Of a stretch of DNA of 64,000 nt, positions 1 to 64,000 are shown in pieces. The notes below the pieces were generated by a model. It did not search any database, was not told the origin of the DNA, and was given only the letters and a program-made list of their open reading frames with translations. How positions within the stretch are numbered: position 1 is the first letter of the stretch; every line of letters begins with the position of its first letter. Location of the stretch: NCBI GenBank assembly GCA_035527515.1, contig DATLAJ010000042.1, positions 1 through 64,000 of the forward strand, read 5' to 3'. A program made the translations under genes and the position numbers. This DNA comes from a bacterium (lineage in GTDB: Bacteria > B130-G9).

Positions 1-225
1 GTCTTGATTGGGGACGATCCTGTCGCTCTCGACCAGGCGGCGCTCGACATGGTCAATGCCGCCACACCTTTGCCAGACTCCCTCGCCTCGGACCTCGGCC
101 TGAAGCCCGGCGGCAAACTCCTTGCCGACCTGCACAGGCCGGACCCGCAGCTTGGGATAGACGAGGCGGCTCGCCTCGGCCTCGGCCAAAAAGAATACGA
201 GACCATCACACTAGATGACAATTAA
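1..225 (+). CDS. DUF362 / putative Fe-S centre protein, C-terminal fragment
   Basis: This reading frame is open from the first base of the window, so only the last 74 codons of the gene are present. The visible part matches the C-terminal end of DUF362 proteins: DPVALDQAALDMVN near the start, then an LGIDEAARLGLGQKEYE segment, which in that family is usually written as a glutamate-rich EEIGLGSREYE tail. DUF362 proteins are commonly linked to ferredoxin-like [4Fe-4S] domains, but no cysteine cluster lies in the part seen here. The stop codon is 34 bases before dprA on the same strand, so the two may be cotranscribed. The exact function is unknown for the family. Confidence 0.72.
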   Translation, partial: VLIGDDPVALDQAALDMVNAATPLPDSLASDLGLKPGGKLLADLHRPDPQLGIDEAARLGLGQKEYETITLDDN

Positions 226-259
226 GTAAGTGCTAATCTGAAAGACTGGGTTAAGCAAA

Positions 260-1363
260 ATGACAGATGAACTACTCTGGGTTGCCCTGGCTCTTGCGCT
301 TGGCGAGAGACGAGCGGTTTTCAGGAACCTTGTAGCGGCGTTCGACGACATCGGCTCGATCTTCAGCGCGTCCTGGCAACAGCTTTGTCAAGTTAAGGGT
401 GTAACCCGTGAGCTGGCCTCGGCAATCAAGAGAGCGCCTCAGAGCGATGAACTTCAGAAAGAGAAGGAGACAATTGCACGGCTCGGCCTGAAGATCGTCC
501 CGCTCAAAAGCCCGGACTATCCGGAGAATCTCAGGCATATCCCGGACCCGCCGGGGCTTATCTACGTGCGCGGCACACTTGAGGCCAAGGATAGCTTCGC
601 CATCGCGATCGTCGGCACCAGAAATTGCACTCACTACGGCCAACAGACTGCTCAGAGCCTCGGTATGGAGCTAGCGTCGATGGGCCTGACCGTCGTGAGC
701 GGGCTGGCGAGGGGGATCGATAGCCACGCTCACAGGGGTGCGCTCATGGGCAAGGGAAGAACCATTGCCGTACTTGGCACCGGACTTGACAATATATATC
801 CGCCAGAGCACGCAGAGCTGGCCGACAAGATAGCAGCTTCGGGGGCCGTGATAAGCGAGCTTCCCGCCGGAGTCCCACCGGTTCCAAGAAACTTCCCCGT
901 TCGCAATCGCATCATCAGCGGCCTTGCGCTCGGCACCGTCGTGGTTGAGGCGCCGCCAAAAAGCGGTGCGCTAATCACTGCGCGGCTTGCGCTTGACCAG
1001 GGGCGAGAGGTCTTTGCGGTGCCCGGCAACATCACCGCTCAGACGAGCCGTGGGACGAACCTATTGATTCGCCAGGGTGCTAAATCGGTTCTTTCTGCCA
1101 GAGACATAGTCGAGGAGATAGCGCCAGAGATAAAAGGCATGTTGCACGAGGAAACGCTCAGGGAAGCAGCTGAGGCAAAGCTCAACCTCGACCCCAACGA
1201 GCGCAAGATATACCAGACGCTATCACAGGAGCCGCTACACATCGACGAGATAACGCTCGCAACCGCTCTCCCACAGCCGAAGATAAGCCTGGGCCTCTTC
1301 AACCTGGAGTTAAAGGGCCTGGCCAAGGAGCTTCCGGGCAAGCTCTTCGTTAGAACGCTATGA
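260..1363 (+). CDS. dprA: DNA-processing protein DprA (Smf)
   Basis: DprA binds incoming single-stranded DNA and loads RecA during natural transformation and recombination. The 367-residue protein has the usual three parts. Residues 1-70 are a helical, helix-hairpin-helix-like region (VKGVTRELASAIKR). A Rossmann fold of about 200 residues follows, carrying the family signatures IVGTRNCTHYG, SGLARGIDSHAH, VLGTGLDNIYPPEH and FPVRNRIISGL, and then the SGALITA and VFAVPGN stretches. A C-terminal winged-helix domain begins near DPNERKIYQTL. The length is normal for full DprA. The upstream region shows no clear Shine-Dalgarno sequence. The 3' end overlaps the 3' end of the convergent radical SAM gene by six bases. 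A second, much shorter DprA-like protein lies in the defence island at 54 kb. Confidence 0.95.
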   Translation: MTDELLWVALALALGERRAVFRNLVAAFDDIGSIFSASWQQLCQVKGVTRELASAIKRAPQSDELQKEKETIARLGLKIVPLKSPDYPENLRHIPDPPGLIYVRGTLEAKDSFAIAIVGTRNCTHYGQQTAQSLGMELASMGLTVVSGLARGIDSHAHRGALMGKGRTIAVLGTGLDNIYPPEHAELADKIAASGAVISELPAGVPPVPRNFPVRNRIISGLALGTVVVEAPPKSGALITARLALDQGREVFAVPGNITAQTSRGTNLLIRQGAKSVLSARDIVEEIAPEIKGMLHEETLREAAEAKLNLDPNERKIYQTLSQEPLHIDEITLATALPQPKISLGLFNLELKGLAKELPGKLFVRTL

Positions 1364-2875
1364 AGTCAGCTGCAGCTCGTAGGTTCGACGCCGTCTGCTG
1401 CATAGGTGCTTCAACTTGACGAGAATCTTGTAGGCCAGCCTCCAAAACGGACGGAGCAGCTTGCTGTCGAGTATCGCGGCCAGCCAGGGCTGACAGAGGA
1501 ACCGTATTAGCGGCCTGGGGGCGCGATTGTGTAGCGCAAGGACAAGGAAGTTGAGGAACGACTTCTCGAACTCGTGGTAGTATTTTCGATAGACACTCCT
1601 AACTGCATCCTCTATCAGCCCGTCTTTTCTCGCCCTATCCCACAATTCGGTGCCGGGATAAAAGGTCAACGAGAAAAACTGAATAATGTATGGACGCGGC
1701 AGCCTCAGCAGCAGCCTGATGGTCTTCAGGACGTCCTCACGCTCCTCATAAGGATTGTCCAGAATCACGTCGTAAACTGGCGGAAACATCCTGTCCTTGT
1801 GCCGGTTAAGAATCTTGGCCGCACAGACCACCTGCTCGTTCGAGATGGCACGCCGATACATCCGGTTCGTCCGCTCGCTACCGGACTGTATCCCCATCTC
1901 AACGACATGCATGCCAGCATCAACCAGGTATTCGCACTTCATCTCAGAAACTGTCGGCGGGCTCACAAGTGCGAAAAAAGGCATATCTATGCGGCTCTTG
2001 TATTCCTCACAAAAGTCCCTCATCACCTTCTCTGGAACGGCCGTCATCGAGTCGTCCGAGAACGCTATCAGTTCGATGTATGGCATGTTCTCTTTGACGC
2101 GCTCGAGCTCCTGCATAACGTTCTCGTTGCTTCGACGCCGCAGAATCTCCTGGCCTGGGAAGAGCTTCCTGAACGCGAAATTGCAGCAGTATGAGCACGC
2201 GTGGGGGCATCCGCGGGTAGTCATAGTCTGGTAGAAACAAAGACCCTTGCCCAGCCGCAATCCGTTCACGAACAGGTCCTTCTGGACCTCGTAATCCATC
2301 CGCACAAGGTGCTCTCGACCCTTGTCGATCGTGTAGTGGTCCTCGTAGTCGAAATCCTGAAGCGGAAGGCTGTCCAGGTCGAGTATCAAAGGCTCCAGTG
2401 GGTTCTTTATGACGTTGCCATCATCCTTGAACCAGAGACCTCTTATGTCGCGCAACTCCTCACCGCGCTCCATCGCACGAACGAGATTCAACATCGGATA
2501 CTCACCCTCGCCCACGCAGACAATATCGCAGTAGTTGAGGCAATCCTCAGGAATCACAGTGGGATGAATCCCGCCCCAAATGACCGGCACACCAAGCCCT
2601 TCCCTGACAGAGCTCGTGATCTGCACGGCCCGGTCGAAGTAATTGCTCATCACAGAAACGCCAACCAGGTCCGAGCTTGAGCACGCCTGGACAACATCAT
2701 CCATCAGGCTATCAGGATAGCGGTGCTCGAAATGAGGCTCCTCCCTCAGAAGCGACTCGTGGTCAGGTAAAAAGACCAGCTCGCACTCAACGCCGTGCGC
2801 CTTCAAGAAGGACGAGATGCCACGAATCCCCAAAGCGATAACGTCAAGATACGGCGAAATAAGAGTTACTTTCAT
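1358..2875 (-). CDS. B12-binding-domain radical SAM protein (paralogue 1)
   Basis: A 505-residue radical SAM enzyme with an N-terminal cobalamin-binding-type domain (about 1-140; VIWGGIHPTVIPEDC and IVCVGEGEYPML are typical) and the 4Fe-4S motif CPHACSYC at residues 223-230 in the family spacing CxxxCxxC. The usual radical SAM barrel follows, with the EMGIQSGSERT segment. I start the gene at 2875, not at the longer open frame reaching 2983, because the chosen ATG opens the conserved ISPY strand shared by the two neighbours and has GGAG about ten bases upstream. It is the last of three tandem paralogues transcribed leftwards. The substrate is not evident; related enzymes do methylations and other radical reactions on lipids, cofactors or natural products. 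Confidence 0.88.
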   Translation of the reverse strand: MKVTLISPYLDVIALGIRGISSFLKAHGVECELVFLPDHESLLREEPHFEHRYPDSLMDDVVQACSSSDLVGVSVMSNYFDRAVQITSSVREGLGVPVIWGGIHPTVIPEDCLNYCDIVCVGEGEYPMLNLVRAMERGEELRDIRGLWFKDDGNVIKNPLEPLILDLDSLPLQDFDYEDHYTIDKGREHLVRMDYEVQKDLFVNGLRLGKGLCFYQTMTTRGCPHACSYCCNFAFRKLFPGQEILRRRSNENVMQELERVKENMPYIELIAFSDDSMTAVPEKVMRDFCEEYKSRIDMPFFALVSPPTVSEMKCEYLVDAGMHVVEMGIQSGSERTNRMYRRAISNEQVVCAAKILNRHKDRMFPPVYDVILDNPYEEREDVLKTIRLLLRLPRPYIIQFFSLTFYPGTELWDRARKDGLIEDAVRSVYRKYYHEFEKSFLNFLVLALHNRAPRPLIRFLCQPWLAAILDSKLLRPFWRLAYKILVKLKHLCSRRRRTYELQLTS

Positions 2876-2900
2876 CGCAAAAAATCTCCGGCGCAGACGC

Positions 2901-4460
2901 TCAGTGCGAAGGACTCCGACTGCCAACCAGCCCCTTAATGCCCTCGCCAGGCGCGCCAAAAATCCGTTTCCTAACTCTAACAACCAGGCCCATCGTCAGC
3001 TCAAACCAGCGTCTGTCAAAGAGAAACCTGAACGGCCGCGCCGCGAGATACCTTATCAGAACAGGAGGAATAGGAGTGTTGAAAAGATAGAGCAGACAGT
3101 TCAGATAGGTCTTCCTCTTGTAGAACAGCTGCTTGCGATAGACCTGAGTAATCATGTCTGCTATCAAGCCATCCTCTTGCGCCAGACGCAGAAGCTCCGT
3201 CTCTGGCAACAGCGTCAGGCAGAAATACTGAATGAAATACGGCCTCTTGATCCGCGAGAGCAGCCTCACAGTCTCGGCGACATCCCTGCTCGTTTCAAAC
3301 GGATTATCGACTATGACGTCGTAGCGGGGCGGCAGTATCCGGTCCGAAAACTTGTGAATAACATCGGTTACGGCGAGCAGCTTGTCGTTCGAGATGTCTC
3401 GTCTGTAAAGCCTCGTGGTTCGCGGGCTGCCAGTCTGAATGCCCACCTGAATGTATCGCATTCCTGCATCAGTCAGAATCTCCATCTTCTCCTGCGTAAT
3501 GCCGTAGGGCGTGCCGAGGCAGAAAAAGGGGAGTTTCGCTCGTTCCTTGTAAAGAGCTGCAAACCTGTCGAGCTCTGAGACATTGCGGTCGAGAAACGAA
3601 TCGTCACAGAAGAAGATAGAGCCTATGAACGGCATTATCTCCCCTGCCTTGGTTATCTCTTCCACGATATTCTCGGGCGAGCGATACCTCAGCCACGGCT
3701 GATTTGGGTATTTCTTCTTCAACGCCGTGTTGCAGCAATAGGTGCAGTTGAACTTACAGCCACGGCTGGTCAACATAATGTAGTAAGCGGTCCCAGTAAC
3801 GGACTTAACGGGACCTTCTCTGAGAAAGAACCGCAAGAGGTCTGGTGTCATCCTGACGAGCTCGTCCTCGAGGAGCACGTAATCGTCGAGCAGGTCGTAA
3901 TCCGGAAACGGGAGAAGGTCTAGGTTGTGCACGAGCGGCCTGAGCGGGCCTCGAACCGGCAGGCCGTCGCTCGTCGGCCAGATGTTTTTGATCTGTCCGC
4001 ATTCCCCATCCTGGGCCAGATGCAGTGCTAGCTCTGTCGCCGCCTCCTCGCCCTCACCGATACACAGGTAGTCGGCGAAAGGCGCACATTCCTGCGGCAT
4101 GAGCGTGGGGTGAACCCCGCCCAGAACAACGGGTATCCCGAGATTATCCCGCAGGAAACGGCACAGCTGTCTTGTCCTGTCGTAATAGTTGGTCATGAAC
4201 GAGATGCCGATAAAAAGAGACCCGATGCACTGCTGGGCGACTTGCTCGAGAACTCGCTTGGGGTAGAAATAGGCGTCAGAAGGAACATCTCCTCGACTCT
4301 CAAGGCTTGAGATGGGCAAGAAGATCATTCTCACCTCGAATCCTGCCCGTTTGAGGCAAGAGGCTACGAGCCTGAGCCCAACCGACGATATATCCCCATA
4401 AGGAGAGATGAGGGCAATCCTCGGAGCCGGGCCCGCGAGCTGTAACTCGTCGCTCGCCAT
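2901..4460 (-). CDS. B12-binding-domain radical SAM protein (paralogue 2)
   Basis: Second member of the tandem trio, 519 residues. It has the N-terminal B12-binding-type fold (ALISPYGDISS at about 16-26, VVLGGVHPTLMPQEC near 111, IGEGEEA near 134) and the radical SAM cysteines C235, C239 and C242 in CKFNCTYC. The barrel shows the QVGIQTGSPRTTRLYRR stretch, nearly the same as in its neighbours. The open frame reaches 4529, which would overlap the upstream gene by 50 bases; the ATG at 4460 avoids that and starts shortly before the conserved ISPY strand. The gap to paralogue 1 is only about 25 bases, so the genes form an operon. The substrate is unknown. Confidence 0.87.
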   Translation of the reverse strand: MASDELQLAGPAPRIALISPYGDISSVGLRLVASCLKRAGFEVRMIFLPISSLESRGDVPSDAYFYPKRVLEQVAQQCIGSLFIGISFMTNYYDRTRQLCRFLRDNLGIPVVLGGVHPTLMPQECAPFADYLCIGEGEEAATELALHLAQDGECGQIKNIWPTSDGLPVRGPLRPLVHNLDLLPFPDYDLLDDYVLLEDELVRMTPDLLRFFLREGPVKSVTGTAYYIMLTSRGCKFNCTYCCNTALKKKYPNQPWLRYRSPENIVEEITKAGEIMPFIGSIFFCDDSFLDRNVSELDRFAALYKERAKLPFFCLGTPYGITQEKMEILTDAGMRYIQVGIQTGSPRTTRLYRRDISNDKLLAVTDVIHKFSDRILPPRYDVIVDNPFETSRDVAETVRLLSRIKRPYFIQYFCLTLLPETELLRLAQEDGLIADMITQVYRKQLFYKRKTYLNCLLYLFNTPIPPVLIRYLAARPFRFLFDRRWFELTMGLVVRVRKRIFGAPGEGIKGLVGSRSPSH

Positions 4461-4479
4461 GAGCGGCTCAATCTCCCAT

Positions 4480-5976
4480 TCAGCCAGCTCGGGGCAAGAT
4501 TCTGTTCTTGGCAAGAATCGTCTTCTCATTAAGAATGTAAAGAAACCTGTAAAACGGCCTCGTCCAAGAGCCAGACAAGAGCTTCACCACCCACTTGGAG
4601 GTCAGAAACCTCATCAGGGACCTTGGAGCGCCTCGATTGACCAGCGCCATAAGAAGTGTCGGATACCTTCCCTGTCGCCGCATGTAGAACTTGTTGTAGA
4701 TCTCCTTCGCCTCATCTCTGATCAGGCCATCTCTGCTCGCTCGCTCGTAGAGCTCGGTGCCAGGGAATAGCGTGAGTGAGAATATCTGTATCGTAAACGG
4801 CCTTTTGAGATGCATCAACAGATTGACCGTGTCGATACCGTCCCGCACCGTCTCGTATGGGTTGTCAACAATCACGTCGTAGAGCGGGTGAAGCCGACCT
4901 GCGTAGGTATGAATCAACTCCGCAGCTCGGAGCACCTCCTCATTCTTAACCGTCCGATTGTAAAGCGCATTGACACGAGCGCTTCCCGTCTGAATGCCCA
5001 CCTGAAGAGCACTGAGCCCCGCATCAACCAACATCTCAAGCTTCTCCGGCGTTATGTTGCTCGGACTTGCAAGGCAGAAAAGCGGCAGCGCAACCTTATC
5101 TTTGTACTCCGAGGCGAATTGCTGGATATCTTTCGTTGTGCCAGCGAGAAAGGAATCATCGAAGAAACATATCCGATTGATGAAGTCGTATCGCCTTCTG
5201 ACAGCTACGAGTTCAGAGATGACGCTATCGACGCTCCGTCGCCGAAGATAACCCTTCCGCCCGTAGAGCTTTGTCAGCGCACTGTTGCCGCAGAATGCGC
5301 AGTTGAAAGGGCAGCCTCGCGTCGTGATCGTCTGATAGTTGAGCTCGCCCCTTGTGTGAAGCGGTCCTTTGCCGTGAAGCCTCTTCAGCACCTTCAGGTC
5401 GGGGACCACGAACTTGCGCACGTCGGGGTCAAAGACGAAATACTCTGGGTTATCAAAATCGGGCGGAGGGATGCTGTCGAGATCGCGAATCAGCCGCCTG
5501 ACTGGGTTCTTTCTTATCCCACCCTCGGTCTTGACGCAGAGGTTTTTGACGTCGTCGTAAGGCTCCCCGCCTGCGATGCGCTGGGCAAGCTCCAGCATCG
5601 TCTCCTCACCCTCCCCCACAACCACGATGTCCGCGTGCCTGATGCACTCCTCCGGCCGTATCGTGGGGTGAATCCCGCCCCACACGATAGGCACTGAAAG
5701 CCGCTCTTTAAGATATGACGTCAACTGAACGGCGCGGCTAAACAGGTTCGTCATCAGCGAGACAGCGACCATATCGACGTCCTGGCAAAGCGCCGCCACA
5801 CCCTCAAGCAGCTCCGGGCTATACGGCTCAAGGAACTCCTGAAGCACCTGTTTGACGTAGAGATTCGGGAGGAAGATCAGCCTTGTGTCAACATCCCCAT
5901 CACGCAAATAGGCCGAGATGCTCCGAACCCCAGGCGAAAATACATCTGAATATGGCGAAATAAGAGCAACTTTCAA
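4480..5976 (-). CDS. B12-binding-domain radical SAM protein (paralogue 3)
   Basis: First gene of the radical SAM operon, 498 residues, starting with TTG at 5976 behind a good GGAGG seven bases upstream. The B12-binding-type domain (ISPYSDVFSPG; VPIVWGGIHPTIRPEEC; IVVVGEGEET) is followed by the iron-sulfur motif C222-C226-C229 (CPFNCAFC) and a barrel with LQVGIQTGSARVNALY. All three neighbours share the domain order and end in a short basic helical tail, so they arose by tandem duplication. No obvious cofactor or product gene lies beside them, so the pathway cannot be named. B12-dependent methylase or a related rearrangement chemistry is the family-level expectation. Confidence 0.88.
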   Translation of the reverse strand: MKVALISPYSDVFSPGVRSISAYLRDGDVDTRLIFLPNLYVKQVLQEFLEPYSPELLEGVAALCQDVDMVAVSLMTNLFSRAVQLTSYLKERLSVPIVWGGIHPTIRPEECIRHADIVVVGEGEETMLELAQRIAGGEPYDDVKNLCVKTEGGIRKNPVRRLIRDLDSIPPPDFDNPEYFVFDPDVRKFVVPDLKVLKRLHGKGPLHTRGELNYQTITTRGCPFNCAFCGNSALTKLYGRKGYLRRRSVDSVISELVAVRRRYDFINRICFFDDSFLAGTTKDIQQFASEYKDKVALPLFCLASPSNITPEKLEMLVDAGLSALQVGIQTGSARVNALYNRTVKNEEVLRAAELIHTYAGRLHPLYDVIVDNPYETVRDGIDTVNLLMHLKRPFTIQIFSLTLFPGTELYERASRDGLIRDEAKEIYNKFYMRRQGRYPTLLMALVNRGAPRSLMRFLTSKWVVKLLSGSWTRPFYRFLYILNEKTILAKNRILPRAG

Positions 5977-6151
5977 ACTCTGTCCTCCAAAAAGATATTA
6001 CTGCCCCGATCCTATCAGCTTTGAGCAGCTCGGCTCAAGTAGTGCCCCAAATCGTAAGGCCGGCGCTACAAGACCGCTGCGTAGGTCCCCAGCGATTATG
6101 AGCGCTTGGGGCAGCCAAGAACCTCTTGATGTTCCGTGAACACGCCCACAC

Positions 6152-8290
6152 TCAGAAGTTCACCTCGTCCTTCAGCACCTCGCGCGGCTTGCTCCCCCTG
6201 AACGGTCCCACTATGCCCTGCTGCTCCATCATATCAATGTAGCGGGCGGCACGGCTGTGGCCAATCTTGAGCTTGCGCTGCAATAGCGAGATCGAGGCGT
6301 ACTTGGAGCGGATAACTATCTCCACTGCCGTCCTGTAATGTGGATCGTCCGTGCCCTCAAAATCGATCGGCTCCTCCAGCTGGACCTCGTCGAAGATGCT
6401 GCTCTCACGCACCGGCGCAGGCTGGCTCTTGAGGTACCTGACGATCCTCTCGATCTCGCGCTCAGAGATGAACGCCCCGTGCAGACGGATGAGGCCCGGC
6501 GCGCCCGGCGTCAAGAAAAGCATGTCCCCCTTGCCAAGAAGGGTCTCGGCCCCGTTCTGGTCAAGAATGATCCTTGAATCGACCTTCTGAGCAACCCTAA
6601 AGGCCAGCCTCGAGGGGAAGTTGGTCTTGATAAGACCCGTAACAACATCAACGGATGGACGCTGCGTGGCAAGCACCAGATGGATGCCAGCAGCGCGCGC
6701 CTTGGCAGCGAGCTTGACTATCGGGACCTCTATTGCCTGCCTCGCCGAGAGCATCAGGTCTGCAAGCTCGTCAACAACTATAACGAGATAGGGCATGGTC
6801 TTAAGCTCCGGCGGCATATCCTCTGGCTTGACCCCGGCAAGCTCTCTGGCTCGGACCTTGCGCTCCCGCAAGACGCGCTCGTTGAATTCATCCACGTGGC
6901 GGACCTTCCGCTCGGCGAGAAGCTGGTATCTCTTGTCCATCTCGCTAACCGCCCATCTAAACGCCAATTCCGCGTCCTGCACGTCGCTGATAACAGGCTC
7001 CCTGAGATGCGGTATCTTATTATATGGCGATAGCTCCAGCACCTTCGGGTCGATGAGAATCAGCTCCAGCTCCTCGGGCGTGGTGCAGTAAAGAAGACTG
7101 CACAGCATCGAGTTGATGCAGACCGACTTTCCCGTGCCGGTTGCGCCAGCAATCAAGATGTGTGTGATCTCGTTTAGCGAGATGACCTGCGGCTGGCCTG
7201 CGATGTCGGTCCCGATCGCGAGCTTGAGCTTTACAGGGTTCTTGGCGAATTGGTCTGAAGACAGGACCTCGCGAAACGTTATGATTCTGCGATTATCATT
7301 AGCGACCTCAACTCCTACAACTGACCGACCCGGAATCGGCGCTATACGAGGCACAAACCTCGCCTTCATGGCAAGGGCGAGATCGTCCGCTAGTGAAACT
7401 ATCCTGCTGAGCTTCACTCCCCGGGCGGGACGGAACTCGAACCTCGTGATGATCGGCCCCGTCAAGATGCCAGCGATCTTACCGTCGATCCGGTGATCGG
7501 CGAGCTTCTCAACTATCTGTTCCCCCTTTCTGATAAGACCATTCCGCCGCTCAGGATTGTCAATTATTCCGGTCGGGTCCAGAAGGTCCATACCCGGGAA
7601 CTGATAGCTCCCGCCCCCAGACTCCCGGACGGGCAGCGCCGCTCGCTTCGGGCCCCTCCTTCTCGGTTTCTTTGTGGTTTGCTGGGATGGTGCAGCCGAG
7701 GCTGACTCTGACGAGACCTCGGGCTCCCTTGCAGTTTCTGCACCAAACAGCTGAAGAAGCAGCCCGAGAACACGGCTGAGGCCGACGCCGACAACTAGCA
7801 TCGCCGACACGACAAGAAGCCCTGCTGTGATGATCATCGCCCAGAATGCGCTGAAAGAATCAACTAGTAACTTGGCAAGCTGCCAACCGAAAAAAGCACC
7901 CTCTATCGTGACAGGCCACTTGATGAGAGCGAAAATCGCTCCGAGAGAGACTGCGAAAACGAACGAGGCAGCGACCTTCAGCCAAAGGCGCCGCGGCCTT
8001 CTCCGAATCAACGTGGCGAAAGCCAAGACAAGTAATGCGACCAATAGCGGATAGGACGGAATGACTCCGAACAACAGGGCGAACGCGCCGTATATCCACC
8101 TCCCGACAGTCCCCACCGGATTGGAGGCAGAATCGCCGCCCCAGATGCTGACAATAGACAGCGCTGCGATGAGCACCACAACCACGCTGACAGCGTCCCT
8201 GAAAGCCCGCTGATGGAACAGCTGATAAACTGTTACAGCCCTAGCTTCCCCAACGCTGCGGTTGGTTGCTGACTTCTTCGTCCTGGCCAC
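6152..8290 (-). CDS. ftsK: DNA translocase FtsK/SpoIIIE
   Basis: FtsK pumps chromosomal DNA through the closing septum. The 712-residue protein has hydrophobic membrane segments at about 33-50, 66-95, 103-125 and 140-182, then a short basic linker near 200-220. The motor follows: Walker A AGATGTGKS at 381-389 and Walker B VIVVDE at 503-508, with the ATQRPSVDVVTG segment near 541. A C-terminal winged-helix gamma domain (about 652-706; SRAARYIDMMEQQGIVGP) would read the polar FtsK-orienting sequences. The linker is short compared with the enterobacterial protein, as in the SpoIIIE-like forms. The start codon is GTG at 8290 with GAGG seven bases upstream. The nitrilase gene is 19 bases upstream on the same strand. 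Confidence 0.96.
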   Translation of the reverse strand: MARTKKSATNRSVGEARAVTVYQLFHQRAFRDAVSVVVVLIAALSIVSIWGGDSASNPVGTVGRWIYGAFALLFGVIPSYPLLVALLVLAFATLIRRRPRRLWLKVAASFVFAVSLGAIFALIKWPVTIEGAFFGWQLAKLLVDSFSAFWAMIITAGLLVVSAMLVVGVGLSRVLGLLLQLFGAETAREPEVSSESASAAPSQQTTKKPRRRGPKRAALPVRESGGGSYQFPGMDLLDPTGIIDNPERRNGLIRKGEQIVEKLADHRIDGKIAGILTGPIITRFEFRPARGVKLSRIVSLADDLALAMKARFVPRIAPIPGRSVVGVEVANDNRRIITFREVLSSDQFAKNPVKLKLAIGTDIAGQPQVISLNEITHILIAGATGTGKSVCINSMLCSLLYCTTPEELELILIDPKVLELSPYNKIPHLREPVISDVQDAELAFRWAVSEMDKRYQLLAERKVRHVDEFNERVLRERKVRARELAGVKPEDMPPELKTMPYLVIVVDELADLMLSARQAIEVPIVKLAAKARAAGIHLVLATQRPSVDVVTGLIKTNFPSRLAFRVAQKVDSRIILDQNGAETLLGKGDMLFLTPGAPGLIRLHGAFISEREIERIVRYLKSQPAPVRESSIFDEVQLEEPIDFEGTDDPHYRTAVEIVIRSKYASISLLQRKLKIGHSRAARYIDMMEQQGIVGPFRGSKPREVLKDEVNF

Positions 8291-8309
8291 GTCTCGCCCT
8301 CAACAAATG

Positions 8310-9110
8310 TTATCTTCTTAGCAGCCGGCCGTAGAGCTCAACACGCCTGTCGGACACAAGATCGTTCCTGCTCGTCAGGCTCTTCTCGCAAGACATCCTG
8401 GGCTCGATATCGACTACGCCGGCTTCCTCCCCGTCAATTGCCGCCCTTGCCAGCACGTTCCCAAGTGGATCGACGATCAGGCTCCCACCGGTGAAGGTAA
8501 CTTCACGTCCAGAAACCGTCTCAGTCCCGACGCGGTTCGCCGTAATAGCAAAAACGCGATTCTCCAGGCATCTTGTCACCATCGCTCCCTGACAATACGG
8601 CAAGACGAGGTTCGCCGGATGGCAGATTATCTGCGCCCCCTTGAGCATGAGAACCCTCGCCGTCTCGGGGAAATACCAGTCGAAACAGATCATCATCCCA
8701 ACCTTGACCCCAGAAACCTCGAAGACCTCCGGCGCCCGATCGCCTGGCAAGAACACGTCCTTCTCGTAGCCAAAGAGATGGAGCTTGCGGTAGCGAAATA
8801 CCTCGCCGTCAGGTGTTGCTAGGACCGATGAGTTAAAAAGCTTGTCGCCGTCGCCCTCCGCAAGTCCGCCGACGATCGCGACGTGGTGTTCGGACGCTAT
8901 CTGAAGCAAGGCCTGAGTGGTCGGGCCGGAGGGTATTCTCTCAGCGAGCTTCTGCGCCTCAGCCGCGCTCGAGAAGAGGTAGCCCGTGTTGAAAAGCTCA
9001 GGAAGGACAAGCAGGTCGCACTGAAGCCGGCTGACTGCGCCGTGCACCTTCTCTATATTGCTGCTCTTTGCCCCACGTTCGGGACAGAACTGAAAGAACC
9101 CGACCCTCAT
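8310..9110 (-). CDS. Carbon-nitrogen hydrolase (nitrilase superfamily)
   Basis: A 266-residue cytoplasmic amidohydrolase. The catalytic triad of the nitrilase superfamily is readable: Glu38 in VLPELF, Lys109 in YRKLHLFG and Cys142 in MICFDWYFPE, with a second glutamate at 149. It has the normal length of single-domain omega-amidase or N-carbamoyl-putrescine-amidase-like proteins, but the sequence does not show which amide it cleaves. A repair role such as omega-amidase on 2-oxo acid amides is possible and unproven. The ATG at 9110 has AGGA seven bases upstream. It is only 19 bases from ftsK and probably shares its transcript. The 275 bases upstream of it hold no gene I can support. Confidence 0.88.
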   Translation of the reverse strand: MRVGFFQFCPERGAKSSNIEKVHGAVSRLQCDLLVLPELFNTGYLFSSAAEAQKLAERIPSGPTTQALLQIASEHHVAIVGGLAEGDGDKLFNSSVLATPDGEVFRYRKLHLFGYEKDVFLPGDRAPEVFEVSGVKVGMMICFDWYFPETARVLMLKGAQIICHPANLVLPYCQGAMVTRCLENRVFAITANRVGTETVSGREVTFTGGSLIVDPLGNVLARAAIDGEEAGVVDIEPRMSCEKSLTSRNDLVSDRRVELYGRLLRR

Positions 9111-9385
9111 TTACGCTTCCTGTTCGTTGCGGCAAGCTACTCGCAACAGACTCGCCAGATGAGATTAAACTTTTTGCGTCAGATACCAACATCATCGCAG
9201 CTGAGCCGCCAGAAAAGCAAGGTATCGTCGGCGCGGTGCTCGCCGCATCGCGTCTGGCACGTGGCTATGAAATGGGATGAGCCCGTCTTCGTGCTTTCGA
9301 TTACATCATCAAGAGTCGCGGCAAGCGGCACGCCTACAAAGGCCAGTCACAAACCTGTTGGTCAGCCCTCCATGGCGCGAATGCA

Positions 9386-10978
9386 CTAGCTCTTACCTGG
9401 CCTGGCAGAATAGGCAGCGTAGGAATCTATGGACGACGCCTCGACCTGGGCACCCAATTCACCGTTGCCTGGCACCGGTTGCTGGTCCCGCATCATGAGC
9501 CTACCCTCAACAAGCGCCCAGTCGCTAACCATCAAGTCGTTGAAGCTAGCAGCAAGACCGTTGCGACTGATGACCGTGCTGCGCGTGACCGATACGACGA
9601 CTCTGCCCTGCAGTAGTAGGGGCATCGGCCCCCACGAGTTCGTCCCTGACAAGACGATGGTGCTGTTGTCGTAGTTGATCCGGTCGATTGCGCCCTCGAA
9701 ATAGACCCAATCGGTATCACCAAGAGAGAAGTCAACGCTGTGCGCTACAAAGTAGTCATCTCCATCAACGGCGCGGTGCCAGCTTCCAGAAGCCACTGCG
9801 AAGTCGTCCACCCGCACGTCCTCAAACTCGATCGACATCCCCCTCCGGGTTAGACGCGCCTCGTCTGTCAATCGCACAAGCACTCGCTCGAATGGGCGTT
9901 CCGCCTCGTAAATCATCTCGGACAGCCAAAAGGACCGCTCTTCTGGGATTATCTCGTCAACGCTGCCAGACACGAACGACGGTGTTGAGGAATCCGTAAC
10001 CTCGATCCGGTCCGCGACGATTCCCGCACAACGCTCCTCGTATCCCAGCTCCGAGGCCCAGCCGTCCACGTAAACGTAGTTGCCGAGCATCACGTCTGCG
10101 AGCGAGATAGCCGCTCCGTCCTTAGCTATGACGGTGTCATCTGTTACGTAAACCATCCAGCATCCCCAGAAACCAGGATCATCGGTATCTTGCCCCCAGA
10201 CAAGGCTTTCCACCCGCAGCACACCTTCATCAACATCCACAGAAGTCACTGCCCCCTGGCAGGCCATTGCTGGCCCGTGCCGGCTATCCTTATCAAATGT
10301 GAACCAATCTGCCCAATCGCCATCCCCATCCTCAAACGTGGCCTGCACTCGCCATCTATACTCGCCGTCCGGCAGCTGAGCAGCAAGCTCCGGGTTGACC
10401 ACGAGTGACGTGATGAAAAACGGCAGGACGACAGAGACGGTCGCATCGCCCGGAAACGCTATCTCGAAGTTGTACCCCATCGCCTCGGGGACGGCGCCCC
10501 ACTCGAACGGTATCGGCATGCCCCGGTAGATAGCCGCGCCATCGGGCGGGCTTAGGAGGCCAGGTACCCGGGGATCATGGTCAGTGATGCTCAGAATAAA
10601 TGGCGCAGGCACGCTTATCTGACCGCTGGAGCTGATTGCGACAGCAAAGAGCTCGTAATCTCCCGGAAGCACTATCCCGGGCAAGTTAGGGACTGTCCAA
10701 TCACCCTCCAAGGTAGTGTAGCTTTCGGTGGTATCGGTCTCGGCAAGCTCTAGAATCAGGACGAACTGATACATGATCCAAACGGCGACCTCACCACCGG
10801 TTTCAGGACTCGCAACGTTGGCCCAGAACGTCACGGTATCGCCATAGGTTGCCAACGGCGGTGTTACACCGCAGTCCAACACCTGCGGAGCTTGCTGCGC
10901 GCTGGCCAGCAGTCCGAGCCCTAAAAGCATCGCCAAAAGCAGCAAAGCGGTTCGGGCACTTCTGAATGTCTTGGCCAT
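9386..10978 (-). CDS. Secreted protein with DUF5666-like repeats
   Basis: A 530-residue exported protein. It begins with a signal peptide (basic MAKTFRSAR, then LLLLAMLLGLGLLASAQQ). Residues about 25-125 and 125-240 look like beta-sandwich (Ig/Fn3-like) domains, the second with the WRVQATFEDGDGDW pattern of Fn3. The rest holds three DUF5666-like units, recognisable by V.LTDE.....RRG....F.D..V.D and close variants (VYVTDDTVIAKDG, VRLTDEARLTRRG, VSVTRSTVISRNG). The open frame continues nine codons upstream, but the ATG at 10978 has GGAGG eight bases before it and gives a clean signal peptide. The function is unknown; it lacks the shared C-terminal domain of the other secreted proteins nearby. 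Confidence 0.78.
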   Translation of the reverse strand: MAKTFRSARTALLLLAMLLGLGLLASAQQAPQVLDCGVTPPLATYGDTVTFWANVASPETGGEVAVWIMYQFVLILELAETDTTESYTTLEGDWTVPNLPGIVLPGDYELFAVAISSSGQISVPAPFILSITDHDPRVPGLLSPPDGAAIYRGMPIPFEWGAVPEAMGYNFEIAFPGDATVSVVLPFFITSLVVNPELAAQLPDGEYRWRVQATFEDGDGDWADWFTFDKDSRHGPAMACQGAVTSVDVDEGVLRVESLVWGQDTDDPGFWGCWMVYVTDDTVIAKDGAAISLADVMLGNYVYVDGWASELGYEERCAGIVADRIEVTDSSTPSFVSGSVDEIIPEERSFWLSEMIYEAERPFERVLVRLTDEARLTRRGMSIEFEDVRVDDFAVASGSWHRAVDGDDYFVAHSVDFSLGDTDWVYFEGAIDRINYDNSTIVLSGTNSWGPMPLLLQGRVVVSVTRSTVISRNGLAASFNDLMVSDWALVEGRLMMRDQQPVPGNGELGAQVEASSIDSYAAYSARPGKS

Positions 10979-11095
10979 GTCCTTTTCCTCCATTGCACCT
11001 AACATTTAAGCAAAACACTTGTCTAAAGTGTGCCTTCAAAGCATTTTACCCAATCCGCCTGGTGAATGTCAACCCATCTTTGATAGGAGTTTTCG

Positions 11096-11155
11096 CATTC
11101 TATCTTGGGGTGCTTCTGGGCGCCGTTTTTGTTTCAGCGTGCTTGACAGCAGCTA
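11096..11155. repeat. Dispersed repeat, copy related to 45885-45945
   Basis: About 60 bases here can be aligned by eye with 45885-45945. Both start CATTCT, share TCTTGG and TTCTGGGCGCCG, then a TTTCAGC/TTTCGC stretch and a GCTTG. No coding frame accounts for the similarity. It lies directly before the multi-hairpin element. Confidence 0.5.
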
Positions 11156-11159
11156 TGAA

Positions 11160-11310
11160 TCCCCCCATCCCCGCAAGGGGATCAACGTAAATAGCCGTGG
11201 GTGCAACCCACGGATCAGGGTCAGAGGAGGAAAGGAAAACAGCCCTGAAAGGGCTGAACATCGCCCTCTGGACGGGCTGTTCGACCCCTCGGGGTCGCTC
11301 TGATTTTTTG
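11160..11310. repeat. Multi-hairpin intergenic repeat (copy 1)
   Basis: Four short inverted repeats follow one another: ATCCCCGCAAGGGGAT, CCGTGGGTGCAACCCACGG, CAGCCCTGAAAGGGCTG and GACCCCTCGGGGTC. Related elements with the same GTAGCC.C..GTGCAACC core lie near 14.5 kb and 36.0 kb. The 506-base gap between the DUF5666-like gene and the small secreted protein otherwise holds only the repeat at 11096 and the likely leader of the next gene. Confidence 0.65.
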
Positions 11311-11484
11311 GGCAATTTTGGCGTTGACATATTTGTGGCGGCGTGAGAGGATAACTCCAAAGGCGTATTGTATATCAGTTTCAGGTTGGTGAATCCGCCT
11401 GAACCGGTGGTCCGGATTGCGAGATTCGGGCTAATCTTGTGCTGAATCATCCGGCGAGGGCGCAAAGAAGGGAGGCGATATCTG

Positions 11485-11970
11485 TTGAAGAAACTTCTGC
11501 TTGTCGCTATTGCGCTAGTTGCTGCCGGCTCGATTGCGTTTGGTCTGTCTGCGTTCACGGGGTCGAGCGCTCGTTCGACGCCGGATGCAGCTCAAGTCCG
11601 GGATGATGGTCTTGGCGGGCCAGGTACGCTGGACATGGACAACTGCATCGCGCTCGTCAGTATCTCATACTGTGCGCCCGCGCCTTTGGACAAGTGTGAG
11701 GTCCAGTTCGAGGTCAAGCATTGGGACAAGAGCGAGAGCTGTTGCGCTCACGATGTAGGCACGCTGTGGTTTAGAGTGGCCGGCGGGTTATATACCGCGA
11801 TGACGCAATTCGCTGCTGGTTATGATAGTGGGGCCGGCTGCTACTTTCATCTGTTCCATTCGGCGACGTACGAACTGCCAAACAACGTGACGGTGTTTTA
11901 CGACGTGTATGACAGTGCCGATTCTAGCAATTGCAAGCAGTCTGGCAGCTTCCTGATCAGTTGCCAGTAG
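11485..11970 (+). CDS. Small secreted Cys-rich protein (copy A)
   Basis: A 161-residue exported protein of unknown function. It starts with TTG at 11485, with GGAGG about nine bases upstream. The signal peptide is MKKLLLVAIALVAAGSIAFG followed by a low-complexity Ser/Ala/Asp linker. The mature part has eight or nine cysteines, including a CC pair just before HDVGTLWFR. It can be aligned by eye with the protein at 38850-39260 around ES/EN-C-x-HD-x-GTL and a later AG...C..FS stretch, so I take the two as distant paralogues. Disulfides in an extracytoplasmic setting are likely. It sits 110 bases upstream of a secreted propeller protein. Confidence 0.7.
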   Translation: MKKLLLVAIALVAAGSIAFGLSAFTGSSARSTPDAAQVRDDGLGGPGTLDMDNCIALVSISYCAPAPLDKCEVQFEVKHWDKSESCCAHDVGTLWFRVAGGLYTAMTQFAAGYDSGAGCYFHLFHSATYELPNNVTVFYDVYDSADSSNCKQSGSFLISCQ

Positions 11971-12081
11971 CGCGGGTTTTGTGAGCCTTGGTGCGCGGGC
12001 TTGGCCCACCCGCGGGCCGGGCTAATAGAAGAAGTTCCTCGATAGGGATCAAACGTGTAAGACTTTAACGGAGGATGGTAG

Positions 12082-14397
12082 ATGAGACGAAACTGTCTGT
12101 TTGTTTTGGCTGTTATGACGTGTTGTTTAGCTTTTGCGAGCTTGGGCTTGGCCGGGATGTGGCGCCCGATGGGCCCATATTCTGGGATGATCTTTGACCT
12201 GGTTATGGCGCCGGAGGACCCAAATGTTTTGTTCCTTGGCGTCAATGGCGGGTTCTTCAAGTCGCTCAACGGAGCCGATTCCTGGGAGCGTGTTGGCGAG
12301 GGTTATAGCTTCTATCCTGACAGCATCTCGGCTGCCAGGGCCGGTCGGGACCTGGTAATCGCTAGCACTATGTGGAATGTCTATCTCTCGCTGGATGGCG
12401 GCGTGACCTGGCGGAAGGTGGAGGACTTGCCGTTCTCCTATGGTACAGGAATCAACTCCGTCGCCATCGATCCGAGAAACCCAGAGGCCGTCTGGGTCTG
12501 TACAAGCAAGGGTCTCTGCTGGTCCGGGTCGTCGGGTAACAACTGGTATTGGCGTAACGATGGCCTGCCCGAGAACTTCGATCCGAGGTCTGTGAGATTC
12601 GATCTGAGCGATGCTTCGGGGGGACGGCTCTATGTCTTTAGTCTTAGCGGTGGGATATATCGGTCGGACAATTTTGGAGACAGTTGGGAGCTGGCCGTGC
12701 CTGAGGAGCTAAAGTTCACTAAGATAGATGACCTCGCCCTTGACCGTCAGGACGGGGAGACTCTCTATGCGTGTTCTAAAGGCCTTGGCGTTATAAAGAG
12801 CGTTGACGGTGGGAGTAGCTGGGCGGCCAAAAACGCTGGCTTGTCTCAGCTTCGTGTCAATCGCATCGCGATCTTCGACTCGGAGCCGAATGTCTTCCTA
12901 TACTGCGCGACGAACGAAGGTGTGTACATCTCGGAGGATGGCGCAGAGACCTGGCAGCGGCGCGAGGAGGGTGTGGTTCTGGGCACACACGCCTCGTCCT
13001 TGATTGTGTCCCCCGTCGCGGCGGACGTCGGATATATCGGGACGCAGTTCGGTGTTTACAAAACTGTTGACCGTGGGTTCAAGTGGCGCGGCGCCAGCTT
13101 TGGATGTAACGCCGTAACCGTGACCAACATGGCTTTCGACCTCAGCCGCCCGGGGACTATCTTTACCGCAACCGAACAGGGCTTCTTTGGAAGTTCAGAC
13201 AATGGACTCAGCTGGCATCTTCTGTCTGTGGAGGGGATGGCCGTGAAGTATCCTGATGTAATGATTGTGGCGCTGGACCCTCAAGAGTCCTCGACGGTTT
13301 ACGCAGGAACGGGGAAAGGCAAGCTCATAAAGTCGGGTGACCGTGGAGAGACTTGGGAGGAGTTATACAGCGCTCCTTTTGGGATCTGCCAGCTGCTGAT
13401 CGACCCAACCGATCCGCAGACAATGTACATGACGATCGCATCAGGGGAAGTTTTGAAGAGCGAGGATGCCGGAGCGACTTGGGCGGAGGCGATGCGTGGC
13501 GTCGTAGGTGCTCCCGGTATGCAGGCAGGGGCGCTGGCAATGAATCCCCGAATGCCCTCCATTCTGTGGCTAGCAATCACAGACAGCTCCGGCGGTATGG
13601 TGTATCGCAGCCAGGACGAAGCTGGCAGTTGGCAGCCAGTCGTGGACTTCAGAGCGAGCGACATAGCGATAAGTCCTGTGGAGCCGGAAACGGTCTATCT
13701 TGGTGGACATGGTGGGCTTTTAGTCGCCCGTGCGGATGACATTGGAGGCTATACTCTTGAGGAGCTGAACTCAGGGCTTCTCTGCACCTGGGTAAACAGG
13801 GTAAGCATTACCCCTGGTAATCCCGACGTCCTGTTCGTGGCCACTGGTTCGCTTGGAATGACCTCCATCTTCGCTGGGGTTTACAAGAGTCCCGACGGAG
13901 GCCGGGATTGGACTCGGTTGTCCTGCGAGAACATGGTCGGCACCGTCTGCAATTATGTAGCCGCAGACCCATTTAGCCCCAATGAGGTCTGGACCGGGTT
14001 CCTCGGAAACGGCTTGCTGAAATACACAGATGAGCCAGGGCCGCCCATCGAACTCTCACTCTCAACCGGCCAGAACCAATACGTCGCCGGCGATACGCAC
14101 ATCGCCAGAATCTCTGCAACCAACAATGCGGGCGATATTGACGTTGACCTCTACATAGCAATCATGCTGCCGGACGGCTCTCTGCTCTTCTGGCCGGAGT
14201 TTAGCTCCGAGATGAGCGCCGGATACTCGATGACGCCGATGCCGCGCGGCTTTTCGATGACCGATGTTGTCTTCTTCCAGATGGCGCTGCCCTATGGCCT
14301 GCCAGGCGGCATGTACACCTGGTTTGCGATGTGCTTTGCCCAGGGCGCCGAGGACGCCGTCAGCAACCTGGCAAGCGCCGATTGGACGTTTCAATAA
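12082..14397 (+). CDS. Secreted BNR/sortilin-like beta-propeller protein with shared C-terminal domain
   Basis: A 771-residue exported protein. GGAGG lies seven bases before the ATG. A signal peptide (MRRNCLFVLAVMTCCLAFASLG) is followed by many repeats of the form S.DGG.TW / S.DNG.SW (residues about 30-650), typical of BNR or Vps10/Ycf48-type propellers. The last ~115 residues form a separate beta domain: QYVAGDT, then VDLYIAIMLPDG, LLFWPEF, a hydrophobic stretch and GLPGGMYTWF. The same domain ends the proteins at 16267, 27986 and 37076. No catalytic sialidase Asp-box site could be confirmed, so binding or structural function is more likely than enzymatic. It stands between repeat-rich gaps and has no obvious operon partner other than the small protein upstream. 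Confidence 0.82.
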   Translation: MRRNCLFVLAVMTCCLAFASLGLAGMWRPMGPYSGMIFDLVMAPEDPNVLFLGVNGGFFKSLNGADSWERVGEGYSFYPDSISAARAGRDLVIASTMWNVYLSLDGGVTWRKVEDLPFSYGTGINSVAIDPRNPEAVWVCTSKGLCWSGSSGNNWYWRNDGLPENFDPRSVRFDLSDASGGRLYVFSLSGGIYRSDNFGDSWELAVPEELKFTKIDDLALDRQDGETLYACSKGLGVIKSVDGGSSWAAKNAGLSQLRVNRIAIFDSEPNVFLYCATNEGVYISEDGAETWQRREEGVVLGTHASSLIVSPVAADVGYIGTQFGVYKTVDRGFKWRGASFGCNAVTVTNMAFDLSRPGTIFTATEQGFFGSSDNGLSWHLLSVEGMAVKYPDVMIVALDPQESSTVYAGTGKGKLIKSGDRGETWEELYSAPFGICQLLIDPTDPQTMYMTIASGEVLKSEDAGATWAEAMRGVVGAPGMQAGALAMNPRMPSILWLAITDSSGGMVYRSQDEAGSWQPVVDFRASDIAISPVEPETVYLGGHGGLLVARADDIGGYTLEELNSGLLCTWVNRVSITPGNPDVLFVATGSLGMTSIFAGVYKSPDGGRDWTRLSCENMVGTVCNYVAADPFSPNEVWTGFLGNGLLKYTDEPGPPIELSLSTGQNQYVAGDTHIARISATNNAGDIDVDLYIAIMLPDGSLLFWPEFSSEMSAGYSMTPMPRGFSMTDVVFFQMALPYGLPGGMYTWFAMCFAQGAEDAVSNLASADWTFQ

Positions 14398-14499
14398 GGA
14401 GGGAACGGATCACACGCATCACACGACCCATTAAACATGCCCCTGAGCCTCCTTAATAATCAGATTGAAGAAGGGAACGTCGTGGCCGCGTCGGGGATG

Positions 14500-14660
14500 G
14501 GGCGCATGAGATTCTGCCCGACAGGGCACACCACGGGTAGCCGCAGGCGCAGCCTGACGGTAAGAGGAGAGCTCCCTATGATAACCCTCCCGTTGCGTTG
14601 CACGCACGGCTACCCACGGTATCCCCTGTCGGGGATTTGCAGCGGGGTTATGCCCTAACT
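14500..14660. repeat. Multi-hairpin intergenic repeat (copy 2)
   Basis: The 410-base gap between two secreted proteins holds an element with GGTAGCCGCAGGCGCAGCC, an inverted GCACGGCTACC further on, and ATCCCCTGTCGGGGAT. It resembles the elements near 11.2 kb and 36.0 kb. I see no gene in the rest of the gap. Confidence 0.55.
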
Positions 14661-14810
14661 TCGCTGTCAGAAGAGCCGTTCTCAAGCCCCGTCAAACGAA
14701 AGGGGGCCCTGACGCCCTCCAAATGCGAATGGGGAAACTCCTGCCCTCGCCGGGCGCTTGCATGATCGTGCAGCAGGAGTATCTTCAGTGCTCGCACATC
14801 GCAGGACAGA

Positions 14811-15767
14811 ATGTGGCTTCAGCAAATAGGGTTGAGAAGGATGCGCAGTCTTCTGATCATCGTGCAGGCATTCCTTGCGCTAGCGCTTTTGTGCAGCGGG
14901 GCTTGCGCCAAAGAGGTGCTATTGAAGGCCGACGCTGATTACAGCTGGCACGACGTCTTCTTCGTTGACAGCAAGACTGGGTTTGTGGTTGGCGACGGCG
15001 GCCGGATGAGGAGAACCGACGACGGCGGCAAGACGTGGGTGGAACTTCCAAGCGGCATCGCGAGCAACGTTCGGCTGATGGGCGTGTGGTTCCCTGATCG
15101 AGACAACGGACTGGTCTGTGGAACCTTTGGTACTCTTTATAGGACAGGCGACGGCGGCAAGACATGGAAAAGGCTTCAGGCGTTTGAGGCGGAGCTCGAG
15201 GACATGGCGTTTTGCGGTGAGAAGATCGGATACGCGGTCGGCCTGTCGGGGCGGATACTTTACACGCACAACGGAGGCGCAACCTGGGTCGAGGCGAAGC
15301 GCCGGACGCCGCACTTGCTGCTTGGGGTAGCTTGTCAAGGGGAGAAGCTCGCTTGGGCGGTCGGCCTGGGCGGGACGATCGTGCACACTGCGGACGGCGG
15401 CGAGACGTGGGACTTGCAGGATTCGGGGACATCCACGGTCCTCATGGACGTCTGTTTCGTTGACAAGAACAACGGCTGGGCAGTTGGGATGGACGGCGTC
15501 ATCATCCACACCACGGACGGAGGCAAGACGTGGCTCACGCAGCAAAGCGGCGCGAAGCACGAGCTCGATGGGGTACGCTTCGTTGACGAGAGGACGGGCT
15601 TCGTAGTTGGGCAGGAGTCGATATTCCTCTGGACTACGGACGGAGGTAAAACATGGCAGAAGAAGATACTCATCGACAAGGACAAGTGGCTCTATTCGGT
15701 CTTCATGCTCGATGCGAAGACGGGCTATGCCTGCGGCAAGAACGGGATACTCGTCTCTCTGCCTTGA
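14811..15767 (+). CDS. Secreted Ycf48-like beta-propeller protein
   Basis: A 318-residue exported protein made almost wholly of repeats of the type FVD..TG.VVG..G.I..T.DGGKTW, as in photosystem II assembly factor Ycf48 and its many non-photosynthetic relatives. Seven copies of T.DGG.TW or N.GGATW are visible. The signal peptide core is LLIIVQAFLALALLCSGACA. The start is uncertain: ATG at 14811 has a weak AGGA, while ATG at 14841 (eleventh codon) opens directly before the hydrophobic core but has AGAAGG immediately adjacent to it. It lacks the C-terminal domain found in the neighbouring secreted proteins. The role is unknown; Ycf48 relatives act as binding scaffolds. Confidence 0.82.
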   Translation: MWLQQIGLRRMRSLLIIVQAFLALALLCSGACAKEVLLKADADYSWHDVFFVDSKTGFVVGDGGRMRRTDDGGKTWVELPSGIASNVRLMGVWFPDRDNGLVCGTFGTLYRTGDGGKTWKRLQAFEAELEDMAFCGEKIGYAVGLSGRILYTHNGGATWVEAKRRTPHLLLGVACQGEKLAWAVGLGGTIVHTADGGETWDLQDSGTSTVLMDVCFVDKNNGWAVGMDGVIIHTTDGGKTWLTQQSGAKHELDGVRFVDERTGFVVGQESIFLWTTDGGKTWQKKILIDKDKWLYSVFMLDAKTGYACGKNGILVSLP

Positions 15768-16017
15768 GTTCCGGGAAGGACTAATCCGCGATGAATGCCA
15801 TCATAGCCGGCGCTGGTCCCACGTTCTCGTCTGGCGAGAGGCCCACGGCGGCGGGGCAGGCTCAAAGAGGCTATCCAATAAGTCGGCTGATGGAGATTTT
15901 ACTGTCCTCCCACACAAAAATGATACAGGAAATCAGACAGGTTGTCAAGATCAAGGGGTGCCGCGCTCAGCCGGGCCTGGTGTCCCAAATGTGGCTATAA
16001 AACGACATCGACGTCGT

Positions 16018-16092
16018 GTAGGGGCGATTCACGAACCGCCCTTAAGGTGCCCGATCGGATTAGACCAGGGCGATTCGTGAATCGCCCCTACA
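16018..16092. repeat. GTAGGGGCG inverted-repeat element (copy 1)
   Basis: The arms GTAGGGGCGATTCACGAA (16018-16035) and TTCGTGAATCGCCCCTAC (16074-16091) are exact reverse complements around a short spacer. A second element of the same kind is at 24481-24556. The rest of the 499-base gap (15768-16266) has no supported gene. Confidence 0.85.
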
Positions 16093-16266
16093 CAGGCAAA
16101 ACGGACTTATTGGGCAGCTTCCAAATGCCAATGCCCGGGGCATCGGCGTAGCTATGCAGTCCCCCCCAGCACAATCGCCATTTGATATGCGTTGTCTGCC
16201 TCGATAGAATCGGCTTGGTTTGTGTTTATGGTCAACTTTCAAGCGACTTATTTGAGGATAAGTGTC

Positions 16267-18411
16267 ATGAGACGATTATCGATCATGGTGTTCTTGGCCG
16301 CGATTGGCCTCGTAGCATTCGCCTTTGCCGATGGCTTCAGTTCCTTCACAACGGTAAACAGCGACATCGCCAGCAACCAGGTCTCGGCTGTGGCCGTCGA
16401 TTACCTCGGCCGGGTTCTTATCGGAACCAAGGATTCGGGGCTTTCGCTGGTGCAAGGCTCTGACTGGACGCACTTCACAAAGGACAACTCAGGCCTCGTA
16501 AGCGACAGAGTCAAGGCCCTGGCGTTCGACTCCTCTGGCCGGGCCTTCATCGGAACGGACGTTGGCGTGTCGATCCTGTCTGGCTCCGGCTGGCAGACAT
16601 TCACCACCGAGAACTCGGGCCTATCCGATAACTGGACCGAGGCGCTCGCGGTCGCATCTGATGGCGTGGTCTGGATGGGTACGCACTCCGGCGGCCTGTG
16701 TTCCTACGACCAGGGGAGTTGGGAGCACTTCAGCGTGTCCAACAGCGGACTGGCATCTGACAGAATCGCCGCCGTTACGGTCCAGGAGGACGGCGCAGTG
16801 TGGGTCGGCACCAGCGATGCTGGCGTCTCGGTCCTATCCGGCGACAGCTGGACCACTTACAACACCAGCAATTCCCTGCTGATGTCCGACAACATAAACA
16901 GCATCGGCGTCTGCCCATCAGGCGCGGTCTGGGTCGGGACACCCAACGGACTGTGCGTCTATCGCGACGGCGAGTGGGAGGATGGGACGAGCCTCGTCTT
17001 CGACCCAGATGTCCGGGCCATCGTCGTCGATGATTTCGGCTACCGCTGGTTCGGGCTCAGGACGGGCGTCGTGCAGTTCGATGGCTCCTGGGCCGTCGAT
17101 TACGATTACGAGGTCTCAAACGCCTGCATCACCTCCGTCGCTTTGGGTGAAAGTAAGGTCTATTTCGGGTCCCGTGAACACGGCTTGTTGTGGTTCGACT
17201 ACGGCGCGAACTTGCCACCGCTGATGCCTCAGACGCCTGCCGGGCCAGATACCGGCTCGACCGACACGGGGATGGAGTTTTGGACGGTAACGACAGACCC
17301 CGAGGGCAGTTCCGTGTCCTACCAGTTCGATTGGGACGACGGCTCAGATTCGCAGTGGGGGCCGGCTACGCAGTCACATACTTACTCCTCACTTGGCACC
17401 TACGGCATAATCGTTCGGGCGAGGGACGATGCGGGCAAAAAGTCGGCCTACAGCGAGGGCCACACGGTGAGGGTAGCAACTGGCAACAGGCCGCCCCAGT
17501 CGCCGACGACGCCTCGCGGGCCGGCATCGGCGTTGGTGGGTCAGCGTGTTGAGTTTTCGACCTCGAGCTACGACCCCGATGGGGACGAGATTGAGTTCAC
17601 GTTCGAGTGGGGCGACGGCAATCAGGGCGACTGGGGCGAGCCTGTTCAGACCTGGGCTTACGAGCAGACGGGTACCTTCAACGTCAGAGCCAAAGCGAGA
17701 GACGATAAGGGGAGAGAATCTCAGTGGTCACCGACCGCCTCGATCAAGATCGAGCAGCCCAACTCGCCGCCATCTCGACCACAACAGCCGTCAGGCCCGT
17801 CGTCCGGGCTTGTCAACACCACATACACGTTCACGACGAGCGCTATCGATCCTGACGGCGACCAAGTCTCATTCCTCTTCGACTGGGGCGACGGAGAGGA
17901 CAGTGGCTGGGGGCCGCCCTCGGCATCTCACGCATATAAACGCATTGGAGAGTACGACATCTGTGCCCTGGCTAAGGATGAGCACGAGGCCCAGTCCAAC
18001 TGGTCAAGCTATCACACCATCGAGATAACCGGAACGTCCAAACCCATAATAGAGCTCGGCTCCGTCCGGGACACATACTACTTGGGCGACACAATCAAGC
18101 TCTACGGCACGCTTATCAACGACCTGGATGAGATGATGGTTGACGTTTATATCGCGGCCACGTTTCCGGGCTCAGACACGCTCCTTTACTACCCAACCTT
18201 CGGAGCCGACCCGTCCCCAATCCCGATGACGCTCGCAGCGCACAGCGAGTTTGGGCCCTATTGCTTCTTGCAGCTTCCGATAGTAGGCCAAATCCCGCTC
18301 GGCAGCTACTACGTCTATGGGGCGCTCGTGGCGCCCGGCACGCAGTTTGACTTCCTCTCGGAAATAGATGTGCTCGTCTTTGAATACGCCGGCGAACAGC
18401 AGGGCAGATGA
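16267..18411 (+). CDS. Secreted Reg_prop propeller / PKD protein with shared C-terminal domain
   Basis: A 714-residue exported protein. I start at 16267 because GAGG lies eight bases upstream and the signal peptide MRRLSIMVFLAAIGLVAFAFA begins there; the open frame extends 25 codons further. Residues about 25-325 hold six to seven repeats with V.A.A.D..G..W.GT..G...., the two-component regulator propeller (Reg_prop) type. Three PKD-like domains follow, each with FDW.DG or F.WGDG and a late TYG/TFNV strand. The last ~115 residues are the beta domain shared with three other proteins here (YYLGDT, VDVYIAATFPGSDTL, YYPTFG, IPLGSYYVYG). This is a surface or exported protein, probably non-enzymatic. 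Confidence 0.82.
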   Translation: MRRLSIMVFLAAIGLVAFAFADGFSSFTTVNSDIASNQVSAVAVDYLGRVLIGTKDSGLSLVQGSDWTHFTKDNSGLVSDRVKALAFDSSGRAFIGTDVGVSILSGSGWQTFTTENSGLSDNWTEALAVASDGVVWMGTHSGGLCSYDQGSWEHFSVSNSGLASDRIAAVTVQEDGAVWVGTSDAGVSVLSGDSWTTYNTSNSLLMSDNINSIGVCPSGAVWVGTPNGLCVYRDGEWEDGTSLVFDPDVRAIVVDDFGYRWFGLRTGVVQFDGSWAVDYDYEVSNACITSVALGESKVYFGSREHGLLWFDYGANLPPLMPQTPAGPDTGSTDTGMEFWTVTTDPEGSSVSYQFDWDDGSDSQWGPATQSHTYSSLGTYGIIVRARDDAGKKSAYSEGHTVRVATGNRPPQSPTTPRGPASALVGQRVEFSTSSYDPDGDEIEFTFEWGDGNQGDWGEPVQTWAYEQTGTFNVRAKARDDKGRESQWSPTASIKIEQPNSPPSRPQQPSGPSSGLVNTTYTFTTSAIDPDGDQVSFLFDWGDGEDSGWGPPSASHAYKRIGEYDICALAKDEHEAQSNWSSYHTIEITGTSKPIIELGSVRDTYYLGDTIKLYGTLINDLDEMMVDVYIAATFPGSDTLLYYPTFGADPSPIPMTLAAHSEFGPYCFLQLPIVGQIPLGSYYVYGALVAPGTQFDFLSEIDVLVFEYAGEQQGR

Positions 18412-18442
18412 TCATCCTGTCAGACTACAACATGGAGGGTTT

Positions 18443-18625
18443 ATGAGAGTAAAGGAACAGATATTGAACGCGGTCAAGGATCTTCCCTCGGACGCCTCAT
18501 TTGAGGACGCGATGGAGCGGCTCTATCTTCTTTACAAGATACAGCGCGGAGTTGCGCAAGCGGATGCCGGGGAGACTGTAACCCATGAAGAAGCGAGGGA
18601 ACGCCTGAAGAAATGGCTGACGTAA
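18443..18625 (+). CDS. Putative antitoxin of a ParE/RelE-type pair
   Basis: A 60-residue protein beginning at the ATG preceded by GGAGGG (18434-18439). It is small, helical and charged and ends in HEEARERLKKWLT, the style of the C-terminal toxin-binding helix of short antitoxins that accompany ParE/RelE toxins. Its 3' end overlaps the start of the toxin gene by 13 bases, the usual translational coupling. I do not see a clear ribbon-helix-helix, so the antitoxin family is not named. Autoregulation of the pair is typical but no operator can be shown. Confidence 0.72.
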   Translation: MRVKEQILNAVKDLPSDASFEDAMERLYLLYKIQRGVAQADAGETVTHEEARERLKKWLT

Positions 18626-18906
18626 GGTGGACCGCACAGGCTCTTGACGATCTTGATTCGGTTTGCGCCTACATCGCCCGCGACTCCCCGCACTATGCTC
18701 AAATGTTCGCCACCGATGTGTTCGAGGCGGCAGAGCAATTGGCGCGATTCCCGCGTCTGGGACGAATCGTGCCTGAAGTGGCTCGCGATACTGTGAGGGA
18801 GCTGATTGTGGGCAATTACAGACTCATTTATCGGGTACAGCAAGACCAAGTTGAAATCCTAACAATTCACCACGGTGCGAGACGACTTGAACGCGATAGA
18901 GTTTGA
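18613..18906 (+). CDS. ParE/RelE-family toxin
   Basis: A 97-residue protein of the RelE/ParE superfamily: RWTAQALDDLDSVCAYIARDS at the start, F.A...L..FP.LGR.VPE in the middle and RELIVGNYRLIYRV followed by VEILTIHHGAR at the end. That last pattern is the standard ParE-type core. ParE members poison gyrase and RelE members cleave mRNA in the ribosome; sequence alone does not separate them here, though the FPRLGRIVPE segment favours ParE. Its 3' end overlaps the possible GTG start of the ABC ATPase by about 30 bases. Confidence 0.85.
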   Translation: MADVRWTAQALDDLDSVCAYIARDSPHYAQMFATDVFEAAEQLARFPRLGRIVPEVARDTVRELIVGNYRLIYRVQQDQVEILTIHHGARRLERDRV

Positions 18907-20116
18907 GAACGTATCCGAGAAATACACGCTACGGCGTGGGCACGCTGCGAGCCTGAAGTCCGTCGTGCTCTCGTTCGGGCGAGGTATGGAGGGAGCAAAG
19001 GAGGATTTCTGGGCGCTTAAGGACCTCAGTTTGAGCGTTCCAAAAGGCTCAGTGATGGGCATCATTGGCGAAAACGGCGCCGGCAAGAGCACCCTTCTGA
19101 AGCTCGCGACCGGGATCATCGAGCCTGACATGGGTGAGGTCGTCGTCCGGGGCCGTGTCTCTGCCCTGCTCGAGCTCGGCGCTGGGTTTCATCCCGAGCT
19201 GACAGGCCGCGAGAACGTTTTTCTCAACGGCTCCATCCTGGGCCTCAAGCGCCGACAGATACATGAGTGCCTCGACAGAATAGTCGAGTTCGCCGAGCTC
19301 GAGCAGTTCATTGACATGCCCGTTAAGTCCTACTCCTCTGGGATGTATGTGCGCCTGGGCTTCGCCATCGCAGTTCACGTCAGGCCAGACATCCTGATTA
19401 TTGACGAGGCGCTCGCGGTCGGCGACGAGGCGTTTCAGCATAAGTCGCTGAACAAGATCATGGAGTTCAACAAGGAGGGCAAGACGATTCTCTTCGTATC
19501 GCACAACTTAGCGGCCGTGGAGCGGCTTTGCGATACGTGCATCTGGATGCACAAGGGCGAGATTCGTGCCCAGGGTCCCGTGCGCAACGTGCTGCGGGAA
19601 TACGACACCTACGTTGCGGAGGGGTTTGTGGCCAGGCTCGACGGGAAGGAGGGTTTTCAGGTCAAGGAAAAGGTCGATGGCCGCCGCGGTAACCTCAAAA
19701 TCAGGGTCGTTGGCGTAACGTTTCTCGATGGACAGGGCAGGAGTAAGAAGCTGTTCAAGATAGGCCAGCCGATGACGGTTCGGGTCGATTACGAGGCCGA
19801 TGTCCCGTGCGAGGCCCCGGTCTTCGGGGTGGCGATATGGCGCGAAGACAACGTCTATGTCTATGGCACAAACACGCTTTGGGACGACCAAGCGACCAGG
19901 CCCATCAAGGCGGGACGCGGCTCGTTCGAGATGAGATACAAAGCGCTTTCGATTCTCGAGGGCAACTACAAGGTCTCGGTGGGCATTTTCAAGCCGGGCG
20001 GGACGACCCCTTACGATGCCTTTGACTTCCACCCGCCTCATTACCCCTTCCGGGTGCAGGGCACGGGCACGTCGCACGGCATTGTCTTTCTCGAACATGA
20101 ATGGAGGCAGCCGTAG
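18875..20116 (+). CDS. ABC transporter ATPase, polysaccharide/O-antigen export (Wzt-like)
   Basis: A 413-residue ATP-binding subunit. The nucleotide-binding domain has Walker A GENGAGKST, the Q-loop region with ELGAGFHPELTGRENVFLNG (specific for the Wzt/TagH group), signature YSSGMYVRLGFA and Walker B ILIIDEALAVGD. Residues about 250-413 form an extra C-terminal domain as in Wzt proteins, where it binds the finished polysaccharide. No permease (Wzm) gene is adjacent. The start may be GTG 18875 or TTG 18887; both overlap the toxin gene, so the toxin-antitoxin pair appears to have been placed directly in front of it. The role in surface polysaccharide export is inferred from family. Confidence 0.88.
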   Translation: MRDDLNAIEFENVSEKYTLRRGHAASLKSVVLSFGRGMEGAKEDFWALKDLSLSVPKGSVMGIIGENGAGKSTLLKLATGIIEPDMGEVVVRGRVSALLELGAGFHPELTGRENVFLNGSILGLKRRQIHECLDRIVEFAELEQFIDMPVKSYSSGMYVRLGFAIAVHVRPDILIIDEALAVGDEAFQHKSLNKIMEFNKEGKTILFVSHNLAAVERLCDTCIWMHKGEIRAQGPVRNVLREYDTYVAEGFVARLDGKEGFQVKEKVDGRRGNLKIRVVGVTFLDGQGRSKKLFKIGQPMTVRVDYEADVPCEAPVFGVAIWREDNVYVYGTNTLWDDQATRPIKAGRGSFEMRYKALSILEGNYKVSVGIFKPGGTTPYDAFDFHPPHYPFRVQGTGTSHGIVFLEHEWRQP

Positions 20117-20120
20117 ATTT

Positions 20121-20178
20121 CTGGAAGGCTGGATTGTGAAGGATGAGTCATGTATTAAAGCGCCTTCATCCTTCCAGG
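20121..20178. repeat. GGATGAA repeat element (copy 1)
   Basis: A short element CTGGAAGGCTGG...GAAGGATGAGTCATG...CTTCATCCTTCCAGG with inverted ends. It matches the reverse complement of the element at 23087-23168, including GAAGGATGAGTCAT. It fills most of the gap between the ABC ATPase and the HEPN gene. Confidence 0.75.
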
Positions 20179-20278
20179 GCTGGCGCTTGTCGTTCAGACC
20201 CGAAGGTGTAGTATGCAATGTTACGCCGCTTAACGAAGCCGAGGATTTGACGGGACGTAGGAGATACGAGGATACCTT

Positions 20279-20695
20279 ATGACGGCACAAGACGTCCGCT
20301 GGATCCGGCACTTAAACAACTTCTCAAAGGCCATGGCTCAATTGACAAAGTTCATTGAGAAGGGCGACTTGAACGAGCTGGAGAAGCAGGGCCTGATCCA
20401 TGCTTTTGGATATACCTACGAATTGGCATGGAACACGCTTAAGGACTTCTTTGAAGCGCAGGGTGAAACCGATATTTATGGCAGCCGCGATGTTTTTCGC
20501 CTGGCGTTTAGGCGCGGCTTGATAGAAAACGGCGAGGCGTGGATGGACATGATCAAGAGTCGCAATCTGACCTCTCACACTTATGACGAAGCCGTAGCCT
20601 CCGAGATCGTTTCTGCCATTCTCGAAAGTTACTTCGCCGAATTCGAAGCGCTCAAAGCCACATTAGAGGAATTGAAACTGGAAGAACAGGTATGA
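20279..20695 (+). CDS. HEPN-domain protein (HI0074 family), toxin of HEPN/MNT pair
   Basis: A 138-residue all-helical protein of the nucleotidyltransferase-substrate-binding (HI0074) family. The HEPN motif R-x4-H is present as R95-NLTS-H100, within SRNLTSHTYDE. HEPN proteins of this kind are RNases or toxins whose activity is blocked by the partner nucleotidyltransferase, usually by AMPylation or polyadenylylation of the HEPN protein. The next gene is that partner; their coding regions overlap in an ATGA. The pair sits between an export ATPase and acpS, suggesting horizontal acquisition into a core region. Confidence 0.86.
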   Translation: MTAQDVRWIRHLNNFSKAMAQLTKFIEKGDLNELEKQGLIHAFGYTYELAWNTLKDFFEAQGETDIYGSRDVFRLAFRRGLIENGEAWMDMIKSRNLTSHTYDEAVASEIVSAILESYFAEFEALKATLEELKLEEQV

Positions 20696-21066
20696 AATAC
20701 GGCCTGAAGGACAGCACAATCCAGAAAGTCCAATCTGTCCTCGCTCGCTATCCGCAGGTGGGGAAAGCGATTCTGTACGGTTCGCGCGCCATGGGAAACT
20801 ACAAGAACGGCTCGGACATCGACCTGACCCTCTACGGCGATGGTCTGACAATGAAAGTGCTTTACAGAATCATGGATGAACTCGATGACCTGCTCCTGCC
20901 CTACACGATCGACCTGTCCATTCTCGATAACATCGGCGATCCCGATCTTCGTGACCACATCCGACGTGTCGGCGTGGTCTTCTATGCACGAGACGACGCG
21001 CAACTCGCGGGCGAAGAAGACAAGGCGGCCAGCAAGGTGTTTTACGGAGAAGCGGATGGTGTCTGA
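20692..21066 (+). CDS. Minimal nucleotidyltransferase (MNT), antitoxin of HEPN/MNT pair
   Basis: A 124-residue nucleotidyltransferase with the fold's active-site pattern: GSR at 30-32, then SDIDL with Asp42 and Asp44, and a third acidic residue at Asp74 in YTIDLSIL. These residues bind the metal and the nucleotide. The start overlaps the HEPN stop as ATGA, so both are translated together. In known type VII systems the MNT protein modifies the HEPN toxin. The C-terminal tail is longer than in minimal forms and its last 11 bases overlap the start of acpS, which couples translation of the three genes. Confidence 0.86.
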   Translation: MKYGLKDSTIQKVQSVLARYPQVGKAILYGSRAMGNYKNGSDIDLTLYGDGLTMKVLYRIMDELDDLLLPYTIDLSILDNIGDPDLRDHIRRVGVVFYARDDAQLAGEEDKAASKVFYGEADGV

Positions 21067-21508
21067 CCAGTTCCTTCGCGAACCGCTTAACGATGTTTCA
21101 ATCAGGGGCGATCTCAGGAGAGTGGGCGCAGTCGGCGTTGATATTGTGAGAATCTCACGGGTGCGGGAGATCGCCAAGCGCCGCGGCGAGCGTTTCCTGA
21201 ACCGCTATTTCTCGAAGGGCGAGGTTGAGTATTCGTTCACAAAAAGCGATCCTTATCCTCACCTCGCAGCGAGGTTTGCGGCGAAGGAGGCGGCGTTCAA
21301 GGCGTTTTCGTCCGCAGGAGTCCGTGGGCTGCCGCTGAGCTCGTTCGAGGTTGTTCTCGGAGGCGGAGGTGTGCCCGCAATTCGCGATTCGGGCCGCGCC
21401 TCGTGCAGGTTTGCGTCCGATAACATCGCAGTTTCGTTGAGCCATGACGGCGACCTTGCGATCGCGGTCGTAATGTTGTCTGGGGAGCTTTCGGTTACAA
21501 ACAAATAG
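21056..21508 (+). CDS. acpS: Holo-[acyl-carrier-protein] synthase
   Basis: AcpS transfers 4'-phosphopantetheine from CoA to acyl carrier protein. The 150-residue protein starts at an ATG with GGAG six bases upstream; the much longer frame upstream is not coding. The family motifs are VGVDIVRISRV (metal-binding Asp) and RFAAKEAAFKAF (catalytic Glu and Lys), followed by VSLSHDGDLAIAVV near the end. The length is slightly above the usual 120-130 because of an N-terminal extension of about 25 residues. It lies 11 bases upstream of purH. Confidence 0.9.
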   Translation: MVSDQFLREPLNDVSIRGDLRRVGAVGVDIVRISRVREIAKRRGERFLNRYFSKGEVEYSFTKSDPYPHLAARFAAKEAAFKAFSSAGVRGLPLSSFEVVLGGGGVPAIRDSGRASCRFASDNIAVSLSHDGDLAIAVVMLSGELSVTNK

Positions 21509-21519
21509 GTGCAAAGGTA

Positions 21520-23079
21520 ATGGGAATGAGAGATGTTAGCGTTGCGCTGGTCAGCGTGTTCAACAAAGATGGGATCGTGGATTTCTGCCGTCGATTGGCG
21601 AGGCTGGGTGTGAAACTTATCTCGACTGGCGGCACCGCGGCAAGACTCAATGCCGCTGGGCTTGAGGTGACTCTCGTGGAGGACATAACCGGGTTTGCCG
21701 AGCTATTGGACGGCCGCGTCAAGACGCTCCATCCCAAAATCCACGCTGGCATCTTGGCCAGGCGTGACGTTCCAGAGCACCTGTCGCAGCTTGCGCAGCT
21801 GGGCGCAAGCCCCATCGACATGGTTGTGGCTGACTTCTACCCCTTCGGCCAGGCGAGGGATGAGTGCCTCGACCTCGAGAGGACGACGGAGCTCATCGAC
21901 ATAGGTGGTCCGGCAATGGCGAGGGCTGCTGCGAAAAGTTTTCGGGATGTGCTGGTCGTGCCAGGGCCTAAGTTCTACGACTCTGTTGCCGCGGAGCTCG
22001 AGAGCAATGCCGGCGCCTGCTCGCTCGAGATGCGCACGAGGATGGCGATCGAGGTTTTCCAGAAGACCTCGCAATATGACGCCGCGGTTGCGTCGTATCT
22101 GGAGCTCCTGACGTCGGGCAAAGATGAGTATTTCCCGCAGTCGCTCTCGCTCTCGTTGAGGAAGCTTGCGACGCTCAGATACGGCGAGAATCCGCATCAG
22201 AAAGCGGCGCTTTACGGGGCGCTGGAAGATGTAAGCGCCGTTCTTGGTGCACAGAAGCTCTCGGGCAAGGCGCTTTCATACAACAACATCGTTGACATCC
22301 TGGCGGCTCTCAACCTCGCGGTGGAGTTTGACAGGCCAGCCGTGGCGATTATTAAACATCGCAGCCCCTGTGGAGCCGCTGTTGGAGAGCGCCTTGACGA
22401 GGCCTACGAGCGCGCTCTTGCAGCGGACCCCATCTCCGCATACGGATCAATAATCGCCTGTAACAGACCTATCGATATGGCGACGGCCGAGCTTGTGCAC
22501 TCGACAACATTCGTGGAGGGACTCATCGCCCCGGGTTACGAGGAGGGCGTGCTCAATCTGCTCATAAAAAAGAAAAACAGGCGGTTTCTTGAGTTTCCTG
22601 CCGGGTTCGGGAGGGGTTCGTGCAAGTTCGTTCACACGACCGTGCCGGGCGGCTTTCTGATCCAGACGGTTGATGCGGACTTGTTTAACGAGACCGGCCT
22701 TAAGACTGTTACGGAGGCTGAACCAAACGAGGCGCTAGAGGGCGACCTTCGCTTCGCCTGGACCGTGTGCAAGCATGTGAAGTCAAACGCGATAGTTGTC
22801 GCCAAGGACGGCGTGACGGCCGGGATCGGTGCGGGGCAGACGAACAGGGTGGACGCGGCGAGGATAGCGATAGGGAACGCTGGCGAGAAGGCTAAGGGCG
22901 CGGTGCTTGCGTCCGACGCGTTCTTCCCGTTTGCCGATTCTGTTGAGGAGGCGCACAAGGCCGGAATTGCGGCGATCATCCAGCCGGGCGGCTCCAAGCG
23001 CGATCAGGAGGTGATTGACGCCTGTAATCGGCTCGGAATACCGATGGTCTTCACGGGGATGCGGCACTTTTTGCACTGA
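21520..23079 (+). CDS. purH: Bifunctional AICAR transformylase / IMP cyclohydrolase
   Basis: PurH performs the last two steps of purine synthesis. The N-terminal MGS-like IMP cyclohydrolase domain (about 1-190) shows VSVFNKDGIVDFC, STGGTAARL, DGRVKTLHPKIHAG and DFYPF. The C-terminal transformylase domain has RYGENPHQKAALYG, the KHRSPCGAAVG active-site stretch and, near the end, SDAFFPFADS and IQPGGSKRDQEVI. The 519-residue length is normal. AAAGG precedes the ATG. acpS ends 11 bases upstream; purD follows after a repeat element. Confidence 0.97.
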   Translation: MGMRDVSVALVSVFNKDGIVDFCRRLARLGVKLISTGGTAARLNAAGLEVTLVEDITGFAELLDGRVKTLHPKIHAGILARRDVPEHLSQLAQLGASPIDMVVADFYPFGQARDECLDLERTTELIDIGGPAMARAAAKSFRDVLVVPGPKFYDSVAAELESNAGACSLEMRTRMAIEVFQKTSQYDAAVASYLELLTSGKDEYFPQSLSLSLRKLATLRYGENPHQKAALYGALEDVSAVLGAQKLSGKALSYNNIVDILAALNLAVEFDRPAVAIIKHRSPCGAAVGERLDEAYERALAADPISAYGSIIACNRPIDMATAELVHSTTFVEGLIAPGYEEGVLNLLIKKKNRRFLEFPAGFGRGSCKFVHTTVPGGFLIQTVDADLFNETGLKTVTEAEPNEALEGDLRFAWTVCKHVKSNAIVVAKDGVTAGIGAGQTNRVDAARIAIGNAGEKAKGAVLASDAFFPFADSVEEAHKAGIAAIIQPGGSKRDQEVIDACNRLGIPMVFTGMRHFLH

Positions 23080-23086
23080 AGTTGTC

Positions 23087-23168
23087 AAAGGATGAAGGCG
23101 GAAGGATGAAGGATGAAAGTGCTCTAATGTATGACTCATCCTTCATAATGCATAATTCAGCCTTCCGG
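23087..23168. repeat. GGATGAA repeat element (copy 2)
   Basis: It begins AAAGGATGAAGGCGGAAGG and ends CATAATTCAGCCTTCCGG, with internal GAAGGATGA and TCATCCTTC arms able to fold back. It fills the purH-purD gap, and its last bases supply the GGAG ribosome-binding site of purD. Confidence 0.75.
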
Positions 23169-23176
23169 AGTCGTTT

Positions 23177-24445
23177 ATGCGGGTAATGATCGTTGGCGGC
23201 GGCGGGCGTGAACATGCGATCGCCTGGAAGGTCAGGCAAAGCCCCCTAGTGGATGAGCTTTTCTGTGTGCCCGGAAACGCCGGGACAGAGGCCATCGCAC
23301 GGAACCTGCCCGAAGATGCGGCCAACATCCAAGGCATCGTCTCCCTCGCCCAGGAGCATCGCATAGACCTCACGATAATTGGGCCTGAGGCGCCGCTCGC
23401 CATGGGCCTTTCGGACGCTCTCCAGTCGGAGGGCCTTACGGTGTTTGGCCCCACCAAGGAGGCCGCCGCGATCGAGTCGAGCAAGGTCTTCGCCAAGCAG
23501 TTCATGGCCGACTGTGGGATACCAACTCCGAGCTACTGGGTCTTTGATGACTTCAGGAATGCCATCTCGTTCGTGGATGAGAAGGGCCTGCCGGTTGTGA
23601 TTAAGGCGGATGGGCTCGCCGCCGGCAAAGGCGCCTTCGTCTGCCGAACCGAGGACGACGTTGACGAGGCACTTAGGAATACGCTTGTGGAGGAGCGGCT
23701 TGGCGACGCTGGCAAGAGCATTCTGGTGGAGGCCTGCCTCGTTGGTCAAGAGGCGTCGGTCGTGGTGATCACCGATGGCGAGACCGTGCTTCCCCTGCCT
23801 TGTTCGGAGGACCATAAGCAGCTCTTGGACGGCGACAGAGGTCCCAATACGGGCGGCATGGGGGCATTCTCGCCGACAGAGGTCATTGACGATGCGCTTC
23901 GGGACCGGGTGATGCGCGAGATAATGCTGCCGGCCATTCGCGGGCTCAAGAGCCGGGGGATTCTCTACCGAGGGGCGCTTTATGCGGGACTGATGATAGT
24001 TGATGGCGACCCTTACGTTCTCGAGTTCAACTGCCGATTCGGGGACCCCGAGACGCAGGCCACGCTGCCCAGGGTCAAGGGCGACCTCGTGCCTGTTCTT
24101 ATGGCCGCTGCAGACGGCTCGCTGGAGGGGATAAGCATCGACGTGGCAGATAGCCACTGCGTCTGCGTAACGCTGGCCTCCAAGGGCTACCCGGGCAGAT
24201 ACGAGAAGGGGCGTGAGATTCATGGCCTTTCAGAGTGCGAGCGGCTCGATAACGTCGTCGTGTTCCACGCCGGGACGAAGACGACTGACGGAAGGGCTTT
24301 AACTGCCGGTGGCAGAGTCCTCGGCGTAACGGCCACTGGGGCGACCAAGAAAGATGCGCTCCAGCGGGTTTATGACGCAGTTGACCGGATCGATTTTCAG
24401 GGTAAGTATTTCAGGCGAGATATAGCGATGCGGCGAGGCCGCTAA
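23177..24445 (+). CDS. purD: Phosphoribosylamine-glycine ligase (GAR synthetase)
   Basis: PurD joins glycine to phosphoribosylamine using ATP. The 422-residue protein is full length. Signatures: VGGGGREHAIAWK at the start, IGPEAPLAMGLSD, VIKADGLAAGKGAFVC in the ATP-grasp domain, the family motif GPNTGGMGAFSP, and LEFNCRFGDPETQ with the metal-binding residues. The ATG at 23177 has GGAG six bases upstream, at the edge of the repeat element. It is probably cotranscribed with purH, and another repeat follows it. Confidence 0.97.
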   Translation: MRVMIVGGGGREHAIAWKVRQSPLVDELFCVPGNAGTEAIARNLPEDAANIQGIVSLAQEHRIDLTIIGPEAPLAMGLSDALQSEGLTVFGPTKEAAAIESSKVFAKQFMADCGIPTPSYWVFDDFRNAISFVDEKGLPVVIKADGLAAGKGAFVCRTEDDVDEALRNTLVEERLGDAGKSILVEACLVGQEASVVVITDGETVLPLPCSEDHKQLLDGDRGPNTGGMGAFSPTEVIDDALRDRVMREIMLPAIRGLKSRGILYRGALYAGLMIVDGDPYVLEFNCRFGDPETQATLPRVKGDLVPVLMAAADGSLEGISIDVADSHCVCVTLASKGYPGRYEKGREIHGLSECERLDNVVVFHAGTKTTDGRALTAGGRVLGVTATGATKKDALQRVYDAVDRIDFQGKYFRRDIAMRRGR

Positions 24446-24447
24446 GC

Positions 24448-24582
24448 AAGGATGAAGGCGGAAGGATGAAGGAAGCCTATGTAGGGGCGGCTCACGAGCC
24501 GCCCTTCATACGTTCGGTTAAATCAAAAAAAGGGCGGTTCGTGAACCGCCCCTACACCGCCATAATCCATGATTCAGCCTTT
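24448..24582. repeat. GGATGAA repeat element (copy 3), interrupted
   Basis: The left end is AAGGATGAAGGCGGAAGG and the right end CATAATCCATGATTCAGCC, the same two ends as the 23087 copy. The middle is replaced by the GTAGGGGCG palindrome at 24481-24556. Confidence 0.72.
24481..24556. repeat. GTAGGGGCG inverted-repeat element (copy 2)
   Basis: Arms GTAGGGGCGGCTCACGAG and GTTCGTGAACCGCCCCTAC; each arm is also nearly self-complementary (GGGCGGTTCGTGAACCGCCC). It is nested inside a GGATGAA element. Confidence 0.82.
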
Positions 24583-24603
24583 AAAAGATGAAACGACAGC
24601 GAG

Positions 24604-25803
24604 GTGAGTGTGTCGAAACTTGCAATTGACGGCGGAAAGCCTGTCAGGGACGATTTCCTTTTCTTTCACCGGTCGAGTGTTGGCAAGGAGGAGGTCAACG
24701 AGATAGCCGAGTCCTTCGCATCTGGCTGGCTTACGACGGGGCCGAAGACCGCGGAGTTCGAGAGGCGGTTTGCAGATTATCTCGGCGCCTCGGCCGTAGT
24801 TGGTCTGAACTCCTGCACAGCGGGGCTGCACCTGGGCCTAGTCGTCTTGGGCATCGAGGAGGGAGACGAGGTGATCACAACGCCGATCACGTTCCCCTCA
24901 ACTGCGAACGTCATCGAGCACCAGCGAGCCAAGACGGTCTTCGTCGACGTTGAGCCTGGCACGCTTCTGATAGACCCAAAACGGCTCGAGGAGGCGATAA
25001 CGCCTCGTACCAGGGCCGCGATCCCTGTGCACTTTGCTGGCCACCCGTGCGAGATGGGAAGGATCATGGAGATCGCGAGGGGACATGGCATTCATATTGT
25101 CGAGGACTGCGCCCACGCGATCGAGGCCAAGACCGACGGGCGGCATTGCGGTACGTTCGGCGAGGTTGGGGCGTTCAGCTTCTACGCGACCAAGAACATA
25201 ACGTGCGGCGAGGGTGGTGCGGCGTGCGTTCAGTCGGAAGAGCTTCACGACAAGCTCGCGGTTCTCAGGCTCCACGGCCTCACCAAAGACGCCTGGAAAC
25301 GTTACGACAAAGGCGGCTTCGCCCACTATGAGTGCGTTGTTCCGGGATTCAAATACAACATGATGGATATCCAGGCCGCAATGCTGTTGCACCAGCTCGC
25401 CAAGCTCGAGGGCTTTGCGAGGCGCCGGCGCGAGATCGTTGCGATGTACGACGATGCCTTCGGCGAGATGCCCGAGGTTCGGCCGCTCGCCAGAAGAGCC
25501 AGCGTCCAGCACGCCCACCACATATATCCGATGTTGCTCGAGCTCGAGCGGCTAAGTTGCAGCCGCGATGAGTTCCTCAACGCGATGCAGGCGGAGAACA
25601 TCGGCGTCGCCGTGCACTTCAGGGCGCTTCATCTGCACCCGTACTATCGCGAGAAGTACGGTTTCAAACTGGGCGATTTCCCGAACGCAGAGCACGCCAG
25701 CGACAGGCTCGTCAGCGTGCCGCTTTACCCCTCTCTGGCAGACGAAGACGTAAAGACGGTCATCGAGGCGGTCGATAAGATAGTTGCGCACTTCAAGCGA
25801 TAA
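24604..25803 (+). CDS. DegT/DnrJ/EryC1/StrS-family PLP aminotransferase
   Basis: A 399-residue sugar-aminotransferase-type enzyme of the cytoplasm. Family marks are IDGGKPVRDD at the start, GWLTTGPKTAEFE, NSCTAGLHLGL (phosphate binding), TPITFPSTANVIEHQ, VEDCAHAIEA (Asp contacting the PLP ring) and FSFYATKNITCGEGG with the PLP lysine at about residue 197. Such enzymes aminate a keto sugar nucleotide for surface glycans or antibiotics; the specific substrate cannot be read. A GTG at 24610 with GAGG five bases before it is a better start than GTG 24604. The neighbours are purD and an unknown gene, not sugar genes. Confidence 0.9.
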   Translation: MSVSKLAIDGGKPVRDDFLFFHRSSVGKEEVNEIAESFASGWLTTGPKTAEFERRFADYLGASAVVGLNSCTAGLHLGLVVLGIEEGDEVITTPITFPSTANVIEHQRAKTVFVDVEPGTLLIDPKRLEEAITPRTRAAIPVHFAGHPCEMGRIMEIARGHGIHIVEDCAHAIEAKTDGRHCGTFGEVGAFSFYATKNITCGEGGAACVQSEELHDKLAVLRLHGLTKDAWKRYDKGGFAHYECVVPGFKYNMMDIQAAMLLHQLAKLEGFARRRREIVAMYDDAFGEMPEVRPLARRASVQHAHHIYPMLLELERLSCSRDEFLNAMQAENIGVAVHFRALHLHPYYREKYGFKLGDFPNAEHASDRLVSVPLYPSLADEDVKTVIEAVDKIVAHFKR

Positions 25804-25828
25804 TCTGATTGAATAAGGGATGGCAGCG

Positions 25829-26149
25829 ATGGTTGAGACTATAAACGTTTTCGACAGCGAGGAGGAGTTCGCACATCTCCGGGGCGCAGTGATGTCCACG
25901 ATCGAGGAGTTCTCGGCGGGTCGAGGCGGCAACGTAACCTACGGAGAGATAATGTTTGTGCTCCAGTCCATAATTGACGAGTTGGAGCAGCGGTGCGAGA
26001 ACCACACCTCCTCAGACGGACCAACCTCGATCGATAAGATGACACGTGTGTCGCACATCAGGGGGGTTCTCTCGAGAACTGTGCGTCTTCTGACCGAGAA
26101 AGGGATAATCAGCAAGGATGAGGAAGGCCAGCTCATCTCGGGGACTTAG
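25829..26149 (+). CDS. Unrecognised conserved-looking protein (106 aa)
   Basis: A small soluble acidic protein that I do not recognise. It has no signal peptide or membrane segment. Predicted features are helices throughout, with HIRGVLSRTVRLLTEKGIIS near the end, which looks like a winged-helix recognition helix and wing but is not proof of DNA binding. The ATG at 25829 has AAGGG nine bases upstream; a further ATG at 25820 has it directly adjacent. It is 25 bases after the aminotransferase and about 130 before recO, on the same strand, so it may belong to the same transcript. Confidence 0.55.
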   Translation: MVETINVFDSEEEFAHLRGAVMSTIEEFSAGRGGNVTYGEIMFVLQSIIDELEQRCENHTSSDGPTSIDKMTRVSHIRGVLSRTVRLLTEKGIISKDEEGQLISGT

Positions 26150-26282
26150 TGAAAGCCAACTCGTCCGGTATCTGGCAAGAGCCTCGTCCAGATGACAGTC
26201 GCGCGAGGCCGGCATTCAGCCCGCCAACCTATTGGGACGTCTGTCGAGCCAGCTGAACTGCTCACTTGCGGAGAGCCTGAGG

Positions 26283-27056
26283 ATGTGCACGTTTTCAATA
26301 GATGGCGTCATTCTGAGGATCGTGCTCGGAAGTGAGTTCGACGCACGATTGACCGTTCTAACCCGAAGGTTTGGCCGCCTCAGCCTCGTAGCGAGGCGCC
26401 TGAACCGGCCCAGCGGATTGCGCGGCTCGATAGATGCTCTGAGCATATCCCATTGTTACGTCAGGCGCATGGGCAAGTCCGGTATGTTGAGGCTTGAGGA
26501 GTGCGAGAGAGAACTCTCTTTCCCCGAGCTTGCAGCTGACTATGTGCGGTTTGTCTGCGCTTCCTATGTGGCCGAGTTTCTGCTCCTTGCTGTCCCTGAG
26601 GAAAGCCCCTGCCCAGAGCTCTATGACCTTCTGCTTCAGGCTTTGGACTGCCTGCGCAATTGCGTTGGCTCTGTCGCGGTAGCGCTTGCGGCCGAGCTCA
26701 AGATGCTGGACGCGATGGGCTTGGCACCCTCGCTGTCGCAGTGCGTCCATTGCGGCCGAGCTGCTGAGGCAAAGCGTGCGCGTTACGTGGTCGAGGCGGG
26801 CGGGATGGTCTGCTCGGATTGCTGGTCAAGGCGCAAGGCCGACTACGAGATGAGCTCGCCGACGGCATTGAGCCCGGGCGTGCTGGCATTTGCCAAAAGG
26901 GCGATTCTAAGCCCGATTAGCTCGCTCAAAAGGACACGCATAAGCCGACCGCTTGCCCGCGAGCTACTGCATCTTTCTGCCCGCCACAAGGCCTATCACC
27001 TCCAGCTTGAGCTCAACTCCGCACGGCTGCTCAGGGCATCTGTTCGCCTACACTAG
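26283..27056 (+). CDS. recO: DNA repair protein RecO
   Basis: RecO helps load RecA on SSB-coated DNA in the RecFOR pathway. The 257-residue protein has the N-terminal OB fold (DGVILRIVLGSEFDARLTVLTRRFGR; RLNRPSG), a helical middle and a zinc-binding motif CVHCG ... CSDC near residue 180. The start at 26283 gives the typical short lead-in MCTFSIDGVILR; the open frame runs 17 codons further upstream but that stretch has no match to the family. It is transcribed towards the convergent HEPN gene. Confidence 0.88.
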   Translation: MCTFSIDGVILRIVLGSEFDARLTVLTRRFGRLSLVARRLNRPSGLRGSIDALSISHCYVRRMGKSGMLRLEECERELSFPELAADYVRFVCASYVAEFLLLAVPEESPCPELYDLLLQALDCLRNCVGSVAVALAAELKMLDAMGLAPSLSQCVHCGRAAEAKRARYVVEAGGMVCSDCWSRRKADYEMSSPTALSPGVLAFAKRAILSPISSLKRTRISRPLARELLHLSARHKAYHLQLELNSARLLRASVRLH

Positions 27057-27087
27057 CGGATTTGCTCGCGCTTGCCGCAATCATCTT

Positions 27088-27444
27088 TCAGGGCTTACGG
27101 TGCCACGGCTTATCCGACCTGTTTGCAGCCAAGAGTGGATCTATATGTGCTGCAATCTGCCTATGCTCATTCAAGTAGAAGTTGACATCGCTGTCGCTGG
27201 GTTGGCGCCCCTTGTAGCGTGCCTCGTAGGCCACCTTAGATAAGTCTCGATACTGAAACCAAATCGGCTCAAGCCGGTTCTTTGGATTCTCGATATACTT
27301 ACTCCGCTCCGGGTGGCTCTTGAGCTCCAAGCCATCGCACTGCAAAACGAACAGATCCACTAAGTGCACGACTGAATAGAAGATTGCTGTCGCCTGCCAT
27401 TCAGTGTATCGCTTCGTGACATCTGATTTCCTGACGTCTTCCAC
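27088..27444 (-). CDS. Small HEPN-domain protein, possible toxin
   Basis: A soluble helical protein of the HEPN type: EWQATAIFYSVVHLVDLFV, then SHPERSKYI and SKVAYEARYKG, and the RNase-like motif R-QIAA-H in NEHRQIAAHI. The first ordinary start is GTG 27444, but the reading frame is open for another 19 codons and those residues (NHRSISERNLHF) fit the usual HEPN N-terminus. A CTG at 27489, preceded by AAAGGA seven bases upstream and directly after the stop of the partner gene, could be the real start. It is translated next to the gene at 27492-27833, making a two-gene unit that looks like a toxin-antitoxin pair. Confidence 0.68.
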   Translation of the reverse strand: MEDVRKSDVTKRYTEWQATAIFYSVVHLVDLFVLQCDGLELKSHPERSKYIENPKNRLEPIWFQYRDLSKVAYEARYKGRQPSDSDVNFYLNEHRQIAAHIDPLLAANRSDKPWHRKP

Positions 27445-27491
27445 GAAGTGGAGGTTGCGCTCCGATATGCTTCTATGATTGATCGACAGCC

Positions 27492-27833
27492 CTAATTCCT
27501 TTCACCATCTCCATCCAAAACGACTACAGTGAAACCGGCGGTCCTGTAATCTTCGAGCGCCAAGGCAGTTGCGTGGAACTCCACCTGAACGAAAGCCTGA
27601 GCGTCCTCGACCTCCGTCATTGTTTTCACAAACTCGAAATGCTCCTGGGCTGCCATCTTCGGAGCGTAGAAGTCTACGTAGAACGTGTTCCCCTCGAGCT
27701 TGTAGCAGACGGCATGGATTGTAGGGAACATCTCTGCAACCTCAACCACACGAGCGGCTAGTCGCGTTGCCTCGTCTTGGACCGGGGTTTTCTTAACCCC
27801 GGTATGTTGTTGGTTCTGCAGCTGCGCTTTCAC
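27492..27833 (-). CDS. Unrecognised protein upstream of HEPN gene
   Basis: A 113-residue protein starting with GTG behind a strong GGAGG eight bases upstream. I do not recognise it. The region from about residue 20 to 108 looks like an alpha/beta domain (ARVVEVAEMFP, CYKLEGNTFYVDFY, FVQVEFHATALALEDY, GFTVVVLDG). It has no signal peptide and none of the GSxxxD residues of an MNT antitoxin. Its stop is about 47 bases before the GTG of the HEPN gene, or two bases before the possible CTG, so the pair is probably coupled. An antitoxin role is inferred only from the arrangement. Confidence 0.55.
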   Translation of the reverse strand: MKAQLQNQQHTGVKKTPVQDEATRLAARVVEVAEMFPTIHAVCYKLEGNTFYVDFYAPKMAAQEHFEFVKTMTEVEDAQAFVQVEFHATALALEDYRTAGFTVVVLDGDGERN

Positions 27834-27985
27834 AATTTACGCCTCCATTAGAAGCGGCTGGATGCTAGCATTTGGGAACTTCATAAGTTTCTCTAGTAAT
27901 ACGATGCTCAGAATGCAATCGAATGTCAACGAGACACCCCACACTGGCTCCACACATCTTGCCCCATAAACGCGTTTTCGCCAGC

Positions 27986-30900
27986 CTATTTGAAGCTGAA
28001 GGTCGCCACCGACAGGTCGCCTATCAGCTCGAAATCGGAGCCCTGCACACATAACCCCGCGAACAGGGTGTATTGCCCAGTAGGGATTGGACTGGCCAGC
28101 GGGAGCGTAAGCAGCGTGGTCGGCGGGATGTATAGGCCCTGGGTCAGCGTCAATGAGATCGGGGTCGGCCAGGTCCCGAAGCTCGGGAAGTAGTAAAGGG
28201 TATCGTCGCCCGGCAGATAAACAGCCGCATAGGCATCGACCGCAACCGCAGGGCCAGGATTGCCCAGCGTGTAAACAACCCAAATCGTATCACCTACCCG
28301 GTACTCGGCTCTGTCAGTCGTAACTGCTACAAACGCCGTGTCGTCCTGAGATACCGAGCCTGAAAGCACTATCTGCTTGTCCGGCGTGTTGGGATCGTTC
28401 GAGCCGATCGTCAAATGGCCTGGCATCTGCTTATCAACTCCGGAGAAGTAGAAGACGTTCAGGCCGAGCGACTCGGCGGGCGCGAGCGTGAACGACCCAG
28501 GCCCCACGAAGTAGAACGGATCGCCGCTGGTCTCAACTGCATCGACAATTAGGTCGGCATTGCCATCGTTGCGGACCACGAGCTTGAAGGTCCCCACGTT
28601 GCCGACCTGTAGCGCGCCGAAGTCGTGAGATTCATCGGAGACCCACAGCGTGGGCTCCGGTGCCTGGGGCTGATACATCGTGGTGGAGCAGGGCATGTTC
28701 CCGACAAGCTCCTGGTTGCCAGCCTGGTCCACCGAAACTGCCTTGAACTCATACAGGCCCACACCAGCAGAAAAGGAAAACACGAAGGTGCCCGAGCCAG
28801 CCTGGGACACGAGCCCGGTGTCGATCCACACCAATCCACCAGACAACCGATATAGGAGCCTCGTCTCAGCGACGCCGCCTCCGGTGTCCGTCGTCGTGAA
28901 GCTGACTTCTACGGACGGGTTCGAAGTTGATTCCGGCGACTCGCATGATGTCTCAGGCGCCAAAGTATCGAGCAGAATCGAGCAGTCCGGCGTCACAGGC
29001 GCAAGCTCCCTGTTGCCAGCCTTGTCGGTCGCTATCGTGTAGAGCTCATACAAGCCGTCGCCATCCTCGGACTCGAAATCGAACGTGCCGGATGACTCCT
29101 GCGACGAGTATCCTGCCGGCGTAACCAGCCCATGCTCGTGTGAGTAATAGAGGTCAACCGAGGCAATGCCGCTGAGCGTGTCCGAGGCGGTGAAGCCGAT
29201 GGGGAACCGAGATTGGTTCGTGAGGTTGTCGCAGCTCGCGGTCGAGGCGGGCATTGCGGTGTCAACGATCGTCCGGCAGTCGGGCTCTAGAGTGAGCGGC
29301 TCCTCGTTGCCAGCCATGTCACGGGCACGGGTCGCGAAGTAGTAGTAGCCATCGCCATCCTCGGGCTCGAACGTGAATCCGCCCGAGGCCGCGCTGACGG
29401 AAAGCCCCGTGTCCTCCCACGGGCCCTCGTCGAACTTGTAGTAGAGCGAGACCCTGTCTATGTCTGACGCGCCGCCGCTCGCCGTGAACGTTACTATAAA
29501 GGCCTTCGTTGCGAACATAGGGCTTTGACACGTGGAATCTGGGACAATGGTGTCGAGAACCAGACTCGTGTCCGCCTCGTCTTTCCCCGGCTCCATGTTG
29601 CCGGCCATGTCCTCACTGATGGTGTAGAACGAATACACGCCATCGCCACTTGAAAGCGCGACATGAAACTCGCCCGTTTCGCCCTCAGCGGTAAGGCCAG
29701 TGTCCTCGAAGCCCCCGCTCTCGTAGCTCATCCAAAGCTCTGTTCTCCGAACGCCGCTCGTCCCGTCGCTGGCAGAAAACGCAATCGTTACCGCAGTTGA
29801 GACGACTAGCTCTGGCGCCGTGCACGTTGATGATGGCGCGTGGGTATCAACGATCGTCCCGCACGTGGCCGAGGCCCCCGTGCTCTCGTGATTCCCCGCA
29901 ACGTCAGTCGAGAGCGTTCTGAAAACGTAACCGCCATCGGCCGGCGTCTTGAAGCTGAACTTGCCGTCAAACCCCTCCTCGACGCCGGGCAGAACCACCC
30001 ATTGCCCGCCATCTAGGCTGTATTGCAGCTTTGTGAAGACCTGGCTGGAAAGCGCATCTTCCACCTCAAACAGGACCTCGATCTGCGACTGCGTGGCATA
30101 TTCTGGCGCAACGCAGCTCGAGCTCGGCGGTGTCGCGTCGAACGTCGTGCCCGAAAGGGAATGCGTGGGATCGCCGTTCGAGTTGCTAGCGAGGTCTTTG
30201 ACCTCGACCCAGAAATCGTAAGCCCCCTCGCCGGAGTTAAAATCAAACTGTAGGGTGCTGCTCTCCGGCCCGCAAGCGATCTCCGTCGCGTGCCAGTCGC
30301 CTTCATCGAATTGATACCACAACGATGCGCCAGCGAAGCCGGACACCAAGTCCGTCGCATCAAAGTTGACATCTAGCGTGCCGGCGCTTGCCCATGCGAG
30401 GGTTGAAACCGTAACGACAGGCGCCGTCCAATCGACCACCGTGAGCGTCTCAGGCTCGGTTGGAATCTGCTCAATGTTGCCAGCCGGGTCCTGAGCCACG
30501 GCGGCGAACCCCCACGTTCCCTCCTGGGTCGCGAGGCCGAACTCGAAGGCGCCGATTGGGTCGGATTTGCTTTGAGAATACGTCCAGCCGCTGTCCCCAA
30601 ACTGGTAGTAAAGTTCAACGAGCGCGACGCCAGCGATGTTATCCGACGCCTCGTATTGAATGGCGATAGTTGATTCGCTCACGTAGTCCGGCGAGTCGCT
30701 CGTGGACACGGGTGCAGTAACGTCATAGATGGTCGTTGCGCAAGCTGCGCCCAGCGATTCGGCGTTGCCCAAAGCATCAACCGCCACGACGCTGAATGCA
30801 TAAGTCCCTTCCGGCCCCGGAAAGTCAAACGAAAATGCACCGGACGGGGTCCCCTCGAGGGTCTCGAACAGAACCCACGCACCACCATCCATTCTGTAGT

Positions 30901-33900
30901 AAAGCGAGGCGCCTGCAATCGCCGAGTGCGCATCACTAGAGAAGAACCCGACCGTGATCGAGGAGAGGGTCGCATATTGAGGCGCATCGCAGGTTGTGTT
31001 CGGAGACGTCGTGTCAACGAGCGTTACCGAGTCAGGACTTGCAGGCTCCTGCTCGCGGGTCTCATCGTTGTTAATGGCGATGGTGAAGAACCCGTAATGG
31101 CCGTCTCCGAGCTCGGCCGCGAACTCGAACGTTCCTGCCGCCTCGTCCGCTACCAGCCCGCTATCCTGTGCGTCGCCATCCTCAAACACGGACCAGAGCT
31201 CTACCTGTTGCAGCCCGCTCACGCCGCCGCTTGCAGTATATGACACAAGAACACTCGTCTCGGTCGTAGCCGCCGCGGAGGAGCAGCTCGAAAGGGGCAT
31301 ATCCTCATCGAAATAGGTCGAGCAGTCGGCGGCCGCAGGGGTCTCCTCAACGTTGCCAGCAAGGTCCGCACAGACCGTCACGAACCGATATGTCCCCGCG
31401 CCATAGGGAGGAGAGAACGAGAAGCTGCCTGACGTTCCCGTCGTGAAGAGGCCTGAATGCTCCCAATCACCGGCATTGAAGCTGAACAGCAGTTCGGTCT
31501 CGGAAACGCCGGAGAGAGAATCTGCTGCCTCGAACCCGACCGCGACCGGCGTCTCGTTTGCGACGTCGGCTGAAGTGCATAATGATTGAGGCGCCGTGGC
31601 GTCGAATGTGCAGGTTGCGTCGGGGCCGGCTGGGGGCAACTCCTGATTGCCAGCAGCGTCGGTCGCCGTTGTATAAAACGCATATTGCGCCTCCCCGGAT
31701 GAGCAGGGAAACTCAAACGTTCCCGACGTTCCGGCCAATGAAAGGCCCGAATCCTGGAAGTCGCCATCGCCGATGCGATACCAAAGTCTTGTCGAGGCGA
31801 TTTGCGAGCTCTGGTCGGATGCCAGGAAATCAACATCTATCGTGCCCACCGTGGAGTAGGCCGGAGACGTGCAGGACGAGCTTGCGGGGACGCTATCGAC
31901 GATCGTTACGGTGTCCGGTGTTGCTGGAGGGGCCTCCTCGTTACCGGCTAGGTCGAGCGCCCTCGTGTAGAAGCTGTATAACCCATCACCGGCAACGGCG
32001 CCGAACTCAAAGGCTCCCGAGTCCCCCTCATTGGGCTCACCCCACTCCGAGTAGGACCCGCCCTCGAAGCTCGCGAACAGAGTGGTATGGTTGACCCCGC
32101 AGCCCGCATCGCTGGCGGTGAACGTTATCGTGAACGTCGTCGAGCCGATAGCAGGGGAAGCACACGTCGAGCTAGGAGCGGACTGGTCGAGCACGGTTAC
32201 CGCGTCGTGGCTAGCGGGTGGGTCCTCTACGTTGCCCGCCTTGTCCTCGGATATGCTGTAGAAGTAATACGCGCCCTCGCCCTGGTCCGCTACGTAGGCG
32301 AACTGCCCCACGGTGCCCTTTTCCTCAAGGCCAGTGTCCTCGAATTGCCCATCCTCGAATTTGGCGTAGAGCTTCGTGTTCTCAATGTTCGTGCCGGGGT
32401 CGCCCGCCTCAAACCAAACAGTAATGGACCCGGACGGGCTGCACCCGGGCGCCGTGCAGAACGACTCGGGCTTTGCTGTGTCGAATATGGTGAATGTGTC
32501 GGAGCCTTGGGGTGGCCCCTCTGTGTTCCCCGCAACGTCCCTCGCTATCGTATAGAAATAGTAGTTGCCGTCGCCTCTGTTCAGATGAAAATTGAAAGCT
32601 CCCGATGTCCCCGTCTCGTCCTGTCCGGTATCGTTCCATGCCCCACTATCAAACTTATACCAGAGCCGCACGCTGTCGATGCCAGACTTGGCGTCCGAGG
32701 CGGTATATTGGATCGAGATGTCGAGCTCCTTAGAGAGCCTCGGGGCTGTGCAGGATGATTGCGGAGGCACGGTTTCCACCTCGACCTGAACGTCGGCGCT
32801 TCCGGGCGCCGATTCCTCGTTACCGGCCAGATCGGTAGCGATTGTGTAGAATGAGTAGGCGCCGTCCCCCGAGGGTGGCGTGAAGGAGAAAGTGCCGGAC
32901 TCACCTGTTGCGGGCTCGCCGAACTGTTGCCATGAACCGCCCTCGTAACGATACCAGAGGTAGGTCAGGGCGACCCCGCTGCCGCCGTCGCTGGCCGTGA
33001 AGTTCAGCTCAATGATCGTTGACGCCCAGTCAGGCCCTGTGCAGCTCGACGATGGGGCGGTAGCGTCATAGACCGTCTGTGTATCAGCCTCGGCCGGCGG
33101 CTCCTCGCGATTGCCAGCCGTATCAGTCGCTATCGTGTAGAAGTAATAGACCCCCTCCCCATACGGCGGGCTGAAGTTGAACGTCCCGGCGTTGCCGCCG
33201 AGCGAATCGCCCGAGTCAGTCCACCCACCCGACTGATACTTGTAATAGAGCTGGGTCCTCAGGACGCCGCTCCCAGTGTCCGAAGCAGAGAAACTGACCG
33301 CTATCGGGCTACCTGAGTACTCATCGCACCAGCACGTCGATTCCGGAGGAGCACCATCCACTGTCGGCCCCGAATACGTCCCACTCGCCGGCAGCCTGGC
33401 GCTCTCACCCCGCCCATCGTCGAAGTAGAAGTAGTAGTTGCGCGTTCCGCTGGGCAGCAGCGTCTCGTATCTATAGGTCCCGTCACTTTCAGAACCCGTT
33501 GAAAGCGACATCTCGTGTGGCGCACCATCGATATAGACATCCTTCGTGTGCGCACCGTCACCGTCCACGTCAAAGTAATCGACCGAATACGTAAACGTGT
33601 CTGTCTCATCTCCAGAATCAGGTGATACGCTCCCGTTTGAGAGCTCCGGCGCCTCGTTCGAGCCGGCCCCCGTCACCACAAGCGCGTATGGCTGAGGCCC
33701 GACCGGCACGTTGTAGGCCGACACCGTAATCTGATATGTGCCTGGGTCGGGGCTGTCGATCTGCACACACTCAACCACATTCAGCCTGTCGTAGGTGCCA
33801 CCCGAGCTGGAGCTCCCGCCAGCATAGTTGTTCCCCTTGAACATGGTCGAATCGGGCGACTCGACCGTGAGATCGAGGTCATTGACGAGATTAGTGCTCG

Positions 33901-35740
33901 CAGACAGCGACGAGCGATAGTCCGTCCACACGAGAGTTACCTCGAGCTTGCACCCGCCCTGCGACTTCACCTGGTAGCTATCGCTCTGACCCGTTGAAAG
34001 CCCCGGGGACACGTCATTAGCCTCCAGTGAGCATTGGTCCCCAGCGAAGTAGAGCGCATCGTCCAGAAGGATGCGCCCCCAGCCCTGGCCCGTGCTCGGG
34101 ATCGGGCCGTCCGTGTAGTTGCCAGACATGTCCCTCGCTGAGTTTACGAGAGTAGCCTTGAGCAGCGCGGCGCTTGGCACGAAGCCGTCGGCTGCGTTAG
34201 ACGTCCCGGACGGGTAATAGCCATCGACGTAATACTGCCTAACAAGGGCCGCCAATCCCGCCGTCGTTGGGCAAGACATGCTCGTCCCCTGCATATACCG
34301 CAGCCCGCAATTGTACGTATAAACGTTGTAGTCCGAGGCCGCGGAGTGAACCGACTGTCCCGGCGCACACACAGTCGGATTCATCCGCCCGTCCTCGGTC
34401 GGGCCGTTGCTGCTGAAGGATGCTACGTTCTCAGGGTCCTGAGCGGTGTAAACGTTCTGCGATGCACCCACTGAGACAAGGTCCTTGGCAGTCGCAGGCG
34501 TCCCAACGGTGTGCTCGTTCGGCCCGTCGTTGCCAGCCGCGAACACAATCAGAAACGAGGGATTGTCCCACATGAACTCATCGACGTCCTGAGCATACGA
34601 ATCGTAACCGTTGTAGCCACTGCCCCAACTGTTAGAGTGAATCCTAGCTCCCGCGTTCCTGGCCTGACCGAACAGCGTGTTCAGGTTGCCAGGCAGCCCA
34701 TCAAGGGACCCGCCGCTAGCTACATCCTGAATGACTAGCTTGGCGCAGAACGCCATCCCGTCCCCTGTGTCATAATGCCCAGGGGTGGCAGAATCGTCCC
34801 CAGCAATTGTGCCCGCACAGTGAGTGCCATGCCCGTAGTCGTCCCAGTCCCCGTTCCCCGCAAGATCGTAATAGACGATCGTCTTGCGCTGGCCGTTGTT
34901 GATGCTCGAGCTCGGCAAGCCCTCCGAGGCGTCGTAGAAAAAACACATATCGGCATCAAGCCCCGTGTCGGAAATGCCGACTATCTGCCCCTCGCCGTGG
35001 ATACCTTTGTTCCACACGGGTGTGCTACCTTCCGAGAAGGACTGGCATATCCAGCAGGAGTTCTCGTTCAGAAGAACCGGCTGCCAATATCGCTCGATCC
35101 AAATAACGCTCGGGCGCCTCGCCACCTCAGTTGCGAATTGATATAAATCGTCCAACCACACCTTCACCCTCAGCCGCTGCGTGGTCTTGAACACCGAATC
35201 CCCCACGACCTCGACTCGCGCCTCGCTCGAGGCAACCACATCGGCAAGACTGTCGAGCGATTCGCGCGTCTCACCGAACTGCTGAATCGTGATCTCGATG
35301 AAGTCCTCGGCATCAGAGGTCGCGTCCAACAGACTGGGGCTTACCTTGAAGGCTGGCTGATATAGCCCCGCCCACACGGCCCCGAACGTGCCATCACGAG
35401 GCCAACGCGACACCATATCCCAGCTGCTATCCCCCATCACTGCCAGGTAGGCATAATCCGGCAGATAGCCCACTATCTTTGCGCCAGCATCAACCAACGC
35501 TTCCCTCTGCTCGTAAGCGACAGGGCCCGAAAACTGGACGATGTAAAGCCCCTCAGTCCCAGGCAGATATGAAGCAAGCAGCAACTCGTCAGGTATCCCA
35601 AGCGCATCAAGCTCGCCCGGGTCAAAAGTCAGAAGCCGCAGCCTAAGAACCGGCGGCTCAGTAGTTTGAGGCACGATTGCCATCGATAGAATGTAGGCCG
35701 CAAGACAGAGCAAAACGGTAAGCAGCACCTTCTTCAACAT
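27986..35740 (-). CDS. Giant secreted subtilisin-like protease with 16 Ig-like repeats
   Basis: A 2584-residue exported protein. A signal peptide (MLKKVLLTVLLCLAAYILSM) and a propeptide-like region (about 25-220) precede an S8 peptidase domain with Asp258 (GISDTG), His304 (GHGTHCAGTIAGD), Asn404 (AAGND) and Ser487 (GTSMSCPTTAGLAAL). A P-domain-like beta region (about 555-690) and one further beta domain follow. Sixteen tandem units of about 97 residues run from about 793 to 2356, each starting AP.S.C and ending Y.F.T.A.D.AGN.E. A choice-of-anchor/ASPM-SPD-2-Hydin-like domain (FGALQVGNVGTFKLVVRNDG) and the shared C-terminal beta domain (YRVGDT, VDAYAAVYLPGDDTL, YFPSFG, PIPTGQYTLF) end it. It probably digests extracellular protein while held at the surface by the long stalk. 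Confidence 0.9.
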   Translation of the reverse strand: MLKKVLLTVLLCLAAYILSMAIVPQTTEPPVLRLRLLTFDPGELDALGIPDELLLASYLPGTEGLYIVQFSGPVAYEQREALVDAGAKIVGYLPDYAYLAVMGDSSWDMVSRWPRDGTFGAVWAGLYQPAFKVSPSLLDATSDAEDFIEITIQQFGETRESLDSLADVVASSEARVEVVGDSVFKTTQRLRVKVWLDDLYQFATEVARRPSVIWIERYWQPVLLNENSCWICQSFSEGSTPVWNKGIHGEGQIVGISDTGLDADMCFFYDASEGLPSSSINNGQRKTIVYYDLAGNGDWDDYGHGTHCAGTIAGDDSATPGHYDTGDGMAFCAKLVIQDVASGGSLDGLPGNLNTLFGQARNAGARIHSNSWGSGYNGYDSYAQDVDEFMWDNPSFLIVFAAGNDGPNEHTVGTPATAKDLVSVGASQNVYTAQDPENVASFSSNGPTEDGRMNPTVCAPGQSVHSAASDYNVYTYNCGLRYMQGTSMSCPTTAGLAALVRQYYVDGYYPSGTSNAADGFVPSAALLKATLVNSARDMSGNYTDGPIPSTGQGWGRILLDDALYFAGDQCSLEANDVSPGLSTGQSDSYQVKSQGGCKLEVTLVWTDYRSSLSASTNLVNDLDLTVESPDSTMFKGNNYAGGSSSSGGTYDRLNVVECVQIDSPDPGTYQITVSAYNVPVGPQPYALVVTGAGSNEAPELSNGSVSPDSGDETDTFTYSVDYFDVDGDGAHTKDVYIDGAPHEMSLSTGSESDGTYRYETLLPSGTRNYYFYFDDGRGESARLPASGTYSGPTVDGAPPESTCWCDEYSGSPIAVSFSASDTGSGVLRTQLYYKYQSGGWTDSGDSLGGNAGTFNFSPPYGEGVYYFYTIATDTAGNREEPPAEADTQTVYDATAPSSSCTGPDWASTIIELNFTASDGGSGVALTYLWYRYEGGSWQQFGEPATGESGTFSFTPPSGDGAYSFYTIATDLAGNEESAPGSADVQVEVETVPPQSSCTAPRLSKELDISIQYTASDAKSGIDSVRLWYKFDSGAWNDTGQDETGTSGAFNFHLNRGDGNYYFYTIARDVAGNTEGPPQGSDTFTIFDTAKPESFCTAPGCSPSGSITVWFEAGDPGTNIENTKLYAKFEDGQFEDTGLEEKGTVGQFAYVADQGEGAYYFYSISEDKAGNVEDPPASHDAVTVLDQSAPSSTCASPAIGSTTFTITFTASDAGCGVNHTTLFASFEGGSYSEWGEPNEGDSGAFEFGAVAGDGLYSFYTRALDLAGNEEAPPATPDTVTIVDSVPASSSCTSPAYSTVGTIDVDFLASDQSSQIASTRLWYRIGDGDFQDSGLSLAGTSGTFEFPCSSGEAQYAFYTTATDAAGNQELPPAGPDATCTFDATAPQSLCTSADVANETPVAVGFEAADSLSGVSETELLFSFNAGDWEHSGLFTTGTSGSFSFSPPYGAGTYRFVTVCADLAGNVEETPAAADCSTYFDEDMPLSSCSSAAATTETSVLVSYTASGGVSGLQQVELWSVFEDGDAQDSGLVADEAAGTFEFAAELGDGHYGFFTIAINNDETREQEPASPDSVTLVDTTSPNTTCDAPQYATLSSITVGFFSSDAHSAIAGASLYYRMDGGAWVLFETLEGTPSGAFSFDFPGPEGTYAFSVVAVDALGNAESLGAACATTIYDVTAPVSTSDSPDYVSESTIAIQYEASDNIAGVALVELYYQFGDSGWTYSQSKSDPIGAFEFGLATQEGTWGFAAVAQDPAGNIEQIPTEPETLTVVDWTAPVVTVSTLAWASAGTLDVNFDATDLVSGFAGASLWYQFDEGDWHATEIACGPESSTLQFDFNSGEGAYDFWVEVKDLASNSNGDPTHSLSGTTFDATPPSSSCVAPEYATQSQIEVLFEVEDALSSQVFTKLQYSLDGGQWVVLPGVEEGFDGKFSFKTPADGGYVFRTLSTDVAGNHESTGASATCGTIVDTHAPSSTCTAPELVVSTAVTIAFSASDGTSGVRRTELWMSYESGGFEDTGLTAEGETGEFHVALSSGDGVYSFYTISEDMAGNMEPGKDEADTSLVLDTIVPDSTCQSPMFATKAFIVTFTASGGASDIDRVSLYYKFDEGPWEDTGLSVSAASGGFTFEPEDGDGYYYFATRARDMAGNEEPLTLEPDCRTIVDTAMPASTASCDNLTNQSRFPIGFTASDTLSGIASVDLYYSHEHGLVTPAGYSSQESSGTFDFESEDGDGLYELYTIATDKAGNRELAPVTPDCSILLDTLAPETSCESPESTSNPSVEVSFTTTDTGGGVAETRLLYRLSGGLVWIDTGLVSQAGSGTFVFSFSAGVGLYEFKAVSVDQAGNQELVGNMPCSTTMYQPQAPEPTLWVSDESHDFGALQVGNVGTFKLVVRNDGNADLIVDAVETSGDPFYFVGPGSFTLAPAESLGLNVFYFSGVDKQMPGHLTIGSNDPNTPDKQIVLSGSVSQDDTAFVAVTTDRAEYRVGDTIWVVYTLGNPGPAVAVDAYAAVYLPGDDTLYYFPSFGTWPTPISLTLTQGLYIPPTTLLTLPLASPIPTGQYTLFAGLCVQGSDFELIGDLSVATFSFK
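28671..33360 (-). repeat. Tandem array of 16 Ig-like repeat units within the subtilase gene
   Basis: Units average about 293 bases (97 codons). They are clearly diverged at the DNA level, so the array is old and not recently amplified. Each unit encodes a leading AP.S.C and a terminal AGN.E; units 10 and 11 lack the conserved cysteine. Confidence 0.85.
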
Positions 35741-35954
35741 CTAAGTTCTCCTCCACGATTAAGATGATCAGGCCAGAATCAATACTCCAATATTACTTGC
35801 GATAAGCAAAAAGTCAGGCTTTTTATGCCCGAGGAGTTCTCGTAATCACTCGATGTCGGCGCTTTGATGCTCGCAGTCTGGGCTTGAATTAAGGGTCTTG
35901 CGCTACAAAACCTCAACAATCTGAGAATCGGCGTCGATGGAATTCGACGGCCAT

Positions 35955-36175
35955 GCCTGAATGCCCTGACGGGGCATAATTTGAGTAGCCGCAGGTGCAA
36001 CCTGCGGATCGAAATGGGCGACAACCAAGAAATCCCCTCTCCATCCGCCAATCTCAAAGCGATTGGCGGATGGAGAGGGGAGCTAGGAACAGTGTCGTCG
36101 GCTAGATACCCCGCGTTCCACACGGGGCTACTCACGTGGCCCCCTTTCAGGGGACTCAAGCAATAGCCACCAGAA
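35955..36175. repeat. Multi-hairpin intergenic repeat (copy 3)
   Basis: The 710-base gap between the divergent subtilase and DUF4340 genes holds TGCCCTGACGGGGCA, GTAGCCGCAGGTGCAACC with its inverted CTGCGG, a long hairpin CCCCTCTCCATCCGCCAATC / GATTGGCGGATGGAGAGGGG (36034-36080) and GGCCCCCTTTCAGGGGACT. Outside it I see nothing except the likely divergent promoters, which I cannot define. Confidence 0.65.
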
Positions 36176-36450
36176 CTCAATCCCACCTTTCCCATACCCT
36201 GAAGCCCGCCATATAGCCACATACCCGGTCAACGAGCACAGGGAAATACGAAAACTCCTGCCGTCTCTCATCTGCGCAGATGCTTGTGCAAATCGCGCAC
36301 GCACTTGACGAGGCGCTCAATCATGATAGCTTTTTGCACTGAATAGAGCGGATGTGTTTAGCGTGCGTGATTATTGAATACATTTGGGCTAGATTTTCTG
36401 GATAGAGCTTGTCCGAGGACTGATTACACAAAATGCGCTTGAGGGTCCCA

Positions 36451-37020
36451 ATGCGAAGAAGTTTTCTAAAAGCAGCCGTGCTCCCCTCAATTGCCGTCCT
36501 GCTCGGAGCATATTACCTCCTGTTTGAGCGGCCCGAGCCCAAAGCGACTCAAGCGCCCCCTCCCTCCTTGCTCATATTCCCTGGCCTCTCGCCGGAGCAC
36601 ATCTCAAGAATAGAGCTGCGCACCCCCGACGTAACGCTTGATGCGGTCAAGCGCGAGGGCAAATGGGTGCTCAGAAGCCCGCAGAAAGCTCCCGCCAGCC
36701 AAGCCGAGATAGAGCGCCTCATCTCAATCCTCACCAGCGCAGAATACACCAGGAAGGCACGATTTGATCAGATCGGCGGCGATCTTGCGCAGTTCGGCCT
36801 GACGAGCCCAAGCCTCATCATCTCTGTTCGGTCGGACGAGCCATCGAGGCAAGAGCGCCCAGCGCGGATGATACGCTTCGGCCACCTCTCGCCCTCGGGA
36901 GCAGTGGTCTATGCCATTGCGGCTCAGGGCCAGGAGCTGCTTCTCATTGACGCAGATGTCGTCAACCGTCTGAAATACTTCCTGTTTGTCCCGCCGCTCG
37001 GCCGCGGCGCCCGGAGCTGA
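36451..37020 (+). CDS. DUF4340-domain membrane-anchored protein
   Basis: A 189-residue protein with one N-terminal membrane anchor (FLKAAVLPSIAVLLGAYYLLF) and an exported DUF4340-type domain: a PGLSPEHISRIELRTP segment, then a KREGKWVLRSPQKAPAS stretch, a QFGLTSPSLIISV region and final VYAIAAQGQELLLIDADVV. DUF4340 proteins are usually found beside Gld-like ABC exporter genes, but none is present here. I start at the ATG 36451 with GAGGG five bases upstream; an ATG six codons earlier is less well placed. The function is unknown. Confidence 0.78.
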   Translation: MRRSFLKAAVLPSIAVLLGAYYLLFERPEPKATQAPPPSLLIFPGLSPEHISRIELRTPDVTLDAVKREGKWVLRSPQKAPASQAEIERLISILTSAEYTRKARFDQIGGDLAQFGLTSPSLIISVRSDEPSRQERPARMIRFGHLSPSGAVVYAIAAQGQELLLIDADVVNRLKYFLFVPPLGRGARS

Positions 37021-37075
37021 CGGTCAGCTCTTTGCTGTGCACCTTTGCACGCCGCACCACTTCTGAAACACCGCC

Positions 37076-38752
37076 TCACAGATTGATCGTTATCCTCTTC
37101 CACCGCAGCGGACCAAGAGCGTCGCCGGTTGTCGCGTCAAGGAACTGTGCGCCCAGCAAATAGGAACTGCCGGAGGGCCGGAAGAGCTCGGCCTCGCCAA
37201 TCGGCAGCTCGAATACCGCCGAGAGCGGGAAGTAGAAATGAGGCGGAAGCGACAGAGGCAGCGAGAACTGGTAGAGCTCGTCATCTTCCTTACGGTATGC
37301 CGCTAGAAACAGCTTCGTATCGACCCATTGATCCTGCTGGTTGTCAGCGCCGAGCATGATCGTCATTGTTGTTGCGCCTGGATCGTACCGGTACCTGTCT
37401 GTCTCTATCCGAAGAAGCGGATATGGCGCGGGCTCTTGCATAAACTTGGACACCCGGCAGCTCCCAAACGCCTCATAGGAAGGCGTGCCTGCCACCGGGA
37501 TGTTCGTGATGGCCATATAGGCGACATATATCTCATCGGTCGGGCCGACAGCGATCCTAGAAGCTTCATACCACTGCTTAGCATCAGGACCGAGAAACGG
37601 CGGCGGCGGCGAGACGCCCCAACCGACGTCGCCCCAGGCCAGCGTGCTGAACCCAGCGCCGTCCCAGCGCCTGAAGTAGATGCTATTGACCGGGCCGGGC
37701 GTCCAGCAGAGATTCAAATTGCCAGCGCTGTCCGTGGTCATATCCCGGAATGGCAGCGTCGAGCTTGTGTGGGTAGTCTTCCAGGAGCTGCCATCCCAAG
37801 TTGCATAGCACATGTGCTCGGTATAAGTGTCGGGGCCAGTAACGATCCCTCCGATTACGGTAATGTGTGGGTGCCCCTCGTTGTCAACCACTATTCGCGG
37901 CTGAGTAGTGAAATCGAGCTCTGGGAATATCTCCTGCCCATCAACCTGCTGCCACGCTTCGCCGTCCCAGAACTTGTAGAAGACCTGCTGGGCATCGCCT
38001 TGCCAGACTACGTGCGGGAACGCCCGGTTGTCCAGAGCAAGATCGAAGCGGGTGGTGTCAATAATATTCTCGCAGTCGCCGGCCATGCCCTCGCCCTCGT
38101 CGCTGCCGGCAAGCCCATGAAGAGACTCCCCATCGAAGATGGAGTAGTAAAGATATCTGTGCGTCTTCCCATCAAGGTCCGTGATCAACTTAATGTAAAG
38201 AATGTGGAGCCTCGAAAGGCCATCAACGGCGACCCTGAACGCGCCGGTCTCAACGCGATTGAGCTCCGGTGAGAAAATGGTCTGCCATCCCGACCCGCTC
38301 CAGGAGAAAACCTGAAGCACCGTCTTGGATGTGAGGGCGTCGAGGGCGCAAAAAAGCACCACCGGCCAGCCGCTGGGCAGAACCGTGATAGAGCACTTCT
38401 CGCCTATACCAAGGTCGGTCGGGCCATCTGCCTCCGGCAATCCCCGCCAGTTTGAGCCGTCCCAGAACGCGTATTTGATAATCGAGCTCGGCGTCGCAGT
38501 GGGGCCGTCTTGCAGAGGAGACGCCCAGACGACGTGGGGCGTCCCGCCCGGGCCCACAGCGATATCATAGTCATTGTTTTGAATGATCCGGCCGCTTATT
38601 CCATCTGGGACGTCGCTTGCGCCCAGGCCGCCCCAATAGCCCGCCGAATGCTCCTGGCCTGCCAAGCACAAGCCAACCGAAAGCACCATCAGCGCCAAAA
38701 CCGCCAAACAAACTAGAAGTGTCACGCAAATAGGGAAAGTATTCGCTTTCAT
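37076..38752 (-). CDS. Secreted propeller-like protein with shared C-terminal domain
   Basis: A 558-residue exported protein. A strong hydrophobic signal segment (ICVTLLVCLAVLALMVLSVGLCLAG) is followed by repeats around VGPGG.PHVVW, VDGLSRLHILY, LDNRAFPHVVWQGD and VDNEGHPHITV, each ending in a W-rich strand. These are the blade repeats of an uncharacterised beta-propeller (sialidase-like or BNR-like without Asp boxes). The last ~110 residues are a diverged member of the shared domain (YRYDPGAT, DTKLFLAAYRKEDDEL, PIGEAEL, SSYLLGAQF). GGAGG is 12 bases upstream of the ATG. The function is unknown. Confidence 0.78.
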   Translation of the reverse strand: MKANTFPICVTLLVCLAVLALMVLSVGLCLAGQEHSAGYWGGLGASDVPDGISGRIIQNNDYDIAVGPGGTPHVVWASPLQDGPTATPSSIIKYAFWDGSNWRGLPEADGPTDLGIGEKCSITVLPSGWPVVLFCALDALTSKTVLQVFSWSGSGWQTIFSPELNRVETGAFRVAVDGLSRLHILYIKLITDLDGKTHRYLYYSIFDGESLHGLAGSDEGEGMAGDCENIIDTTRFDLALDNRAFPHVVWQGDAQQVFYKFWDGEAWQQVDGQEIFPELDFTTQPRIVVDNEGHPHITVIGGIVTGPDTYTEHMCYATWDGSSWKTTHTSSTLPFRDMTTDSAGNLNLCWTPGPVNSIYFRRWDGAGFSTLAWGDVGWGVSPPPPFLGPDAKQWYEASRIAVGPTDEIYVAYMAITNIPVAGTPSYEAFGSCRVSKFMQEPAPYPLLRIETDRYRYDPGATTMTIMLGADNQQDQWVDTKLFLAAYRKEDDELYQFSLPLSLPPHFYFPLSAVFELPIGEAELFRPSGSSYLLGAQFLDATTGDALGPLRWKRITINL

Positions 38753-38805
38753 AGCCTAACTCGTCCTCCTTGAAAACACCCTCAAACGATTCACGAAAGA
38801 AAACA

Positions 38806-38831
38806 CAAGCAAAAGGCCGGGGCGCGGCCTT
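38806..38831 (-). terminator. Probable rho-independent terminator
   Basis: On the minus strand AAGGCC-GCGCCCC-GGCCTT is followed by TTGCTTGTGTTTT. It lies just downstream of the small Cys-rich gene (stop at 38850), so it would end that transcript. Confidence 0.6.
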
Positions 38832-38849
38832 GTCAACTACCGAAACTGG

Positions 38850-39260
38850 TTACGGGACGCCGAAACCCAAACGGGTTGCCTGACAGTCAGCATGTGCGCT
38901 GCAAACGACCTTCAGGTCAATCGTATGCCCAGAGCTGACGCTCAACTGTCTGCTGAACTCCTGCACTCCGCACCACTCTGAAAGGCCGGCGGTCATTGTC
39001 CCGGCCGTTGTCCAGGGAATCTCCGTGTCGTACCTCCAGTACAACGTTAAGGTCCCGGGATCGTGGTTACAGTCGCAGTTTTCCGCCATGATGTGGTATG
39101 CGTAAACGGTAAACGTGGTCGTCCCCAGAAGGTCCTTCAACATAGGACCTGTAGCTATCCTCTTGATGCACTCGTCAGTCGTTGCCGCAAACACGAGCAG
39201 GGCAATGAGCGCTACCAGTCCCACAAGAGCCACAACAATCGCAAGTTTCTTCTTGGTCAA
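38850..39260 (-). CDS. Small secreted Cys-rich protein (copy B)
   Basis: A 136-residue exported protein starting with TTG at 39260. The signal peptide is MTKKKLAIVVALVGLVALIALLVFA. The mature part has eight cysteines, including CDCNHDPGTL, which aligns with CCAHDVGTL of the protein at 11485-11970; the later AG...C..FS stretch also aligns. Both copies start with TTG and sit beside secreted propeller proteins. Both have a probable disulfide-stabilised beta-rich fold. The function is unknown. A terminator follows on the same strand. Confidence 0.7.
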   Translation of the reverse strand: MTKKKLAIVVALVGLVALIALLVFAATTDECIKRIATGPMLKDLLGTTTFTVYAYHIMAENCDCNHDPGTLTLYWRYDTEIPWTTAGTMTAGLSEWCGVQEFSRQLSVSSGHTIDLKVVCSAHADCQATRLGFGVP

Positions 39261-39408
39261 AGTTCATCACATCCTTTCATGAAAAGAGTCCTGGAACGCT
39301 AAGTCTCGTTGCGCCGCGCCCCAGCCATTATCAATGGTAAGAAAAAGCGAAAGAGATTGTCAAGCTGTTTTTTGTGCGCAACAACGTGTTTTGACTCCAC
39401 AGATCGCT

Positions 39409-39535
39409 TTACAAGAAGATCGGCTCGTAATAGCGCTGGACGATCGTGTCCCATTGATACTTCTCGAGCGTCTTCGCCCGGCCGGCCTTGCCCATCGACT
39501 CGCGCAGGTTGAGATTCTCGATAAGGGGGCAACTC
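39409..39535 (-). pseudogene. C-terminal remnant of a family-4-type glycosyltransferase
   Basis: One minus-strand frame with a TGA at its upstream edge reads LIENLNLRESMGKAGRAKTL, then EKYQWDTIVQRYYEPIF and a stop at 39409. This is the end of a GT4-type glycosyltransferase (compare ..MG.AGR....KY.W......Y). Nothing upstream belongs to such a gene: the xer gene's stop is right next to it. So only about 40 codons remain, a fragment left by recombination. Confidence 0.62.
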
Positions 39536-39553
39536 TGGGTCAGAAGCGGGGGA

Positions 39554-40519
39554 CTACGATCTGGGATGCGATTTGTTATAGACCTTTCTGAGCCGCTCTA
39601 TATTCGTGTGAGTATAGACCGAGGTCGTGCTGATGTTCTTGTGGCCCAGAAGCTCCTGAAGGTGTCGCAAGTCCATGCCAGCCTCGTAAAGGTGCGTGGC
39701 GCATGTGTGGCGCAGTTTGTGCGGGCTGATCGACTTTGAACTGCCGGACAGGGCGATGTATTTGTGCACGATTTTGTTAACGGACCTGGTGGAAAGCCGC
39801 GTTCCGGCCCTGTTGAGAAAAATCGCCTTCTCTTTCGGGTCTATTGGCCCCTTATAGACGCCCGAAGGGCGCGAGCGGGCCTCAAGATAGTCCCGCAACG
39901 CATCTGCCGCCGGCCTGCCCATGGGCACAAGCCGCTCCTTGGCGCCTTTGCCAAGAACCCTAATCTCCCGAGCCCCCAGGTTAATGTCGAAAAGTGAAAG
40001 ACCACACAGCTCCGCAACACGAATCCCCGTGCTGTAAAGCATCTCCAGAATGGCTCTGTCCCGATAGGCGAAGAAGTCCCGCCCTGCCCCGACCGCCTCG
40101 ATCAGTGCGAACGCCTCATCCACGGTCAAGAACACCGGAAGTTTCTTCTCAGCCTTTGGGCCGGTTACTAGGTCCGCGGGGTTATCCTCTACCCCCTCGG
40201 TGCGGCAGCGAAACCTCAGAAAAGCCCTTACCGCGGCGAGGCGCCTTTGGATTGTCTTCTTCGCATCGCCTTCGTAGAACCTATCAGCTATGAAGTCGCT
40301 GATTTGGGCCGGCTTCAGGCCAGCGAGCGAGTCTTTGACTACTGAGATTCCCTGTTGTCCAGACCCACTCGTGCTGGCAGGTCGGGCTGTCTTTCTTGCG
40401 AGCAGGTAACGCACAAAGCTCTGGACATCCGCAGAGTAGGCCCGCACCGTGTGCAACGAGTAGCCGCGTGTTTTCAGATAGCGGCCAAATCGCTCCACTT
40501 CGTCAATGAAGGTCTTCAA
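39554..40519 (-). CDS. Tyrosine recombinase (XerC/XerD-like)
   Basis: A 321-residue site-specific recombinase. The N-terminal core-binding domain covers about 1-110, and the catalytic domain carries Arg167 (TGIRVAEL), the lysine of GKGAKERLVP, His267 and Arg270 (HKLRH), His293 (LGHKNISTT) and the nucleophile Tyr302. A Ser/Gly-rich insertion at about 46-58 in the N-terminal domain is unusual. It could be a chromosome-dimer-resolution Xer protein or an integrase of a lost element; the GT remnant directly after its stop favours past rearrangement at this place. The start codon is TTG. Confidence 0.88.
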   Translation of the reverse strand: MKTFIDEVERFGRYLKTRGYSLHTVRAYSADVQSFVRYLLARKTARPASTSGSGQQGISVVKDSLAGLKPAQISDFIADRFYEGDAKKTIQRRLAAVRAFLRFRCRTEGVEDNPADLVTGPKAEKKLPVFLTVDEAFALIEAVGAGRDFFAYRDRAILEMLYSTGIRVAELCGLSLFDINLGAREIRVLGKGAKERLVPMGRPAADALRDYLEARSRPSGVYKGPIDPKEKAIFLNRAGTRLSTRSVNKIVHKYIALSGSSKSISPHKLRHTCATHLYEAGMDLRHLQELLGHKNISTTSVYTHTNIERLRKVYNKSHPRS

Positions 40520-40560
40520 GTCATTTTAAGCCAGCGAAAAGTTCCAATCGCGGGCCTGCA

Positions 40561-41013
40561 TCACTTGCCCCGCAGTGGGACGAGCTGCCAGTGCGGCTCC
40601 TCCATGTAGAAGCTGTGAGTTCTGTTGACCAGCCTGACGGTTGCGACTTTGTGAAACTTGGGGTCGTCGTGCGACCTGAACTCCGCCTGGACCCAAGCGT
40701 CCTCGGTCAAGTAATAGTTAGAGACTGTTGTGCGGGGCTTTTGGCTGACGCTGAGCACCTCGAAGTCGATATCCTTGACTGAGACACGGACGGGGTTACC
40801 GAGAAGGTCCTCCTCCGTGGTCATGAGTATCTTGTGCATATCAGCGCCGTTGCCGCATTTTGCCATCGCCTGTTTGTTACTCTCGTTATATGCCTTAACA
40901 TAGGACCTAAGCGCAGCCCCAGGCGTGCCATAGGGTTTCTCGCTACACCCCACAAGCACCACCAGAATGGCACAAAGGACACAAACAGCGATCGACAACT
41001 TTCTAAACATCAT
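40561..41013 (-). CDS. Predicted lipoprotein of unknown function
   Basis: A 150-residue protein with a lipoprotein signal: MMFRKLSIAVCVLCAILVVLVGC, with Cys23 the lipidation site. The mature part begins GTPGAALRSYVKAYNESNKQA, which resembles the helical opening of DUF4878-type (NTF2-like) lipoproteins, and ends HWQLVPLRGK, the usual last strand of that fold. The two adjacent ATG codons have GGAGG three and six bases upstream. It lies alone between xer and the iorB gene. Confidence 0.75.
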   Translation of the reverse strand: MMFRKLSIAVCVLCAILVVLVGCSEKPYGTPGAALRSYVKAYNESNKQAMAKCGNGADMHKILMTTEEDLLGNPVRVSVKDIDFEVLSVSQKPRTTVSNYYLTEDAWVQAEFRSHDDPKFHKVATVRLVNRTHSFYMEEPHWQLVPLRGK

Positions 41014-41246
41014 ACACCTCCTTTAGGGTTAGCTGCCGCGTGCCACGCCTAAATAGTGCAATGCGATGTTACTTTACATTATATGATATAACGCACACCA
41101 CTAAAAAATACAAGCCTTCAGTACATAATGCCCACAAGCACCAGCGCGGAGCAAGCTCGCCGCAGGCTTTGGCCCCCCGAGCAAGCATAAGTCGCCTAAT
41201 GCAGCATCCTGTGGGGACACGGAACGGGTCGAGCAGCTTTGGCCCA

Positions 41247-41834
41247 TCAATTTAACTCAGCGAGCTTCTGGCCCTCCTCAAATGCCCTTAAGTTGACCTC
41301 AAGGTGCTTACTAGGCACGCGTCCGCTGAGCGCGGCCAGCCACGTCTCGTTCGGGAAGTTGAGCTTCCGAGATAGGACTCCGAGCAGCACAACGTTCATC
41401 GCCCGCACGTTGCCAACGCTCTTGGCAACCGACGCGGCATCGACAGCAAGGACATTTACTCCCCTCTTGTGCATTCTTTCTATCACGTCGTGCGGATACT
41501 CCTTGCCCATGACATAGATAATGGGCGGAACGATCTCGGTCGTGTTTGTGATGACGTCTCCGCCGGGCCTGAGATACTCGATCCAGCGGTAACTCTCCGC
41601 CTTCTCAAACGAGAGAAGGACGTCCGCAGAGGCTTTGATTATGAGCGGCGAGTAAATATGCTCCCCGTAGCGGACATGGCTCGAGACGATACCACCCCGC
41701 TGCGACATTCCGTGTATCTCGCTCTTCTTGACGTCGAAGCCCTGAAGCATCGCTGCCTGAGAGAGGACCTCCGAGGCAAGCAGAATCCCCTGACCGCCCA
41801 CACCTACAAGCAGAATGTTCTTTCCGTTGTTCAT
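41247..41834 (-). CDS. iorB: Indolepyruvate ferredoxin oxidoreductase, beta subunit
   Basis: The gamma-type catalytic subunit of an Ior complex, 195 residues. Marks are ILLVGVGGQGILLASEVLSQAAM, DVKKSEIHGMSQRGG and HVRYGE. With IorA it oxidises aryl-2-oxoacids (indolepyruvate, phenylpyruvate, hydroxyphenylpyruvate) to acyl-CoA while reducing ferredoxin. Its ATG overlaps the iorA stop by four bases, so they are translated together. The operon continues upstream to a phosphotransbutyrylase-family gene. Confidence 0.93.
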   Translation of the reverse strand: MNNGKNILLVGVGGQGILLASEVLSQAAMLQGFDVKKSEIHGMSQRGGIVSSHVRYGEHIYSPLIIKASADVLLSFEKAESYRWIEYLRPGGDVITNTTEIVPPIIYVMGKEYPHDVIERMHKRGVNVLAVDAASVAKSVGNVRAMNVVLLGVLSRKLNFPNETWLAALSGRVPSKHLEVNLRAFEEGQKLAELN

Positions 41835-43657
41835 ATATTCTCTTCCTTAATACTAATTGCTGAAACTGGGCAGACCTGGGCACAGAGTGAGCATCCAGTG
41901 CACATGGACTCCTCGATTCTTGCCTTAACTCTTTTATTGCCATCGACTGCGACCGTCACAATAGCTGGGCAGCCTATCCCGAGGCACTTCTTGCAGCCAA
42001 TGCAATTCTCCTGATCGACGACGTAGGGCACGATCTTGGGGCCATGGTGAAACCTTAGGAGCACGCACTCGCGCCTCGTGATGATCACCGACGGCTCGTC
42101 CGCCTCGATCTCCTCTGCTATTACCTTGTCCAACGCCGCGAGGTCGTAAGGATCGACCACACTCACGCGCCTGACGCCGATCGACCTGCACAAGTCCTCC
42201 AAGACCAGCTTCGTGGTAGGTTCGTCACGGATGGTCCTTCCCGTGGCTGGATGTTGCTGTCCACCCGTCATCGCCGTTATCGCATTGTCCATGATGATTA
42301 CGGTTATGTTCCCTCGGTTATACACGACGTCAACGAGGCCTGTGATGCCGGAGTGAATGAATGTCGAATCGCCGATGACCGCCACGATCGGCTCTATCTT
42401 GTCAGTCCCCGCTAGCGCCTTGTTTGCGCCCATCGCGTTGCCTATTGACGCGCCCATGCAGATGCAGCTGTCCATCATCGAGAGCGGCGGGAGGACGCCC
42501 AGCGTGTAGCAGCCGATGTCGCCGGTCGTTATGGGTTTGTATTTCTTGAGAACATAGAACGCGCCCCTGTGGGGACAACCAGGGCAGAGAGTAGGCGGTC
42601 TTGGCAAGTCGAAGCCAGCAGGTTCAATGGGCCTGCTCTCGGCGAAGATCGGATGGTCGGCTGCTATCTTGATGAGTTTTTTTCTGGCTGCGCCCCTCAA
42701 GCTGTTGAGCAGAACCCCCGGCAGGAGCTCCCCTTCACGGGGGAAGACCTCCTTGCCGAGAACCTTGAAGCCTGCCGCCAAGAGCTGGTCCTGCAAAAAA
42801 GGCTCCAACTCCTCGAGCACAACTAGCTGATCGACCGTCTTGGCGAACTGGGCGACGAGCTCGAGCGGAATTGGGTTCGTGAACCCGAGCTTCAGGTAGG
42901 AGGCGTTTGGGAAGACGTCCTTTGCATACGAGTATGTGATGCTGGACGTGATTATGCCGATGCGACCATCTTCGCCCTGTCCAGGGTCAATGTAGTTCAG
43001 GGGGCATTCGTTGCTGTATTGCTCCAGCTGCTTGAGTCGCTTCAGCACGAGAGTTCGCCGTTTCCTTGCGTTAGCAGGGATCACTACCCATTTGGTCCAG
43101 TCATGTTCAAAACCTTTGACCTCGCGCTCCTCTCGCTCGCCCGCCTCGACAAGGCCCTTAGAGTGCGAGACCCGCGTCGTAGTCCGAAGCATGACCGGCG
43201 TGCAGAAGCGCTCGCTGATCTCGAACGCAAGGACCGTCATCTTCTTTGCCTCGTCCGAGTTGGATGGCTCTAAGAGAGGGATGAGCATGAACTTGGCGAG
43301 GTAGCGATTGTCTTGCTCGTTCTGGGAACTGTGCATCCCAGGTTCATCCGCAGAAACCACCACGAACCCGCCGTTTATGCCAGTGTAGGAAAACGTTGAC
43401 AGCGGGTCCATGGCCACGTTCACACCAACGTGCTTCATCGCCGCCAAAGACCTCGCTCCGGCCATCGAGGCGCCCTGGGCGACCTCGACCGCGACCTTCT
43501 CATTGACCGACCATTCGCAGTAGATCTCTTTGTACAGCTTTATTGCTTCTAGTATCTCTGTGCTGGGGGTCCCAGGATAGGCCGTGGCGACGTGAACGCC
43601 CGCCTCCCAAGCGCCCCGGGCGATAGCCTCGTTACCAGAGAGGAATAGTTTGCTCAT
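41831..43657 (-). CDS. iorA: Indolepyruvate ferredoxin oxidoreductase, alpha subunit
   Basis: A 608-residue thiamine-diphosphate enzyme subunit. The N-terminal pyrimidine-binding domain starts FLSGNEAIARGAWEAGV and has TAYPGTPSTEI; the TPP-binding domain carries GDIGCYTLG, GDSTFIHSGI and MTGGQQHP. Two [4Fe-4S] ferredoxin clusters close the protein: CIGCKKCLGIGCP and CTGCSLCAQVCP. Electrons from the 2-oxoacid go through them to ferredoxin. The upstream gene (ptb) ends 16 bases away, and GAGG is five bases before the ATG. It takes part in aromatic amino-acid fermentation. Confidence 0.95.
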   Translation of the reverse strand: MSKLFLSGNEAIARGAWEAGVHVATAYPGTPSTEILEAIKLYKEIYCEWSVNEKVAVEVAQGASMAGARSLAAMKHVGVNVAMDPLSTFSYTGINGGFVVVSADEPGMHSSQNEQDNRYLAKFMLIPLLEPSNSDEAKKMTVLAFEISERFCTPVMLRTTTRVSHSKGLVEAGEREEREVKGFEHDWTKWVVIPANARKRRTLVLKRLKQLEQYSNECPLNYIDPGQGEDGRIGIITSSITYSYAKDVFPNASYLKLGFTNPIPLELVAQFAKTVDQLVVLEELEPFLQDQLLAAGFKVLGKEVFPREGELLPGVLLNSLRGAARKKLIKIAADHPIFAESRPIEPAGFDLPRPPTLCPGCPHRGAFYVLKKYKPITTGDIGCYTLGVLPPLSMMDSCICMGASIGNAMGANKALAGTDKIEPIVAVIGDSTFIHSGITGLVDVVYNRGNITVIIMDNAITAMTGGQQHPATGRTIRDEPTTKLVLEDLCRSIGVRRVSVVDPYDLAALDKVIAEEIEADEPSVIITRRECVLLRFHHGPKIVPYVVDQENCIGCKKCLGIGCPAIVTVAVDGNKRVKARIEESMCTGCSLCAQVCPVSAISIKEENI

Positions 43658-43673
43658 GTGGTCCTCTTGAAGA

Positions 43674-44660
43674 TTATGAATCGAACTTCACTTCTGACGT
43701 TAGGATGCGTTCAAGCGGCGGCACCGAGAACGCGACTTTCTTGAGATGCTCGGAAAGTAGAACGCCCAGCACAATCGAGTCGAGCTTGCTCTTGCGCGAA
43801 TCGGCCCTCGAGACGACCATGACGGGGCTGCTCGCGCCGACTATTAGTCCTGCGAATCCCGCGTGCGCAAACATCGACAGCGACTTGCTCAAAAGGTTCC
43901 CCTCCTCGATCGAGTTGACTATCAGAATATCTGCGTCGCCAGCAACATCGCTCTTTGACCCTAGTATGTCGCCTCCCTCATGCGTAACAGCCGCATCGAG
44001 CGTCAGGGGACCATCAACAATGCAGCCTCGTATCTGGCCACGCTGCGACATCTTCGAGAGCACCGCCGCCTCGACCGCGTGCAGCATGGCCGGGTTGACT
44101 GTGTCCGCCGCAGACAGAATCGCCACCTTCGGCCTCTCAATACCCAACGCATGGGCCACCACAACTGCGTTGTCAATTATCTGAATCTTATCCTGAAGCG
44201 TCGGTGCGATGTTCATCCCGGGGTCCGACATGATCAGAAGCTTGGGATGCCCGGGCACGTCATAAACCGCAACGTGTGAAAGAAGGCGCCTCGCCCGCAG
44301 GCCGATCTTTTTGTCCAGAACGGCGTGCAGCACAGTGGAGGTCTGCGCTTTGCCCTTGAGAATCATGTCGGCCTCCCCGGCCGAGACCAGTCGCACCGCC
44401 TCCCTGGCCGCCTGCGTGGGGTCCGGAGTATCCACAATCCGGTAGTCCTCTTCACTCATGGCGAGCGCCCTCATCAGCGGCAGTATCTCCTCCTTCCGAC
44501 CGGTCAGTATCGCACGAACCAGTCCGGCTCGGAAGGCGTCATGAACCGCCTCTAGAACGTGTTCATCGGCGGCCTGTGCTACGGTGAGTCGCTTGGGGCC
44601 GACGTCTGCCGCGAGCTCCTTGGCCCTTTGATACATTACCTCAAAATTAGAGATCACCAT
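43674..44660 (-). CDS. ptb: Phosphate acyltransferase, Ptb/Pta family
   Basis: A 328-residue enzyme converting acyl-CoA and phosphate to acyl phosphate. The Ptb/Pta fold is shown by LTVAQAADEHVLEAV, ADMILKGKAQTS, RLLSHVAVYDVPGHPKLLIMSDPGMN, TVNPAMLHAVEAAVLS, DGPLTLDAAV and the final GASSPVMVVSRADS. Its place at the head of the ior operon suggests that it acts on the aryl-acetyl-CoA made by IorAB, giving an acyl phosphate for ATP formation. No acyl kinase (buk) is present in the window. GGGG lies before the ATG. Confidence 0.88.
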   Translation of the reverse strand: MVISNFEVMYQRAKELAADVGPKRLTVAQAADEHVLEAVHDAFRAGLVRAILTGRKEEILPLMRALAMSEEDYRIVDTPDPTQAAREAVRLVSAGEADMILKGKAQTSTVLHAVLDKKIGLRARRLLSHVAVYDVPGHPKLLIMSDPGMNIAPTLQDKIQIIDNAVVVAHALGIERPKVAILSAADTVNPAMLHAVEAAVLSKMSQRGQIRGCIVDGPLTLDAAVTHEGGDILGSKSDVAGDADILIVNSIEEGNLLSKSLSMFAHAGFAGLIVGASSPVMVVSRADSRKSKLDSIVLGVLLSEHLKKVAFSVPPLERILTSEVKFDS

Positions 44661-44814
44661 GTCCCCTTATCGCTATTAAACAGTGCATTGATAGGCTCAA
44701 TCTGGCGGAATCTGCCTCTTGCAGCTTCAGTCCAGTCCAAGCTTGCTAAAACTATCACAAACGGGCGGTCGTTCAAGTCAAAAGCAGAGCTTCACCTCGA
44801 CGTCCTTCCAATAT

Positions 44815-44955
44815 ACAGGCTTTTGGCCCTCGTGCTTTCATCCTTCGTAGTACTTCCGGCCTTCGTAGCCACTTCGGCGGAGTAGGCACGGAGAACGGGT
44901 CGTAGCCTTTGCAGACTCGTGCTACGTAGCGAAGCTACTTCGCAGAGTAGCAGTA
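44815..44955. repeat. CTTCGTAG-type dispersed repeat
   Basis: Repeats of CTTCGTAG, GACTCGTGCTACG and CTACTTCGCAGAGTAGC form short inverted arms. The last ~35 bases of the methyltransferase gene and its stop codon (44922-44955) are inside it. Confidence 0.6.
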
Positions 44956-45794
44956 GTATTGGCGGTGCGGATAGGCCCGGCCAAGATTCGCTCAAAAGCT
45001 GATTCGGCCGTACCCTCGCTGAATTCGATGCCAATGGAGCAACGATTCAAGGATCGGGCAACTACGGACGTGGTGCCGCTGCCGAGGAACGGGTCGAGGA
45101 CCAGGTCGCCCTCGTTTGAGCACGCCAAGATCACTCGCCTCATGTATGTCTCCGGAATTTGATTGTGATGGCCTGGCCGCCGCTCCTTGTTGGTGCCCTG
45201 TATCCGGCCGAGATAGGGCCCATACCAAACGTCCAGCGGGACGCGAAGCCCTGGCCGCCGCGTTCTGCGCGTTCTTGCGTCACCATAGACTGCTGCGCGG
45301 TCAGAAGAGACCAGAATCGCATCAGGATTCCAAATGCGGTTCTTGCGGTCGCGGGCGAAATAGAGGACGTGGGCTTTCGAGACGATGAAGTTCGTGTCTC
45401 TGCACTGGCCGAAGCGAAAGTGCCATATACACCAATTGATCATCTGAAGCCCGCGGCCTTGTAAGTGTATGACGACCTCGGCGGCTGAATCGTCCGGGAT
45501 GTTGACCCAGAGCGAGCCGCGAGGCGCAAGGACCCGGATGCAGGCGTCGAGCCACTGGTATGTGAACTCGAGATAATCCTGCCGCTTCATGTTGTCGTTC
45601 CAGTCGGTGTATGGGACGTTCCAGTTGAACGGCGGGTCCGCGAAGATCAGATCGACGCTCCCCTGCGGCAGGCTCGCGAGCACCTGACGGCAGTCGCCGA
45701 CGTAAACATCCGTCTGAGGATCCGAAAGATGATAATTCGGTCTTAACTCCGGCACGAGCTTAACCGCTTTTAGAAGGTCTTTTTGATCTCCCAT
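44922..45794 (-). CDS. Orphan DNA methyltransferase (beta-class, likely N6-adenine)
   Basis: A roughly 290-residue site-specific DNA methyltransferase. Motif IV DPPF comes first (FADPPFNW) and the AdoMet motif DPFLGSGTT comes last, the order of the beta class; DPPF favours N6-adenine. The middle section (about 135-215) would hold the target-recognition region. No restriction enzyme gene lies next to it, so it may be a regulatory or solitary enzyme. I prefer ATG 45794 over GTG 45803, for the GGGG just upstream. The last residues (about nine) come from a dispersed repeat, so the natural C-terminus may have been altered. Confidence 0.85.
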   Translation of the reverse strand: MGDQKDLLKAVKLVPELRPNYHLSDPQTDVYVGDCRQVLASLPQGSVDLIFADPPFNWNVPYTDWNDNMKRQDYLEFTYQWLDACIRVLAPRGSLWVNIPDDSAAEVVIHLQGRGLQMINWCIWHFRFGQCRDTNFIVSKAHVLYFARDRKNRIWNPDAILVSSDRAAVYGDARTRRTRRPGLRVPLDVWYGPYLGRIQGTNKERRPGHHNQIPETYMRRVILACSNEGDLVLDPFLGSGTTSVVARSLNRCSIGIEFSEGTAESAFERILAGPIRTANTTATLRSSFAT

Positions 45795-45884
45795 TTTCCC
45801 CACTTATTCCACGCCCTTAAAGCATCCGTAATATACTACTAAACACCGGGAAGCTTTCCCAGATTCAACGCCGAAGAGTTCCCC

Positions 45885-45945
45885 CATTCTGTCTTGGCGT
45901 GATTCTGGGCGCCGCTTTCGCTTCATGGGGCTTGCCGCAGCCTGC
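45885..45945. repeat. Dispersed repeat, copy related to 11096-11155
   Basis: About 60 bases align by eye with 11096-11155 (CATTCT, TCTTGG, TTCTGGGCGCCG). The copy lies in the 364-base gap between the methyltransferase and mutS; the gap also holds the hairpin at 45945 and an inverted GGTCCGATTC/GAATCGGACC near 46035-46070, and no supported gene. Confidence 0.5.
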
Positions 45946-45974
45946 TTGGGGTGTAGGCATACCACCACCCCAAG
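45945..45974. repeat. Perfect 9-bp inverted repeat
   Basis: CTTGGGGTG at 45945-45953 and CACCCCAAG at 45966-45974 form a stem with a 12-base loop. No T-run follows on either strand, so it is not a clear terminator. Confidence 0.6.
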
Positions 45975-46158
45975 GCTCCGAACTATAACATATTCACATA
46001 TACACAGCGCCCTCATGCACGGCGTCCGGTCCGGTCCGATTCCATCTGGAACCATGCAGAATCGGACCCACATACCAGATAAACCGACGAGCCCCCGCTG
46101 AGGCGAGTTCGGCACGTGGGAGCCGACCGAGCACATCCCCCGGCCAAGAGACTAATGG

Positions 46159-48828
46159 TCAAGACTCCCTCAGCTTCCTCCGCAGCTCCGTCAGCTTTGA
46201 GAGTGCCTCCAGCGGCGTCATCGTGTCCGGGTCGAGCGACTCCAGCTCCTTCAGAACAGGGCTTTGCGGGGCAGGGGCAGCGAAGAGCTGCAGCTGGGGG
46301 GCCCCACCAAGCCTCTTACGCCGTGCAGTGCGCGCCAAGCTCGGCGTCCAGTCGCTTGCAAACTCATCTCGCTCGAGGTTGCTGAGTATCTCCTTCGCAC
46401 GAGCTATAACTCCCTTGGGAAGCCCGGCGAGGCGCGCCACCTGGATGCCATAGCTCCGGTCCGCGCTGCCCGGTATGACCTTGCGCAAGAACACGATCTT
46501 ATCTCCCCACTCCCTGACTGAGACGTTGAAGTTCTTGACGCGATCGAGCATCAGCGCGAGCTCGGCCAGCTCGTGAAAGTGTGTCGCAAAGAGCGTGCGC
46601 GCGGCGACCTTTTTTTTGTTGTGCAAGTACTCGGCGACCGCCCATGCAATAGAAAGCCCGTCGTAGGTGCTCGTCCCACGGCCGATCTCGTCGAGAACGA
46701 TGAGGCTTCTCGGCGTCGCGTTGTTCAGGATATTGGCGGTCTCGTTCATCTCGACCATGAAGGTGCTCTGGCCTCGAAGGAGGAAATCGGTCGCACCCAC
46801 CCGCGTGAACACCTTGTCAACTATGCCGATCTGCGCCTCGCTTGCCGGCACGAAACAGCCCGTCTGGGCCATGATGACGATCAGCGCCACCTGGCGTATA
46901 TAGGTCGATTTGCCGGCCATGTTCGGCCCGGTAATGATTAGAATCTGATTGCTTGCGCAGTCCACACAAACGTCGTTCGGGACGAACTCCTGAGCGAGAT
47001 ACACCTGCTCCACCACGGGATGACGCCCGTCCCTTACGACGATGCTCATGCCGTCGTTGACGGTCGGACGAGCGTAGCGGTTCTCCGAGGCGACCTGAGC
47101 AAACGAGCCCAAAACGTCCATCGTGGCGACCGCCCTCGCGGCCTTCTGAATCCGCAGCGTCTCCTGGGCAATTGACTTCCTAAGCGCCTGGAAGAGCTGA
47201 TACTCCAGCTCAGCGATTTTCTCATCAGCTGACAGAACTTTCTCCTCCCACTCCTTCAGCTCCGCCGTAGCGAACCGTTCTGCGCCCAAGAGCGTCTGTT
47301 TCCTGATGTAATCCACAGGAACCCTGTCCGACGCGCTCTTCTTCACCTCGATGTAATAACCGAACACACGGTTGTAACCGATCTTGAGGTTCTGAATCCC
47401 CGTGCGACTGCGCTCCTGCGCCTCAAGCCCCGCAATGAACTTCTTGCCGTCACGCGCAATTGACCGCAGCTCGTCGAGCGACTCGTCCCAGCCGTCGTTG
47501 AACATCCCGCCGTCTCGCACGGTGAAAGGTGGGTCAGAAACGACCGCCTCGGCCAGCGTGTTGGCGACGTCCGCAAGCGTGTCAGCGTTCTCGAAAAGTG
47601 AGGCCAAAAGTGGCGAACTGGCCTTACTCAAAGTCTTGTAGAGCTTCGGAAGAACGGAGAGTGATTCTCTGAGCGAGACGAGGTCCCTTGCATTTGCAGT
47701 CCCAAGATCGATACGCGAAATCAGCCGCTCGATGTCCCGGACCTCTCTCAGCAACTGACGCATCTCGTCTCTCAGCAGGAAATTGTCCCTAAGCTCCGCA
47801 ACCGAGTCGAGACGCTGGTCTATCGCCTCGACGTTGATCAGTGGGTGCAAAAGCCAGCGCCTCAGAAGCCTCGCGCCCATCGCCGTCTCCGTTTTGTCTA
47901 TAAGCCAAAGAAGCGAGCCTTTCCGCTTGCCGTCGATCGCGATTCTCGTTATCTCCAGGTTTCGCAGCGTTGCCTCGTCGAGCTGCATGAACGCCGAATC
48001 GCTGTGGAACTCGACCGCAGTGATGTGCGAGAGGTCTCTCTTCTGCGTCTTGTGCAGCTGATGAAGCAGCGCCCCGCCGGCCGCTATCGCCAGCGGCTTG
48101 TTTTCACAGCCAAAACCATCAAGCGAATGAACCTCGAAATGCTCGATCATTTGCCTGTAGCCGTAATCGTGCTCAAACACCCAATCCTCGAGACTAGTCA
48201 ACATCATCTTGGGCTCCTCGCCCAATAGGCCCTTCACAAGCTGTGAATCGACAAGCCGCTCCTGAACAACCAACTCCTTCGGCTCCCACCGAGAAAGCTC
48301 GTCTCTGAGCGCCACCGCAGAATCGACGCCCCTAAGCTCAGTAACGCGAAAGTCCCCTGTCGAGAGGTCTATGACGGCAAAGCCGACTCCGTCACGGTCT
48401 ATGTGGACCGAGCAGATATATGAGCTCTCCTTGTCTGAAAGTAGGCCTGGCTCGACCACCGTCCCCGGCGTTACAACGCGCACAACGTCGCGCTTGACAA
48501 CGCCCTGCGCGGTCTTGGGGTCCTCGACCTGCTCACAGATCGCCACCTTGTAGCCCTTTCTAATCAGTTTGCTGAGGTAAACCTCGAGCGCATGATAGGG
48601 AATGCCGCACAGCGGAACCTCGCCCGGCTTGCCCCGGTTGCGAGACGTCAACGCAATATCGAGAAGCTTGGACCCCAGAACCGCATCCTCGCCAAACATC
48701 TCGTAAAAATCGCCCATCCTGAAAAGCATCATGCAGTCCGGATACTGCGCGCGAATCCGCTTATACTGCTTCATCATCGGCGTCGTTTTCGCCAGCGTGG
48801 TCTCCTTGAACGGTCTTTTCTGCGCCAT
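46159..48828 (-). CDS. mutS: DNA mismatch repair protein MutS
   Basis: MutS recognises mismatches and starts repair with MutL. The protein is 889 residues from the chosen ATG at 48828. The mismatch-binding motif is FRMGDFYEMFGEDA, with Phe and Glu of the F-x-E type; TPMMKQYKRI precedes it as in the E. coli protein. The ATPase has Walker A GPNMAGKSTYIRQ and Walker B VLDEIGRGTSTYDG, with the later TLFATHFHELAEL. The open frame reaches 48915 but the extra residues do not belong to the family. The C-terminal helix-turn-helix/dimer tail is also present. No mutL is in the window. Confidence 0.97.
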   Translation of the reverse strand: MAQKRPFKETTLAKTTPMMKQYKRIRAQYPDCMMLFRMGDFYEMFGEDAVLGSKLLDIALTSRNRGKPGEVPLCGIPYHALEVYLSKLIRKGYKVAICEQVEDPKTAQGVVKRDVVRVVTPGTVVEPGLLSDKESSYICSVHIDRDGVGFAVIDLSTGDFRVTELRGVDSAVALRDELSRWEPKELVVQERLVDSQLVKGLLGEEPKMMLTSLEDWVFEHDYGYRQMIEHFEVHSLDGFGCENKPLAIAAGGALLHQLHKTQKRDLSHITAVEFHSDSAFMQLDEATLRNLEITRIAIDGKRKGSLLWLIDKTETAMGARLLRRWLLHPLINVEAIDQRLDSVAELRDNFLLRDEMRQLLREVRDIERLISRIDLGTANARDLVSLRESLSVLPKLYKTLSKASSPLLASLFENADTLADVANTLAEAVVSDPPFTVRDGGMFNDGWDESLDELRSIARDGKKFIAGLEAQERSRTGIQNLKIGYNRVFGYYIEVKKSASDRVPVDYIRKQTLLGAERFATAELKEWEEKVLSADEKIAELEYQLFQALRKSIAQETLRIQKAARAVATMDVLGSFAQVASENRYARPTVNDGMSIVVRDGRHPVVEQVYLAQEFVPNDVCVDCASNQILIITGPNMAGKSTYIRQVALIVIMAQTGCFVPASEAQIGIVDKVFTRVGATDFLLRGQSTFMVEMNETANILNNATPRSLIVLDEIGRGTSTYDGLSIAWAVAEYLHNKKKVAARTLFATHFHELAELALMLDRVKNFNVSVREWGDKIVFLRKVIPGSADRSYGIQVARLAGLPKGVIARAKEILSNLERDEFASDWTPSLARTARRKRLGGAPQLQLFAAPAPQSPVLKELESLDPDTMTPLEALSKLTELRRKLRES

Positions 48829-49094
48829 CCTCAAGAGTTTCAAGTTTCGAGTGGCAACTTTCAAGTGGTAGATTCCTCTTGTTTTCAGGTGAGACGAACG
48901 CCAATTGCGCATCACATTGCCCTGTCAGACTATCCTTAAGCGTTCTCCCTGATATCTCACTGTTAATTGGAACCAGGGTGGGCGAACATCGGTTTACAGC
49001 AAGCAGGCTCAGTAGGATTGCGATCAGCCCTTGGTCATGCCGAGTTGCTATTTGTGGCGCTTTGGCTGAAGATCACGGCTGAAATAACCATTAG

Positions 49095-49130
49095 TTGACT
49101 TGCAACTTCTGCAAGAATAAGTAATATATT
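49095..49130 (+). promoter_or_regulatory. Possible promoter of rpsU
   Basis: TTGACT (49095-49100) and, at 17-base spacing, TAAGTA (49118-49123) with TAATAT close behind. It lies in an AT-rich stretch unlike its surroundings, about 55 bases upstream of the rpsU start, so a sigma-70-like promoter is plausible. Confidence 0.35.
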
Positions 49131-49181
49131 AAGTGGGTCTGTGGACAGGAACTCTATACCGTAAAGGAGGGGAAATGATGA

Positions 49182-49376
49182 ATGACTCTGATTAGAGTGA
49201 AGGATGATGAGGGCTTTGACTCCGCGCTCAGGCGCTTTAAGAAGCTGTGCGAGAAGTCTGGGATACTGTCGGAGTACAGAAGACGCGTTTACTTCGAAAA
49301 GCCGTGCATAAAGCGCAAGCGCAAGGCGTTGGCCGCGCGCAAGAAGCTCGTTAGGAAGGTCAGGCGTTTCACCTAG
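49182..49376 (+). CDS. rpsU: 30S ribosomal protein bS21
   Basis: A 64-residue very basic ribosomal protein. It starts with [19 protein letters not shown] and continues [17 protein letters not shown], the bS21 family core, then a Lys/Arg-rich tail ([12 protein letters not shown]). GGAGGGG precedes the ATG. bS21 is found in bacteria only, and helps translation initiation. It is followed 60 bases later by the NIF3-like gene. Confidence 0.95.
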
Positions 49377-49437
49377 AGCGGCTTAATGCTAGACGTGGCC
49401 TATTCTATTTGCCTAATTGTCTCCGGAGGTTGTGTAA

Positions 49438-50406
49438 ATGTTGACAGTACAGGAGATATATCGTCTTGGAGTTGAAGCAGGGATTGAGGCAGACCAGCGG
49501 CCTAGAGAGGAGATCGGCAGAAAGCTAGGCGCGGAGCGCGACAAGTATGACAAGCTTCGGGACAAGGAGAAGGAGCGCTTCGACATTGAGCGGCTGAGCA
49601 GCCCTTTTGCCGACACCCGCATCCTTCACGGCGATCCGGAGGCAGAGGTGTCTGCTGCCTTGGTGGGGATAGACATTGGCCCTGCGGAGGTTATGCTGGC
49701 CGAGAGGCTGAGGTCGAGAGGCGAGAATCTCGACCTGGTGATTGCTCACCATCCTCTGGGAAGGGCCCTGGCCGGCCTGGCGGACGTGATCTCCGTTCAG
49801 ACAGACCTTTGGGCGCAGCATGGTTCGCCTATCGGACAGATGGAGAGCGTCTTCGCAGGCAGGATCAAAGATGTGGCCACTTCGGTCATGGCGGCGAACC
49901 ACAATAGAGCGGTCGATGTTGCACGATTGCTGGACGTCCCTCTGATGTGTATTCACACTCCGGCCGATAACTGTGTTGCGCAGTTCTTGACCAACAAAAT
50001 CAAAGAAGCAAAGCCTCTTCTGCTTGCGGATGTCCTCGACCTGCTACTTGAGATCGACGAATACAGCCGCTATGCCGCGGAAACAGTCGAACCCAAGATA
50101 ATTGTCGGATCGAAGGAAAGCAGGGCCGGTGAGGTCTTCGTTGACATGACAGGCGGCACATCTGGCCCGAAAGACCTCTATGAAATCATCTCCAAGTCAA
50201 CCAACATAAGCACAATAGTCTGCATGCATGTCTCGCAGGAGCACAAGAAAGAGATTGAAAAGCATCACCTAAACTGTATAGTTGCTCCTCATATGCCAAG
50301 TGATACTATTGGTCTGAATCTGATTCTCGATTCTTTGGAGTCGCGAGGAGGGTTAAATGTTTTGGAATGTTCAGGTTTCCGTCGCGTGAGCAGGTCGCAT
50401 CAATGA
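49438..50406 (+). CDS. NIF3-like dinuclear-metal-centre protein
   Basis: A 322-residue protein of the NIF3/YbgI family. The metal-binding signs are LVIAHHPLG (His-His), an internal NHNRAVDVARLLDVPLMCIHTPADN and a late HMPSDTIGLNLILD with further His/Asp. The N-terminus is unusual for the family: about 55 residues of charged helix (RPREEIGRKLGAERDKYDKL) come before the metal domain. The function of NIF3 proteins is not settled; GTP cyclohydrolase-type or metal-dependent hydrolase roles have been proposed. GGAGG lies eight bases before the ATG. It is probably cotranscribed with rpsU. Confidence 0.78.
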   Translation: MLTVQEIYRLGVEAGIEADQRPREEIGRKLGAERDKYDKLRDKEKERFDIERLSSPFADTRILHGDPEAEVSAALVGIDIGPAEVMLAERLRSRGENLDLVIAHHPLGRALAGLADVISVQTDLWAQHGSPIGQMESVFAGRIKDVATSVMAANHNRAVDVARLLDVPLMCIHTPADNCVAQFLTNKIKEAKPLLLADVLDLLLEIDEYSRYAAETVEPKIIVGSKESRAGEVFVDMTGGTSGPKDLYEIISKSTNISTIVCMHVSQEHKKEIEKHHLNCIVAPHMPSDTIGLNLILDSLESRGGLNVLECSGFRRVSRSHQ

Positions 50407-50462
50407 TGCTGACTTCCCAAGGACTGTGAACCGAACATCTTATTCGAGGGGAAGGTGAAACC

Positions 50463-51335
50463 GTGAAGAAAGGATACGCTCTCGCCGGAGCGCTCGTTAT
50501 CGGATTGTGCTTGCTTTTTTCGATGCCTCACACTAGTTCTGCTGGTGTTGTCACGATGCCAGCAGAGTTCAATTGGCTTTTCTCCGACGCTGATTATGGC
50601 AAGATAGTGGGAACGATCGGCGTTGCCGAGGAGATATACGATCGTGGAATAGAGCTTCTCTACCACGGCAGTTTCTCCGAGGCGGCCGAGTGCTTCTGGC
50701 GCGTTATAGACATTTATTCAGGCTTCTCGACTCTCGATAGGCATACGCGCGTTGCATCGTCCTACTACTACTTGGGCAAGACCTACCTCCTTGCTGGGAA
50801 GCCAGACCTAGCGAAGGGGCTCTTCCATTTGGCAGCCCTGACGAATCCGGTGGGAGAGGGTATTGAGGTGCAAGTGGACCTCTCGTATTCCTTCAACGAC
50901 ATCTTGAGGCAACGGCTCAGGAATTTCGCGCTCGAGAGGGAGCTTGCGCTGGAGAGATCAGGTGCGAGGACGGCGGCAGGGCCCGCTGAATGGCAGGAAA
51001 CGATACCAATGGATTCGCTGTTCGAGACCAACGAATACACTCTTCGACCGGACGCCATGGCCAGACTGGGGCGCCTCGCTCGCCGGATGAAGGTTTCACA
51101 CGGATTGACGTTCGTGATCGAGTCACATGGCGATGATGTCGGGACCCAGGAGTACAATCTCCGGCTCGGAAATAAGCGAGCGGAGGCAGTGCGAGATGCG
51201 CTCTTGGGCTGGGGCGTGCAGATATATTCTGTCAAGTGCTTCGCGCACGGCCAGCGTTTCCCTGTTGCGTCCAACGATACTGAACAAGGGCGCTACAAGA
51301 ACCGCAGGCTCGTGGTAAAAGCGGTCAAGCAATAG
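50463..51335 (+). CDS. TPR plus OmpA-domain envelope protein
   Basis: A 290-residue exported protein starting with GTG 50463. The signal peptide (GYALAGALVIGLCLLFSMPHTSSAG) is followed by a TPR-like region (about 50-130: AEEIYDRGIELLYHGSFSEA, SSYYYLGKTYLLAGKPDLAKG) and an OmpA/MotB peptidoglycan-binding domain (about 183-288) with NLRLGNKRAEAVRDAL, AHGQRFPVASN and KNRRLVV. It would hold a complex to the cell wall. It lies just upstream of the tRNA. No tol-pal genes accompany it. Confidence 0.86.
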   Translation: MKKGYALAGALVIGLCLLFSMPHTSSAGVVTMPAEFNWLFSDADYGKIVGTIGVAEEIYDRGIELLYHGSFSEAAECFWRVIDIYSGFSTLDRHTRVASSYYYLGKTYLLAGKPDLAKGLFHLAALTNPVGEGIEVQVDLSYSFNDILRQRLRNFALERELALERSGARTAAGPAEWQETIPMDSLFETNEYTLRPDAMARLGRLARRMKVSHGLTFVIESHGDDVGTQEYNLRLGNKRAEAVRDALLGWGVQIYSVKCFAHGQRFPVASNDTEQGRYKNRRLVVKAVKQ

Positions 51336-51341
51336 CCAGCC

Positions 51342-51415
51342 GGGCGGATAGCTCAGCTGGTAAGAGCATCGGCCTTACAAGCCGGGGGTCGCAGGTTCGA
51401 ATCCTGTTCCGCCCA
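51342..51415 (+). tRNA. tRNA-Val (anticodon TAC)
   Basis: A complete cloverleaf: acceptor GGGCGGA / TCCGCCC, D arm GCTC..GAGC, anticodon arm TCGGC-CTTACAA-GCCGG with anticodon TAC, and the T arm GCAGG-TTCGAAT-CCTGT. The 3' CCA is not encoded. It stands at the edge of the defence island that starts 430 bases downstream. I see no second copy of its 3' end in the window, so integration here is not proved. Confidence 0.93.
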
Positions 51416-51845
51416 AGCCATTTAGCAGCACTCCCGGCGATTTCATTCACGAAACTCCCCAATTCCAACAACTGGCCCATAGTGCCGTTTTGTGCTCCCC
51501 TTACCGCCGCAGTATGGCACATCTATGACACAATGGCACAATCGCCACTCCTCACGTATGTCGTCTGATAGAGTCACAACAGAATCCGTCGACCATAGGC
51601 TATAGAGTTGGTGAGTCAGGGAATCATGACACATCTATCACACAATCACTGTTTTTAATCTCCGGACGACTCCCTGCCGGATAGCCACAATAGGCCACGT
51701 GATTGTTTGACGGCGTTCATGGGGCTTCCGACCGGTGGAGCAGTGTCAGAACATCCCCAAAGGGTCAAAACGTCTCTGCGGGCGTCTGGCGCAATCCGTG
51801 GGATCGGGGATGCGGAGCTCATGGAATCAGTCAGATCTCAACAAG

Positions 51846-52610
51846 TTAGTCAATTGACCCCTCTTCCTGTTGGTAGCGATCCATGTCATGCTCGCTCACG
51901 TTGTAACCGCCATAGGGATCTATCCTATCCGTCTGCATAAGGGCATCCAGAAGGTCCTGGCTAAGCCACCCGAAATCATCAAGTAACCTGATCGAGTTGA
52001 AGATCCAGCCTGAATCGACATGATGTAGAGCTATGAATTCGAGTGTCTCTTTGCATCTCTGGGAGTTCATATTTCGATAAATGCCGAAAAGAGTCAGCCA
52101 TTCCTCAAAAGGGAGACGCTCCATTGCAGTGATCAGATCCTCGTATTCTTCCGATGCGTGAAACATCCCTATAGCATCTCCCATCTCGGGATGAAAAGCC
52201 TCGTCCATAGGGAAGGCTTGCCGTATAAGCTCTCTCCAGTTCAATCTGGCCGCCTCATCCACGGGCAACTCGACCAGCTCGATGTTCATTCCTTCCACCC
52301 TCCGCGAAGCCGTCTCACTGAATCCGTGGGGAGTAATCAGTATTCCCTCCTGAGCACCCAGATCTCCGAGCATCCCAATGAAACTCTCCACATTTTTGAC
52401 ATTGAGCTTTCGGGAATACATCTTGCACTCGACCGCGATAAAAGGCCTTGAGACGTCTTCGGTGAGAAAGATGGCTACATCAAGCTGACGCTTAGCCCTT
52501 GTTATCATCCCTACGACTTCCCTGTAATCGGGGATGACTATGAAATGCGGTGGCCTGTAGGAATAATACAGCTCGTTGAAAGCTGCTTGCTCGTATTCCC
52601 TCCAATCCAT
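51846..52610 (-). CDS. PD-(D/E)XK nuclease-like protein, last gene of a five-gene defence operon
   Basis: A 254-residue protein. The N-terminal part is a restriction-endonuclease-like fold: Asp44 (RQLDVAIFL) and Glu61-Cys-Lys63 (IAVECKMYSRKL), the D...ExK active site, then VKNVESFIGMLGDLGAQEGILITPHGFSETA, as in Mrr and related nucleases. The rest is helical and I do not recognise it. I start at the ATG 52610 with GAGG five bases upstream; the open frame goes to 52637. It is 48 bases after the DUF262 gene. A role in cutting invading DNA is inferred. The 430-base gap on its other side (51416-51845) has no supported gene. Confidence 0.8.
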   Translation of the reverse strand: MDWREYEQAAFNELYYSYRPPHFIVIPDYREVVGMITRAKRQLDVAIFLTEDVSRPFIAVECKMYSRKLNVKNVESFIGMLGDLGAQEGILITPHGFSETASRRVEGMNIELVELPVDEAARLNWRELIRQAFPMDEAFHPEMGDAIGMFHASEEYEDLITAMERLPFEEWLTLFGIYRNMNSQRCKETLEFIALHHVDSGWIFNSIRLLDDFGWLSQDLLDALMQTDRIDPYGGYNVSEHDMDRYQQEEGSID

Positions 52611-52658
52611 ATACGCCTCAAATCCCTCCACTGACACATGCGCCCGTCAGTCGAGCCA

Positions 52659-54026
52659 TCAGTCGTTTCTTGATCTTGCCATATTGCAGTATCGGTGGGT
52701 CAGACGAGCCTTCTCCGGGATTGTCTTGCCACCTCTCCAATACTGATCTATGTGATCCACAGCAGCGTCGTCGATCTCCTCAATTCGTTGCTCGCATATC
52801 GCACAAGTAGGATCCGCTCTGTAAAGCTCCTCCTTCAGCTTGCGACTGAAACAACGCGGCTGTCTCGGTTGCTCCTTTAGTATCATCCTCACACGCTGGA
52901 ATCCGAGCTCGAATCGAGTCAGCACTCGCTCCCTATCGCTCGTGCCCAGAACGGTCGCATCAACGAATTCATCATTTGAGGAAATCAGGTCCAACAATCC
53001 CTCGCGCAGACAGTCCAATGCACCATAAACCTGGTTCTTGTCTTTGTCGCAGAATACGCCCATCAGCACATCGTAAAGCGAAGCGTTGAACTTCCGACCC
53101 TCCCAGCATCCACTCGGATTGGATTCATCTCCCCGATAGAGACGTTTGAAGGCCCTCTGGCCAAATAGAGACCTGTTGATCTGCACGGCGGTCTTAAATG
53201 CCCGCCTGAGCTCGTCCGCATCGGTACGAGATATATTCTGGAATTTCTCCATGTCCTGATTCAGGAAACGCCTCACCGGGCGCTGGTATTTCAGATAGGT
53301 GGCGTGATAAAACGCTGCGAAGCGCAATACCAGCTCAACATCCTTCATGCGCCTGTCGGGCTGCTTGATCCCCAGAAGTTGAATGAATTCTTTGTCCTCA
53401 GATAGCTCCTTCAGTAACGCCATATAGCGCCCACGATAGACGCAATTCCGAAGCTCCATGTCGTTCAGTGGCACCGCGCCCGTATTCAGCCGCTCGAAGA
53501 TCTCAAACTTGAGCTCCCTGTCACTATCCACCTTGATAGTTATCGCCCGGATCTCGTGATACCTGATCCTGTCCTGGACTTGTTCATCAAGCTCGTTGAA
53601 GTGCTTTCCATTGAGTTCTGTGAAGACTTGAAGGCCATTCAATTTGAATGGCTTAAACTCCCCTGTCTTTGTGGGAAATGCATTGTCGATGTAAGCGAAG
53701 AATGAGGTTAGCCTCTGCTGCCCGTCAATGACGGATTCCTTGCCGTCCTCTTCTTCAGCCAAATAAATCACCGGTAAGGGGACGGCAATAATGACCGACT
53801 CGATGAGGCGACTTGCCTTCTTCTCATCCCAGACGAATTGCCGTTGGAAGTCGGGCTGAAGAATCAGCTTGCCGCGCTTCCACTTGCTGTAGAGCGATTC
53901 TATCTCAGGATCAGATGATTTGGTGTTTATTCTTCGTTTGGTCTTGTCGAGAGTGAGCTCTTCCCTTTCGTCCTCTTCTGGCGTATCGAAGACTAACCCC
54001 TCTTCTGGCGTATCAGCTGCGTCCAT
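52659..54026 (-). CDS. DUF262 / HNH protein (GmrSD-like)
   Basis: A 455-residue protein. DUF262 at the N-terminal side: LQPDFQRQFVW, then VIDGQQRLTSFFAY (DGQQR at 101-105, a nucleotide/DNase active site in GmrS and relatives), and a FERLNTGAVPLND segment. The C-terminal end has an HNH/zinc-like part CAICEQRIEE...DHIDQYWRGG...RYC. This is the arrangement of GmrSD-type and related defence nucleases, but the protein is much shorter than full GmrSD and has no DUF1524. The ATG at 54026 has GGAGG six bases upstream; an adjacent ATG lies at 54029. Its start overlaps the stop of the DprA-like gene. Confidence 0.86.
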   Translation of the reverse strand: MDAADTPEEGLVFDTPEEDEREELTLDKTKRRINTKSSDPEIESLYSKWKRGKLILQPDFQRQFVWDEKKASRLIESVIIAVPLPVIYLAEEEDGKESVIDGQQRLTSFFAYIDNAFPTKTGEFKPFKLNGLQVFTELNGKHFNELDEQVQDRIRYHEIRAITIKVDSDRELKFEIFERLNTGAVPLNDMELRNCVYRGRYMALLKELSEDKEFIQLLGIKQPDRRMKDVELVLRFAAFYHATYLKYQRPVRRFLNQDMEKFQNISRTDADELRRAFKTAVQINRSLFGQRAFKRLYRGDESNPSGCWEGRKFNASLYDVLMGVFCDKDKNQVYGALDCLREGLLDLISSNDEFVDATVLGTSDRERVLTRFELGFQRVRMILKEQPRQPRCFSRKLKEELYRADPTCAICEQRIEEIDDAAVDHIDQYWRGGKTIPEKARLTHRYCNMARSRND

Positions 54027-54727
54027 CATAGTCCTCCATTTGGCATTATTGGTCGTAGGCCGGCCCCAGATTCTCCACATATCGAACCAAGGCTGCCTGA
54101 AGCAAGAGATATGAAACGTTCCTTTGTTCCATCCCTGCGCACAGAACGAGGACGGATTAGATTCTCGTTGTTCGGGTCGTCGAAAGTGTAGAGGGGCTTG
54201 TGCCAGCTGAGGAGCTCGCGAGCAAATGCCTCGGTCTTGCTGCCGGGGGCGGCGTAGGCGATCAGGATGCTCTCGGCGAGAGCGGCGACGAGGCGATTTC
54301 GGAACAGGGCGGTGGCGGCGGTTGGGCGGCGGACCTTCTCAGGCAAGGCCGATAGCAGCAGGAGACGCCCCTTGTTCACAGGTCCTCTATATTCCCGTCG
54401 GATGCGCATCTTCTCAATACCCCTGGCGGGACATAAGATCATGGAGCCCTCGCCTCGCAGCAAGACGTTCAGGACCTCTTTCTCAATAGGCGAGTGGAAG
54501 CCGCCGATGACCGTCGTGCCTTGCTCCCGCAGCTCTCGCGCCAAATCGTATATCTTCAAGATGATGCTGCCCGGGCATTTGGCCGAGCAGAAAATTGCCA
54601 GATTCTTATGACTCAGCAGCTCGACGTCGCCGATGGCTGTCAACCGCTCTGGCGCATCGTCCCCAAGATGCCGCAATAGCGATTTGGGGCACTCCGCCCG
54701 GCTCTGTGTCAAATAGGTCGTCTGCAT
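54026..54727 (-). CDS. Solitary DprA-like protein in defence operon
   Basis: A 233-residue protein of the DprA/SMF Rossmann type without the normal N-terminal helical and C-terminal winged-helix domains. SLLRHLGDDAPERLTAIGDVELL, NLAIFCSAKCPGSIILKIYDLARELREQGTTVIGGFHSPIEKEVLNVLLRG and LSALPEKVRRPTAATALFRNRLVAALAESILI follow the DprA core (IVGsR.., vVSGla.GID..., FP.RNRiia.l). The GID and NRxi equivalents are altered (GGFHSPIE; FRNRLVAAL), so its DNA-binding chemistry may differ. Its stop overlaps the DUF262 start and its own start is 22 bases after AbiEii, so it is in the same operon. Ordinary DprA is already encoded at 260-1363. Confidence 0.75.
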   Translation of the reverse strand: MQTTYLTQSRAECPKSLLRHLGDDAPERLTAIGDVELLSHKNLAIFCSAKCPGSIILKIYDLARELREQGTTVIGGFHSPIEKEVLNVLLRGEGSMILCPARGIEKMRIRREYRGPVNKGRLLLLSALPEKVRRPTAATALFRNRLVAALAESILIAYAAPGSKTEAFARELLSWHKPLYTFDDPNNENLIRPRSVRRDGTKERFISLASGSLGSICGESGAGLRPIMPNGGL

Positions 54728-54749
54728 ACCTCAGTTCCTATCTACCGAC

Positions 54750-55622
54750 TCAGCCCAAATCGGGGAGCAAGTCCTGTAGTAGCAGTCGCAAGTGGTCAAA
54801 GACCTCCTGGCAACCTGGCAGTTCACTCACAAATGGCCCCAGAGTCGCACCCCAATGCAGACGCGCCTCAGAGACCAGTTCATCGCTGAAAAAATCGCCC
54901 AAGCTCTCAAATGTGACACCACGATGGTTACATTTCTTGACCAAGAGAGGCATGATCTGCTCGCGCTGCAACCTGTCGCCGAACGCCTCCAGGATGCGCC
55001 ACAGATCGTAGTAGTCACGAGCCCGAGGGCGGTTCCAACCGCGCATCACTAGCCTCTGGTGGGTCTGAAGCAGCGTCCGCAACTTCTCAGCTACGATTTC
55101 CTCAAGACGATAACAGCACACGTCAAACGGCAGGCACTCTTTGTATCCGTGCATCAAACGGCGCCTTTCAGGATGGAGAAGGACCGGCTCGTCATGAGTG
55201 ATCTCTACTTTGATCCGGCAGAGCGGTTCAGGATGCCAGGGAAACCGCACACGAATTGTGAACGCCTCCTGCCCGTGTGGATGAGGATCGCGTTCGAGAT
55301 ACCGTTCGAGCTGTATCGAAAAAGGGCCTTGTTCTGACAGAAGCCGGTGTGCTTCCTCAGCTGCCTCACGCATGGCCACCTCAAGCTGCTCATCTTTCGG
55401 CGCATCTATTGCAGAGTAGTCGAGGTCCTCGGAGAAACGATAATCGCCGAAGAACACCTTCTTCAAGGCCGTTCCGCCCTTGAACACTAACGCATCGCCT
55501 AGTGCCGGATGTGAGGCGATACCGGCCAGGATGTAGCTGAGGGCATAATCCTTCTCAATGACCGGCTGCGGTATCCCCTGTCGTTTGGCGGCGTCCTGGA
55601 TGCGAAGCCGCAGGGGTCTCAT
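54750..55622 (-). CDS. abiEii: AbiEii-family nucleotidyltransferase (toxin)
   Basis: A 290-residue DUF1814 nucleotidyltransferase, the toxin of the AbiE phage-abortive system. Marks are FVFKGGTALKK-like KGGTALKK (48-55) and RFSEDLDYS (62-70, with Asp66 and Asp68 in the active site), KVEITHDEPV, EEIVAEKLRTLLQ and RARDYYDLW. The ATG at 55622 has GGAGG seven bases upstream and overlaps the AbiEi stop by four bases. The pair is followed, after 22 bases, by the DprA-like gene, which is not part of normal AbiE loci. Confidence 0.9.
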   Translation of the reverse strand: MRPLRLRIQDAAKRQGIPQPVIEKDYALSYILAGIASHPALGDALVFKGGTALKKVFFGDYRFSEDLDYSAIDAPKDEQLEVAMREAAEEAHRLLSEQGPFSIQLERYLERDPHPHGQEAFTIRVRFPWHPEPLCRIKVEITHDEPVLLHPERRRLMHGYKECLPFDVCCYRLEEIVAEKLRTLLQTHQRLVMRGWNRPRARDYYDLWRILEAFGDRLQREQIMPLLVKKCNHRGVTFESLGDFFSDELVSEARLHWGATLGPFVSELPGCQEVFDHLRLLLQDLLPDLG

Positions 55623-56470
55623 GGATTCGCCTCCGCCGCAAGGTTGTTCTGGATCATCCATCGCTTATCGCACGGTCCCCGGCGACTGCGGGTCGGATCC
55701 AAGGCGTGGTAGCCAGTGGCCGGAATCTCAAGAAGCGGCCTCAACTCTGCTTCAGAAACGCCAGCCCGCTCCAACGCCCAGCCGAGTCGCTTGGCGGTGG
55801 ATATCTGGCCAAAGCGGCGCGCGTATTCGACCAACTTGCCGACGTCCAGTCTCCCCAAATGGTTCTCGATTATCCCTAGCGCCTCGCCCATTCCGCCGAA
55901 GACTCTGCACGAGATGAACACCTCGAGCACGGTTCGCTCCCGGTCAGTGATCGGAACGCGGAAGTTCTCATCCACCCACACTTGCTCAATCCCAAAGAAA
56001 CGCTCCTGCCGGACGCTGACATACTCATACCGGACGCCCGCAACGTCCCAGGCGTGCCGTCGGCCCCGACTGCTTTTGCCGCCGCGCATGCTTGGCGTCA
56101 CGACCTTCTTCGGTGTGAAAGCGGTTACCACGCGAGGCGCCTGTTCCGTCAGGCCGTGGTGGCTGAGCGCAGACCAGTGGCTAATCGCCGACGGTATCAC
56201 TAACTGCGTGGCAATAGCGAAGGGGTGAATCTGAACCTGCCCGGACGCGAGTCCGGATACTGCATAGAGCCCACGACGCAGCCTTATCAGCCAGCCGTCC
56301 CTAATCATGTTCAGCAGAAGGTTTCTCACGTAGTCTTCAGGAACGCCAACGCCCGCCGCAAGCTCTCTCGCCTCGGAAGTCGTAAAGACGACCCGCCCAG
56401 CCTCAGAAAGCGCCTTGAGAAGCCGGATCACGTGCATCCCACGGCTTCTAGTCTCCGGGTTCTGGACCAT
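55619..56470 (-). CDS. abiEi: AbiEi-family antitoxin (winged-helix regulator)
   Basis: A 283-residue antitoxin. The N-terminal winged-helix (SEARELAAGVGVPEDYVRNLLLNMIRDGWLIRLRRGLYAV) is the AbiEi_3/4 type, and the C-terminal domain (ISHWSALSHHGLTEQAPRVVTAFTP, DRERTVLEVFISCRVFGGMGEAL) is the AbiEi antitoxin domain. It neutralises AbiEii and normally represses its own promoter through inverted repeats, which would lie in 56471-56700; I could not fix them by eye. The first gene of the five-gene operon. Confidence 0.88.
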   Translation of the reverse strand: MVQNPETRSRGMHVIRLLKALSEAGRVVFTTSEARELAAGVGVPEDYVRNLLLNMIRDGWLIRLRRGLYAVSGLASGQVQIHPFAIATQLVIPSAISHWSALSHHGLTEQAPRVVTAFTPKKVVTPSMRGGKSSRGRRHAWDVAGVRYEYVSVRQERFFGIEQVWVDENFRVPITDRERTVLEVFISCRVFGGMGEALGIIENHLGRLDVGKLVEYARRFGQISTAKRLGWALERAGVSEAELRPLLEIPATGYHALDPTRSRRGPCDKRWMIQNNLAAEANP

Positions 56471-56670
56471 GCTGCTACCTCTTCCACAGAATCCAATCCA
56501 TAACGCACAATGATTTTAGTTATGGATGATCATTCCACAACATCATTAGCCGGACTATAACTCGAACTACAATAATCCGTCAATAGCGGAGGTGCGCAGG
56601 GCATCTTATACCCATCACAACGTGCTCGGCCAACCAGTCGCTACCGTCCGACGTGCCTTACACCGCTCTG

Positions 56671-57115
56671 AAAGGATGAAGGCGGAAGGATGAAGGATGA
56701 ATCATCCATTGGAGGCCTTCCGCGATCTCATTCGCTCTTTTACATTCTTGACACATGTCGTCAGTATGGCAGTCAGCTCGTTCGCCTCATCCATCAGCTC
56801 CTTCATGCGCTCGCCCTTCACAATGCTTCCCTCAACAAGGAGCTCCATCCAATACGCCGACTCATCAAGTTCCTGAAGGGCACCTTCGATCTTGCTGACA
56901 AACTCGGCATTAGAACGCGCCCGGCTCGCCTCTCGATAATGAGCCCCGACTGATGTGCCGGACCTCAACAACTGCTTGCCTATGACCTGCGCCTCAGTCG
57001 TCTTCGGCAGCGACGAATAGAGACGTATCACACGCAGCGCAAACCTCTTCGTCCGGCTCCTCAGATCCTCAAGCTTCCCCCCTTCATCCTTCATCCTTCA
57101 TCCTTCATCCTTCCG
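56671..57115. mobile_element. Putative small mobile unit: four-helix-bundle gene between inverted GGATGAA ends
   Basis: The left end (56671-56722; AAAGGATGAAGGCGGAAGG, then GGATGAATCATCC) and the right end (57081-57115; repeated TTCATCC and CCTTCCGGGC) are in inverted orientation and are the same sequences as the gene-free elements at 20.1, 23.1 and 24.4 kb. The gene between them starts and stops within these ends. Confidence 0.5.
56702..57094 (-). CDS. Four-helix-bundle (S23/IVS-type) protein
   Basis: A 130-residue all-helical protein of the 23S-rRNA-intervening-sequence / four-helix-bundle family. The family pattern is readable: SRTKRFALRVIRLYSSLPK, GKQLLRSGTSVGAHYREASRA, AEFVSKIEGALQELDESAYWMELL and LMDEANELTAILTTCVK. 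Its role is not known; relatives also occur freely in genomes. The first codons (MKDEGG) and the last ones lie in the GGATGAA repeats, so the gene seems to be carried by the repeat-bounded unit. It lies between the two defence modules. Confidence 0.86.
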   Translation of the reverse strand: MKDEGGKLEDLRSRTKRFALRVIRLYSSLPKTTEAQVIGKQLLRSGTSVGAHYREASRARSNAEFVSKIEGALQELDESAYWMELLVEGSIVKGERMKELMDEANELTAILTTCVKNVKERMRSRKASNG

Positions 57116-60100
57116 GGCGGGCTCGCCGCCCGCCCCCCAGCCCATCCGATACTTGATGTCGTAGTTGATTATGAAGTCCAACTCCTCATCCGTGAAACCA
57201 TAGTGCCTCGCTAACACGCGATCGATCTCGTCGATGATCGGCTTAGACAATCGATGGTAATACTCATATTCCGTCTGCTTCGTTCCCACATGCCTTCTGT
57301 TCCTCGTCAGGTCGCTCATTAGAGCTTCGGTGAGCTCATCGAGCCGGCCTCGCGTTGATGCCGTCAGCAAACCGGGGTCAAAAAGGAAATTAACCATTTC
57401 CTTTTGAGTGATGTGCCACCCGTCACTCACCAGCTCCCAGAACCAGAAGTAGAGAGATGAATTGAAAACGGCAACGAGAACCTTTTTGAGAGAAGAGTCC
57501 GCCGCACCGAAATGCTTGTACTCCCTCGAATCTTGTGTTATGTCAAAGGCCTTGCCCCAATACATCATCCGCATGTTCAGAGAAAAGACTTCGTCCCCTG
57601 TGATGCAGTCCGTTATTGGTTTGAGCTGGCGCTGTATCTTCTCAAAAACAGACACCTCGATTCCATCGCCCGACTTGGCCCAACAGTAGGAGAGGGGATG
57701 CGGGTCCACATAGGCGAGATTATGCATAAGGTCTTCCTGTGCACGCTCTGACCTCCCATACCAGTGCTGATACGCCGTCGTATGAAGGACCCCACCAGAT
57801 TGATCCTGCCCGCTTGTTGCCAATATGATCGAGAGCTTCTGATGCACCCCGGTGAACAAAGAGCCGGGCCTGTCGGCGTAGTTGCTGCACCAAGTGCACC
57901 GGTCGTGTGAGCTGAATAGTTCTCTCAACGGCAGCATTCGAGGTGTACTGGCCAGCGAGATCGGGAGGATTATGCCCAAGTTGCCGTGCCGCTGCCTACC
58001 CAGTTCAGAAGAGCGCTCGGCCATAAATACGTACAGATTGCCACACTTCTCCGTCTGATAGCCCTTGATCGTGTATTCATTCTTGACCTTGCTGTATTCC
58101 ACATAGGGTGGATTGCCAATGATGACGTCGAAGCCGGCCCTATTCATGATCTCGTGGAACTCGATGAACCAGTGGAACGGCTTGTGCGAGTCGCGCCACA
58201 GTTCATAGGCGGTCTGATCAGAGACTCGGACGCCGTATTGGTCCGCCAAATAGGTGTTCAGCTCGCCTTCTAGCTTCTTGAGCAAGTCGGTGACCTCTTG
58301 CTTGTCCTTGAGGGTTACGGTTCCCCCCTTGTCGGTCTGCTGAAGCCGGAAGAGCTGAAGGATCTCACCTATCTCAGTCGCGTCGCGTTCAATCCTCTCC
58401 ATGACGTTGCCAAAGTCGAGCTGGCTCTTCACCGCGCGCTCTACGTCCTCGTATTTGGCGAAGCCTACGAGCGAGTTCCCGGCGCGGATGTTGAAGTCGA
58501 TGTCGGGGAGCGGCTCGATGTCCTCAGGATTTTCCACTTGGGAGACGAGCTTCAGGAAGAGGCGCAGCTTACATATCTCGACTGCCTCGTCCATGATATC
58601 GACGCCGTAGAGGTTGTTCAGGACTATGGACTTGAAGATGAAGTACTTCTCATTCGGATGCTTTCCAATGCGCGCAAGCACCTTCCTGAAGTCGCTGTAT
58701 TTCTCAGGGCTGTGCTTCTCACCCGACGCGTCGAGCTCATCCACGAAGGCCCGCATCCTGTTCAGGCACGCCTCGTAAAGACATTCGAGGATGTTGAGCG
58801 CCGCGAAGAGAAATGCCCCCGAGCCGCAGGCGGGGTCAAGGACGCTCACGCCATTGATCGCCTTCCAGAATGCCCTCAAGAGCTCCGGCCCCTCACAGCT
58901 GTCAACGACGTCTTCGGCGAACTGCTCGATGTTTAGGTTAAGCGTAATAAGGTCGTTGATCTCTCTGACCTCACCGTTTCTGAGCTTTGCCCTGACCTCC
59001 TCACACCTTTGCCGCCTCGCCACGGTCTCGCGCCATATCTCTGTCGGCAGCTTGTATTCCTCGTCCGCCGCCTTGTTCCAATACGTGCGTTTCGAGACGT
59101 CGTCAACGCCCATGGCGATGCGCTCGGGCAACGGTAGATCGACGCCCTTGAGCATCGCGTTGTAGATGTATCGGTCGGGGTCGTCCTTAAGCAGCCGCCA
59201 GACGGAGCTGTCACCCTCGAACGCTATCTTGCAGTCCTTTTTGGCTGCGTCGAAGAGGAACGGGATGACCGTGTTGCGGCTGATGTAGCCGGTGATGTCC
59301 TCCTTGGTATAGTAGGCGCCCATCTGCTTCTGGTTGATGTATTTCTCATAGACGTAGCCCAGGATATCCGGGTTGATCTCCTTGTCATTGCGCAGGGGTC
59401 GCTCGTCGAGGTGCCACCGCCACTCATCGAAGAACCCAAAGAGCTTCTCAAACGCGGCGTCGGCAATCTCAATCTCCCTGCCGTGTTTCTCCTCGATCTC
59501 GTGTCGCATAAAGAGGCCGCCGTTCAGGAACGGGACCTTGCCCAGCATTTCTCTCGCCTCGGGTGAGCGGTCTTGCTCGCGCTTGGCGAATCCCTCGAAG
59601 AAGAGCGGACAGAGGAAGTCCCGGTAGTAGCGGTCCTTGCCTCGTCGCTTGCTCTCTTTGAGCTTGGTCACGAGGTAATTACGGTCATCGTCAAGAAAGC
59701 CCTTGCTTTGGATGAAGTAGATGAACATGAGACGGTTGAGCATGACGGAAACGTACCAGCGCTGCATGTCATTCGTAGGGATACCGTCAAGGAATGAGTG
59801 GAACTCGTCACGTTTTCTCTTGAACCCATCGTAGAACCGCCTCGTGACGGGCTTTGTGTCAAATGCTGCGCGAACGCGACCCGAGGAGTCGACAATTGTG
59901 AGACCATCTTCCTCCTCGATTGCGAACGTGATGGCCTGGAGCTTTTGAATGAGAGGCTCTCCTGATTGGCCGAGATAGAAACGATGCTCCCGGGACGCGG
60001 CCGGCTTGCCCGCCTCGCGTTTCACCCACTGCCAGACCTGAACGGTCTTCTCAGCATCGGTATAGATAATGAAATGCTCGTGGTAGAGTTTTCTTATTCT

Positions 60101-60337
60101 GTTGTCGATCTTGCGCCTGATCGCATACTCTGGTATTACGCCACCCGATGAAGGCGAGCAGACGAAGGCGACCATGCCGCGCTTCTCGGCGATGCTCCTG
60201 AGATTGCATGTCTCGCCATCTACGGTGAGACTGAACTCCTTTGTGTAATGGTCCCAGCCGAGCTCGTCAATGAAGAGGCTCTTGAAAGCGAAATCCCTGA
60301 GATATCCCCTTACACGGTCTCGGTCGAGGCGCCTCAT
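57098..60337 (-). CDS. Eco57I/PglX-like DNA methylase, paired with PLD-helicase
   Basis: A 1079-residue protein. The first ~170 residues (LFIDELGWDH; AEKRGMVAFVC; VQVWQWVKREAGKP) form an N-terminal domain common in large Eco57I-class proteins. YTKEDITGYISRNTVIPFLF at about 343 leads into the methylase: AdoMet motif DPACGSGAF (501-509), LNNLYGVDIMDEAVEI, and the catalytic NPPY (742-745). The C-terminal third is the target-recognition part, ending in GFTDEELDFIINYDIKYRMG. N6-adenine methylation is expected. No clear separate nuclease motif is seen, so the partner may cut. Its ATG touches the stop codon of the helicase gene. Confidence 0.87.
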   Translation of the reverse strand: MRRLDRDRVRGYLRDFAFKSLFIDELGWDHYTKEFSLTVDGETCNLRSIAEKRGMVAFVCSPSSGGVIPEYAIRRKIDNRIRKLYHEHFIIYTDAEKTVQVWQWVKREAGKPAASREHRFYLGQSGEPLIQKLQAITFAIEEEDGLTIVDSSGRVRAAFDTKPVTRRFYDGFKRKRDEFHSFLDGIPTNDMQRWYVSVMLNRLMFIYFIQSKGFLDDDRNYLVTKLKESKRRGKDRYYRDFLCPLFFEGFAKREQDRSPEAREMLGKVPFLNGGLFMRHEIEEKHGREIEIADAAFEKLFGFFDEWRWHLDERPLRNDKEINPDILGYVYEKYINQKQMGAYYTKEDITGYISRNTVIPFLFDAAKKDCKIAFEGDSSVWRLLKDDPDRYIYNAMLKGVDLPLPERIAMGVDDVSKRTYWNKAADEEYKLPTEIWRETVARRQRCEEVRAKLRNGEVREINDLITLNLNIEQFAEDVVDSCEGPELLRAFWKAINGVSVLDPACGSGAFLFAALNILECLYEACLNRMRAFVDELDASGEKHSPEKYSDFRKVLARIGKHPNEKYFIFKSIVLNNLYGVDIMDEAVEICKLRLFLKLVSQVENPEDIEPLPDIDFNIRAGNSLVGFAKYEDVERAVKSQLDFGNVMERIERDATEIGEILQLFRLQQTDKGGTVTLKDKQEVTDLLKKLEGELNTYLADQYGVRVSDQTAYELWRDSHKPFHWFIEFHEIMNRAGFDVIIGNPPYVEYSKVKNEYTIKGYQTEKCGNLYVFMAERSSELGRQRHGNLGIILPISLASTPRMLPLRELFSSHDRCTWCSNYADRPGSLFTGVHQKLSIILATSGQDQSGGVLHTTAYQHWYGRSERAQEDLMHNLAYVDPHPLSYCWAKSGDGIEVSVFEKIQRQLKPITDCITGDEVFSLNMRMMYWGKAFDITQDSREYKHFGAADSSLKKVLVAVFNSSLYFWFWELVSDGWHITQKEMVNFLFDPGLLTASTRGRLDELTEALMSDLTRNRRHVGTKQTEYEYYHRLSKPIIDEIDRVLARHYGFTDEELDFIINYDIKYRMGWGAGGEPARKDEG

Positions 60338-63300
60338 CTATTTCCCCTTCTCCTCAGCAACCAGCCCCATCGAGCATATTATCTCCGGCTCACCGGTGAC
60401 CTGTTCCTTTTCCACCTGGCAGAGACGGCCGTCCTTGCGCCGGTCAATTACGAGCTCCGCCAGCTTCATGTCTGATATCCCGGAGCGCAGCTGCCTGTTG
60501 AGAGCGTCCGTGGCCGAAGGACGCAGAGGGAATTGATAGATGTCATAAAGCGCCTTCTCGAGCTTCGCCGAGTCAACATAGACGGCGTCCTTGGTATCTT
60601 CGATGTACCGCTTCAATCGCTCGTAGGTCTTGAACCGTGCGCCTGACGGTTTTCCAAGCTGGCCACCGACCGATTTCTCCTCTTCGATAATGTGTTCCAC
60701 TGCCCGCTTGACGAGACGATGATGGTCCGCGCGCCTCGGGAGAGCCGGGGTATCGGGATCGCATTTGACTGCTCTCAGGATCTCGGACTGAGATTCTGAT
60801 ATGATCTCGCCTCTCTTGTCCACCCACGCAAGAGCATCATCTTTGTTGCCTGTCCGGACATAGACCAACGCGCCGTCCTTGCCTCCATGCATAGGGGCCG
60901 TTTCCCGCGTCGAAAACACAACGTTCGGCATTGTCTTGATGGTCTTCTCGAGCTTCGGGTCCTTCTCGATGGCGTTTTTCCATATCCCGTATGCGCGGGA
61001 GGCGAGATCGACCTCGGAATCTGGGTCATCGTCCAAGAGTCCAGCCTTTTCGTTGTAGAGGTCAACGATAGCCTGGCTGTCCTCGTCGTCCTCGAAGAAG
61101 GCCTCGTCCGTGCCAACCACCTCTGCGTTCTCGCGCAGGCGCTGCCGTACCCTCGCCCTGAGGTGTATGATCTGCTCTACGCCGTCCGCTGGCATGAATG
61201 AATAACAGAGGATCTCGTTCGATTTCTGGCCTATCCGATCAACACGCCCGGCGCGTTGGACGAGGCGCACGATTGCCCAGGGGAGGTCGTAGTTGACGAC
61301 GATGTAGCCGTCTTGAAGGTTCTGACCCTCGCTGAGAACGTCCGTCGCCACAAGCACGCGAAGCTGGTTGTCGGGCGGGAACCGGCCCTCCTTTTCATTA
61401 CTGATTGGGCTGAACCGCCACGCAACTCTGGTCGGATTATCAGAATTCCCTGTCACTCCCGCCAGGCTTTCCATACCACGGCGCTTGAGTTGAGCCTCTA
61501 GATAGCGAACGGTGTCGGCGAATTGTGTGAAGACGATCACCTTGTCGTCCGTGTGCTTGCGCCTCAGGAGGTTCTCAAGCGCAGCCAGCTTGGTGTCCCT
61601 GCTCGGATCCCAGTCGCCGCATTCATACAGAACCTCGATAAGCCTCTGAGCGTCAGTCAGAAGATCGTCATGCAAGGCACGCTTAAAGAATTCGATCGGG
61701 AGCCATTTGAATTTCGATTTCAGTCTATCGAGGAAAGTGGAATAGACCTGCGCCGCACGTTCCCTGAATTGCTCCTCAGTCCTAAGCCCGGACGTCGCCA
61801 AAGCCGCGTTTCTCTGAACATCTTCCTCATCCTCATCGGCTATCCGAGCATCCAGAAGGGCTGCATCCTGCGGGCCTATCGGAAGAGCCTCGCCGTTCTC
61901 GATTGCGTGAATGAAGACGAAGTTGCGCAGTGTGTGGCGCTCAATCGACTCTATGAATACCTGACCGCTGCTCTCCAACCGCTTGAAGAGATTGGTTCGG
62001 CAGAATCCCATGAGCTGCTTACCCGCGCGGGACAGATCATCCAGCACCTTCTGTTCTCCCGGTGTCGTCTCCATCTCAAGTGACTCCCGGACGTAGTTCC
62101 CGAGGCCATATCTCGGCAGGTTCAACGCCCTTATCTTGTCGGCGACGGGGTCCGAGAAGAGCTTGGCATACTGATCGCTGGGGTCGTCGTCCTTTATCTC
62201 GAACTTCACCGTCTTCGGTATGCGCTCAGGGAAATAACATGGCCTCCCATCCGCGAATGTCAGGAAGGGCCGTCCCGAGTCAGGGTCCTTCTTGGCGTAG
62301 TTATCCTGAATGAACGTACGTGTGCGTCTGACTAAGTAAAGCCGCATCAGGTCCCGCCAATCGTCCATATACGGGCTCTTCTCGAATGCAGCAAGAGTGC
62401 GAATAGGGCATTGGTATTTTCGGACGAATTCAACATCGCCTATCTCACGCAGAAGTCTCTCTGGACGGATACCGACGTCGAAAGTCTCGGGCACAAACAG
62501 GCGCAGCTGGTTTGACAGGTCGAGGTATGTTTTGTTGTAAGGCGTCGCGGAGAGCAGGATGCACCTGCTTTCGTTTCTGTCAATATACTGCTGGATCGCC
62601 CTGTAGCGCTTCCCCTCGCGGTTCCTTAGGTTGTGGCTCTCGTCAATGATGACGACCCTGAAGCGCTTGATGTTGGGCAATTCATCGATGACCTTTCCCA
62701 GAGAGACTATCTCATAACCACGCATGCGATAGCGCGTAGCGTGGTCCTTCCACATCGGGATGAGATTAGGCGGGCAAATTATCAGCGTTTCTAAGTTATG
62801 GGGCTCCTCCTCAAATATCCGGGCCAACGCGGTCGCCATGAGCGTCTTGCCGAGCCCGACGACGTCACCGATGATCACTCCTCCACGCTTGTTAAGGTGG
62901 CGAGCCGCAATCTTGACCGCCGCCTCCTGAAACTCAAAGAGCACCCCCTGAAACTCCGGCGGTAGGAAGAATTCAGTCAAACCTGCACGTGCCTCCTGGG
63001 AGAGGTGATATGCCATCTTGATGTAGATGTGATACGGCGGGATCAGGTCTTCACGGGCCCAACTCAGCTCGATGATCTCAAGAAGCTCTCTCGAGATATC
63101 GAGGCACCACTGGTCGTTCCACCGATCTTCGAACCACCTCGCGAGCTTTTCGCAGGCGTCGTGGTCGAGAACGTCGATATTAAGCTCGCCCTGCATGGCA
63201 AGGCCGGCAAACGTCAGATTCGAACTCCCAAGATAGCCAACTGTCGGGGCATCGGGATCGGGTCTAAACAGAAGATAGAGCTTCGCGTGGAGCGGGTGCC

Positions 63301-63703
63301 TGAGGTAGAGCTTGACAACGACCTTCTTGGCCCTGATCTGGGCCGCGAGCTTCTGTAGCCCAACCTCGTCCTCGTCTGAGGGTAATCCGGCCTCCAGCTG
63401 CTCCTTGAACTGCTTAGCGAGCTCCCTCTTCAGCTTCAAAGCTGTCTGGTTGTCTATCCTGTCACCGCTCCTTGCCAGACCTATGGCAAGTCTCAGTTCC
63501 TCGTCCGGAAGCCGCTGCATGCCTACAAGGAGCCGACAACAGTTGCCATCACCGCCTTTCCACTTCTCTATGAATGAATGGAGCCGCTTCCAACCGCGCA
63601 GGTTGAAATAGCCAACACAGAAGTCAGCCCGTTCGGACTTCTCAAGTGTTTCTCGTAAGGCGGGAAGTAACGTTCTGTCAATGTTGTCAAATATACGCGG
63701 CAT
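60338..63703 (-). CDS. PLD-nuclease / SNF2-like helicase fusion
   Basis: A 1121-residue protein. Residues about 1-200 are a phospholipase-D-like nuclease domain with His139-x-Lys141 (LHAKLYLLF) and Asn162 (GSSNLT). A superfamily-2 SNF2-type helicase follows: GDVVGLGKT (280-287), PPNLIPMW, DESH (354-357), SATPYN (385-390), and in the second lobe VIVFTQFADTVRYLEAQL, VLVATDVLSEGQNLQ and QRAGRVDRIGQ. Translocation on DNA would feed the PLD site. The start at 63703 is the internal ATG of the longer TTG-led frame, with GGATGGAG just before. The methylase gene follows without a gap. I know of no named system with just these two genes. Confidence 0.87.
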   Translation of the reverse strand: MPRIFDNIDRTLLPALRETLEKSERADFCVGYFNLRGWKRLHSFIEKWKGGDGNCCRLLVGMQRLPDEELRLAIGLARSGDRIDNQTALKLKRELAKQFKEQLEAGLPSDEDEVGLQKLAAQIRAKKVVVKLYLRHPLHAKLYLLFRPDPDAPTVGYLGSSNLTFAGLAMQGELNIDVLDHDACEKLARWFEDRWNDQWCLDISRELLEIIELSWAREDLIPPYHIYIKMAYHLSQEARAGLTEFFLPPEFQGVLFEFQEAAVKIAARHLNKRGGVIIGDVVGLGKTLMATALARIFEEEPHNLETLIICPPNLIPMWKDHATRYRMRGYEIVSLGKVIDELPNIKRFRVVIIDESHNLRNREGKRYRAIQQYIDRNESRCILLSATPYNKTYLDLSNQLRLFVPETFDVGIRPERLLREIGDVEFVRKYQCPIRTLAAFEKSPYMDDWRDLMRLYLVRRTRTFIQDNYAKKDPDSGRPFLTFADGRPCYFPERIPKTVKFEIKDDDPSDQYAKLFSDPVADKIRALNLPRYGLGNYVRESLEMETTPGEQKVLDDLSRAGKQLMGFCRTNLFKRLESSGQVFIESIERHTLRNFVFIHAIENGEALPIGPQDAALLDARIADEDEEDVQRNAALATSGLRTEEQFRERAAQVYSTFLDRLKSKFKWLPIEFFKRALHDDLLTDAQRLIEVLYECGDWDPSRDTKLAALENLLRRKHTDDKVIVFTQFADTVRYLEAQLKRRGMESLAGVTGNSDNPTRVAWRFSPISNEKEGRFPPDNQLRVLVATDVLSEGQNLQDGYIVVNYDLPWAIVRLVQRAGRVDRIGQKSNEILCYSFMPADGVEQIIHLRARVRQRLRENAEVVGTDEAFFEDDEDSQAIVDLYNEKAGLLDDDPDSEVDLASRAYGIWKNAIEKDPKLEKTIKTMPNVVFSTRETAPMHGGKDGALVYVRTGNKDDALAWVDKRGEIISESQSEILRAVKCDPDTPALPRRADHHRLVKRAVEHIIEEEKSVGGQLGKPSGARFKTYERLKRYIEDTKDAVYVDSAKLEKALYDIYQFPLRPSATDALNRQLRSGISDMKLAELVIDRRKDGRLCQVEKEQVTGEPEIICSMGLVAEEKGK

Positions 63704-63715
63704 AGCTCCATCCAA

Positions 63716-64000
63716 GTGAAATCATTCGACATGCAACTGCGAATACCGTCTGCTGCGAGATTATGACTTTATCGGAGTGATAGGGAAGGTTCAAGGATGA
63801 TCCGCGAAACGCAGGGCCGCGTGGGCTTCGCAGTCCGCTGAGGCCACTTCGCAGGCCGGGCTTTACGGCATCACCCACAACGGAGAGACTTTCCCGTTGG
63901 CTATGATAGGCGGAGTGTTGCTATCTGGCGAGAACCGAGACAGACCAAAGTAAACCACATCAACTCGACTACCCATTCCACTTCCAGCCCCCACCACTAA
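63716..64000. other. Gap upstream of PLD-helicase, no supported gene
   Basis: I see no gene here. It may contain the promoter of the PLD-helicase/methylase operon, and a CTTCGCAG-type repeat fragment lies near 63825-63865. Confidence 0.4.

What the first reader, a model, noticed from the sequence alone, without database searches (positions are those of the whole stretch)
57098..63703. Two-gene PLD-nuclease/SNF2 helicase and Eco57I-like methylase module
The sequence shows a single protein with an HxK/N phospholipase-D-like nuclease and a complete SNF2-type helicase, abutting (stop codon next to ATG) a PglX/Eco57I-like methylase with DPACGSGAF and NPPY. DISARM and BREX use helicases and related methylases, but have several more genes (for example a DUF1998 protein, or a PglZ phosphatase), none of which is here. 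The simplest reading is a compact self/non-self system: methylation protects, and the helicase-nuclease cuts. This is inference from domains and gene order.
Basis: partly seen in the sequence, partly recalled or inferred. Interest (0 to 1): 0.78.

Follow-up and report, generated by a model that had tools for sequence, protein, structure and literature searches.

The report
Two-gene ATP-dependent restriction-modification system
Two adjacent genes, one a DNA-methylating enzyme and one a DNA motor fused to a DNA-cutting domain, form a compact, widely scattered and apparently self-sufficient restriction-modification system that current catalogues record only as separate parts.

Summary
Both genes are intact, on the minus strand, and abut. 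The pair is real: 41 of 44 relatives of the helicase, from many phyla, have a same-strand methylase beside it. The other three lie at contig ends. No DISARM, BREX, BR or Dpd gene was recognised beside it, and one 17.7-kb plasmid carries essentially this pair plus maintenance genes. Catalogues know the halves, not the pair: PADLOC calls the methylase "type IIG" (its model matches the Synechocystis pSYSX homologue end to end) and the helicase "HKD+Snf2". That homologue is very probably M.Ssp6803IV (GAm6AGGC).

My reading is a Type III-like RM system built from other parts. The methylase subunit carries specificity; the PLD-SNF2 protein translocates and cuts unmodified DNA. Two closely related islands differ mainly in the target-recognition cassette, with helicases 99% identical. 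The methylase's N-terminal domain lacks PD-(D/E)xK residues and occurs only in genomes that also encode this helicase (8 of 8), so it is probably a docking domain.

New: a recurrent DprA-like third gene, also in this window, always downstream on the same strand. Activity is untested.

The parts
60338..63703 (-). PLD (single HKD-type) nuclease fused to SNF2-type SF2 helicase, 1121 aa; restriction motor and presumed nuclease
   Evidence: family alignment; motif counts
57098..60337 (-). Eco57I/type IIG-like N6-adenine methyltransferase, 1079 aa; presumed modification and specificity subunit; motifs I then IV (DPACGSGAF, NPPY)
   Evidence: alignment
59948..60337 (-). methylase N-terminal domain (aa about 1-130): alpha-beta-beta-beta-alpha-beta-beta fold, no conserved PD-(D/E)xK residues; presumed docking domain for the helicase
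   Evidence: alignment; AlphaFold2 pLDDT 88; Foldseek not significant; co-occurrence with helicase
57338..57967 (-). methylase hypervariable region (aa about 791-1000), presumed target-recognition domain; swapped as a cassette between near-identical loci elsewhere
54026..54727 (-). DprA/SMF-like (PF02481) short protein, recurrent downstream third gene; role unknown
54750..56470 (-). AbiEi/AbiEii type IV toxin-antitoxin pair between the methylase and the DprA-like gene, same strand; accessory or passenger
   Evidence: an AbiEii gene also lies beside the distant helicase in Thermococcus

Best explanation
A two-gene, ATP-dependent restriction-modification system that works like a Type III (Mod + Res) system but is built from non-homologous parts. 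The Eco57I-type methylase recognises an asymmetric site through its C-terminal target-recognition domain and puts N6-methyladenine on it. On unmodified sites it serves as the recognition subunit for the PLD-SNF2 protein, which docks through the methylase's catalytically dead N-terminal domain, moves along DNA using ATP, and cuts when PLD domains from two protomers meet to form one active site. Shown: gene structure, catalytic motifs, near-obligate pairing, cassette swapping of the target-recognition region, absence of conserved nuclease residues in the methylase N-domain, and no other system genes recognised. Inferred: complex formation, docking, translocation, two-site cleavage, and phage restriction.
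For: (1) Pairing: 41 of 44 helicase relatives have a same-strand methylase adjacent (36 directly downstream, 5 upstream); the other 3 are within 1.4 kb of a contig end, and one of those genomes has the methylase on another contig end. Among loci found by helicase alone it is 30 of 33. (2) Autonomy: Rhodococcus ruber 17.7-kb plasmid carries essentially the pair plus maintenance genes; Anabaena 20.6-kb plasmid likewise lacks DISARM/BREX genes. (3) Specificity in the methylase: two alphaproteobacterial islands are 96% identical on one side and 90% on the other of a 1.8-kb replaced segment holding the methylase target-recognition end; helicases 99%, that region 20% identical. (4) Synechocystis 6803 and 7338: helicases 97%, methylase N-domain 80%, next regions 43-51%, recognition region 13%. 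(5) The N-domain occurs in 8 of 246 genomes, all among the 12 helicase-positive ones, p=1.7e-12. (6) No conserved PD-(D/E)xK residues in the N-domain across 31 sequences, while the PLD motif is kept. (7) pSYSX carries two annotated methylase systems, this and a Type I; M.Ssp6803IV and M.Ssp6803V are on pSYSX (PMC6604393), V is the Type I system and GAm6AGGC is the motif of IV (PMC7296061), so this homologue very probably makes GAm6AGGC: asymmetric, one-strand methylation. (8) Precedent for PLD + SF2 ATPase restriction: CglI/NgoAVII (PMC4267653) and SauUSI (PMC7913695).
Against: No restriction activity, phage protection or complex is shown by any result here. One helicase with an intact PLD motif has no methylase in the 1.4 kb available to the contig end (L096). 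The helicase structure prediction failed (pLDDT 57), so its C-terminal domains and any DNA-binding part of its own are unknown. The N-domain fold has no significant structural match, so 'dead REase fold' rests on topology only. The slr6050 = M.Ssp6803IV assignment is by elimination plus memory; the primary paper is not held.
Confidence: 0.7

Rival explanations
1. The methylase is a self-sufficient type IIG enzyme (methylase plus its own nuclease), as PADLOC labels it, and the helicase is an independent neighbour or enhancer.
For: Full-length match to PADLOC REase_MTase_IIG model PDLC03628 (1052 bits); the model appears to be the Synechocystis homologue itself (2662 bits over 1100 of 1100).
Against: The N-domain has no conserved PD-(D/E)xK residues in 31 sequences; no other nuclease domain is found; helicase pairing is near-obligate; the N-domain is found only in genomes with the helicase.
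Confidence: 0.08
2. A BREX/DISARM-like system in which methylation marks self but the helicase-nuclease blocks phage DNA replication or works with host proteins rather than by simple site-linked cleavage.
For: The helicase is a distant relative of DrmD and BrxHI/HII and the methylase of DrmMI and PglX; SNF2 helicase plus PglX-like methylase pairs are part of ARMADA (PMC12458937) and related systems.
Against: None of DrmA/B, YprA, PglZ, BrxC, DUF499 or DUF3780 recognised beside the pair (plasmid annotations); the helicase carries its own intact nuclease motif.
Confidence: 0.1
3. The PLD-SNF2 protein is a Type IV (modification-dependent) enzyme like SauUSI, next to an unrelated methylase.
For: Same PLD-SF2 order as SauUSI (PMC7913695).
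Against: A Type IV nuclease next to an active methylase would have to ignore its mark; the association is far too regular for neighbours; the target-recognition domain swaps in the methylase while the helicase stays unchanged.
Confidence: 0.04
4. The functional unit is larger: pair plus DprA-like protein, with toxin-antitoxin modules as guards.
For: DprA-like gene in 14 of 52 loci, always downstream on the same strand, sometimes overlapping the methylase stop; 7 of 8 close-helicase genomes in one phylum sample have it against 16 of 297 overall, p=2e-9; VapBC-like pair between the two genes in cyanobacteria; AbiE in this window.
Against: Absent from most loci, including the minimal Rhodococcus plasmid; 9 genomes have the DprA-like gene without the helicase; not all sampled contigs reach far enough downstream.
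Confidence: 0.08

Closest known systems
Ssp6803IV of Synechocystis PCC 6803 (pSYSX; GAm6AGGC), catalogued as type IIG
   Same: Direct homologue of the methylase (about 47% identity, full length) with the same PLD-SNF2 helicase upstream; PADLOC type IIG model matches it end to end
   Different: In pSYSX a VapBC-like pair lies between the two genes; the catalogue entry ignores the helicase
Type III RM (Mod + Res)
   Same: Two genes: methylase/specificity subunit plus helicase-nuclease; probable one-strand methylation of an asymmetric site
   Different: Methylase motif order is I then IV, not beta class; helicase is SNF2-like with N-terminal PLD, not Res with PD-(D/E)xK
CglI / NgoAVII RM systems
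   Same: PLD nuclease plus SF2 ATPase plus methylase, ATP-dependent cleavage (PMC4267653)
   Different: There the R protein has its own B3 recognition domain and a separate 5mC methylase; here PLD and ATPase are fused, no B3 was found, and the methylase is an N6A-type enzyme
Type-2 BREX-related (BR) systems
   Same: N-terminal HKD nuclease fused to Swi2/Snf2 helicase together with an N6A methylase (PMC12839542)
   Different: BR has a DUF499 ATPase and DUF3780, and a DUF1156-type methylase; none recognised here
DISARM class 1 (DrmD + DrmMI)
   Same: SNF2 helicase plus adenine methylase, distant homologues
   Different: DrmA, DrmB and DrmC absent; scores far below the DrmD cutoff (141 of 610 bits)

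Membership tests
Type IIG RM | methylase and active nuclease in one polypeptide | tested here: not met
   No PD-(D/E)xK residues conserved in the N-domain; no other nuclease domain in the methylase; tested by sequence only, activity not testable
Type IIG RM | Eco57I/type IIG-like N6A methylase with C-terminal target-recognition region | tested here: met
   PDLC03628 full length; hypervariable C-terminal region and cassette swap
Type III RM | two genes, methylase/specificity plus helicase-nuclease | tested here: met
Type III RM | beta-class Mod and Res with PD-(D/E)xK endonuclease | tested here: not met
   motif I precedes IV; nuclease is PLD; no Res endonuclease domain found
DISARM | DrmA helicase and DrmB (DUF1998) present | tested here: not met
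   absent from this contig and not recognised in relatives (and plasmid annotations); only part of the flanking genes were scanned
DISARM | DrmD by NCBI cutoff | tested here: not met
   141 bits against 610
BREX | PglZ and BrxC present | tested here: not met
   none recognised (and plasmid annotations); PglX models score far below cutoff
Type-2 BR systems | HKD-Snf2 helicase | tested here: met
   HKD+Snf2 PADLOC model 195 bits
Type-2 BR systems | DUF499 ATPase and DUF3780 | tested here: inconclusive
   not in plasmid annotations nor among ten large neighbours scanned with PADLOC; not every neighbour was scanned with Pfam
CglI/NgoAVII | R protein with PLD plus B3 domain, separate ATPase, 5mC methylase | tested here: not met
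   PLD fused to the ATPase, no B3 hit, N6A-type methylase
any ATP-dependent RM | ATP-dependent cleavage of unmodified DNA | not testable with these tools
   needs biochemistry

The most novel reading that the evidence does not exclude
A distinct RM type: a modular machine in which a dead nuclease-like N-terminal domain acts as a plug that couples interchangeable methylase/target-recognition modules to one conserved PLD-SNF2 cutter, often guarded by a DprA-like protein and toxin-antitoxin pairs. The plug also appears fused to sigma-70 regions 2 and 4 beside a DprA-like gene in one contig of the viral collection (L034).
Probability: 0.3. Interest if true: 0.72.

Novelty: new variant of a known kind. 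Interest (0 to 1): 0.56.

Why it matters
It reinterprets an enzyme group catalogued as stand-alone type IIG as half of an ATP-dependent two-subunit system, present in a model cyanobacterium and in roughly 1-5% of sampled genomes in four large phyla. The minimal gene count, the natural specificity swaps and the available Synechocystis strain make the mechanism directly testable, and defence callers would need a new rule.

Tried and rejected
The genome search in the window's own phylum: only 4 genomes held, no other copy. Phage records: no copy. Helicase AlphaFold2 model too poor to use (pLDDT 57), so no fold search was run on it. Foldseek of the methylase N-domain: no significant hit (best E 0.04; weak SPARDA hits). 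PDB sequence search of the methylase: none. 'C3a139' origin not found in the papers. slr6050 and Hagemann 2018 not held. First reading slr6095 as the homologue was wrong: that is the Type I system. Spearman comparison of helicase with methylase sub-regions did not single out the N-domain (0.62 against 0.65 for the next region), so co-evolution alone does not prove docking.

Full report
Observation. The two ORFs are present exactly as described, on the minus strand. The helicase stop codon is followed at once by the methylase ATG. The helicase has a single PLD motif (HAK...GSSN) and all SNF2 motifs; the methylase has DPACGSGAF followed by NPPY. The assembly contig ends at 64801, so only 1.1 kb upstream can be seen. 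Relatives had to answer whether more genes belong to the system.

Pairing. A genome-collection scan with the methylase gave nine loci, all with the helicase next to it. Because that sample was chosen by the methylase, I also sampled by helicase: plasmids, viral contigs and whole genomes from five phyla (4 of 399, 6 of 347, 10 of 297, 5 of 14 and 12 of 246 genomes positive at E<=1e-80, some of these hits being fragments or more distant relatives). Over all 44 helicase loci scoring above 1000 bits, 36 have the methylase directly downstream on the same strand, 5 have it upstream on the same strand, and 3 lie within 1.4 kb of a contig end. Counting only loci found by helicase, it is 30 of 33. For one of the three exceptions the methylase sits on another contig end of the same genome. 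Four helicases only about 31% identical (L086, L087, L088, L102) lack the adjacent methylase, so the family has a boundary.

Autonomy. A 17.7-kb Rhodococcus ruber plasmid holds the pair plus replication and maintenance genes, and a 20.6-kb Anabaena plasmid also lacks DISARM or BREX genes in the stretch read. Ten large neighbours scanned against PADLOC contained no DISARM, BREX or Dpd component. Not every neighbour was scanned.

Known parts. PADLOC matches the methylase to one 'type IIG' model over its full length (1052 bits). The same model matches the Synechocystis pSYSX protein over all 1100 positions with 2662 bits, so I infer that it was built from that protein. pSYSX shows only two annotated methylase systems, this one and a Type I. 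PMC6604393 places M.Ssp6803IV and M.Ssp6803V on pSYSX; PMC7296061 shows V is the Type I enzyme and lists GAm6AGGC for IV. By elimination the homologue makes GAm6AGGC. From memory the gene is slr6050; the primary paper is not held. GAAGGC is asymmetric, so methylation is on one strand, as in Type III, ISP and type IIG systems.

Where specificity lies. Pseudaminobacter and Rhizobium islands (L009, L011) are 95.8% identical over 11 kb and 90.3% over a further 3.8 kb, separated by a replaced segment of about 1.8 kb that contains the methylase target-recognition end. The helicases are 99% identical and the recognition regions 20%. The helicase therefore serves different specificities unchanged. In Synechocystis 6803 and 7338 the helicase is 97% identical and the methylase N-terminal domain 80%, and everything after is about 50% or less.

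The N-terminal domain. AlphaFold2 gives a confident small fold (pLDDT 88) with the helix-strand order of restriction-endonuclease-like folds, but Foldseek finds nothing significant. Across 31 sequences no acidic/lysine triad of PD-(D/E)xK type is conserved; the invariant residues are F22, W28, W102 and F159. In 246 genomes of one phylum, 8 have this domain and all 8 are among the 12 with the helicase (Fisher p = 1.7e-12). Actinobacterial methylases that are otherwise only about 22% identical keep it. I read it as a docking domain for the helicase. That is inference, and identity correlations alone do not single it out.

Decay. In Dolichospermum the methylase is truncated and the PLD motif has lost its lysine; in Microbacterium the methylase is cut short near insertion sequences while the helicase is intact. 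A cutter that could act without its methylase should be lethal there; this mildly favours dependence on the methylase.

Third genes. A short DprA-like protein lies downstream on the same strand in 14 of 52 loci including this window (54026-54727), within about 3.4 kb of the methylase, sometimes overlapping its stop. In one phylum sample 7 of 8 close-helicase genomes carry it against 16 of 297 overall (p = 2e-9), though nine genomes carry it without the helicase. In cyanobacteria a VapBC-like pair sits between the two genes, and in this window AbiEi/AbiEii sits between methylase and DprA-like gene.

Mechanism and standing. By architecture it works like Type III RM, but membership fails on methylase class and nuclease type. 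CglI/NgoAVII (PMC4267653) and SauUSI (PMC7913695) show that PLD plus SF2 ATPase can restrict DNA with ATP. The closest published gene-content relative is the Type-2 BREX-related group (PMC12839542), which has DUF499 and DUF3780. SNF2 helicase plus PglX-like methylase pairs also form part of ARMADA (PMC12458937). None of the papers found describes this two-gene unit; the paper library is incomplete. I place it as a new variant of a known kind. No activity has been shown.

Noticed in passing
window 51846-54727: Same-strand run downstream of the pair: DprA-like, GmrSD_N/HNH protein (PADLOC NsnA model, 310 bits) and an Mrr-type nuclease; the whole region looks like a defence island.
   Followed up: partly
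window 56702-57094: Four-helix-bundle protein (TIGR02436, 23S rRNA intervening sequence family) directly after the methylase.
   Followed up: no
L034 13145-14335: The methylase N-terminal domain is fused to sigma-70 regions 2 and 4, next to a DprA-like gene.
   Followed up: partly
L014 8353-8986, L016 7359-7992, L036 11484-12114: A VapBC-like pair inserted between helicase and methylase in three cyanobacterial plasmids.
   Followed up: partly
L097 15394-17394: DUF6884 plus queuine tRNA-ribosyltransferase-like (possibly DpdA-like) protein downstream of the pair.
   Followed up: no
L006 12519-14389, L007 7256-8766: YhcG/DUF1016 PD-(D/E)xK nuclease just upstream of the DprA-like gene in two loci.
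   Followed up: no
L096 7965-11351: Helicase with intact PLD motif and no methylase within 1.4 kb to the contig end.
   Followed up: partly
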